Shown here one piece after another: positions 1 through 31,095 of a stretch of 31,095 nucleotides of DNA. Below the pieces are notes generated by a model that was given only the letters and a program-made list of their open reading frames with translations, did no database searches and had not been told where the DNA came from. The stretch spans positions 1-31,095 of IMG/VR virus record IMGVR_UViG_3300029319_000290; one strand, written 5' to 3'. Position 1 is the stretch's first letter. Every line of letters starts with the position of its first letter. A program made the translations under genes and the position numbers. Source of the stretch: a virus.

Positions 1-897
1 ATCAAATATGAATGCATCGTAAATATACAATACCATTTTACTAAATTTATTATCAAGTAAACCTAAAACATTTTTTAGAATCTTAGAATTTCTCTCTGTT
101 TCATATGCTTGTATAAAATAGTTAAATAGCTTTTGAGGATTCATATCCTTAAAGTTTCTTTTATAGAACCTACGTTTCAAAATTGGAGTTTCTATATAAC
201 CTTTACTAATATAAATATCCCATAACCTAAAAATGTAATCGTTGGTTTTTTGAAAATATTCTATATGTAAAAATTCTTTTGGTATACCGCCATAAAGTAT
301 TTGAAAGCTTATTTTTTTAGAATCATTATATTGTTCATCTGTAAGAGTATCTGTATCAAAATATAGTTTACCTAAATATCTATGAAAGCTACCTTCAGGT
401 TGTTTCATGCCTATAAGTTCTGCTATCAATCTTAAATGATATGCGTCAAAATCAAATTCTGCAATAATACCACCTGGGTGTCTACTTATATATTTTGACC
501 TTGTTCCGTCATCTTTATTAAGTGCTGCGTAATTTATACCATTATTAGAATTTGCAGGTCTTCCTGTTGTTGTAAATAAATTGTATTTTGTATATTCAAA
601 ACCTTTTTCAGTCCAAAGACCATTTTGTTCAATTTTTCTAAAAATACCTACCACATTATCATTATAGCTTTGAATCATAGAATCCGAAACATCAGGAATC
701 GCATGCGAGAGAGTGTCTAAATGCTCTATTTCTTCTCTTTTTTTATTTTCAGGTATAATATCATATATGTTATATCTGTTTCCGTAAAGCCTTTTGTAGA
801 ATGTGTTTATAGGAAGGTCAAGCTCATTAGGTTCTATTGACCTATTATAATGCAGATAATGCTTGATTTGTATTTTATTATGTAATTCACTTAACAC
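1..897 (-). CDS. Divergent family A DNA polymerase, polymerase domain (3' end beyond left edge)
   Basis: The frame is open from a GTG at 897 to the window edge, 299 codons, with an in-frame TAG directly upstream of that GTG. It reads as the palm and fingers of a family A (Pol I/T7 type) polymerase. A TTTGRP segment lies at residues 109-114. Motif A is DFDAYHLRLIAE at 149-160, with D149 as the probable metal-binding Asp. The O-helix ends KKISFQILYGG at 194-204, with K194 and F198 matching Pol I K758 and F762. NYFIQ at 259-263 matches the conserved Asn/Gln segment. Motif C is IYDAF around D294. Only about 108 residues precede TGR, so the 3'-5' exonuclease and most of the thumb are absent. The start is uncertain: GTG lacks a separate SD and the next ATG is at codon 74. 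A split gene or short-leader start is possible. The family call is confident; the activity is inferred. Confidence 0.82.
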   Translation of the reverse strand, partial: MLSELHNKIQIKHYLHYNRSIEPNELDLPINTFYKRLYGNRYNIYDIIPENKKREEIEHLDTLSHAIPDVSDSMIQSYNDNVVGIFRKIEQNGLWTEKGFEYTKYNLFTTTGRPANSNNGINYAALNKDDGTRSKYISRHPGGIIAEFDFDAYHLRLIAELIGMKQPEGSFHRYLGKLYFDTDTLTDEQYNDSKKISFQILYGGIPKEFLHIEYFQKTNDYIFRLWDIYISKGYIETPILKRRFYKRNFKDMNPQKLFNYFIQAYETERNSKILKNVLGLLDNKFSKMVLYIYDAFIFD

Positions 898-898
898 C

Positions 899-916
899 TA
901 TCTAATATAATAAAAA
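899..916 (-). promoter_or_regulatory. Promoter-like AT-rich element before the polymerase gene
   Basis: On the coding strand this reads TTTTTATTATATTAGATA. The identical 18 bases occur upstream of the bS21 gene at 21291-21308. It is a one-base-shorter relative of the ATATTTATAT motif found at the other gene starts. A promoter role is inference. If correct, the polymerase leader would be only a few bases long. Confidence 0.4.
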
Positions 917-937
917 TATTTGATAAATAAAAATTTT

Positions 938-1795
938 TTATACTAAACCTTCAGGAAAATAATATGGGTCGTCGTTAATATCGTATTGATATTTTGCACA
1001 CCAATAATTTGCTTTTACTTCTGCCTTAAATTTACTGCACCATCCATTTTCAAAGAATATACAACTTGTACAATTTTGTCTAGGAGGTACCATTGAATTT
1101 TCTTGTTCATCAGGATAATTACCTAATTGATATGCAGCTGGTAAGTTTTCAGGTATTTTATCACCTTCAGGATATAATCTGTTTCCAAGCTCATCTCTTA
1201 ATACGCCTTTTGGTATATATGGCCACTTCATATATTCTGTTGGAAGTACAAAATTATGTATATCTTTAATATCAGCTCGTGCAGCTTGAATTTTAAGATT
1301 GTTATAATGAATTGCAGATGTTGTTAATTTAAGTTTTAATTCTACAAATTTAACAGGTTGATGATATGGTGTGCTTTGTTTTTTATAGTATTTATATTGC
1401 TCTTTATTTATTTCTGTAATTTCATTTGTATGTTGAACGTGTGCAAAGTATCTTGTATATTCACCTTTTTCTTTTTCTTTATCTGTAAGTTTGTGTTTAT
1501 ATGGCACAGGCTCCTTAAAAGTTCTTTTGTAATTAGGTTTTAACTTGTCATATACAAAATTTTGTGCAACACTTCTTTTTTCTAATGGATATAATTTTAA
1601 CTGCTTTTCTTTTTCAAAAGTAAGTTTTTCATCTGTACCATGAGGTATATCAGCATAATATGTTATTGGTCCTATATACTCTTCAAACTCGTGTGCTGTT
1701 GTAGGTTCGCCGTTTTCGATAAAATATTTTTTAATCATCCACTCACCGCCTTTGGTAAAACCTTTTCTTATATATTTCTTTTTATAGTGTTTCAT
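938..1795 (-). CDS. Baseplate-region protein with C-terminal HiPIP-like four-cysteine motif
   Basis: This is a 285-residue protein starting at ATG 1795, which overlaps the upstream stop as TAATG, with AAGGA upstream. A longer reading from 1837 would overlap the previous gene by 43 bases and is less likely; ATG 1738 is another possible start. The N-terminal two thirds are polar and rich in Lys, Tyr and Thr, and I do not recognise them. The last 50 residues carry C242-x2-C245-x7-C253-x12-C266, with aromatic residues around them (CIFF, GWCSKF, NYWCAKY). This layout closely resembles the iron-sulfur site of high-potential iron-sulfur proteins. It is the last gene of the tail block, after the hub-like gene. 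I infer a virion or baseplate component that binds a metal cluster. Zinc instead of Fe-S is possible. Confidence 0.7.
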   Translation of the reverse strand: MKHYKKKYIRKGFTKGGEWMIKKYFIENGEPTTAHEFEEYIGPITYYADIPHGTDEKLTFEKEKQLKLYPLEKRSVAQNFVYDKLKPNYKRTFKEPVPYKHKLTDKEKEKGEYTRYFAHVQHTNEITEINKEQYKYYKKQSTPYHQPVKFVELKLKLTTSAIHYNNLKIQAARADIKDIHNFVLPTEYMKWPYIPKGVLRDELGNRLYPEGDKIPENLPAAYQLGNYPDEQENSMVPPRQNCTSCIFFENGWCSKFKAEVKANYWCAKYQYDINDDPYYFPEGLV

Positions 1796-3909
1796 TATGC
1801 AGTTATCCTTAGAGCAGATTCTAGTGTTGTTGTCCAATCATCTTGACCTACAGTATGCTTAACAGCTTTTACCTGAAAACAGTGGTCTTTTTTCATAACC
1901 TGCGGTGTATAATCTGTTGCAAATAAATAACCCCATGATAATCCACCTATACCGTCAAGTGTTAAGTCTACACCAATAGGTATTGCAGTTCCTCCACTAC
2001 TTGCTGGAGAATTCTCACCAAATGCATTGTGATATGCTTTCATAGCTCCTAATGCAGCATCACATGTTTCGTCTGACCTGTTTTCTGCTAGTTCGTGAAA
2101 TGCTTCTCTAATATTTTTTTTCAATGTGTCTAGAGTTGGTGTTTGTGAGCCAGCTTCTGATTTTTCCATTCCTCCTTCACAACCTTCTCCTGCATTTTGT
2201 GCACCATCAAGCCTCTGCTCACCTACCATAGTATCTTTTATTCCTTCAGCATAATCTAAATAAGTATACATTGCTTCATTTGAATTTGATTGCTCACTAT
2301 TACCTGCTTTCTTTTGAGTTCCCATCATTACAGCATGTCTAAGAGATTGAGGTATGTCTGTACTAACACCCCAACTTCTTGCAGAAGTATTACCTAAAAG
2401 ATTCATTACAGGTACCGTAGCTTTAGGTGGTTTTGGTATATAGTTTCTATCTATTACTCTCATTACTGATGGGTCCTTAGGGTCGTCTACCAATTCTAGG
2501 TCCCAAAAACTTCCACAAACTTCATTGACCTTTTTTGCAACAGCCATTATATATTCATCTATTGTTTTAGCCTGCATTGATGCCTGCCATAAAAAATAAG
2601 TATTTAGATATATCCTTCCTAATAAACAATAATTTCCTTCACCTTTGGCTGTGTCTCTTTTAAGACCCGAACGTGATTCAAGTGTTGTCGCTGCAGCCGT
2701 TTTATGAATTTCATTATATCCAGCATTTCCTCCAATACCAAATTCAGAGTACGGACTTAGCGAGCCATCAACTGCATTTGCACTTGTCCAGTGTGCGTGG
2801 CCTGGTACAATACAAACCCAAGGGTCTGTCGAACCCCAAGGTTTTTTAATAGAATCAGCAACCTTTAATCTGCTTTTAGAGCTATCAAGTCTCCAAACAT
2901 GTGATTTTTTCCAATGGCCTTGAAAAGGACTAAAATTAGATTTATTATATAATGCCTTTGATGTTTTATAATTAGGAGAAATAGGAGAAAGACCAGATAT
3001 AATTGCAGACTCCCACCATGCCCATGATACATAATAATTTGTTTTAGATGAACCAAACCATCCTGTAAGAGTACTCCACCAACCTGCATCTTCTTTTGCG
3101 TCTTCATCTAGATTTATTGAAAATCCAGCTATTGTATCTGTTCTCCAAACCTTACTTTTTTTAATTTGGCTTTCGGCCATGTCTTTTAATACAATCTTCA
3201 TCCATTGTCCTGAACCATCATCCAACATACCACCACTTTTACAACCTGCTGTTACTTTTTTAGGAGCAACATTAATTGGTCCACTTACATAAGCCTTTCC
3301 TGGTGAGTCTACTGTTATTTCACATTTATATGATTTTGATGATGGGTCAAAAGACCAGTTAAAATCTGATATAACTCCACATATTCCTTCTGTACTTCCA
3401 TTATTTGTTTTTGAATATGAATTTATTTTATCTTGAAGGTCATACATACTATTTGAATTGGTAATAGCGTCGTTTGGTATTCTTTCTATAGGTGAACCAT
3501 CTGATTTCATATTCCAACCCCATTGTGCGAAAGCTGTTAAACCTGGTACAAAATAAGCTCTTTGTGCTTTTCTTAATTGTTCTATAGAATATAAAGTAAA
3601 AGTAATTGTACCTTTTCTCATTGCACCATTAGCCCCTGTTGTTCCTACCTCTATTGTATTTATTGCAGGTTGCGGTACAATTCTACCTGTTTCGGATTCA
3701 TCGTGTGTTGTATAAAAGTCGTCTACTGTTCTTTTTTCAAAATCAGCCAATGGAAAAGGTTCACTAGAAAAAGATGTAAGTGACATCCAAGTCTTTTTTG
3801 AGACCTTCCATTTGTCGCTTGGTTTAGCAGCACCTCTATCATTTACCTCCTGTATAAACCATTCAGGTATTAGTCTACCTGTAATATATCCATCTGAGTA
3901 TTTTGCCAT
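1795..3909 (-). CDS. Putative baseplate hub-like structural protein
   Basis: The protein has 704 residues and starts at ATG 3909 after CGGAGATATAA. The N-terminal third has tail-protein character, including TITFTLYSIEQLRKAQRAYF near residues 103-122 and DFNWSFDPSSKSYKCEITVDS near 188-208. A Trp/Gly-rich middle follows. The C-terminal end, from DLTLDGIGGLSWG through QVKAVKHTVGQDDWTTTLES, resembles the closing strands of tail hub proteins of the T4 gp27/gpD kind, where a conserved His and a Trp-x-Thr pattern recur. It sits in the baseplate block after the gp53-like gene and overlaps the start of the next gene. A hub role is inferred from position and this weak C-terminal resemblance. It could also be another baseplate wedge or tail-associated protein. 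Confidence 0.55.
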   Translation of the reverse strand: MAKYSDGYITGRLIPEWFIQEVNDRGAAKPSDKWKVSKKTWMSLTSFSSEPFPLADFEKRTVDDFYTTHDESETGRIVPQPAINTIEVGTTGANGAMRKGTITFTLYSIEQLRKAQRAYFVPGLTAFAQWGWNMKSDGSPIERIPNDAITNSNSMYDLQDKINSYSKTNNGSTEGICGVISDFNWSFDPSSKSYKCEITVDSPGKAYVSGPINVAPKKVTAGCKSGGMLDDGSGQWMKIVLKDMAESQIKKSKVWRTDTIAGFSINLDEDAKEDAGWWSTLTGWFGSSKTNYYVSWAWWESAIISGLSPISPNYKTSKALYNKSNFSPFQGHWKKSHVWRLDSSKSRLKVADSIKKPWGSTDPWVCIVPGHAHWTSANAVDGSLSPYSEFGIGGNAGYNEIHKTAAATTLESRSGLKRDTAKGEGNYCLLGRIYLNTYFLWQASMQAKTIDEYIMAVAKKVNEVCGSFWDLELVDDPKDPSVMRVIDRNYIPKPPKATVPVMNLLGNTSARSWGVSTDIPQSLRHAVMMGTQKKAGNSEQSNSNEAMYTYLDYAEGIKDTMVGEQRLDGAQNAGEGCEGGMEKSEAGSQTPTLDTLKKNIREAFHELAENRSDETCDAALGAMKAYHNAFGENSPASSGGTAIPIGVDLTLDGIGGLSWGYLFATDYTPQVMKKDHCFQVKAVKHTVGQDDWTTTLESALRITA

Positions 3910-3927
3910 TTATATCTCCGTAACCTT

Positions 3928-4386
3928 TTAATAACCGCCTCCACCAGATGAGCCTACACCTGATGAATTTGTAGGTGCTTCATTGCCTTCAGGAAGTTCT
4001 ATATCTGGTAAATCATATGTTCTTTCTTCTAACATTATTCTATATCTATTAAGTATTTCTGAAATTCTACCTGGATGTGGTATTCTTATTCTCTGTCCTG
4101 GTTCTACAAACATAGAGCCTTTACCTATACCTTTATCCATTTTTTCAGTAATACCATAATTAGACGCTCTATCAAGTTTATTTGCATTTGCAATCACCCA
4201 CCACAATGTAACATCTTCATAGTATTGATATGCCAAATTATCTAATCTATCCTCAACCAAAACATCAATATAAAAATCTTGTTCGTGTCTTTCTATCTTA
4301 GGATAAATTATTGTTCCATATACTTTTTTAGAACGCTTATTAAATTTATCTGTTATTTTTGTTTTATTTTCTTGATACCTTTTCAT
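3928..4386 (-). CDS. Baseplate wedge protein, gp53/LysM-like
   Basis: This is a 152-residue protein starting at ATG 4386 with AGGGG eight bases upstream, the AGGGG overlapping the previous stop. The central part (IDVLVEDRLDNLAYQYY, then DVTLWWVIANANKLD) and the later PGQRIRIPHPG have the layout of a LysM-type fold: a repetitive-use Tyr/Leu helix, a Trp-Trp core and a closing 'P-G-x-x-I-x-I-P' strand. T4 gp53 and many baseplate proteins of contractile tails use such a domain to link the tube end to the wedges. The C-terminal tail is Pro/Gly/Ser-rich (SSGVGSSGGGGY) and probably disordered. It lies between the large baseplate protein and the hub-like gene. The gp53 assignment is inference; the LysM-like baseplate class is more secure. 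Confidence 0.62.
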   Translation of the reverse strand: MKRYQENKTKITDKFNKRSKKVYGTIIYPKIERHEQDFYIDVLVEDRLDNLAYQYYEDVTLWWVIANANKLDRASNYGITEKMDKGIGKGSMFVEPGQRIRIPHPGRISEILNRYRIMLEERTYDLPDIELPEGNEAPTNSSGVGSSGGGGY

Positions 4387-4394
4387 GATTGCCC

Positions 4395-7106
4395 CTAATA
4401 ACTTATGAATTTACCATCTGATTTCCAAATATTACCATCTGCATTAACAAGGAATTTACCTCCTAGTTTTAAGTCAAATAGCATTGGCAATTCTAGGTCA
4501 GTTGTTTCATTACCTTCGCCAAGAGCTATATCCCAACCTGCATCAAGATTTATTGTATAATCAACAGTTTCGATAATAGCAGGTATAGCTCTCCATAAAT
4601 TACCTACAGTAATTTTATTTATTCTACCTCCACCTACATCTGCTATCATTTCTGGTGAAGCCTTTTGCATAATTTGATTTAATAGCTTGTAATTATTTTT
4701 TAGCTCACCTTGTGTGAATGCTGGCATTTGTAAACCTAAACTCCACTCTCTTGATATTTTATCAAACATATAAGCATCTACAGGATTACCTGCATATGAT
4801 ATTGCAGAATACGTAGGTTTTAATCCATCACTTATTTCAGTTATGTAAGCACGTAGTCTAATACCATCTATACTTATAGTTACATAATCTTCCCCATAAT
4901 TTGTGTCGTCAGTACTTTCACCTGGTTTTGTAGCACCATAATCAGATATACCAATTCTACTAACTGAATTATTTTCATATGAATCGTTTTCGTCTTTCTT
5001 TCTAAAATCTCTGAATGTTTTAGGACTTCTTCTATATGCTATTAAATCATCATATCCAAATGTTGAAAATGTTTTTTCACCGCTACCTGGAAATATTTCA
5101 CCTTCATTTGGTGGTGGTGTCAATTCTATAAATTCATCTGTAATTCTATCATTTTTTATAGCCTTTGGTGCCTCTGCATTAACATCGTCTGTACCAAATT
5201 TAGATTTTTCAAAAGGCTCTGCATCAGGAGCTCCATATTTTAATGTTGGGTCTTGGCCTTTTTCATATGCTTCATTATAGTCGTCAACATGATATTTACC
5301 TTGATTATATTCTGATGCATCTATATTGCCTTCTGCTTTAGGAAAACCTTTCCAGCTATCAGGTGTATCTTGCTCATAAGGTTCATATCCATTGTCACCT
5401 TTGAATGTAAGAATACCTAATGATAAATCTTCGTTTTCCTCGCCTTTTGCTGCCTCTGATGCCTTTCCATCATCATAATGTGTTGTTGCTTTTTGTTTGT
5501 AATAAGGTTCCTCAGGTGTATATGTAAATACTCTATCATAAGCAATACCTGATGTATGCTTGAATATTTGAGTTTGACCTATACCAAAAAGAGAATGCGG
5601 TCCATTTATACCAGACAACCTTTTTATTTTTTCACCTTTACCTCTTAATTTATTTAAGAAAGTTGTAAACTTTGTATATAGTGCTTCAAGACCTTTTAAT
5701 TTCTGAGGTATTAGTTCTTTTCTAGGATTCTTAAATAATCCAACTTCCATATCTTCACCAAGTTTAACAAGCCTATTGCTATCTCCTGGTGATGATGGAT
5801 TTTTATTTTCTATTCTATCAATAACTCTTTCGTACATTATATCACGAGGATTTAACTGTCCTAAGAAATGCCTGTCTCCGTGAATACCTAAAGCGTTTAA
5901 CGGTACCTGTAACGCTAAAGCCAAAGGATTATATACTCTGTCAGCATTTATAAAAGGTAATTGAAAAAATTGTTTTTTAGGATTTGTTAACTGAAGTCCT
6001 AATTGCTTTAGATTAAAAAGTAAACCTCGAGGTGACACCATAAACTTTGCAATTCTTACAGTATCAATTATAGGAGCAGTTAGCTCGTTAATCATTTCTA
6101 ATGCTCCTGAAGGATTGTCCTTTCCTCTTTGTATACCTCTTTGTACAAATGGTTGTTGTAAAAATAGTGGTGCTCTAGGATTGTTTCTCTTTGCCTCTTC
6201 TCTTAAGCTTACAAAATCGTTGTTTCCTACTCTTGATTGAGAATCGTCAATTTGCGAGTCTGACATTCTTAATGAAGGAGGATTGTCCTCTGTTCCTGCA
6301 GCAATTGAAACACCTTGTCTTGCAGCCGGACTTACTCTAGCAAAATAATCATTATATCTTTCTCTTGTAAATGTATATGAAGCACCTCCAGCTGGTGGTG
6401 TTTGACTAAACTTAAATTGAGTTGTTCCATCTCTTTTATCTGGTTGGTCGTTTATTTCTAAAAAACCAGATGTCATATTATTCATATGAGTTATTTTTGC
6501 ACCACCTTGCCCTGCAAATATAGGTACTCTATCAGATGGAGAAAGACCTGCAAACAATTCTAACAATGCTGAATCCTTTTTAGGTGTAGCAGCAAATGGT
6601 TTTGTAGGGTCTATTGTTATTTTTTCTGGTGTTGGTCCTAATGGATTTATAGGTGACAATGTTGATTTTTCTGGTGTTGGTCCTAATGGGTTTATAGGAG
6701 CAATAGTAGAATATTCAATTGAATTTTGGTCTGTGTTTATTGCCTGTGTAGAATAATCTATTGTATTTTGGTCTTTGTTTACCTCCTGCATTGTATAATC
6801 AGGACCTTTTTTGCTAAACGCTTTATCTTTTGGCTCGAACGCTTGGCCTTCTAAACTAAACGCTTTATCTCTACCTTCTATTTCTTTACCTTTTGCAAGT
6901 TCAGCAAGCTTACTTGTTGTATGTCCAGGCTGAAAGTTAAATGGTGCATTTGGTTCCTGTGTAGGAAAATCAATTGCTCTACTAAATTGTTGCTGTATAG
7001 GTTTTGGTGCAAACTTACCTAATGGATTAACTGATGTACCAACAGGCTGTTTGTTTTTTTCGCTTGCCTTAAAATATTCTTCTAAATTCTTAAAATTAAA
7101 TGCCAT
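4395..7106 (-). CDS. Large baseplate/tail-tube-associated protein with N-terminal short repeats
   Basis: The protein has 903 residues and starts at ATG 7106. Its SD, GGGAG, overlaps the stop codon region of the tape measure gene. The first 180 residues are polar and probably disordered, with an imperfect array of about 15-residue units at 103-177 (for example INPLGPTPEK twice). The middle is not recognised. The last 200 residues form a compact-looking domain running from YVTISIDGIRLRAYITEI, through YAGNPVDAYMF and REWSLGLQMPAF, to a final strand-rich segment. This has the character of tail-tube initiator or baseplate central-disc proteins. T4 gp48 and gp54 occupy an equivalent role between tape measure and wedges but are much shorter. 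The function is inferred from position and the C-terminal domain only. Confidence 0.6.
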   Translation of the reverse strand: MAFNFKNLEEYFKASEKNKQPVGTSVNPLGKFAPKPIQQQFSRAIDFPTQEPNAPFNFQPGHTTSKLAELAKGKEIEGRDKAFSLEGQAFEPKDKAFSKKGPDYTMQEVNKDQNTIDYSTQAINTDQNSIEYSTIAPINPLGPTPEKSTLSPINPLGPTPEKITIDPTKPFAATPKKDSALLELFAGLSPSDRVPIFAGQGGAKITHMNNMTSGFLEINDQPDKRDGTTQFKFSQTPPAGGASYTFTRERYNDYFARVSPAARQGVSIAAGTEDNPPSLRMSDSQIDDSQSRVGNNDFVSLREEAKRNNPRAPLFLQQPFVQRGIQRGKDNPSGALEMINELTAPIIDTVRIAKFMVSPRGLLFNLKQLGLQLTNPKKQFFQLPFINADRVYNPLALALQVPLNALGIHGDRHFLGQLNPRDIMYERVIDRIENKNPSSPGDSNRLVKLGEDMEVGLFKNPRKELIPQKLKGLEALYTKFTTFLNKLRGKGEKIKRLSGINGPHSLFGIGQTQIFKHTSGIAYDRVFTYTPEEPYYKQKATTHYDDGKASEAAKGEENEDLSLGILTFKGDNGYEPYEQDTPDSWKGFPKAEGNIDASEYNQGKYHVDDYNEAYEKGQDPTLKYGAPDAEPFEKSKFGTDDVNAEAPKAIKNDRITDEFIELTPPPNEGEIFPGSGEKTFSTFGYDDLIAYRRSPKTFRDFRKKDENDSYENNSVSRIGISDYGATKPGESTDDTNYGEDYVTISIDGIRLRAYITEISDGLKPTYSAISYAGNPVDAYMFDKISREWSLGLQMPAFTQGELKNNYKLLNQIMQKASPEMIADVGGGRINKITVGNLWRAIPAIIETVDYTINLDAGWDIALGEGNETTDLELPMLFDLKLGGKFLVNADGNIWKSDGKFISY
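6576..6800 (-). repeat. Five imperfect ~15-residue tandem repeats inside the 903-residue protein
   Basis: Residues 103-177 read as successive units beginning DYTMQEVNKDQNTI, DYSTQAINTDQNSI, EYSTIAPINPLGPT, STLSPINPLGPTPEK and ITIDPTKPFAATPKK. The two PLGPTPEK units are nearly identical in DNA with a 45-base period (6621 and 6666). Confidence 0.75.
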
Positions 7107-7108
7107 TA

Positions 7109-10021
7109 TTAACTCCCTATAGGTCCAGATGCTAATTGAATAACCCTACCTACTTCTTTACCGTCCATAACGACCTTGCCTCCTGATTGTATTACAGATA
7201 TCAGTTCATCAAGTTTTTGTATTATCTGTTCATTGTTAGCTCCACCACCACCACCTTCAGCTGGTGCAGCCTCTGCCTCTCCCATTCCAAATAAACCTAT
7301 AGAGCCAAGTTTATCTAGTACTGGCATAAGAGGTACAAGTAATAATAATGATGCTGCAAATAATGTTAAAGCTCCAGCCATCATTGTGAATCCTATTGCA
7401 CCTGGTACCAATGTCATACCTGCAAGGCCTAGTGCAGCTGTTCCAGCAGCAAAGCTAATTAGGTCAATATCTGGCAAGGTTCTAAGTGCTAAACCAAATA
7501 TAGGAAGCGCTCCAGCCATAACTGTCATACCAATTACACCCATAGCTATTGCAGGTAACATAACACCTAGTCCAGCAACCGCAACTCCTATCGCGGCAAT
7601 ACTAGCACCAAATCCTAATATCAGTGCAGTATCAACACCTTGTATTTGTGATAACGCCTCTGTTGCTGGTGCTATTGCTAATCCTAATAAGTTAGCTGAA
7701 ATAATACCTAATGATATTGGTATAATCATAAGACCTAAACCAGCAACCGAACCACCTAACAATCCTAGTCCTACAGAAAATCCAATAATTGCTGCAGGGT
7801 CAACACCTGCAAGATTACCCATAGCCATAGCTGCAGGTATCAATCCAACACCTAACAGTGCCAGTGCTGCTGCACCAAGTGCAACAAATGGAAATAAATA
7901 TCCTAAACCTGCAGCTGCAAGTCCTAATATTACGAGTGAGCCTGAAAATGCAATCATCGCTAATGGGTCAACACCTTCTAATAATCCAAATGCAAGTGCT
8001 GCAGGTATCATTGCGACACCTAACAATCCTAGTACTAGTAGTCCTTTCATTATACTTGCAAATCCTTTACCAAATGACTGAAGACCTTGTGACAAAAACT
8101 TAAAGTTTGTTGCCAACATTGCAAGTGGTACAAGTCCCATAAACATTAAAAATGGTATTGATGGTAAAGCCAATAATAGTGCAGGTCCTGCTAATGCCAA
8201 TGCTGCAATACCTTTGAATGTACCTTTACCCATAGACCTAAGTCCAGCGGCTAGGTCCTGCATACTCTTTTTAATACCACCTTTTTTACCTGCTGGCCCC
8301 ATTTTACTTGCATCACCTGTCGCTTTTGAAGCAGCCTTAGATACATCAGGTCCTTTCATACCTTTTCCATCATGACCTAGGAATTTACCAATTTTAGTTT
8401 TTCCTAATTTATCTTTCATTGCGCCACCAAATTTACCTAATGCAGGTATAGCACCTGTAATTCCTTTGCCCATCGACCCTAAAAAGTTAACGGTGGCTGC
8501 AGCAGTTGTTGCATTTTCTTTTAGGAATTTACCCATACGAGAAACATATTCTGCTGACTTTGCAAATCCTTCTGCTTGTTTTTCTCCTGTCTCTGTAAGA
8601 CCAGCTTGTAGATTTAATTGTTTTTGTAATTCACCAACTGAAACACCCATCAATTCTGCAGCTTGTTTCTTTTGGAAATAATCCATTTCGTTAAAGCTAT
8701 TTATACCACCAAGCTGGTTAAGCATTTCTTTATATGCGCCTTCAATATTTCCTTCGTAAACAAGTTGTTGAGCTCTATCAACATTTATTTGTCTACCTAA
8801 CATTACAGATAATTCCATAGCGCTAGCTCGTGCATTATCTATATCCATTAACTTATCACCAAGTGCAGACATTTGTTCTAATGACGTACCTAACTTTGCA
8901 GCCTCTACTGCCATTTTACCTAATTGGTCTGCAGATATATTACCAAACTTGGAGGTTAATTCCATATTATTGGCAACATCAGTCATTACCTTTCCTATAG
9001 GTACATTTGCTCCTCTTGCAAGATTAGCAGTTGTTTCTAATGTAGCCTTTGATTGAGCTACTGTCATACCTTCAACCAATGACATATGACCTACAAGCTT
9101 ACCGGCCTCTTGTTCACCTATTCCTATATTTTTTGCAATTTTAGATACTTCTACAATTGTATCACCTGAAAGGTTTTTAAGATTACCTGCACCTTCTACA
9201 AGACCTGCCATAGATGCTGCATTTTGTTCTGAGGTAATACCAAATAATATACCTTGAATATTTGCACTTGCCATTTCATCTGCAAGACCTACTGCTTGTG
9301 TTCTAGACAGTCCTATATTTTCACCTGCCTTAAACATATTTTCTGTAAACTTACCTAATTCTTTTGTCATTGCAACTGCAAATAATCCTGTTGCTACCTT
9401 AGGGTCTTGTATTACATCTGCAAAATCATCAAATTTATCTTTGAAGCTACCAAAAAACTCATCAAGTTGTTTTTGCCTTTCAGCTTGTTTTTTCATTGAC
9501 TCTAATATTTTTGTATTAGGGTCATTTTGTAATTCTTTTTCTAACCTTTGCTGCATTACAAAATCTGCAATTGCCTCTTCAGCACCAGCTCGCTGGTCTG
9601 CTAGTTTCGATGCCAATAAATCATCTTGATATGCTTGATTTTTTGTAAGAGCTATTCGTTTTTGAGCATCATACGCTGCTTCTACCGCAGCAACCTTAGC
9701 ATTGTCTACATCTAACTCCATTTGCATTTTTTGCAACCTGGAATTTTGTATCATTTTTAGTTTTGTTTCGTTAGAAGATATTGCATCTACAATTTCAGAT
9801 CGCTTTTCATACATCTGAGTAAGAAGCTCTTCTCTTTTTACCTGTTTATTTGCAGCTGCTAATATATTATCTTTAGCCGTTTCTTGTCTAGTTAATATAG
9901 CAGATAGAGAAGTCTGTATTGTTTCTTCTTTCTTGGCAGCTTCTAATCTAGCCTTCTCTCGCTTTTCTTGCGCCTCGTAAAAGCGCTTCATGTTCTCTCT
10001 ATCTCTATCGTTCATTGCCAT
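7109..10021 (-). CDS. Tail tape measure protein
   Basis: This is a 970-residue protein that sets tail length and is threaded in the tail lumen before ejection. Residues 1-200 are charged and helical, a likely coiled coil. Residues 200-520 are helical with many Gly/Ala/Met turns. From 600 to 900 it is very hydrophobic with three 56-residue repeats (678-845). The C-terminus (GKVVMDGKEVGRVIQ) looks like the conserved tail end of tape measures. It lies after the tube, gp26-like and small 92-residue genes and before the baseplate genes, as expected. With the usual rule of about 0.15 nm per residue, the tail would be near 145 nm; this is an estimate. No SD precedes the ATG. The 92-residue gene ends 7 bases upstream, so translational coupling is likely. 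ATG at 10015 is an alternative start. Confidence 0.9.
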   Translation of the reverse strand: MAMNDRDRENMKRFYEAQEKREKARLEAAKKEETIQTSLSAILTRQETAKDNILAAANKQVKREELLTQMYEKRSEIVDAISSNETKLKMIQNSRLQKMQMELDVDNAKVAAVEAAYDAQKRIALTKNQAYQDDLLASKLADQRAGAEEAIADFVMQQRLEKELQNDPNTKILESMKKQAERQKQLDEFFGSFKDKFDDFADVIQDPKVATGLFAVAMTKELGKFTENMFKAGENIGLSRTQAVGLADEMASANIQGILFGITSEQNAASMAGLVEGAGNLKNLSGDTIVEVSKIAKNIGIGEQEAGKLVGHMSLVEGMTVAQSKATLETTANLARGANVPIGKVMTDVANNMELTSKFGNISADQLGKMAVEAAKLGTSLEQMSALGDKLMDIDNARASAMELSVMLGRQINVDRAQQLVYEGNIEGAYKEMLNQLGGINSFNEMDYFQKKQAAELMGVSVGELQKQLNLQAGLTETGEKQAEGFAKSAEYVSRMGKFLKENATTAAATVNFLGSMGKGITGAIPALGKFGGAMKDKLGKTKIGKFLGHDGKGMKGPDVSKAASKATGDASKMGPAGKKGGIKKSMQDLAAGLRSMGKGTFKGIAALALAGPALLLALPSIPFLMFMGLVPLAMLATNFKFLSQGLQSFGKGFASIMKGLLVLGLLGVAMIPAALAFGLLEGVDPLAMIAFSGSLVILGLAAAGLGYLFPFVALGAAALALLGVGLIPAAMAMGNLAGVDPAAIIGFSVGLGLLGGSVAGLGLMIIPISLGIISANLLGLAIAPATEALSQIQGVDTALILGFGASIAAIGVAVAGLGVMLPAIAMGVIGMTVMAGALPIFGLALRTLPDIDLISFAAGTAALGLAGMTLVPGAIGFTMMAGALTLFAASLLLLVPLMPVLDKLGSIGLFGMGEAEAAPAEGGGGGANNEQIIQKLDELISVIQSGGKVVMDGKEVGRVIQLASGPIGS
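7487..7990 (-). repeat. Three 56-residue hydrophobic repeats in the tape measure
   Basis: Residues 678-733, 734-789 and 790-845 align without gaps at a 56-residue period. Each has G-V-D at unit positions 6-8, Phe at 15, Gly at 23, A-G-L-G at 27-30 and Gly at 39. A degenerate fourth unit follows from 846 (DID in place of GVD), and about 12 residues of a preceding unit (LLGVAMIPAALA) come before. Confidence 0.8.
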
Positions 10022-10027
10022 AATTTA

Positions 10028-10306
10028 TTAGCTAAATATATCTGCCTTTGCCATTAAGTCATCTGCTTTTTTAACAGCATTTCCTGTAGCTTTAATTTTT
10101 TTCATAAGATTATCAACAGCCTTTTTACCTTCAGGACTTTCGTCTGCAATTTTTTGCAAACTTCTTTCTAATCTTTTATCGTTTGATTTATCAAGTATAC
10201 CTTTTATATGGTTCATTACGCCACTTACGATACCTTCATTTGTGATGTCTTTATTTTCTGCAACTTGTTTAGAAATTAACTTTCTAATATATTCACGAAG
10301 TTTCAT
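10028..10306 (-). CDS. Small helical protein upstream of the tape measure, unknown function
   Basis: The product has 92 residues. I chose ATG 10306 because GGAG lies seven bases upstream; a GTG at 10312 in the same frame would be too close to that SD. The sequence is highly charged and mostly helical (KLREYIRKLISKQVAEN at the N-terminus, then Lys/Asp-rich helices) with no cysteine and no membrane segment. It lies between the gp26/frameshift ORF and the tape measure, and its stop is 7 bases before the tape measure ATG. Small proteins at this position often assist tape measure assembly, but I cannot assign that from sequence. An ATATTTATAT motif 33 bases upstream suggests that it starts a transcript carrying the tape measure. 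Confidence 0.75.
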   Translation of the reverse strand: MKLREYIRKLISKQVAENKDITNEGIVSGVMNHIKGILDKSNDKRLERSLQKIADESPEGKKAVDNLMKKIKATGNAVKKADDLMAKADIFS

Positions 10307-10338
10307 ATGCACTCTCCATTACGCGCTTGTTTAGTTTA

Positions 10339-10348
10339 ATATAAATAT
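10339..10348 (-). promoter_or_regulatory. ATATTTATAT promoter-like motif before the small gene/tape measure
   Basis: The coding strand reads TTGATATTTATATTAAAC, 33 bases upstream of ATG 10306. The motif overlaps the stop codon of the +1-frame ORF. The promoter role is inferred from its recurrence at gene starts. Confidence 0.5.
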
Positions 10349-10590
10349 CAACGTTTAGGAGATTTCGGTGAGAAACTTGGACGCTTTATAGTGCGGCTTT
10401 TGCTGCCTCGTTTAGCCTTGTCCATTTCTTCTTTCTCTTTTTTGTGCTGGTCATTCAATTGCCTTAAATAAAATAATCGTAAATATACAGGCATGCTATA
10501 TACATCATCATGGCTAAACCCACCATTAGAGAAGTACAGAAGTTGGAATATCTGTTTGTGTAGAATGGGCCTGTATTCAGACCCTAGGCC
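10348..10590 (-). CDS. 80-codon ORF without start codon, probable frameshift extension of the gp26-like protein
   Basis: In the +1 frame relative to the gp26-like gene, an open frame runs from GGC at 10590 to a TGA at 10348-10350. It encodes 80 residues beginning GLGSEYRPILHKQIFQLLYF and continuing SNGGFSHDDVYSMPVYLRLF. The end is basic (KRPSFSPKSPKR). Upstream in that frame a TAG closes it three codons before GGC. There is no ATG, GTG or TTG until a Met in the middle of the conserved-looking region, and no SD. The frame joins the gp26-like frame at a run of seven T, so a +1 or -2 slip gives a continuous 362-residue (or 363-residue) fusion. The place, between tube and tape measure, is where tail assembly chaperone frameshifts occur in many phages (gpG/gpGT of lambda, -2 in Mu). 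The ORF is seen; the frameshift is inferred. Confidence 0.78.
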   Translation of the reverse strand, partial: GLGSEYRPILHKQIFQLLYFSNGGFSHDDVYSMPVYLRLFYLRQLNDQHKKEKEEMDKAKRGSKSRTIKRPSFSPKSPKR

Positions 10591-10597
10591 AAAAAAA
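10568..10597 (-). promoter_or_regulatory. Candidate frameshift site: T7 run followed by a short hairpin
   Basis: The zero-frame codons are GAC TTT TTT TGG, giving a seven-T run at 10597-10591. Slipping +1 or -2 keeps Phe codons in the P site and enters the downstream frame at GGC. Directly after the run, GGCCT (10590-10586) can pair with AGGCC (10572-10568) across a 13-base loop that holds the zero-frame UGA. The stem is only 5 bp, so its role is uncertain. Confidence 0.6.
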
Positions 10598-11437
10598 GTC
10601 TACGGTCATAGGAATTTGTACTGATGTTTCATGTCCACATTCTTCGCATTCAAAATATACAGTCATATCTACATCAGGTGTTACCTTTTCAAGATGATTT
10701 CTAAATGCTAATGAATCTCTAGATATAAATTCATTTTCAACAAATTTATTTATTGTATTTCTATCCTCTTCACCGTCTACCGCAACAATTACTTGTTTAA
10801 GCCTACTAGTTAAATCATAAGAAATTGTAGAAGAATGTGTTTTCTTTTTCATTCTTTTAATTTCTGCCTGTACTTTTTCTTCGTCTTTGTGAGAAAGAAT
10901 CTTAAATGTAATAGTCTTTTTACTTAAAGGTAATACAAATTCAAATCTATTACCATTATCTACAACTTCAACATCTTTATTTTTTAGAGTTGCAAGGTCA
11001 ACTACTTCTTTTTGTTTATGACCACAAGCAGGACAAGGAATTTCAACGTGGTATTCAGCACCATAACCTAATACTCTTGCTGCAACCATTACTGCATTTT
11101 TATCTCCTAACAATAGGTCGTCATAATTAACTCTTTGGCCTTTTCCGTTACCTACAATTAAAGAACGAAGTAACATATCAATAACAACACCTTTTTGTAT
11201 AAGATTTTGAGAAGTAAGAATATCTTCTTCTTTTGCAGTCATATATTTCATTTCAATCTTACCTGTACGCAATGGATGCTCTTCAGGATATAACAATCCT
11301 TTACTTGGTAAGTCTATGATTTCTGTTGGAAATTTAGAATCAGAAACTCTTTTTATTTCTGTTTCCTGAATTAACTGTTCTTTTAACTGGTCTGTTGATA
11401 ATCCTTTTCCAGGATATTCGTCCGTAACTTTTGCCAT
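10577..11437 (-). CDS. gp26-like baseplate/tail assembly protein (zero-frame product)
   Basis: This is a 286-residue protein starting at ATG 11437 after AAGGAGTTATACA. The N-terminal motif FPTEIIDLPSKGLLYPEEHPLRTGKIE, followed by MKYMTAKEEDIL, is characteristic of the T4 baseplate assembly family of gp26. Two CxxC pairs (C135/C138 in CPACGH and C264/C267 in CEECGH) are spaced to form one zinc site. The frame ends ...MTVDFFWPRV. Just before that end is a seven-T run at which a +1/-2 slip would replace WPRV with the 80-residue extension described separately. Located between tube and tape measure, the gene probably acts in tail or hub assembly and may be the T4-superfamily counterpart of a tail assembly chaperone. 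It follows the terminator after gp19 and has its own ATATTTATAT motif. Confidence 0.82.
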   Translation of the reverse strand: MAKVTDEYPGKGLSTDQLKEQLIQETEIKRVSDSKFPTEIIDLPSKGLLYPEEHPLRTGKIEMKYMTAKEEDILTSQNLIQKGVVIDMLLRSLIVGNGKGQRVNYDDLLLGDKNAVMVAARVLGYGAEYHVEIPCPACGHKQKEVVDLATLKNKDVEVVDNGNRFEFVLPLSKKTITFKILSHKDEEKVQAEIKRMKKKTHSSTISYDLTSRLKQVIVAVDGEEDRNTINKFVENEFISRDSLAFRNHLEKVTPDVDMTVYFECEECGHETSVQIPMTVDFFWPRV

Positions 11438-11471
11438 TGTATAACTCCTTATTGTTTTATATAACTAGTAT

Positions 11472-11481
11472 ATATAAATAT
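11472..11481 (-). promoter_or_regulatory. ATATTTATAT promoter-like motif before the gp26-like gene
   Basis: The coding strand reads TATATATATTTATATATACT, 35 bases upstream of the ATG and immediately after the terminator that follows gp19, as expected for a new transcription start. Confidence 0.52.
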
Positions 11482-11501
11482 ATATAAACTAAAAATATTG
11501 C

Positions 11502-11528
11502 AAAAAAATAGCCTGAATTAACAGGCTA
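11502..11528 (-). terminator. Intrinsic terminator after the tail tube gene
   Basis: On the coding strand TAGCCTG, a six-base TTAATT loop and CAGGCTA form a perfect 7-bp stem followed by seven T. It lies about 25 bases after the gp19 stop. Confidence 0.88.
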
Positions 11529-11552
11529 CTTAATTTTATATAAAATATGATA

Positions 11553-12044
11553 TTAGTATTGTAAAATCCAATAGTCACATCTTATTGTTAATGTAATGAT
11601 GGCAGGAGCACCGTCATTTTCCCAAGAGATTTCACCAAAATCTGCATCTACAAGAAAACCACCTTTACCTGTCCATTCCTCTACCTTGTCACCTACAGGT
11701 CCAAGTACGTTAATTGTTACATCCTTCTTATAAAAGTCAGCGTAACCATTTCTACCTGTTACTGATTCGTGGTGTAGTCTTACCCATTCCATAACTGCCT
11801 GAGCACCTGATGGTACAATTGGGTCATATAGTTCTACAGTTATAGCATCCCAAGCACTTCTACCTTTAATATATCTAGAGTTGTTGATATGCTTAATTTC
11901 TGTTTCGTTATTAACAATTTTCGGTCTTGCCGCTTTACGAATTAAGTATGAAGGTATACCATCAACGTAGAATACAAATCTATTTGTTACCTTTGGCTCG
12001 AATGCCGTGAACATTAATTCTGTTGGGTCTATTAAGTTTGCCAT
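11553..12044 (-). CDS. 19: Tail tube protein gp19
   Basis: The protein has 163 residues, the same length as T4 gp19, and starts at ATG 12044 after TAGGAGATAAAACAA. It forms the inner tail tube inside the contractile sheath. The N-terminus (FEPKVTNRFVFYVDGIPSYLI), the Glu/Lys-rich strand before YIKGR, the ITVELYDPIVPSG segment and the final WENDGAPAIITLTIRCDYW strand are typical of T4-type tube proteins with the two-sheet fold. It directly follows the sheath gene and is terminated by a strong hairpin, so sheath and tube can be expressed at high level. It also has its own promoter-like motif, which would allow extra tube transcripts. Confidence 0.95.
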   Translation of the reverse strand: MANLIDPTELMFTAFEPKVTNRFVFYVDGIPSYLIRKAARPKIVNNETEIKHINNSRYIKGRSAWDAITVELYDPIVPSGAQAVMEWVRLHHESVTGRNGYADFYKKDVTINVLGPVGDKVEEWTGKGGFLVDADFGEISWENDGAPAIITLTIRCDYWILQY

Positions 12045-12063
12045 TTGTTTTATCTCCTATTTA

Positions 12064-12073
12064 ATATAAATAT
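12064..12073 (-). promoter_or_regulatory. ATATTTATAT promoter-like motif before the tail tube gene
   Basis: The coding strand reads GGATATTTATATTAAATAGGAG in the 31-bp gap between sheath and tube, 20 bases from the tube ATG. Promoter role inferred. Confidence 0.52.
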
Positions 12074-12075
12074 CC

Positions 12076-14328
12076 TTAATCGTTAAATGTTGCACCTGTT
12101 GGCATGATATTAAAGTCAACAACTATAAATTCTGCAGCTTTAGCCGGTTGGATAAATATATCACCTTTCATTATATTTCTATCAATAATATCTGGTGTGT
12201 TATTTGTTTCGTCCATTACAACCTTGAAAGCATATAGACCTTGTCTTTGTTGAACTGATTCCATGTAAGGGTTTACTTGTGATAAGAATCTGTTTCTAGT
12301 TGTAGTAGTATTGTTTTCAAATATTAAGAATTTAGATACTGATGCGATAAATTTCTTAAGGTTGATTAACAATCTTCTAACATTTACACGGTCAAGAGCA
12401 GAAGCTTTTTTCTGTAGGGTTTTCTGTCCCCATACACAAACACCTTCACCAGGGAATGTTGCAACTGGATTGATGTTTCCTTCATATAATAAATCTCTGT
12501 TTGCGTGTGTTAATTTTCTTGCAGCCTGTACTACTGTTTCCTGTCCACCTCTATTAAGACCAGCAGGAGCAAACCATTCAGCAGCAACCTTATCATTAAA
12601 TGCGTAGATACTTGGCATGATTACCGATTGAGGTACCCATATGTATTTACCTGTTGCTGGGTCAGCAATTTGTACCCATGGCCAATACATTGCTGCATAT
12701 GATGAGTCAAAGTTTTCTGCTTTAGCTGTTACTGTTGCAAGGTTTGTATTCTTGTCATAATTAACAGGGTCGATAATTGTCATTACATCACCACGTTCTT
12801 CACATACAGTAACCATTTTATTTGTTAGTCCTGCTGACATTTCATATGAAAGACCTGGAGCGATTAGTAAGTTAATATCGAATTCATCTTGATTAGATAA
12901 TAGATTGAATGCACAGTTATATGCAATATATCCAGTTTGTGCGCTGTTTGCTACATCCAACCCTTGGAAGTTATCAGCATTAATATTTTCATAATAATTA
13001 GCTGCACCTGCAGTTGCAGAACCAAATGGTGAGTCAACAATAAAGTTTGTACCATCAGAACCACCAGCAAATGAACCTGAACTATTATTCATAGGTAGTG
13101 AACCTGTTAATGATGTATCTCTAATATCTCCGTTTTCTGTTAAATAATCTACAGTGTTTTTAATAGTAGATTCGTCTACATAAACAAATTGTGAACGATT
13201 CTTAAAATTACCGTTTGGTTGTAAATATGGTGAAGCAGATGTTGAATCTCCAATAGTTGTTCTTTGAGTACCTATTACAGCACCAATATAATTATTTTCA
13301 TTAGGGTCAAGTGAACAGTTGTTCCAAGTTTCAAGAATAACCTTTCTCTTACTTGAGTCATCACCTCTACGAATAAGTACAGTAAATGTACCTTTCTTTT
13401 CATTTACATTTGTTATTTCCCATCTTAAATTATTTCTTGTACCAGTTTTTGTTCCAGCACCTGCAACTGAAGTACTAACAAATACATCATTTGATGCAAC
13501 ATCAAGATTAGTATTTGAATTTCCTGGTCGGCTATTCATTATAGCACCATCTGTATGTGTTCTTAATTGGAACGAAACATCGTTAGAAGAGAATGTTGAA
13601 CCTGATGTAAGTACACCAGTAACAGCTCCAGGACCAGAGAATGCTATTGCTACAGCACCAACACCAGTACTAGTTGTTGAACCAGATTTGAATGTAATGT
13701 TTGTTGCTGTTGTTGTTGCAGAACCTGTAAGTCCTAAAGTACCAGTACCTCCAGATGAATGCGATGTAGCTGTACCAGCACCAATTACTGTGTTAATTTC
13801 AGAAGCAAGGTTTGTTAATGTAGCAGCAACATTTGCACCAATATCAAAATAGTAATAGTTTAAGCTTGGAATATCCTGAGGTATAACTCCTGTTTCTCCA
13901 ATAAATTGGTATGCCGTACCATCAGAGTGAGTATACTGAAGTATCGTAGCATCAGTTAGTGCCTTGAATGCACCTGATGAAGCAGATGGTCCAGTACCAG
14001 CATTTGAAATTTGTTGTAGGTGTGTATGCGAATTTGCGTTTCCAGCATCAGTAGGCATAACTCTTACGATAGTAGCAGGGCCACCATGTTTCAAATATTC
14101 TTTTGCTGTAATTGATGTTAAGTATTGAAAGTAATTACTACCGGACTTAAAAGAATCTCCATATAGAGCTTGATACTCTGAATATGAAAACACCTGCGTA
14201 GGTATAAGTGCAGGTCCTTTAACTGTTGGTCCTACAATTGCAGCACCGATTTGAGCGACGCCTTGCTGTACAAATGATAAATCATTTTCTCTTGTAAATA
14301 CACCAGGGCTAATTATTTTTTCAGCCAT
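12076..14328 (-). CDS. 18: Tail sheath protein gp18
   Basis: The protein has 750 residues, against 659 in T4, and starts at ATG 14328 after TAGGAGATAAATA. It polymerises around the tube and contracts at infection. The N-terminus (KIISPGVFTRENDLSFVQQG, then IGAAIVGPTVKGPALIPTQV) is the classical sheath opening. The C-terminus (RNRFLSQVNPYMESVQQRQG, then FIQPAKAAEFIVVDFNIMPTG) is the conserved inner domain that binds the tube. Between about residues 100 and 265 is a long insertion rich in Ser, Thr, Gly and Ala (GTATSHSSGGTGTLGLTGS), which probably forms or links an outer protrusion. It is preceded by a small coiled-coil gene and followed by the tube. Confidence 0.95.
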   Translation of the reverse strand: MAEKIISPGVFTRENDLSFVQQGVAQIGAAIVGPTVKGPALIPTQVFSYSEYQALYGDSFKSGSNYFQYLTSITAKEYLKHGGPATIVRVMPTDAGNANSHTHLQQISNAGTGPSASSGAFKALTDATILQYTHSDGTAYQFIGETGVIPQDIPSLNYYYFDIGANVAATLTNLASEINTVIGAGTATSHSSGGTGTLGLTGSATTTATNITFKSGSTTSTGVGAVAIAFSGPGAVTGVLTSGSTFSSNDVSFQLRTHTDGAIMNSRPGNSNTNLDVASNDVFVSTSVAGAGTKTGTRNNLRWEITNVNEKKGTFTVLIRRGDDSSKRKVILETWNNCSLDPNENNYIGAVIGTQRTTIGDSTSASPYLQPNGNFKNRSQFVYVDESTIKNTVDYLTENGDIRDTSLTGSLPMNNSSGSFAGGSDGTNFIVDSPFGSATAGAANYYENINADNFQGLDVANSAQTGYIAYNCAFNLLSNQDEFDINLLIAPGLSYEMSAGLTNKMVTVCEERGDVMTIIDPVNYDKNTNLATVTAKAENFDSSYAAMYWPWVQIADPATGKYIWVPQSVIMPSIYAFNDKVAAEWFAPAGLNRGGQETVVQAARKLTHANRDLLYEGNINPVATFPGEGVCVWGQKTLQKKASALDRVNVRRLLINLKKFIASVSKFLIFENNTTTTRNRFLSQVNPYMESVQQRQGLYAFKVVMDETNNTPDIIDRNIMKGDIFIQPAKAAEFIVVDFNIMPTGATFND

Positions 14329-14382
14329 TTATTTATCTCCTATCTTGTATAAGAATTAACCTTTTTGGTCATGTTATTTCTA

Positions 14383-14392
14383 ATATAAATAT
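14383..14392 (-). promoter_or_regulatory. ATATTTATAT promoter-like motif before the sheath gene
   Basis: The coding strand reads ATTATATTTATATTAGAAAT, 55 bases upstream of the sheath ATG in an 86-bp gap. Promoter role inferred. Confidence 0.52.
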
Positions 14393-14414
14393 AATGATTA
14401 AATCTCAAAATATA

Positions 14415-14678
14415 TTATTTCTCAGCTATAAATACACCTGTTTCTAGATTTAATTGGCCTGCACCATACTTATCTGAAAGTTCTTTGACAAAAGCTTTTT
14501 CTTCTTTTCTAATTTTATCGTATTCTTCTTTTATTGCGTTTTCTGTTTCTTCTAAAACCAATTTATCCATAGCAAGTTGACCATAACTTACCGTAACAGT
14601 ATTAAATCGATTTCTAAAATCTTCTACCTTTTTCATTTCTTCTTCTGTAAACTTTGTGCCTTCTTTAATTTCAGCCAT
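14415..14678 (-). CDS. Small coiled-coil protein between tail terminator and sheath, unknown function
   Basis: The 87-residue product starts at ATG 14678 after ATAGGAGAATAAAA. It is almost entirely charged helix (FTEEEMKKVEDFRNRFN, LEETENAIKEEYDKIRKEE) with a short C-terminal strand-like end (GQLNLETGVFIAEK). This suggests a coiled coil with a small terminal hook. There is no cysteine, signal peptide or membrane segment. It is in the same run as the neck and gp15-like genes and ends before the sheath promoter motif. I do not recognise a T4 counterpart; gp16 (small terminase) occupies a similar place in T4, but at about 160 residues it is much longer. A gp16-like role cannot be excluded because no other small terminase candidate is visible here. 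Confidence 0.7.
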   Translation of the reverse strand: MAEIKEGTKFTEEEMKKVEDFRNRFNTVTVSYGQLAMDKLVLEETENAIKEEYDKIRKEEKAFVKELSDKYGAGQLNLETGVFIAEK

Positions 14679-14709
14679 TTTTATTCTCCTATAACTTTAT
14701 TATGAATCT

Positions 14710-15507
14710 TTATCTTTCAAACAGTGATTCGTCTGTATCTTGGTTATTGTTATTTATTTCACCAAAGGTTATTTCTCTATCACCTAAGGTTAATTTTACT
14801 TTTCCATAATCTTTAGGATTGTAATTACTCATTGCCTTTTGCAGGTTATCAGGTATTACAAATCCATTCATTGTCAATGAGAATGTAGATTTAGATATTC
14901 TATCTTCTCCTTGATTTGCAACAGATTCTATATCAAAACTGTCAATTTTAGAAAGAAACTTAAAGGTGTTTTCCTTGCCCCAATATTGGTCTGCAGCATA
15001 ATTTATATCTTCTATGATTTTATTTAATTGCTCAAGATATTCTGCAAATATTATACATTCATATGTCAATTTTACATAATCAGGTATAACTACATTATGA
15101 AATTCTATTTGAGGTCTTCTACCTGTTAAAATATCAAATCTATCGTACCTGTTTCTATTGCTGTATTTTTTCTGAAAACCATAATAAAGTGGATTTTTTG
15201 TATCTACTTTGCTACCTAAGTCTTTTCTTCTTTCAACATTTGTTCTTTTATATACAATTGCAGGATATTGTATTTTACCTTTGCTGTCTCTATATATTCC
15301 TGTTTTTTGTATCGATTTCCATCTTTCAGGTGAACCATAAACAACAGGTACATTAACTCTAATATCTTCTTCCATAACAGCAGGTTGTATTACATTGTCA
15401 AAATAATATTTTATTACAGAATCTACATCATATAAATTTACATATAAATCTTGTATATTATCATCGCGTCTTATTTGATTTGACCTATCTACATTTCTAT
15501 CAGCCAT
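14710..15507 (-). CDS. gp15-like tail terminator / sheath stabiliser
   Basis: The protein has 265 residues, against 272 in T4 gp15, and starts at ATG 15507. GAGGAGG lies upstream inside the end of the previous gene, an 8-base overlap. The segment VNVPVVYGSPERWKSIQ, then YPAIVYKRTNVERR, is the recognisable signature of these T4-superfamily tail completion proteins. The second half (PDYVKLTYECIIFAEYLEQL, and STFSLTMNGFVIPDN) is strand-rich as in tail terminators. The protein caps the finished tail and provides the surface for head joining. Gene order gp13, gp14, gp15-like, then gp18 and gp19 matches T4 apart from missing gp16 and gp17. It could alternatively correspond to gp3, but length and order favour gp15. 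Confidence 0.75.
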   Translation of the reverse strand: MADRNVDRSNQIRRDDNIQDLYVNLYDVDSVIKYYFDNVIQPAVMEEDIRVNVPVVYGSPERWKSIQKTGIYRDSKGKIQYPAIVYKRTNVERRKDLGSKVDTKNPLYYGFQKKYSNRNRYDRFDILTGRRPQIEFHNVVIPDYVKLTYECIIFAEYLEQLNKIIEDINYAADQYWGKENTFKFLSKIDSFDIESVANQGEDRISKSTFSLTMNGFVIPDNLQKAMSNYNPKDYGKVKLTLGDREITFGEINNNNQDTDESLFER

Positions 15508-16153
15508 ACAAACCTCCTCGTTGTTGTTCTATAGATGTTTCAGAAACATATTCGTCATATCCAGCTCTTACTCTTTCAAGTGTAGCAATTTTACTTCTTC
15601 TCATTTCATGTGTTTCAACAATTACAGACCATGATGAACCGTGTGTTCCACCATTAGAGTCAGTAGCAGGATTTTTGCCAAACAAATATTGTCCAGATGA
15701 TACGGTATCTATCTCGTGATAATTATTGTCCCAATGTATAATATCACCTACCTCTAAAAATATATCTGCTATTTGCGCATTGTTGTTTGGATTTGTAGTA
15801 TTAGAGCCAGTATACGATGCCGCTATACCAGCCGGTGTAGGTGACTGATATGGAGGTACTGGATTTGTAAAGCTTGAAGATAGGTCGTCTCTTAAAAATG
15901 AAAATTTAACCTGCCTTGTAAAATCAGCACCAAGTTCTTCCGAAGTATATTCTTTGCCTTCCTTTTCTATAAGACCTGCAACTCTTACTCCAGGTTTGAA
16001 AACCTTGTTAAGAGCCTCACCATATAAATTCTCCCTACTGTCAAAAATAGAGTACTTGTATATATCACATCGAGTGTCAATGATTTCATTTAACAACTCT
16101 CTGTTTAGATGTCTGAATAGACTGATATCTCTACTTCCTCCAAATAGTGCCAT
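15500..16153 (-). CDS. Neck protein gp14-like
   Basis: This is a 217-residue protein starting at ATG 16153 with AGGATAAC upstream, the AGG formed partly by the stop of gp13. The opening (SLFRHLNRELLNEIIDTRCD), the GVRVAGLIEKEGKEYTSEEL segment, the RQVKFSFLRDDL strand and the later VGDIIHWDNNYHEID motif correspond to the layout of T4 gp14. The middle has a Pro/Asn/Gly-rich loop. With gp13 it forms the neck that closes the packaged head and receives the tail. It overlaps the next gene by 8 bases, which suggests coupled translation. The assignment rests on gene order together with these motifs, and is less certain than that of gp13. Confidence 0.72.
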   Translation of the reverse strand: MALFGGSRDISLFRHLNRELLNEIIDTRCDIYKYSIFDSRENLYGEALNKVFKPGVRVAGLIEKEGKEYTSEELGADFTRQVKFSFLRDDLSSSFTNPVPPYQSPTPAGIAASYTGSNTTNPNNNAQIADIFLEVGDIIHWDNNYHEIDTVSSGQYLFGKNPATDSNGGTHGSSWSVIVETHEMRRSKIATLERVRAGYDEYVSETSIEQQRGGLYG

Positions 16154-16154
16154 G

Positions 16155-17309
16155 TTATCCTATGTATATATTAAGCGGTACGCCATTTAGCATACTCTTT
16201 TGAAAATCTAAAATTTCTTGTTCACGCTCCATCATATTTCTTCTCGATGTCGCCTCCAGGTCTTCTCTTAAACTTGCTATCAAAGCTTCTGCCTCTGCAA
16301 TGCCTTCTGCTCTCATTGTCTCACCATCTAATGTTGTTTCCGAGCCAGGAATTGGTATAGACGAATATTTACTTCTTACCGCACCAAGTACTTGTTTTAC
16401 CAATGCCAATGTATATTTTCTTATCCACTGTATACCTGGGTCGTTAATCATTGAGTATACATGAGTATCATATCCTATATCAGAATAATCTGTAACTGAT
16501 GATGTAAATGATGATGTTACAAGTGTATTTCTATCTGCTGTATGTATATATTGTATATAAAACTTAAACGATGTAGCAGGTCTTGGGTGTATTCTTAATT
16601 TGTTATTTATTAACTCAAAAGAATAATGAGATTTTCTTACAGTATCGTTAAATTCTGTTTGCTGTATTTTAAGTAGGTCATCATATATAGGAAGTGCAAG
16701 ATATTGTACACCTGCCATAGTACCTCCCCAACCAAAACTTGCCAATGCACTTTCTGCTCCAAATTGAGGGTCATATTCTCTTTCAGCTGCTGGTGATGCG
16801 TGGTGGAAAACTCTTTTAACTTCTATGTCAGCTGTTTCAGTTGTTCCATCAGATGCAGATAATACAGTTGTTAAATCATATGTTTGGTTCCATCCATCAG
16901 AACCTGATGTGGTTTGTATATATCCTGTTCTCCAGTCTATTGTACCACCTGAGCCTGCTTCTGTACCATATTGTCTAGATAATCCTATAACTCTATTCAA
17001 ACTAGGGTCTATAAGTGTATGTGTATATGACTGTGTAGCAGAACCTTGAGCTCCTAATAAATTACTTCTAATATTCCATCTATTTACCTGAGCACTATAT
17101 TCGCTTACAGCCTCTTCATAACAAGCAAAAAATTGTTCGTCTTGTAATTCTATATCTGTTATAGGATAACCTAATCTTCTAGCACACCAGTCTGCAGTGT
17201 TTGCTGATGCTGTTAAATAACTTAAATCATTATCATACAATCCAAAAGGTGTACTTCCACTTACAGCCGTTAAGTCTGCTGAACCGTCATATATTGCAAT
17301 ATTTGCCAT
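16155..17309 (-). CDS. Neck protein gp13
   Basis: The protein has 384 residues, longer than the 309 of T4 gp13, and starts at ATG 17309 after AGGGAATCTTAA. A helical N-terminal part (WCARRLGYPITDIELQDEQF, then FACYEEAVSEYSAQVN) is typical of head-tail connector adaptors. The C-terminal part (WIRKYTLALVKQVLGAVRSK, PGSETTLDGETMRAEGIAEA) is the gp13 signature that packs against the portal. A Ser/Thr/Gly-rich region at about 90-160 makes up much of the extra length. It is the first of three neck/tail-terminator genes that overlap or nearly touch, and a promoter-like motif lies 24 bases upstream. Confidence 0.85.
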   Translation of the reverse strand: MANIAIYDGSADLTAVSGSTPFGLYDNDLSYLTASANTADWCARRLGYPITDIELQDEQFFACYEEAVSEYSAQVNRWNIRSNLLGAQGSATQSYTHTLIDPSLNRVIGLSRQYGTEAGSGGTIDWRTGYIQTTSGSDGWNQTYDLTTVLSASDGTTETADIEVKRVFHHASPAAEREYDPQFGAESALASFGWGGTMAGVQYLALPIYDDLLKIQQTEFNDTVRKSHYSFELINNKLRIHPRPATSFKFYIQYIHTADRNTLVTSSFTSSVTDYSDIGYDTHVYSMINDPGIQWIRKYTLALVKQVLGAVRSKYSSIPIPGSETTLDGETMRAEGIAEAEALIASLREDLEATSRRNMMEREQEILDFQKSMLNGVPLNIYIG

Positions 17310-17332
17310 TTAAGATTCCCTATTCTACTTTT

Positions 17333-17342
17333 ATATAAATAT
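17333..17342 (-). promoter_or_regulatory. ATATTTATAT promoter-like motif before the neck operon
   Basis: The coding strand reads TTGATATTTATATAAAAGTAG, 24 bases upstream of the gp13 ATG. Promoter role inferred. Confidence 0.52.
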
Positions 17343-17361
17343 CAAGAAACAATGTCTTTAA

Positions 17362-18030
17362 TTACATACCCATTAACATTTCGAAAACTTCATCGATTGC
17401 TGGATGTCTATGATTGTCTAATAATATTCTTTTATATACATATTCTGAACCTGTTAATTTTGAAACATCGTGTATCGCAGAATAGTTTTTATCCTTCAAA
17501 TCAATTTGTTGGTTGTCTCCACAAAATATCATTGTTGAACCTTTACCTAATCTACCTAATGCCATTCTTAACTGCGACCTTGTAAGATTCTGAAACTCAT
17601 CAACTATTACTACACAATTTTCAAATGTTCTTCCTCTAAAGTGTGCTAATGATACAAGTTCAATATCTTCTTGATTTTCCATTTTTTCTAGTATTGCAGG
17701 TTTATTATATACCTTTCTCATATTAGACCTGATAGGTACCAACCAAGGTTCCATCTTTTCTTTTTCAGAGCCAGGTAAAAATCCGTTATCTTCCGTAGAT
17801 ACAGTTGGCCTTGTAATAATTATCTTGTTAATCATTCTCTTAAAAAACATATCTAGCGCCACCTGACATGCAAGAAGTGTTTTACCACTACCAGCCTTGC
17901 CTACTATAAAATTATATGGATGATGTAGCATTGCCTGCTTTGCAGCTTTTTGCTCTTCCGATAAAGTTATTGAAAATCTAATATTTCCTTTAGGTGGTGT
18001 CTTTTGAATATTTTGTTTTTTTGTAGCCAT
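17362..18030 (-). CDS. phoH: PhoH-like P-loop ATPase
   Basis: The product has 222 residues starting at ATG 18030, which has GGAGG upstream. A longer reading from 18105 would run back through the terminator hairpin and has no SD, so I reject it. Walker A is GKAGSGKT at 44-51, Walker B VIVDEFQN at 141-148, and the sensor-like FCGDNQQIDL at 169-178. Together with the IITRPTV strand these define the PhoH family, related to superfamily 1 helicase cores. phoH is frequent in marine phages and is named after the phosphate-regulated E. coli gene; its molecular role in phages is unsettled. Here it lies between the major capsid and the neck genes, with its own motif after the capsid terminator. Confidence 0.93.
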   Translation of the reverse strand: MATKKQNIQKTPPKGNIRFSITLSEEQKAAKQAMLHHPYNFIVGKAGSGKTLLACQVALDMFFKRMINKIIITRPTVSTEDNGFLPGSEKEKMEPWLVPIRSNMRKVYNKPAILEKMENQEDIELVSLAHFRGRTFENCVVIVDEFQNLTRSQLRMALGRLGKGSTMIFCGDNQQIDLKDKNYSAIHDVSKLTGSEYVYKRILLDNHRHPAIDEVFEMLMGM

Positions 18031-18046
18031 AATTAACCTCCATTTA

Positions 18047-18056
18047 GTATAAATAT
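18047..18056 (-). promoter_or_regulatory. ATATTTATAC promoter-like motif before phoH
   Basis: The coding strand reads ACATATTTATACTAAATGGAGG, one base different from the common motif. It is 17 bases upstream of the phoH ATG and directly after the capsid terminator. Promoter role inferred. Confidence 0.47.
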
Positions 18057-18064
18057 GTAGACAT

Positions 18065-18090
18065 AAAAAAAGTCCCTCCGAAGAGGGACC
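18065..18090 (-). terminator. Intrinsic terminator after the major capsid gene
   Basis: On the coding strand GTCCCTC and GAGGGAC form a 7-bp GC-rich stem around a TTCG tetraloop, followed by seven T. It begins about 32 bases after the capsid stop and is the strongest terminator in the window. Confidence 0.93.
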
Positions 18091-18121
18091 TTTAATTAAA
18101 TACAAAATCTTAAATTAAAGA

Positions 18122-19690
18122 TTATGCAGGCAATCCAAATGAGCTAGACCAAGCATTGTCATTAACAGTAATAACACCGTAGAAGTCGTTTCTTACAACT
18201 TTCTTAGCGTATCTTGTCATCACACCTTTACGTGGAGTAAAGTTAGTTGGGTCGTAAACAAGTGGAGTCATGATTAACGGAATATATGGAGCGAATACAG
18301 CACCAGTTTCTAGGAATTGACTTCCTCTGAATCCCATTAAGATATCATCACCTGTCCAGTATGGATTTTTGTAGATTGTAAATCTATTAGAAAGTGAACC
18401 TACAGCAGTTACACCCATTGCAAAGTCAGCTTGAGTACCATCAGTGTTAGCAGTATATCCTTGAATTGATTCTAGATAAGTTGCAATTTGTGGTGAACAT
18501 ACTGCGAAGTTAGCACCACCTCTCATAGTCGATCTGTGAATAGCATTAGATGTTGCTTGCATAGAGATTCCTAATTGAGCGAATGCATCACCATAGCTCT
18601 CACCAGCAGTTGGAGCTGCAGCTAAGAAGTTAGATGTAAATCCACCAGACTTAGCAGCTAACGTAAGCATTGAAAGAATTTCTAAATCGATTTCCATTGA
18701 AATGTACTCAGATAACATTGAAGTTAACTCAGCCTCAGCATCGATACTGTGGTAAGCGTTCAAGTCTTGAGCAAATTCTGGTGACCATTTAACTTTTAAC
18801 TTTCTAGTCTTAGCAACTAAAGCCTCTTGAGCTAATTGAACTTCGATTTCTGGAATTTGTAAATCAGTACCAGTTTGGTTAGCACCTAATTCAGGAATAT
18901 CAGTGTCTTCGAAGTCACCTCTTAATTTAGCATCTGTAGTGTTAACATAGTAGTATAATTTAGAACCATTAAGTCCTGCAGAACCTAATGCAGTACCATC
19001 AGCTAAATTGTTAAATGTTACATCATTTCCACTTACAGCAGATGCAGTAAATACATTCGAACCAGATATAATATAGAAAGCACCAGCTAAATCCATATCG
19101 ATACCAGTTGTTGCAACAGAAAGTGCATTAACTGTAACGACACCTGAACCTGATTCTTCTCCATTTATAAGTGCAGCTTCTTTAGCTTTTAATGAGTAAC
19201 CAGCACCTTGACCGTAGTTAGATGCAGTAAATGTTCCGTAAAGTCCATTTGTTAAATTTACTTTACCTTTGTTTGTAGTGTTTCCAAATAATGAATCACC
19301 TTGTGAATGACGTCCTTTACCTAGCGAGTCTAAAGTTGTTCCACCATATTTGAAGTCTAACCAGAAAACTAAACCAGATGGTAAGTTCATAGGTTGTACA
19401 CTAACAAATTCTTTTGCTGATACTTCAGCGAAGATTCTTCTAACCAATGGAAGAGCTACACCATTCCAGTTCTCTCTATCAGCACCAGTGTTGATAGTGT
19501 TAGCTTCTGAAATAAGTTGCTTAGCTTGGTTTTCAAGAAGGATTGCAGTATTGTGTTTATCATACTCTTGGCCAATACCTTCTAAAAGACCTGTCTTTTC
19601 CCATTTAGTTACAAGACCTTTAGTTTCGTTTCTCTGAGCTCTAAACTGAGCTTGAGAATCTTGTAATAAATCGTTAATTTGATTTGACAT
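18122..19690 (-). CDS. 23: Major capsid protein gp23
   Basis: The protein has 522 residues (T4: 521) and starts at ATG 19690 after AAGGAGACTTAAAA. It has the HK97 fold of T4 gp23. Diagnostic segments are the NWNGVALPLVRRIFAEVSAK, FVSVQPM start of the mature N-arm, the KWSPEFAQDLNAYHSIDAEA segment, and the C-terminal LVYDPTNFTPRKGVMTRYAK followed by VVRNDFYGVITV. The sequence ISE at 60-62 followed by Ala fits the (L/I)-x-E rule of the gp21 protease and would remove a 62-residue propeptide, close to the T4 cut after residue 65. It follows the scaffold gene by 19 bases and ends in a strong terminator, consistent with very high expression. Confidence 0.97.
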   Translation of the reverse strand: MSNQINDLLQDSQAQFRAQRNETKGLVTKWEKTGLLEGIGQEYDKHNTAILLENQAKQLISEANTINTGADRENWNGVALPLVRRIFAEVSAKEFVSVQPMNLPSGLVFWLDFKYGGTTLDSLGKGRHSQGDSLFGNTTNKGKVNLTNGLYGTFTASNYGQGAGYSLKAKEAALINGEESGSGVVTVNALSVATTGIDMDLAGAFYIISGSNVFTASAVSGNDVTFNNLADGTALGSAGLNGSKLYYYVNTTDAKLRGDFEDTDIPELGANQTGTDLQIPEIEVQLAQEALVAKTRKLKVKWSPEFAQDLNAYHSIDAEAELTSMLSEYISMEIDLEILSMLTLAAKSGGFTSNFLAAAPTAGESYGDAFAQLGISMQATSNAIHRSTMRGGANFAVCSPQIATYLESIQGYTANTDGTQADFAMGVTAVGSLSNRFTIYKNPYWTGDDILMGFRGSQFLETGAVFAPYIPLIMTPLVYDPTNFTPRKGVMTRYAKKVVRNDFYGVITVNDNAWSSSFGLPA

Positions 19691-19709
19691 TTTTAAGTCT
19701 CCTTTTTAA

Positions 19710-20717
19710 TTATTTTAATCCAGCCAATTTCTGCATTCTTGATGCGAAAGTGTTGGACTCAACAATTACATCTTTCGACGGTTTTGTTGAACGAATTGAT
19801 TTTGATGCAAAGCCTTCATTGATTTTTTTCGACTTTGGAGCATAGCTTGTTAATGATTCAGCTAAAGTAGAGTATACTAATTTAACCTCTCTTACAGAAT
19901 TAGCTCTGTCGAAAGTTTCGATAACTTTCATCTTTTGTGATTCAGACAATGATTTGTTTCTGAATAGTTTGTTAGAATAAAGTAGTTTTGAATTTAGCAA
20001 GTTAACTTCATTGATTTTAGATTTCAAGAATCTAATAGTTTTGTAAGCTTCTTCTAATTCAGTTTCGTCTACCTCAGTCTCTTCAACTTCAGTTTCTTCC
20101 ATGTCGTCCTCTTCTCTTAATGCATTAATTATCTCGTCCAAGTCCATCTCCTCCATATCATCTTCCTCGTCCAAAGGTTCAGCGTCATCGTCGTTATCAG
20201 TAGCTGCAACATCTCCAGCACCAGGGTCACCTGCATCGTTTTTCTTTGCATCAATTACACCTGTTTCTTGAGAGTCAGCACCTAAGTCTTCGTCTTCTTC
20301 AGCTTCTTCTTCTTCCAATTCCTTAATGATTTCTTCCAATTCACTGTCAGTCTCTTCCATGTCCATTTCAGTCTTCTCGTCATCAGTTTCTTCAACTTCT
20401 GTTTCGTCGTAAGTTTCTTCCATATCCATTTCAGTTTTCTCATCGTCAGTTTCTTCCATTTCAGTTTCGTTATGAGAAGTTTCTTCTACGTCTTTTTCGT
20501 CCATAGCCATTTCATCTGTATCAGTTTCCATAGCCATTTCTTCAGTATCAGTCTCTTCCATATCGTCTTCATCCATTTCTTCTGCGATTTTGTTAGACAA
20601 CATTGATTGTAATTTTGGAGTAAATGCTTCTTCTAGAGCTAATTTAGCATTTGCAATTGCAGTCGAACGAACCGCCTTTGCGTCAGCAATAGCCTCTTTT
20701 AATAAGTCTTTTGACAT
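19710..20717 (-). CDS. 22: Prohead core scaffold gp22
   Basis: The protein has 335 residues (T4 gp22: 269) and starts at ATG 20717 after AAGGAG. It forms the core around which the prohead shell assembles and is later degraded. The N-terminal helix (KEAIADAKAVRSTAIANAKL) and the basic helical C-terminal part (SEFQ-like SESQKMKVIETFDRANSVRE region) frame a long, extremely acidic middle (about residues 48-220) of Glu, Asp, Met and Thr with internal repeats. Possible gp21 cleavage motifs include IAE near residue 45 and LAE in the C-terminal part. The gene is immediately upstream of the capsid gene, as in T4. Its leader of about 120 bases contains hairpins described separately. Confidence 0.9.
   Translation of the reverse strand: MSKDLLKEAIADAKAVRSTAIANAKLALEEAFTPKLQSMLSNKIAEEMDEDDMEETDTEEMAMETDTDEMAMDEKDVEETSHNETEMEETDDEKTEMDMEETYDETEVEETDDEKTEMDMEETDSELEEIIKELEEEEAEEDEDLGADSQETGVIDAKKNDAGDPGAGDVAATDNDDDAEPLDEEDDMEEMDLDEIINALREEDDMEETEVEETEVDETELEEAYKTIRFLKSKINEVNLLNSKLLYSNKLFRNKSLSESQKMKVIETFDRANSVREVKLVYSTLAESLTSYAPKSKKINEGFASKSIRSTKPSKDVIVESNTFASRMQKLAGLK
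20348..20462 (-). repeat. Direct DNA repeat within the acidic region of gp22
   Basis: Two copies of about 52 bases (20348-20399 and 20411-20462), at a 63-base (21-codon) period, encode near-identical EETDDEKTEMDMEET segments. Shorter METD/EMAMDE variants flank them. The repeat probably arose by slippage or duplication. Confidence 0.7.
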
Positions 20718-20749
20718 TATTTTTCTCCTTTAATAAGTTGTTCTGGAAA

Positions 20750-20773
20750 TAAGGCTATTAGGAGCCTTAATAG
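20750..20773 (-). promoter_or_regulatory. Two mutually exclusive hairpins in the gp22 leader
   Basis: On the coding strand TAAGGCT and AGCCTTA can form a 7-bp stem with a 6-base loop. The overlapping CTATTA and TAATAG can instead form a 6-bp stem. There is no T run, so it is not a standard terminator. It lies about 35-55 bases upstream of the gp22 start. A regulatory or RNA-stability role is inference. Confidence 0.4.
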
Positions 20774-20839
20774 TGATTTTATATACTATATGCTGTATTA
20801 TATAGACGATAATACTTTTTGTGCATATCTAATTTTCTT

Positions 20840-20849
20840 ATATAAATAT
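20840..20849 (-). promoter_or_regulatory. ATATTTATAT promoter-like motif before gp22/gp23
   Basis: The coding strand reads CATATATATTTATATAAGAAA, 123 bases upstream of the gp22 ATG and just after the bS21 terminator. This would give the longest leader in the window. Confidence 0.52.
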
Positions 20850-20870
20850 ATATGTAAATACCGAAAAACT

Positions 20871-20894
20871 AAAAAAGAGCTTAAAAAAGCTCTT
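20871..20894 (-). terminator. Intrinsic terminator after the bS21 gene
   Basis: On the coding strand AAGAGCTT and AAGCTCTT form an 8-bp stem around TTTT, followed by a T run. It lies about 22 bases after the bS21 stop. Confidence 0.8.
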
Positions 20895-20915
20895 CTTTAT
20901 TAAAAAATTTTTATT

Positions 20916-21260
20916 TTACCTAGCACCTCTCTCTGTCATTGCTGTCCAAACGTAGTTTTTCTCAACTCTATCTCTTATAGAATTTTGATACTTCTCTTTT
21001 CTTATAGCATCCTCTTTCTGCTTTCTGCGTATTGCGCTAGGTTTAATATACTCCTTTTTGCTTTTATATCTCATAATCTTTTCAGAATCTTTTAATTGAC
21101 GTTTGAGATATTTCATTGCTCGTTCCAATGAATACGTACTCGAATCTGGTACTTTAACTCCTTCAGGACAGCCTTCTAAATAAAAGTCATGTCTTCCAAA
21201 GCTTTTCTTTCTAAAAGGCTTTTTCTTAAAGTCCTTTTTATAGTTTTGTTTGTGCTTCAT
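20916..21260 (-). CDS. rpsU: Ribosomal protein bS21 homologue
   Basis: The protein has 114 very basic residues, longer than the roughly 70 of E. coli bS21. Residues from about 45 match bS21: a VKV strand, the helix SLERAMKYLKRQLKDSEKI (compare VALRRFKRSCEKAGV in E. coli), then KKEYIKPSAIRRKQKEDAIR (compare REFYEKPTTERKRAKAS). The first 35 residues are a Lys/Arg/Phe-rich extension. bS21 sits on the 30S platform near the anti-SD and mRNA exit, and phage versions are thought to modify host ribosome initiation. Phage bS21 genes are known from marine and large phages, including Pelagibacter phage. The gene forms its own unit between two terminators inside the head gene block. The leader (AACGCTAAAAAATATTAC) has no SD, unlike most of its neighbours. 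Confidence 0.88.
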   Translation of the reverse strand: MKHKQNYKKDFKKKPFRKKSFGRHDFYLEGCPEGVKVPDSSTYSLERAMKYLKRQLKDSEKIMRYKSKKEYIKPSAIRRKQKEDAIRKEKYQNSIRDRVEKNYVWTAMTERGAR

Positions 21261-21290
21261 GTAATATTTTTTAGCGTTAAACTTAATTTA

Positions 21291-21308
21291 TATCTAATAT
21301 AATAAAAA
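21291..21308 (-). promoter_or_regulatory. Promoter-like element before bS21, identical to the one before the polymerase gene
   Basis: The coding strand reads TTTTTATTATATTAGATA, about 30 bases upstream of the bS21 ATG and overlapping the T run of the preceding terminator. It shares the TATATTAGA end with the motif at the sheath gene. Promoter role inferred. Confidence 0.42.
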
Positions 21309-21336
21309 AATCCGATATATAAAAACATATACCGGA
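21304..21336 (-). terminator. Intrinsic terminator before the bS21 gene
   Basis: On the coding strand TCCGGTATAT and ATATATCGGA pair over 10 bp (one G-U) around GTTTTT, followed by seven T. It ends the transcript of the protease and the two following genes. Confidence 0.83.
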
Positions 21337-21359
21337 CTTTTTACAATTTTATTTTTTTG

Positions 21360-22439
21360 TTATGATTCTGATGCAGATTTCCAAGCCGCTGCAGATGGTG
21401 CGCCTTTGTCACCTTTTTTTCTCATCTTCTTACCAGATTTTCTTCTCTTATGGATATTAGCCCATAATCCAGGATTTTTCTTTTCATCTATAAGACCTTC
21501 CTTTACAATGTCTCTGAAATTTTTGGTATCTGTAACTATCTTTGATTTTTTAATTATCTCATTATAATATCCTTTTACCTCTCCAGCTCTTGATGCAACA
21601 TAATCTTTTCTCCAATTACCAAGTCTCTCATCGCCTTTTAAGGCACCAATTTCTTTTTCGTATTCTGCAGCATCTCTTACATAATTTTCATATGCTCGAA
21701 CCATATCACCATATCTATTTGCTATCGTTTGGTACGAATCCCAACCATTGTTGTATTTACCTTTTTTTAGCATCTGTGTATTATATTCAAATACTTTAGA
21801 AACAATAGCTGTTGCTTCATCTAACATCTTCTTTAATGCGTCAGGACCTTTTGACATAACTTTAGCCTGTAGTGCTTTTTTATATCTTTTCATGTTTTGG
21901 TCAACAATTGTTTTATTTTTCATAAGTGCCGTTGCGCCTTGCTTTGCAGCTACCCTTGCAGCTTGTTTATCTTTTGCTGAAGGTATATCGGATAAAGCAA
22001 TACTTAATACTCTGTCAGCTACTTCATTATATCTTTTGTAGTTATCTAGTTTCCTACCTTGACTACCAATTTTATCAGCTGATGATGAATATCTCTGCTT
22101 TGGCCAGTACATAGATTTTTTACCTATTGTAATACCTATAATACCTGGTTGAAGTGTACCATATTCATATCCTACTTTGTATGGATTTTCTTTTCTGCTG
22201 TCTACAATAAAAATATTCATATAATCATTAGAAGAATTTGCGCCGTCTTTTACCATAGAATCTTCTACATCCGACCAAGCAAATCCTTTAGACTTTGCAG
22301 TCATATCAAAGAATTTTCTGTCCCTTGAATCCATAAGTTTGAAAAGATTTGTAATTTTAGATGATGCAAATTTTTCTGAGATTAAAGATTTCATTATCTC
22401 TTCTCTAATCATTTTTCTTAATTTAGATTCTTTGCTCAT
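21360..22439 (-). CDS. Unrecognised protein in the prohead core block (359 residues)
   Basis: The gene starts at ATG 22439 after TTGGAGTATAAAC, the SD overlapping the end of the previous gene. The first 25 residues form a charged helix (KLRKMIREEIMKSLISEKFA) that contains ISE, a possible gp21 cut. A globular-looking part at about 30-130 includes NIFIVDSRKENPYKVGYEYG and the Trp-containing KKSMYWPKQRY. Long charged helices follow. The C-terminus from GLWANIHKRRKSGKKMRKKG to the final SASES is strongly basic; I have seen similar GLW-N-I...KMRK-G-KGAP tails in other viral proteins but cannot name a function. The position between protease and scaffold suggests a prohead core or internal head protein. 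That is inference from neighbours. Confidence 0.72.
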   Translation of the reverse strand: MSKESKLRKMIREEIMKSLISEKFASSKITNLFKLMDSRDRKFFDMTAKSKGFAWSDVEDSMVKDGANSSNDYMNIFIVDSRKENPYKVGYEYGTLQPGIIGITIGKKSMYWPKQRYSSSADKIGSQGRKLDNYKRYNEVADRVLSIALSDIPSAKDKQAARVAAKQGATALMKNKTIVDQNMKRYKKALQAKVMSKGPDALKKMLDEATAIVSKVFEYNTQMLKKGKYNNGWDSYQTIANRYGDMVRAYENYVRDAAEYEKEIGALKGDERLGNWRKDYVASRAGEVKGYYNEIIKKSKIVTDTKNFRDIVKEGLIDEKKNPGLWANIHKRRKSGKKMRKKGDKGAPSAAAWKSASES

Positions 22440-22441
22440 GT

Positions 22442-23500
22442 TTATACTCCAATCTTTGAATATGTTAACATATCTTTAATTGCCTTAAGTGCTTTTTTCT
22501 TTGCAGCTTCAAATTCTTTTCCGTATCTTCCTGAACCTCCACCTTTTTTGGCATTTGATACCATCTTCATTATATCACCAATTTGTTTTGTTTCTTTAGA
22601 AGATTTTATTTTAGGTGCAGCTTCTGTCTTAAGATTTAATCCTATACCTGGAGCTGATATAACATTTGATAAACCTTCGAATGCTTCATTAACAAGTTTC
22701 TTAAATTTATCTGGTCTTTTACCTTCATATCTTAAATCAAACATTAAATCTTGAATTTTTCTAGATGTAGCATTGCCACCAGCTTTTTCAATAGCACGTC
22801 TAGCTTTTACAGCGTGTTTAGCTAAAATTACATAATGTCCTTTTTTACCTTTAACAAATCTGTCACCTTGTATTTTAGAACCAACTGGCCTAGCATTGCC
22901 TCTTGGGTCAATTACTACATAAGATTCATTAACTGTAGATTCGTTAACACCTTTGTGTTTTTTATCTATAAGATTAAAGAATTCTTTTTTCTTTGCATCG
23001 TCTAAATCTGCAGGTGAGTCAACTCCAAATTTAGCCAACATAGCCTTAAATAGTTTTTGATATTTTTCCTGTCTTTCTGATTCTTCGATATTATCTTCTT
23101 CTGACATTACTTCTTTTATTTCATAGTATTTACCAAGCTTACCACCTATATCTTCAAATACAGATTCTAATCTTTGTTGTAATGTAGAAATTTCCTTAAA
23201 TGTATTTTCAAATACCTTTACAGATTCACCTATAGCTTTTGTATCTCTTTTTACAGATACTGCATCAAACCAATCAGCAGTTTCTTCTATTGCCATACGG
23301 CTAGCGTTTTCTGCTAACTTTTTAATATTTTCTACAAGCTCGCTAATCTCTTGTGTTTTATATACATTTTTTCCTAGCTCGTTAAATCTAGAAACTGCCT
23401 CTAGTGTTTGTGCTTTTTCCTCTTCGGTCATTCTTTTGTTTTCTGATTGCTGTGACTCGTTTAAGGAAGACTTCCACTTTCTAATATCAAATTGACTCAT
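22442..23500 (-). CDS. Unrecognised prohead core candidate (352 residues)
   Basis: I take ATG 23500, with GGAGCAAATAAA upstream and the protease stop 1 base before it. A longer frame to 23557 overlaps the protease and has no SD. Residues 1-160 are helical and acidic to mixed (MTEEEKAQTLEAVSRFNELG, LVENIKKLAENASRM), suitable for a coiled-coil core. From about 195 the chain becomes basic and Gly-rich (VVIDPRGNARPVGSKIQGDR, GKKGHYVILAKHAVKARRAI) and may bind nucleic acid. Several (L/V)-x-E sites followed by Ser or Ala occur (LNES at 13, VNES at 185 and 190, VNEA at 270). Position after gp21 and these sites suggest an assembly core or packaged internal protein cleaved by gp21. No known family was recognised. 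Confidence 0.72.
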   Translation of the reverse strand: MSQFDIRKWKSSLNESQQSENKRMTEEEKAQTLEAVSRFNELGKNVYKTQEISELVENIKKLAENASRMAIEETADWFDAVSVKRDTKAIGESVKVFENTFKEISTLQQRLESVFEDIGGKLGKYYEIKEVMSEEDNIEESERQEKYQKLFKAMLAKFGVDSPADLDDAKKKEFFNLIDKKHKGVNESTVNESYVVIDPRGNARPVGSKIQGDRFVKGKKGHYVILAKHAVKARRAIEKAGGNATSRKIQDLMFDLRYEGKRPDKFKKLVNEAFEGLSNVISAPGIGLNLKTEAAPKIKSSKETKQIGDIMKMVSNAKKGGGSGRYGKEFEAAKKKALKAIKDMLTYSKIGV

Positions 23501-23501
23501 T

Positions 23502-24134
23502 TTATTTGCTCCTTGTTGGTAATGAACATTTGCATGCCAAATCGCATAGCATTTCATTTATTATATTATTTACCTTGTCGTATTTATTTATATAAATATC
23601 ATTAACAGATTCGTTTATTGGTCTCATGAATGCTCCATGTGTAGATGGATTTGAAACAAAATCCCAACAAACCAATTCAAAATCAGATTGTACTTCCATT
23701 GTACCGTCTTCTGATAATTGCTTAACAGAACCTAGGCCTCTTGATGATATACCAAGTTTAACACCTGCTTTTAATAATTCCTTAAGTATGTTTCCAGCTG
23801 GTGTGCCAAGTACCTCTACAGTACCCATTACATCATCACCTTTCCACCATACATTTTTTATATTATGAGATACATTTTGAAGATTAACAACAGACGATTC
23901 CGGATGGTCTAGCTCGCCAAGTGCTCGATTTTCTGCTATCTGCACTTCTGAATATTGTTTTACTTCTCTCATTAAAATTTCTTTTGGATATACTCTACCA
24001 TTTTGATTTTTTGCACCAGCTCTTTGTAAAACACCGGTAACAATAACACGGCCGTTATTTTGTTGTTCTGATTCCATTATCATTTGTGGAGAAACATCGA
24101 ATGTTGTATAATCTATTAGCACTTGTTTTGACAT
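23502..24134 (-). CDS. 21: Prohead core protein protease gp21
   Basis: The protein has 210 residues (T4 gp21: 212) and starts at ATG 24134 after AAGGAGCTTCTA, overlapping the previous stop by one base. It belongs to the herpesvirus-assemblin-like serine proteases of T4-type phages. The segments NQNGRVYPKEIL at 43-54, GELDHPES at 73-80 (H77), GISSRGLGS at 128-136 (nucleophile Ser) and CWDFVSNPSTHG at 156-167 are the family signature. It cleaves scaffold, capsid and core proteins after (L/I)-x-E and then itself. Its own chain contains IMES near residue 19 and INES near 173, which would fit self-cleavage. A promoter-like motif is embedded in the coding sequence near the end. Confidence 0.95.
   Translation of the reverse strand: MSKQVLIDYTTFDVSPQMIMESEQQNNGRVIVTGVLQRAGAKNQNGRVYPKEILMREVKQYSEVQIAENRALGELDHPESSVVNLQNVSHNIKNVWWKGDDVMGTVEVLGTPAGNILKELLKAGVKLGISSRGLGSVKQLSEDGTMEVQSDFELVCWDFVSNPSTHGAFMRPINESVNDIYINKYDKVNNIINEMLCDLACKCSLPTRSK
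23590..23599 (-). promoter_or_regulatory. ATATTTATAT promoter-like motif inside the end of gp21
   Basis: The coding strand reads AATGATATTTATATAAATAAA, encoding NDIYINK, 90 bases upstream of the next ATG at 23500. It could drive the two proteins after gp21. Promoter role inferred. Confidence 0.42.
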
Positions 24135-24592
24135 TAGAAGCTCCTTAATTTTTTAGATAGCCTATGCATCTTTTCAGAGATTTTTTGTAAATTTTCTCTT
24201 GTAGATTTCCAGTATTTAGTTTCATCTATACCAGTTTCTGTTTTAAGCTTGATATTCTGGTTAATTATTCTTTCTATCTTAAATAGTCTACTGTTAACTT
24301 CTTTTATAGCTCTATTAACTTTTTGTTTTGATGAAGATGATTCGTCTTTTTTATAGTCGTTGTAATTAACCTCATTCATCATTTTTGCCATTTTCATAAA
24401 TGTAGATTCTTTTACAACTTTATATCCCATAAGGCCTTTAGTATATTCTTTTTTCTTTCTTTTTCCAAAAGCGTATTTTGTATCGTATTCACCACCTGCA
24501 TCAGCAGTAGTGTTTGCTTCATCTAAATCTTCCTCTTCAATCTTCTTAAAGTCAGCCTCAAATAATTTATCTAATTTTTTATTTAACGACAT
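24134..24592 (-). CDS. Small prohead core protein, gp68-like by position
   Basis: The 152-residue product starts at ATG 24592 after AAGGAGATAAAA, overlapping the preceding gene by 14 bases. The N-terminus is acidic (LDKLFEADFKKIEEEDLDEA) and carries LFE-A and LDE-A, which match gp21 cut sites. The rest is basic and helical (GKRKKKEYTKG, then a C-terminal charged coiled coil ending KMHRLSKKLRSF). In T4 the gene directly before gp21 is gp68 (141 residues), a minor prohead core protein that is processed by gp21; length, position and composition agree. Direct sequence similarity to gp68 is not obvious to me, so the assignment is positional. Confidence 0.6.
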   Translation of the reverse strand: MSLNKKLDKLFEADFKKIEEEDLDEANTTADAGGEYDTKYAFGKRKKKEYTKGLMGYKVVKESTFMKMAKMMNEVNYNDYKKDESSSSKQKVNRAIKEVNSRLFKIERIINQNIKLKTETGIDETKYWKSTRENLQKISEKMHRLSKKLRSF

Positions 24593-25424
24593 TTTTTATC
24601 TCCTTAACCAAGTCATAGGCTCTTAATACCGAAAGCATATGTTTATCCTTAACCTTTCTTTCTTTTTTGACTAATTGTAATTGGTCAGCAACCTCGTTTA
24701 GTTTTATAGAAACAATGTTGTCGTCTACTTTTTTAGAAAGATTCCTAATTGATTTTGACGTACTGTTAATTTCTGTGTGTATATACTTTTTTAATTTTTG
24801 AGTATTTGAAATATTATTTATATACTCTCTTAATAAAGTTTTTTGTTCAGATGTTAAATTCCCATATTTATTATTAAATTTTTCAATCATAATTTTATAT
24901 GACAATGTTCTAACGTCTTTATCTTGTTTAGAATACATTTGATATGTTTCATCGATTCTTGAAACTTTATTTCTTTTATTCATTACAGTTTCAACAAGAT
25001 TAAATCTAAATCTTACCGACTGTGAAGGATTTGTTTTGTTTTCAAACAAACAATATATAGATGCGTTTTCAGAATAATTTTCAACCTTTGTCTTAAAAAA
25101 GTTTTCAATATTGTATTTATTTTTTATTTCTTTAATAAGATTATATTTTTGTTTTCTTAATTCTGTAGATGAAAGCTTTTTTCTTTCTTTAAGTACAGCA
25201 TCAATAAAAGACTCTGCTTTTCTTTCGGTATTAAATTTTTCATTAAGAAGTGTTTGATATAACATCAACTCTTTTTTAAGAGTCGTGTTTTTCTTAAAAA
25301 ACTCTTTAATAATTTGTATGGCTGGAGACTTGCTAACACCATTTATTGTATCTGTTGTTATCTGTCTAACAAGCAACTCGAATAATATTCCAGTATTTTT
25401 GTATTTTGAGTGTTTTGCTTTCAT
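24579..25424 (-). CDS. Unrecognised helical protein between portal and prohead core genes (281 residues)
   Basis: The gene starts at ATG 25424 with only a weak SD (GGGAAAG, 12 bases upstream). The N-terminus, KYKNTGILFELLVRQITTDT, is followed by long Lys- and Glu-rich helices with few prolines and only one cysteine. A short strand-like stretch (NASIYCLFENKTN, RFRFNLVETV) lies at about 124-150. It occupies the position of gp67 in T4, which is a short acidic core protein, but this product is basic and over three times longer. It could be a core protein or an unrelated insertion. A promoter-like motif lies 34 bases upstream. No function is assigned. Confidence 0.7.
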   Translation of the reverse strand: MKAKHSKYKNTGILFELLVRQITTDTINGVSKSPAIQIIKEFFKKNTTLKKELMLYQTLLNEKFNTERKAESFIDAVLKERKKLSSTELRKQKYNLIKEIKNKYNIENFFKTKVENYSENASIYCLFENKTNPSQSVRFRFNLVETVMNKRNKVSRIDETYQMYSKQDKDVRTLSYKIMIEKFNNKYGNLTSEQKTLLREYINNISNTQKLKKYIHTEINSTSKSIRNLSKKVDDNIVSIKLNEVADQLQLVKKERKVKDKHMLSVLRAYDLVKEIKNVVK

Positions 25425-25457
25425 TTATTTTCTTTCCCGCATATATCTTTATATATT

Positions 25458-25467
25458 ATATAAATAT
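25458..25467 (-). promoter_or_regulatory. ATATTTATAT promoter-like motif between portal and core genes
   Basis: The coding strand reads AGATATATTTATATAATATA in the 55-bp gap after the portal gene, 34 bases from the next ATG. Promoter role inferred. Confidence 0.5.
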
Positions 25468-25479
25468 ATCTAAACTGAG

Positions 25480-27321
25480 TTATATATCGCTTTCCATGAT
25501 ATTGCTTTCGTTTAATAAATTAGATTTTTTATTAGGTTTATTTTTACCGAAAAGACTTGCAATTCTCTTAGACTCAAATCTTCTTTTAGATTTATTGTTG
25601 CTTAATTTAGTATCTCTAAATCTTTCTTCTTTGCCAATAGAATCTCTACCTCTAGCAGATTCTTGACTACCATATTTTGTTGATTCTTCTGGCCTTCCTT
25701 GTCCTGGTTCGTTTGTAGGTTCTTCACCTTCAGGCTCCTCAAATCCTCCACCAAATAATCCTGTAGACTGACCGTCAGTATTTTCAGGGTCAAGAGTTGC
25801 AAGCGTGTGAGGTGTACCTAGAGCCTCACCAGATGTTTGTGGGTCATTACCTTCCATTTCTATCTGTGATTTTCTAAACTTTTGTTTGATATCGTTAATA
25901 ACACCTTTTTGCTCTTTTTTGATTTCATCGTCTGACATGTTAAATACATTTTTATATATCCATTCCTCTGATATCATTGAGCCGTCTTTTATTGTTGACG
26001 CCAAATCTAATTTACTAGACCATAACTCCATTTTTTCTTGCTCTGCAATTGCTGATGGATTTGTAAGTGATAGTTCGAATTCAACCATATCCTCTTCGTC
26101 AAATCCTTGAGAATATAAATGTACCATTGCTATTTTTGTAAGCTCTGAAATAAATATTCTTTGTATTCTTTCAATTGTTCTAGCAAATCTTACATCTTGC
26201 GCTGCTAGTGTAGCTTTACCTTCTACGCCTTCTTCATATCCTACAAAAGCTTTAGGAATTTTAAGAGCAGCAAACATTCTTGCCTTTAGATAGTCAACAT
26301 CATCGATACCTCCAAATTCCATACCACTCATAGTGTCAATTTCTGTACCGCTTTGTCCACCACGAACTGGAAGGTATATGTCCTCTAACATATTTGACAT
26401 GTTAAATTTAAGATTATACTGACCAGTCTTTTCATCGATATGAGGTACCTTTTTCATTTGGTTTATAACACGCTGCATATATGTATCTACTTCATTGGGT
26501 GGTATATTACCTATATCTATTTTATATATTCTTTTTTCTGGTGCACGCATAATTCTGTGAATTAACATTGCGTCTTCCATAAGAGTAAGCTGTTTCCAAA
26601 CCTTTCTTGCTGGTTCAATCATAGCCTTTCCATAAGGAAGGAAATTCATATCATTTAACATTCTAAAATGTGCTATTTCATAATTTTCATATTTTGTATG
26701 AGGAGAATTATTTCTTGTTGAATTTGCTCCTTGCTGACCTCCCATAGTTGGGTCATGTGTAAATTGTACAAGGTCAGGATTATTTGAATCGACACCTTCC
26801 TCTCTAAACATTTCATATGCAGATAAAGGTACAGCGTTCGTTACACCAACTTTTTCAGTTATATCTAGTTTAAGATAAAAGTCGCCATACTTACACATAT
26901 TACGAACCCAAGGCCAAGCGTTGAATTCTATATTAAGTACGTCATAAAATAAATTATGTAAAACCTTTTGTACTTTTTCATTATCTGTTTTAATTTCAAG
27001 TACATTACCAAATTCATTTTTTAGTGTTGATTCGTCTGAATATATATCTAATGCAGATGAGATTATAGAATCTTCGTCCATAATTTCATAATCAGTATAT
27101 AATTGAAGTCTTAATGTATGGAAATTTGCCTGTTGATTATATCCATAGGTATCGTTTTGATATATTCTATTGTACCTATCTATAAGTCTATTTGTTGCAA
27201 GCTTTGTATTTGACTGTACTCTACTTAGGTCGGCAACCTTTAATCCTGAGTCCGTTCGTCTTACAATTGTACCTGTTGAAAATGCTGTTCTTAATCTTCC
27301 AAAAAATGTTTTATCTGCCAT
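25480..27321 (-). CDS. 20: Portal vertex protein gp20
   Basis: The protein has 613 residues (T4: 524) and starts at ATG 27321 after CGGAGTAAAAAACAG. Twelve subunits form the packaging and ejection channel and nucleate head assembly. Portal features include LYTDYEIMDEDSIISSALDI at about 72-91, the LKIPKAFVGYEEGVEGKATL segment, the APEKRIYKIDIGNIPPNEVD clip/stem strand region, and the long DLASTIKDGSMISEEWIYKN helix. The extra length lies mainly in a Pro/Gly/Glu-rich C-terminal tail (FEEPEGEEPTNEPGQGRPEE) followed by a basic stretch and LLNESNIMESDI, which contains two possible gp21 sites. It is 15 bases downstream of the terminase, the same pairing as in many tailed phages but not T4. Confidence 0.95.
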   Translation of the reverse strand: MADKTFFGRLRTAFSTGTIVRRTDSGLKVADLSRVQSNTKLATNRLIDRYNRIYQNDTYGYNQQANFHTLRLQLYTDYEIMDEDSIISSALDIYSDESTLKNEFGNVLEIKTDNEKVQKVLHNLFYDVLNIEFNAWPWVRNMCKYGDFYLKLDITEKVGVTNAVPLSAYEMFREEGVDSNNPDLVQFTHDPTMGGQQGANSTRNNSPHTKYENYEIAHFRMLNDMNFLPYGKAMIEPARKVWKQLTLMEDAMLIHRIMRAPEKRIYKIDIGNIPPNEVDTYMQRVINQMKKVPHIDEKTGQYNLKFNMSNMLEDIYLPVRGGQSGTEIDTMSGMEFGGIDDVDYLKARMFAALKIPKAFVGYEEGVEGKATLAAQDVRFARTIERIQRIFISELTKIAMVHLYSQGFDEEDMVEFELSLTNPSAIAEQEKMELWSSKLDLASTIKDGSMISEEWIYKNVFNMSDDEIKKEQKGVINDIKQKFRKSQIEMEGNDPQTSGEALGTPHTLATLDPENTDGQSTGLFGGGFEEPEGEEPTNEPGQGRPEESTKYGSQESARGRDSIGKEERFRDTKLSNNKSKRRFESKRIASLFGKNKPNKKSNLLNESNIMESDI

Positions 27322-27336
27322 CTGTTTTTTACTCCG

Positions 27337-28914
27337 TTATAATAGCCAGGTCAAATCTTCTTCGTCGTTACCCATTTTTTGTTTCCAAGGGTCACCGCCA
27401 GGGAGATTGTTTGATTTATATGCTCCCTTTGTGTTAACAATATTGTTAATTGCATTTTTATTCATATTAAGGCCTTCCGTATGTAAACGAATTGCGTTAT
27501 CACGAACAAACAATGCAATTGAGAACGCCATTGTTAAATCATCGTTATATCCTCGCTGAGCTTCTGCTCTATGTCCGTTCCAAATAAAAACAAACAGCTC
27601 GTCTATTAAACGTTTTGATTTGACAATACACGCTTTTTCTCTAAAATAAATATCTAGCTTCGATATCAAAAGAGGTCTAGTTCTCGTCGAAGTTGTAAAA
27701 CCTGGGGTCATGTTTTCTCTGTTTTTTAAGTCATAACCTTTTGATAATTGTGTTGCTGCATCATGAACTCCTTCATGTTTGTATGTATAATAAAGATTTC
27801 GATAACCTCTATCTATAGCAGGTTGAATTGCAGCCCAACCTATATTTGCGTTCTCTACAACAAGTAGAGCTTCATTATATTCTGTTGCAATATTAACCAA
27901 AAGATTTCCAAATTCTTTTGTTCCTATTTGGTTTTTATATTCTGCAACTTGTTCCATAGTTTCTATTTCAATTACATGAAATGTAGAGTAGTCACTTCCA
28001 TCGCCTCTTGCAACATCTGCTACTACCATATATCCTTTTGTATAATCTGCGTATTTCCAAATCCAAAGCTCTTGTTCTTGACCTCGTTTTTCCACAGGTT
28101 CGCATATCATATTTTCTTCATACCAAGTCAATAGCTCACCAGAAACAACAGAGTTACCAGAAGATATAAAATCACAGTCACATTCTTGTGCTGCCATTTT
28201 TTTACCTAGCAATTCATCTTGTGTATCTCTCCACTCTTGGTCTCTTTCAGGGTGTAAAGTCCAATGAAGTCTAATAGGATTAAATTGTCCTTCTTTTCTT
28301 TCAGACTCTGTCCAAATTCTATGAAATAAATTACCTGTACCATTAGGTGTAGAAAGTAATATTGCAGAACCACCTGTTGCCAATGTTTGCTGTGCAGATG
28401 TCCATATCTCATCAACTTTATCTATGAATGCGGCTTCGTCTATAACAAGCAGCGATAGTGCTTCAGAACGTGCAGCGTCAGGTGCTGATGATACCGCTTT
28501 TATTTGCGAACCGTTCTTAAATCTTAGTGAAAGTCTATTATCTTCTTCCGAGCCAACCTTTAACCAACTTGGTAAAAACTCGTGCATTACTCTAACCTTT
28601 GTAATAAGATTTTTTGCAGTATCTTGTTTGATTGCAATTACCAATACATTAAAGTCCTCTCTAAATATCATGTTCCATACTGCATATCCTGCGGTTAGTG
28701 TTGATATACCCATCTGTCTAGATTTTAATATTATATTAAATCTATTATTTTTCAAATCTACAAGAGAATCTTCTTGAAAAGGAAAAAGGTCAAATTTTAT
28801 CTTACCTTTTTGAGGGTGCTGTATAAAACAATACTTGCGCATAAAGTATACAGGGTCTTGTGAACACCTTATATACTCTTTTACTAAAGCTTCTTTAATT
28901 GTATTTTTTGCCAT
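27337..28914 (-). CDS. 17: Terminase large subunit gp17
   Basis: The protein has 525 residues (T4: 610, so shorter at the N-terminus) and starts at ATG 28914; the SD is weak (AGG). It is the DNA packaging motor. ATPase: Walker A SRQMGIST at 65-72, Walker B LLVIDEA at 155-161 with catalytic Glu 160, and the coupling motif LLSTPNGTGN at 186-195. Nuclease: VVADVARGDGSDYS at 297-310 with D300, the second acid E354 in VVENANIGW, and the GYNDDLTMA motif at 456-464 with D458/D459. These are the RNase H-like residues of T4 gp17 headful nucleases. No small terminase was identified nearby. The gene is preceded by a promoter-like motif only 13 bases upstream. Confidence 0.97.
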   Translation of the reverse strand: MAKNTIKEALVKEYIRCSQDPVYFMRKYCFIQHPQKGKIKFDLFPFQEDSLVDLKNNRFNIILKSRQMGISTLTAGYAVWNMIFREDFNVLVIAIKQDTAKNLITKVRVMHEFLPSWLKVGSEEDNRLSLRFKNGSQIKAVSSAPDAARSEALSLLVIDEAAFIDKVDEIWTSAQQTLATGGSAILLSTPNGTGNLFHRIWTESERKEGQFNPIRLHWTLHPERDQEWRDTQDELLGKKMAAQECDCDFISSGNSVVSGELLTWYEENMICEPVEKRGQEQELWIWKYADYTKGYMVVADVARGDGSDYSTFHVIEIETMEQVAEYKNQIGTKEFGNLLVNIATEYNEALLVVENANIGWAAIQPAIDRGYRNLYYTYKHEGVHDAATQLSKGYDLKNRENMTPGFTTSTRTRPLLISKLDIYFREKACIVKSKRLIDELFVFIWNGHRAEAQRGYNDDLTMAFSIALFVRDNAIRLHTEGLNMNKNAINNIVNTKGAYKSNNLPGGDPWKQKMGNDEEDLTWLL

Positions 28915-28926
28915 AATATAACCTAT

Positions 28927-28936
28927 ATATAAATAT
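28927..28936 (-). promoter_or_regulatory. ATATTTATAT promoter-like motif before the terminase
   Basis: The coding strand reads CATATATATTTATATATAGG, 13 bases upstream of the terminase ATG. If this is a -10-like element, the leader would be only a few bases. Promoter role inferred. Confidence 0.48.
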
Positions 28937-28956
28937 ATATGTATATAAAAGTTATA

Positions 28957-29352
28957 CTATTTTTTTTGGCGTTTTTCAAAAGAACGACCACCAAAATAAG
29001 CACCGATAACTGTTATCAATACCAATTGTAAAAGGTCTGTCCATTTCTCTTCAACAACAAAATTTATAGAACCTGCATCAATAAAAATCATTAGTACCGT
29101 ACATACTACTAAAAATATTAACACTAATGGTCTGACATTTTTAGACAACCAACTATCAGAATTCATATCAGCTTTCCAGCGATCTGTTATATTCTGTTCC
29201 ATTTTGGTTTCGTAGTCTGCGATAAGCTCTTTCATTTTTTGCTTTGCAGCCAACTTTTCTTCTTTGCTTGTTGTAAGATTATCAAGCACGCCGCCAACTG
29301 ATTCTACCAATTCGCCTGCTCCACCTGAAAATATTTTAGTTATTATACTCAT
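28957..29352 (-). CDS. Holin-like small membrane protein
   Basis: The 131-residue product starts at ATG 29352 after AAGGAGAGTAAAG and overlaps the previous gene by 17 bases. The N-terminal 50 residues are soluble and helical (GGVLDNLTTSKEEKLAAKQK), followed by the conserved-looking WKADMNSDSWLSKNVRPLVL. There are two clear membrane segments, about 72-90 (LVLIFLVVCTVLMIFI) and 108-124 (LQLVLITVIGAYFGGRS), and a basic tail (FEKRQKK). This arrangement matches the phage and gene-transfer-agent holin family with a cytoplasmic helix, the W-x-K-N-x-R-P motif and a closing Gly-Gly-Arg. A holin forms the lesions that end infection. No lysin gene is seen next to it. Confidence 0.75.
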   Translation of the reverse strand: MSIITKIFSGGAGELVESVGGVLDNLTTSKEEKLAAKQKMKELIADYETKMEQNITDRWKADMNSDSWLSKNVRPLVLIFLVVCTVLMIFIDAGSINFVVEEKWTDLLQLVLITVIGAYFGGRSFEKRQKK

Positions 29353-29926
29353 CTTTACTCTCCTTGATTATTGTTTCCATTTTATTTTTTTCATCATCAA
29401 GATATTGATTAAATCTTGAAACTATTTCATCTTTTATTTCTTTGCTCATTTTTGACCAGTCTTCTATTTCACCTGATTCTGTTATATATTGATTTGTATC
29501 TATTGAATTGAACCATCTCTCAAACTGCTTTGTTTTTTCATCTGTCCAAGAATCAAAGTTTTTTCTTACTTCTTTCTCTAACCATTTGGTGTGTTTACCT
29601 TCAGCCATCAATTTGGTTTCAAACTTTGTTTGACAATGTAAACAATGTCCATAAATAAGATATATTTTTTTATGTGCTGGATGGTTCATATGAGTACCAC
29701 AACTAGGACAGTGAGTTGGTACTTTAATTTGTTTTTTGATATTTCTGTATTTAGAAATACTTTGTCGTATACCATTTTTTACTGTCCACGTCTTTCCGTT
29801 TTCTTCCCAAATATCACCTTCTTGTTTTTTATGATTATATTTTCTATAACCTGAGCTTGTCTTTGTTTTTGCGCCATAGTCACCTGACACCAAGTTTCTC
29901 ATTCTTTGTATTTTATTTTTATCCAT
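29336..29926 (-). CDS. Zinc-ribbon protein of unknown function
   Basis: The protein has 196 residues and starts at ATG 29926; the AGG of its SD is built into the stop of the previous gene. A compact zinc ribbon is formed by C73/C76 (CPSC) and C95/C98 (CLHC) with an 18-residue spacer. The N-terminus contains GDIWEENGKTWTVKNGIRQS, a small strand-rich module seen in other T4-like marine phages. The C-terminal 80 residues are charged helices with Trp-rich segments (WLEKEVRKNFDSWTDEKTKQ). It stands between the nucleotidyltransferase-like gene and the holin-like gene, just ahead of the terminase. DNA or RNA binding is plausible but unproven. Confidence 0.75.
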   Translation of the reverse strand: MDKNKIQRMRNLVSGDYGAKTKTSSGYRKYNHKKQEGDIWEENGKTWTVKNGIRQSISKYRNIKKQIKVPTHCPSCGTHMNHPAHKKIYLIYGHCLHCQTKFETKLMAEGKHTKWLEKEVRKNFDSWTDEKTKQFERWFNSIDTNQYITESGEIEDWSKMSKEIKDEIVSRFNQYLDDEKNKMETIIKESKDEYNN

Positions 29927-29932
29927 AATAAC

Positions 29933-31095
29933 CTAGAAATATATCATACCGGTAATTTGATTTATTGGAGCAAAGGCACCAGTTAATTTGTATGTTTTTC
30001 CTTTATATACAAATACCAAACCTTCACTTGGCACAATAGCATTCATACCACCGATAGAATTTAATTTATTTAATTGTTGTGTTAACCTATTTATCTTTTT
30101 AATGTCGCCGCCTTTTTTAACAACTGATATAGACTGCTGAACTTGTTTTCTTATATTTTGTACTGCTTTATCTGGATTTGCTGCCAAGAATCCATCTACA
30201 TTTTTTAATACCTCTGCACCTAATTCGAAAAACAGCAATTCAAATGGTAGCATATTTTTCTTTACTTGGTCAGCATGATTCATTTTATCAAACTCCTTTG
30301 CCTTTTCTAAAACCTTAGCATCGCTTATATTTTTAGCGTTAAGTCTAAATGATTTATCAAAAAAGGCCCAGCGTTTAACCAATCCCATTTTTATTGTATT
30401 ATCTATTCCTTTGAATTTTTTATCTACAAAATCTGACCACCACGCTTGATGATATTCGCCAAATGTATTTGAGTCAGACATATTAAATTTTTTCATTAGA
30501 CCGTTTAGCTTTCCTAGAAAATAAGGTTTTCTTTCAGAGTAGTCCTGATGTTTTTTAACCTTAAGAAATTGCGGACCTATTATAGAAAAATTCTTTTGTA
30601 CATTTTGATTTATCTGTGTTATCATACCTGCCAGCATTCTAGCGCCGCCAGAAACAGCGCCTATTGCTTTGCCGTCTTTATACTGCAATACATTATGAAA
30701 TTGTAGATGAGGTGCATCATAGTTGATTACGTTTGATGATGCAGGGTACATTATTTCCATATTTACCCAATTGTTTCCATCATCAAATATTTTCTTTTTT
30801 TGCTTATCACTTAATCCACTAATAGCCTTTGACAAATCATTCATAGCATAGTTGAATGCCTTTTCTATATTACCTCTGCCAGCAAACTTTTTTGCAATTG
30901 CCTTAGAATCTACACCGCCTCGTTTTATATCACCAGTATTTCTAGCAGCAACTAATTTGTTTGTCCAAGATATAAATAAATTTTGCCCATCTGTTTTTTC
31001 TGTAGCTTTTTCATCTATATCTAACTTGCCTTGCAGTGCCACATCGATTATCTGTCTAAAATCTCCAAATGTTAAACCTTTATCGTCGAATGGGT
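29933..31095 (-). CDS. Ligase-type nucleotidyltransferase-like protein (5' end beyond right edge)
   Basis: The frame is open to the window edge; a GTG at 31042 is only an internal codon, because at least 17 coding codons (PFDDKGLTFGDFRQIID) precede it. Numbering from that GTG, the chain shows EKTDGQNLF at 15-23 with K16 (K-x-D-G), an Arg-containing AARNTGD at 32-38, NMEIMYP at 94-100 (motif III-like Glu), and near the end SEGLVFVYKGKTYKL at 339-353, which fits motif IV (EGLVF) and motif V (K-x-Y-K). This order is the signature of the DNA/RNA ligase and capping-enzyme superfamily, which forms a covalent nucleotidyl-lysine. About 180 residues of helical sequence separate motifs III and IV. I do not know its substrate; sequence between motifs is unlike T4 RNA or DNA ligases. 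Confidence 0.68.
   Translation of the reverse strand, partial: PFDDKGLTFGDFRQIIDVALQGKLDIDEKATEKTDGQNLFISWTNKLVAARNTGDIKRGGVDSKAIAKKFAGRGNIEKAFNYAMNDLSKAISGLSDKQKKKIFDDGNNWVNMEIMYPASSNVINYDAPHLQFHNVLQYKDGKAIGAVSGGARMLAGMITQINQNVQKNFSIIGPQFLKVKKHQDYSERKPYFLGKLNGLMKKFNMSDSNTFGEYHQAWWSDFVDKKFKGIDNTIKMGLVKRWAFFDKSFRLNAKNISDAKVLEKAKEFDKMNHADQVKKNMLPFELLFFELGAEVLKNVDGFLAANPDKAVQNIRKQVQQSISVVKKGGDIKKINRLTQQLNKLNSIGGMNAIVPSEGLVFVYKGKTYKLTGAFAPINQITGMIYF

What the first reader, a model, noticed from the sequence alone, without database searches (positions are those of the whole stretch)
1..897. Stand-alone or split family A polymerase domain beside T4-like baseplate genes
T4-superfamily phages normally replicate with a family B polymerase (gp43). 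Here the gene following the baseplate block has TGR, motif A, O-helix and motif C of family A, but only about 108 residues before TGR, with an in-frame stop directly upstream. The exonuclease domain and most of the thumb are therefore not in this reading frame. Either the polymerase is split, with its N-terminal part elsewhere in the genome, or it is a truncated enzyme.
Basis: partly seen in the sequence, partly recalled or inferred. Interest (0 to 1): 0.72.

Follow-up and report, generated by a model that had tools for sequence, protein, structure and literature searches.

The report
Thumbless accessory family A phage polymerase
The gene is a naturally small DNA polymerase, lacking its proofreading and thumb parts, that a large group of T4-like phages carries as an extra enzyme beside a normal replication polymerase; the group was described in 2024 as divPolA1, but its job is unknown.

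Summary
In detail: window 1-897 (-) is a family A polymerase palm/fingers protein with about 108 residues before TGR. It is neither a split gene nor a sequencing artefact. Seven relatives start at the same codon, complete ones are 336 aa, and selection is purifying. It belongs to a monophyletic phage family (at least 585 IMG/VR contigs), published from 14 genomes as divPolA1 (Yutin 2024, PMC11348598). Members are about 335 aa (the window's type, exonuclease remnant gone) or 415-460 aa; the thumb is missing in both. Genomes that carry it also encode a regular polymerase: family A (immuto), B (10 of 17 larger contigs, Mel-JY01) or C (the window's closest relatives). So it is an extra enzyme, not a replacement for gp43. 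Its place is fixed: baseplate hub, a 4-Cys protein, divPolA1, then gp32, UvsX, FEN and helicase. Both catalytic aspartates are invariant, but the dNTP pocket is rebuilt: E710 to His, R754 never Arg, H881 to Tyr, E883 to Ser/Ala. That was checked in loci picked without using those motifs. Best explanation: a low-processivity, non-proofreading gap-filling polymerase working with gp32/UvsX/FEN. The activity is inferred, not tested. New member of a known kind.

The parts
1..897 (-). divPolA1-type family A polymerase palm/fingers, 5' 299 codons (GTG start; last ~37 codons lie beyond the contig end)
   Evidence: complete relatives 336 aa; AF2 model of L045 pLDDT 92.6, Z 25.6 to Pol I large fragment; dN/dS 0.03-0.16 against seven relatives
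559..561 (-). R113 = Pol I R668 (TGR motif), retained
451..453 (-). D149 = catalytic D705 (motif A), retained
   Evidence: 82/82 and 79/79 in the control set
436..438 (-). H154 at the position of Pol I E710 (sugar steric gate)
   Evidence: His 82/82 and 79/79 in loci chosen by the TGR region only
328..330 (-). Y190 at the position of Pol I R754 (triphosphate contact)
   Evidence: Tyr 81/82; never Arg in 79 control sequences (Y44 I22 L6 M5 V2)
292..318 (-). O-helix: K194 (K758), F198 (F762), Y202 (Y766)
13..21 (-). motif C Y293-D294-A295: catalytic D882 retained, H881 to Tyr, E883 to Ala
   Evidence: Tyr 82/82 and 77/77, Asp 82/82 and 77/77, Ser/Ala at 883 in all
898..900 (-). in-frame TAG directly upstream of the GTG start
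   Evidence: same in L002, L009, L010; TAC in L003, L004, L005 and L008, which have TAA seven codons upstream
938..1837 (-). conserved neighbour just upstream ('p276' family) with a 4-Cys cluster near its C-terminus; not an exonuclease by any library searched
   Evidence: homologues found in 67 of 80 loci, typically just upstream; no Pfam or PHROG match
1795..3909 (-).
   Evidence: homologue upstream in 45 of 47 loci with at least 4 kb upstream

Best explanation
The gene encodes a divPolA1-type accessory DNA polymerase: a family A palm and fingers with an intact two-aspartate catalytic centre, no thumb and no 3'-5' exonuclease. In the phage it lies at the head of the gp32 (SSB), UvsX, FEN and replicative helicase block and most likely fills short gaps left by FEN at lagging-strand or repair/recombination intermediates, while a separate full-size polymerase (family C in the window's closest relatives) copies the genome. 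Lack of a thumb predicts short, distributive synthesis; lack of the exonuclease predicts no proofreading; the replaced E710/R754/H881/E883 residues predict altered nucleotide selection. Shown here: gene structure, motif residues, predicted fold, co-occurrence with other polymerases, synteny, purifying selection. Inferred: polymerase activity, gap-filling role, low processivity, partnership with FEN and gp32.
For: Fold: AF2 pLDDT 92.6 (336-aa form) and 93.2 (449-aa form); best matches Pol I large fragments, Z 25.6 (Taq: 304 residues at 2.8 A) and 27.7. D705, D882, K758, Y766, R668, N845 and Q849 (primer/template and nucleotide contacts) are invariant or nearly so in 82 members and again in 77-79 sequences of a control set chosen without motif A or C, so catalysis on a primer-template is probably kept. 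Thumb: 14-17 residues between the 'E..GL' end of the first palm helix and TGR in most members, about 30 in others, at most 68, against 120 in E. coli Pol I. Co-occurrence with full polymerases: immuto PolA 777 aa, Mel-JY01 PolB 855 aa, 10/17 contigs with PolB, four records of the window's group with family C. Synteny: gp32 and UvsX downstream in 40/44 loci with enough flank, hub upstream in 45/47, always same strand; FEN next in the block; UvdE in 12 loci. Purifying selection.
Against: No activity has been measured for any member. Loss of R754, H881 and E883 and the His at 710 could weaken or redirect catalysis. Synteny with FEN/gp32 shows co-regulation at most, not joint action. The window's own genome is a 31-kb fragment, so its regular polymerase is not seen directly. 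Gene position next to the baseplate could also fit a virion role.
Confidence: 0.5

Rival explanations
1. A specialised lesion-bypass or recombination-repair polymerase rather than a general gap filler: no proofreading and an altered pocket let it extend from damaged or recombination-derived primers, working with UvsX and, in the window's clade, with UvdE.
For: UvsX in the same block in 40/44 loci with enough flank and UvdE in 12 loci of the short-form group; no exonuclease; pocket residues replaced.
Against: UvdE is absent from most loci; nothing shows bypass ability; the other genes of the block (gp32, FEN, helicase) are general replication genes.
Confidence: 0.2
2. A ribonucleotide-using enzyme (primase- or RNA polymerase-like), because the sugar-gate Glu is replaced and motif C (YDS/YDA) recalls the HDS of single-subunit RNA polymerases.
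For: E710 to His in all and E883 to Ser/Ala in all aligned sequences; E710 as steric gate is established knowledge of Pol I, and PDB entries of the E658A (Bst numbering) mutant with rCTP are among the top matches. Yutin 2024 raised RNA polymerase for the sister group divPolA2.
Against: His is bulky and could still act as a gate; immuto already encodes a DnaG-type primase; best fold matches are DNA polymerases.
Confidence: 0.13
3. A non-catalytic structural or regulatory relative that uses the fold as a DNA-binding clamp or replisome or virion part.
For: Several conserved contacts are lost and the gene adjoins the baseplate block.
Against: Both catalytic aspartates, K758 and Y766 are invariant in two differently chosen sets, which a dead enzyme would not need.
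Confidence: 0.12
4. Half of a split replicative polymerase, or a gene broken by a frameshift or intron.
For: Short N-terminus and a stop directly upstream.
Against: Relatives have the same start, complete 336-aa ORFs and no upstream coding; no PF01612 domain in 26 of 27 records, and the one hit lies in a separate full-length enzyme; regular polymerases coexist.
Confidence: 0.02

Closest known systems
divPolA1 (Yutin et al. 2024, Virol J 21:200, PMC11348598)
   Same: Extra family A polymerase beside a regular PolA, B or C; truncated thumb, exonuclease activity lost, palm catalytic residues kept, replication genes downstream; immuto gp001 is a named member and is 39.6% identical to the window protein.
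   Different: The window protein is of a 336-aa form in which the N-terminal exonuclease remnant is gone, whereas the paper describes an inactivated but present exonuclease domain. The paper's main text does not mention the E710/R754/H881/E883 replacements (its figures were not readable here).
divPolA2 of barbaviruses (same paper)
   Same: Accessory PolA without a recognisable thumb, beside PolB.
   Different: Own N-terminal globular domain and variable neighbourhood, as reported in the paper; not compared here by sequence.
Bacterial DNA polymerase I, Klenow/KlenTaq/Bst fragment
   Same: Palm and fingers fold (Z 25-28), catalytic aspartates, K758, F762, Y766, Q849.
   Different: No thumb, no exonuclease, 15-20% identity, E710, R754, H881 and E883 replaced, fingers shortened.
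T4 gp43 (family B) and bacterial Pol III alpha (family C)
   Same: These are the regular polymerases found in the same genomes.
   Different: Unrelated or distantly related enzymes; they coexist with this gene rather than being replaced by it.

Membership tests
divPolA1 | Sequence relative of the named members (immuto gp001) | tested here: met
   39.6% identity over 92% of the query, E 5e-51; 82 members form one group, support 100/100 against four reference polymerases
divPolA1 | Palm catalytic residues conserved | tested here: met
   D149 and D294 = D705 and D882
divPolA1 | Thumb truncated | tested here: met
   16 residues between the palm helix and TGR, against 120 in E. coli Pol I; secondary structure of the model shows no helices there
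divPolA1 | 3'-5' exonuclease inactivated | tested here: met
   The remnant domain is absent from the 336-aa form; no exonuclease profile match. In long forms it is present, but residue alignment by sequence was not reliable
divPolA1 | Regular DNA polymerase in the same genome | tested here: inconclusive
   Met in immuto, Mel-JY01, LR756508, 10/17 contigs (PolB) and G002, G003, G005, G009 (family C); the window itself is a 31-kb fragment
divPolA1 | Replication genes downstream | tested here: met
   gp32 and UvsX in 40/44 relatives with enough flank; cut off in the window itself
DNA polymerase family A (Pfam PF00476) | Profile match above the curated cut-off | tested here: inconclusive
   Window fragment 22.2 bits against 34.3; all seven close relatives with a complete gene (G001-G007) are over the cut-off, some only once neighbouring pieces are joined
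DNA polymerase family A (Pfam PF00476) | Canonical pocket residues E710, R754, H881, E883 | tested here: not met
   Replaced in all of 82 plus 77-79 control sequences
DNA polymerase family A (Pfam PF00476) | DNA polymerase activity | not testable with these tools
   needs biochemistry
Split family A polymerase | Separate gene for the exonuclease/N-terminal half | tested here: not met
   PF01612 found in only 1 of 27 records, inside a full-length polymerase; fragmentary records cannot exclude unseen genes

The most novel reading that the evidence does not exclude
The family has changed its nucleotide sugar and triphosphate recognition (His in place of the steric-gate Glu, no Arg at 754, Ser/Ala in place of motif C Glu) and makes RNA, mixed or otherwise unusual short strands in the phage replisome, kept across swaps of the main polymerase between families A, B and C.
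Probability: 0.13. Interest if true: 0.75.

Novelty: new member of a known kind. Interest (0 to 1): 0.42.

Why it matters
The main replicative polymerase of these phages differs in family between relatives, but this small second polymerase stays at the same place with the same altered active site in hundreds of contigs. That points to a distinct task in the phage replisome that a regular polymerase does not cover. The invariant substitutions give a directly testable prediction (which nucleotides, which primer-templates) for a family with no reported biochemistry that I could find, and a thumb-free, exonuclease-free 336-aa family A enzyme would define a near-minimal polymerase core. The group itself was reported in 2024; this window adds the exonuclease-less form and the active-site pattern.

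Tried and rejected
Frameshift or intron near 897-940: rejected, since relatives share start and length. Upstream ORF 938-1837 as the missing N-terminal half: rejected, because it also sits upstream of long-form members that have their own N-terminal domain, and it has no exonuclease match. Primase role because no primase was seen at first: weakened, since immuto gp091 is DnaG-like. S707 to Asp as an invariant feature: withdrawn; it looked invariant (82/82), but the search pattern contained it, and the control set shows D32 S27 E13 T5. Exonuclease residues by sequence alignment: not reliable. phmmer against PDB sequences with the window protein gave no hits. Cellular relatives: one scan of 84,980 species genomes found none, limited to peptide-pattern sensitivity. 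Published members MK892584 and LR796625 could not be fetched, so the length range of the published set is unknown to me. No RNA polymerase appears in the PDB rows shown; that is no proof of absence.

Full report
Observation. Window 1-897 (-) is one open frame that starts at GTG 897, directly after an in-frame TAG, and runs off the contig end. The protein matches Pfam DNA_pol_A weakly (22 bits, cut-off 34.3) and PHROG_17 'DNA polymerase' (1e-8). The window is a 31,095-base virus record; nearby genes match phage portal, major head, terminase and PhoH families.

It is not broken. In L002 (99% identical) the same TAG-GTG occurs. In L003, L004, L005 and L008 the start is ATG at the same codon with TAA seven codons upstream. 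Complete near relatives are 336 aa. dN/dS against seven relatives is 0.03 to 0.16, so the short form is a functional gene under purifying selection. The window lacks only about the last 37 codons.

It is an extra polymerase. Flavobacterium phage immuto has the short gene (441 aa) and a separate full-length PolA of 777 aa. Microcystis phage Mel-JY01 has the short gene (408 aa) and an 855-aa PolB. The 484-kb record LR756508 has the short gene (452 aa), PolB pieces and a family C ORF. Of 17 larger contigs with the short gene, 10 also carry PolB and none shows a second PolA. In the window's own group, four records carry a family C (DnaE-type) polymerase: G002 and G005 (1118 aa each), G003 (cut by the contig end) and G009. 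A stand-alone family A exonuclease domain was not found in any of 27 records; the only hit is in immuto's full-length enzyme. The split reading is therefore not supported.

Family. Eighty-two members form one group with support 100/100 against four reference polymerases, on a very long stem. There are two size classes: about 321-346 aa and 414-460 aa; a few records with in-between lengths probably reflect an uncertain start codon. In the longer class the N-terminus folds as a small alpha/beta domain that aligns with the start of the Pol I large fragment (model pLDDT 93.2; M. smegmatis Pol1 Z 27.7, 410 residues aligned). In the window's class that domain is missing. Both lack the thumb: in most of the 70 members measured 14-17 residues separate the 'E..GL' end of the first palm helix from TGR, in others about 30 and at most 68, against 120 in E. 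coli Pol I. The 336-aa model (pLDDT 92.6, pTM 0.88) aligns 304 residues to KlenTaq at 2.8 A, Z 25.6.

Active site. In E. coli Pol I numbering, D705, D882, K758, Y766, R668 and Q849 are invariant and N845 nearly so, while E710 is His, R754 is Tyr (81/82), H881 is Tyr and E883 is Ser or Ala (82 sequences). Because the scan used peptide patterns that include motif A and motif C, part of that conservation could come from the search itself. A second scan used only the TGR region. In its 80 loci E710 is His in 79/79, R754 is never Arg (Y44 I22 L6 M5 V2), H881 is Tyr in 77/77, and E883 is S60/A17. S707 to Asp, invariant in the first set, is not invariant in the second. Six loci show another YDE string further on by regular expression; in the alignment no sequence has Glu at 883.

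Neighbourhood. In 80 loci the gene lies, always on the same strand, behind a hub-like baseplate gene (45/47 with enough flank) and a 4-Cys protein (67/80, the window's 938-1837 ORF), and ahead of gp32 and UvsX (40/44 with enough flank), FEN and the DnaB/gp41 helicase; UvdE occurs in 12 loci. This resembles the replication-recombination block of T4-like phages.

Known? Yes. Yutin et al. 2024 (PMC11348598, read) named the group divPolA1 from 14 genomes including immuto, with truncated thumb, inactivated exonuclease, and a regular PolA, PolB or PolC in each genome. A search of the library for the name found only that paper and its preprint, so no experimental work was found.

Mechanism. Conserved primer-template contacts and metal-binding aspartates argue for template-directed synthesis; no exonuclease argues against proofreading; no thumb argues for short synthesis; the FEN/gp32/UvsX context suggests gap filling during lagging-strand or repair synthesis. 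These steps are inference from the fold and from established Pol I biochemistry. The altered sugar gate leaves open a ribonucleotide-related role, put at 0.13.

Noticed in passing
window 938-1837 (-): A 299-aa protein with a conserved-looking 4-Cys cluster (CTSC-x7-C-x12-C) and no Pfam or PHROG match sits just upstream of the polymerase gene; homologues are found in 67 of 80 loci, typically just upstream.
   Followed up: partly
L152 17340-18680 and 18679-20000 (G009:112340-115928): The family C polymerase of this 145-kb contig is spread over two overlapping frames (447 and 750 aa), both of which match the start of the Pol III alpha domain; in G002 and G005 it is one 1118-aa frame.
   Followed up: no
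LR756508 260623-266900 and 47415-48068: The 484-kb phage carries PolB pieces spread over two ORFs about 4 kb apart plus a family C type ORF of 575 aa, besides the short PolA.
   Followed up: no
L154 6913-9840: A 976-aa phage protein ends in a Por secretion system sorting domain, which suggests a Bacteroidota host for this group.
   Followed up: no
L005 13964-14977: A UV damage endonuclease (UvdE) gene lies between the short polymerase and gp32 in the window's group, 12 of 80 loci.
   Followed up: partly
G023:C1:32201-34377: PolB of this contig is in two ORFs (653 and 315 aa), possibly a split gp43.
   Followed up: no

Follow-up and report, generated by a model that had tools for sequence, protein, structure and literature searches.

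Probable programmed +1 frameshifting at UUU_UUU_U in a gp26-like tail assembly chaperone gene of T4-superfamily phages

T4 gp26 and gp51 have been listed as hub assembly chaperones, gp51 being essential and absent from the particle (PMC3004832). As cited in two later papers (PMC10885494, the PRFect paper; PMC12846349, the Adele paper), Vladimirov, Gautam and Davidson (2022, Virology 566:9-15) described gp26 and gp51 of T4-like phages as tail assembly chaperones (TACs) and their two-gene solution, and poly-T sites for -1 shifts have already been reported from TAC genes of T4-like phages (PMC12846349). In lambda (gpG/gpGT, PMC5009743) and SPP1 (gp17.5/17.5*, PMC6316719) a short tail assembly chaperone is likewise accompanied by a rare, frameshifted long form. 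Shifts by +1 are documented for phage structural genes (capsid, tail tube), at the CCC_U sites of Listeria phage PSA and SPP1 (PMC5009743, PMC6316719). In influenza virus, PA-X is made by a +1 shift at UCC_UUU_CGU with UUU in the P site (Firth et al. 2012, PMC3498833).

Here we analysed a gp26-like gene in the window, that is, the whole stretch of DNA studied (31,095 nucleotides), which is a 31-kb piece of the genome of an uncultivated phage of the T4 superfamily and has its tail genes on the minus strand. The frame, the slip site, the missing start codon, the selection, the hairpin and the homologies described below were computed. The locus has the following features:

12044-11553, minus strand: tail tube protein, the upstream neighbour (phrog_4542 tail tube, E 1.7e-21)
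11437-10577, minus strand: gp26-like gene (short TAC, TAC-N), zero-frame product 286 aa
10599-10348 including the stop, minus strand: +1-frame extension ORF (TAC-C), about 80 aa, without a start codon
10597-10591, minus strand: slip site TTT_TTT_T (T7), proposed +1 slip of the P-site tRNA-Phe, next codon GGC at 10590-10588
10584-10567, minus strand: hairpin of 7 bp with a 4-nt loop (GGGTCTG AATA CAGGCCC), with its arms at 10584-10578 and 10573-10567, separated from the T7 by 6 nt
10579-10577, minus strand: zero-frame stop TGA
10312-10028, minus strand: 94-aa ORF lying after the extension and before the tape measure gene, function not assigned
10021-7109, minus strand: 970-aa tape measure protein, downstream (BLASTP match, E 9e-24, to the protein annotated as tape measure in Flavobacterium phage immuto)

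The gp26-like gene ends with GAC TTT TTT TGG CCT AGG GTC TGA; both this gene end and the coordinates given in an earlier note on this DNA were borne out when checked on the window sequence. The +1 frame begins just after a TAG and ends with TGA at 10350-10348, and 76 of its 83 codons lie beyond the zero-frame stop. Its earliest ATG, GTG or TTG is an ATG 28 codons beyond that stop, within the conserved domain. The 970-aa tape measure protein is the presumed client of the chaperone. A small ORF occupies the position equivalent to that of the 94-aa ORF also in Mel-JY01 and in two loci described below (L027 and L197). Elsewhere in the window, an open ORF at 1-897, by eye like a fragment of a family A DNA polymerase, adjoins the tail genes, and 19710-20717 encodes a scaffold-like protein of 335 aa with acidic EETEVDETE-like repeats, beside a major capsid-like gene.

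Very probably, a conserved programmed +1 frameshift at UUU_UUU_U yields a short and a long TAC from this gene. Related loci were collected from IMG/VR with the gp26 proteins of the window, Flavobacterium phage immuto, SP-15 and PA5oct as queries, and further loci were taken from isolate phages and from bacterial and archaeal MAG contigs. The +1 extension was intact (>50 codons) in 158 of 175 related loci, and in 4 more it was open up to the contig end. In four of the 175, namely PA5oct, two of its relatives from IMG/VR and LR756511, the extension lay in -1; the remainder consisted of one duplication (L027) and of loci cut by contig ends. Among the independently assembled MAG loci with sequence beyond the stop, 10 of 10 had it in the +1 frame. 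Of the 78 non-redundant loci, 63 had no ATG, GTG or TTG at a distance of up to 8 codons from the zero-frame stop. For the extension, 39 independent close pairs gave a dN of 0.067 and a dS of 0.786 (dN/dS 0.085), as against dN/dS values of 1.67 and 2.07 when this DNA was translated in the two alternative frames. Strong purifying selection acts on the extension. Searched alone, it matched no family in Pfam, PHROG or NCBIfam. A plasmid search found no homologue.

Runs of seven or more T are common in the AT-rich window (20, two strands together), whereas an in-frame TTT_TTT_T is unique, among the 9,278 gene codons of the window, to the end of the gp26-like gene. The site reads TTTTTTTGG in 55 of the 78 non-redundant loci, nearly always with C or G before it and CCT after it; the other sites include TTT_CTT_TGG, TTT_CTA_TGG, TTT_CTA_TTC, TTT_CGT, TTT_CGC, TTT_TTT_CAC and TTT_TTT_AGT. 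The slip codon was TTT in all 78 non-redundant +1 loci, with T or C nearly always the next base; each locus has a zero-frame TTT with T or C after it, so tRNA-Phe can re-pair one base downstream. At the T7 loci both Phe codons were TTT in 55 of 55 non-redundant cases (P ~6e-15, from the genes' own codon usage). T in the wobble position before the slip codon was found at 1 of 78 loci, against 36 expected from codon use. Such a T would create the -1 heptamer T_TTT_TTT, so its avoidance avoids a -1 heptamer; relatives with the extension in -1 do carry T there (GAT_TTT_TTC, AGT_TTT_TTC). With the extension in +1 and the upstream T so rare, the sites do not conform to the canonical -1 heptamer X_XXY_YYZ; a conserved site at which the P-site tRNA can re-pair one base downstream, which characterizes +1 frameshift sites, is present across the 78 loci. 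Judged from these sequences, the nucleotides of the slip site are conserved beyond coding need. The base profile upstream contained no consistent G-rich motif of the kind expected for an RF2-like Shine-Dalgarno stimulator. The earlier note had described the extension as start-less, and had named conservation of the ORF, its frame and the T run in homologous loci, together with dN/dS, as checks; all came out in favour of its reading.

That note had left the direction of the shift as +1/-2. A programmed shift is upheld by the frame, the site, the absent start and the selection, and on the sequence evidence it is almost certainly +1 and not -2. Frameshifting by -2 has been reported for phage Mu, and on T7 a P-site tRNA-Phe slipping by -2 would keep full pairing and reach the same frame as +1, with an extra Phe inserted (DFFFGL). 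The LIS04 site, GAG_TTT_TTT_AGT, fits -2 at least equally, as re-pairing after the second TTT would be poorer there at +1. We nevertheless consider a -2 ribosomal shift unlikely, because TTT_CTA, TTT_CTT, TTT_CGT and TTT_CGC re-pair well at +1 and poorly or not at all at -2; sites that re-pair well only at +1 include TTC_TTT_CGT, CTG_TTT_CGC, AAC_TTT_CTA and ACC_TTT_CTA in relatives. A further reason is the natural in-frame fusion of L027, the junction of which reads NFFG, not NFFFG.

Slippage of RNA polymerase on the T7, giving an edited mRNA that carries the fused frame, could be favoured by a homopolymer run followed by a hairpin. It appears very improbable: the +1 extension is kept in relatives with broken runs (TTTCTTT, TTTCTAT, TTTCGTC), the runs are rarely longer than seven T, and the avoidance of T before the slip codon is the opposite of selection for a longer run. 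This site pattern fits +1 slippage by the ribosome and argues against polymerase slippage, since the latter would favour longer runs. There is similarly little chance that the extension is a separate small gene whose translation depends on re-initiation, or on coupling, at a non-standard start. Annotations of the Mel-JY01, SP-15, BRock and immuto phages do show parts of it as hypothetical genes on their own, but most loci have no start codon near the junction, the slip-site nucleotides are conserved beyond what coding needs, and the extension is fused to the gp26 domain in T4 gp51 and in the second copy of L027. That the ORF is an artefact, through a sequencing error or as the decayed remnant of a formerly continuous gene, is refuted by the data: homopolymers are prone to errors, yet the same +1 arrangement recurs in isolate genomes and in so many independent assemblies that an error in the T run, which the earlier note had said would mean one 362-residue gene, is excluded, and the ORF has a dN/dS of 0.085. 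A chance ORF was rejected on conservation, in the 158 loci and the 10 MAG contigs, and on selection.

The gp26-like protein matched Pfam T4_baseplate (PF12322) with E 6.5e-14 (52.6 bits against a curated cut-off of 24.5) and phrog_150, baseplate hub, with E 1.2e-17. In profile comparisons the +1 family aligned with the -1 homologues from end to end, extension included (E 9e-38), and the -1 homologues aligned with T4 gp26 (E 6e-25) and T4 gp51 (E 3e-19). For the extension alone, E was 1.4e-6 between the +1 and -1 families and 1e-10 between the -1 family and the gp51 C-terminus. The direct match of the window family to T4 gp51 (E 6e-6) was weaker than that via the -1 relatives; reversed and column-shuffled control profiles gave E >0.1. 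A single-sequence hhalign to T4 gp26 and gp51 was too weak. An AF2 model of the window gp26 had pLDDT 82.5 and pTM 0.77, and its top PDB row was the HK97 TAC (2ob9; Z 5.5, rmsd 3.3 A, 75 of 104 residues), a match which at Z <8 may reflect only a common arrangement. A fold in common between the N-domain and the HK97 TAC is suggestive only. In a PDB search by sequence no chain matched.

The gene lies between the tail tube and tape measure genes, the position of a TAC, and at the sequence level it specifies two products that share the N-terminal domain, the long one by recoding, as in TACs. These data support the conclusion that the locus encodes a tail assembly chaperone in predicted short and long forms. 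The earlier note had read the gp26-like protein as a frameshifting chaperone; its TAC reading is backed by the gene position and by the homology to gp26 and gp51, with the HK97 match of the N-domain alongside, and frameshifting is supported as well, but the TAC identity of T4-like gp26/gp51 was already published, as were the -1 poly-T sites.

L027 (IMGVR_UViG_3300025030_000361, 3001-4849) contains a tandem duplication of gp26. Copy 1 retains T7GGCCT and has just 20 codons in the +1 frame. In copy 2, which has a probable GTG start at 3920, the extension is fused in frame, the Phe codons are TTC TTC and there is no T7; the junction reads PNFFGITADYGP, as a +1 but not a -2 product would. As its sequence indicates, L027 has replaced frameshifting by duplication and in-frame fusion, an independent parallel to T4 gp26/gp51. 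In an AF2 model of the fusion (mean pLDDT 66) the extension forms helices, the main ones with pLDDT ~80-93; a PDB search with this model gave only unrelated, mostly helical matches.

Other divergent loci were also recorded. Cyanophage Sf-FS3 (L178, 1974-2890) and three phages of Rhizobium and Aeromonas (IC12, RL38J1 and phiAS5; L179, L180, L181) have canonical -1 heptamers, T_TTT_TTC/G, at the end of gp26. The annotations of all four make the extension a gene of its own, with a later start; in Sf-FS3 it is labelled 'baseplate hub assembly catalyst'. In Pseudomonas phage Cygsa01 (L182, 2072-2982) the extension is in -1, the site is C_ATT_TTC and TAATG stands at the junction; this phage may use re-initiation instead of frameshifting. 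The 595-kb phage LR756511 (L087) has an extension-like ORF in the -1 frame that overlaps the gp26 relative by 115 nt; no obvious slip site was found in this overlap. L197 (2-6756), from the 2.8 Mb MAG chromosome CP070664.1 of candidate division WOR-3, which has masked stretches, carries sheath, tube, gp26 with a T7 site, the +1 extension and tape measure-like genes. These tail genes are either a prophage or a binning chimera.

The short stem which the earlier note had placed around the zero-frame stop is real: the stop straddles the boundary between the 5' arm of the hairpin and its loop, and the stem covaries. In a clade of 15 around the window, defined by the gp26 tree, 95.2% of the hairpin pair cells held standard pairs, 5 of 7 pairs had changed on both sides, and 17 cells were doubly changed against 4.4 after shuffling (sd 1.9). 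Sliding the partner by 1-3 columns reduced pairing to <=53%. Over all 65 distinct T7 rows pairing was weaker (61.5% vs 54.9% shuffled), yet it exceeded every shuffle. Because the extension frame also codes there, coding constraint contributes to the hairpin signal. A family-wide hairpin was rejected, with a mean z over the 78 loci of -0.2 to -1.0 and pairing mainly in the window's clade. Being mostly confined to that clade, the hairpin cannot be essential for the shift in general; it is probably a clade-specific pausing element.

In the mechanism that we propose, most ribosomes would stop at TGA 10579-10577 and release the 286-aa short form. In a fraction of ribosomes the tRNA-Phe in the P site (anticodon GAA) would leave its UUU codon in UUU_UUU_U for the UUU that overlaps it, so that one base is skipped; a pause at this point is probably caused by the hairpin 6 nt further on. 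Shifted ribosomes would read on through ...DFF-GLGSEYRP... and complete a product of about 362 aa, the long form. If lambda gpG/gpGT (PMC5009743) is taken as a model, the tape measure protein would be coated by the domain that the abundant short form shares with the rare long one, the extension of the rare form would recruit tube subunits, and the ratio of the two forms would be set by the frameshift rate. We infer the occurrence of the shift, its efficiency, the pausing at the hairpin and the binding partners. A need for both forms is supported by the two genes of T4, by the short and fused copies of L027, and by frameshifting, +1 or -1, in nearly all other loci with sequence beyond the stop.

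Apparently new are a +1 shift at UUU_Y, the hairpin and one locus that has duplication and in-frame fusion instead of frameshifting. The same two proteins as T4 gp26 and gp51 are apparently made from one gene, by +1, in at least 150 relatives. The family thus offers many natural +1 sites in bacterial viruses that follow one easily tested rule, UUU_Y not preceded by U. It also supplies the missing C-terminal part of a gene mis- or unannotated in the isolates immuto, SP-15, BRock, LIS04 and GXN1, and allows T4 gp51, in 2010 described as essential with function unknown, to be viewed by comparison with other phages as regards its role. We consider it likely that UUU_Y is a widespread class of phage +1 sites, parallel to UUU_CGN of eukaryotic viruses and boosted by a hairpin in one clade, and that gp26 TACs have switched among +1, -1 and duplicated-gene forms with the same two proteins kept.

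A literature search, mostly without subscription papers, found no report of +1 frameshifting at UUU in the gp26 TAC family; priority is not certain. T4 resembles the window family in its homologous short and long forms, gp51 being a gp26-like domain plus the extension, and differs from it in having two separate genes and no frameshifting, where the window family has one gene. The -1 TACs of Sf-FS3, IC12, RL38J1, phiAS5 and PA5oct have their gene in the same position, with a poly-T site and an extension that is homologous, and by the published description the same is true of the -1 TACs of Vandenendeviridae (PMC12846349). The former shift at T_TTT_TTC or T_TTT_TTG, whereas the window family shifts by +1 at TTT_Y and avoids the upstream T. 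The shifts of lambda gpG/gpGT and SPP1 gp17.5/17.5* are also -1, and these chaperones have no demonstrated sequence homology to the window TAC. The +1 sites of PSA and SPP1 (PMC5009743, PMC6316719) differ in using a proline codon in a rare-codon or stop context, not UUU, and are not in chaperone genes. The closest site type is the eukaryotic-virus UUU_CGN class (PMC3498833). PA-X comes from a eukaryotic virus and an unrelated gene, and most of the phage sites are UUU_UUU_UGG or UUU_CUU_UGG; the UUU_CGN core itself, however, is also found in phages GXN1 (UUC_UUU_CGU) and BRock (CUG_UUU_CGC).
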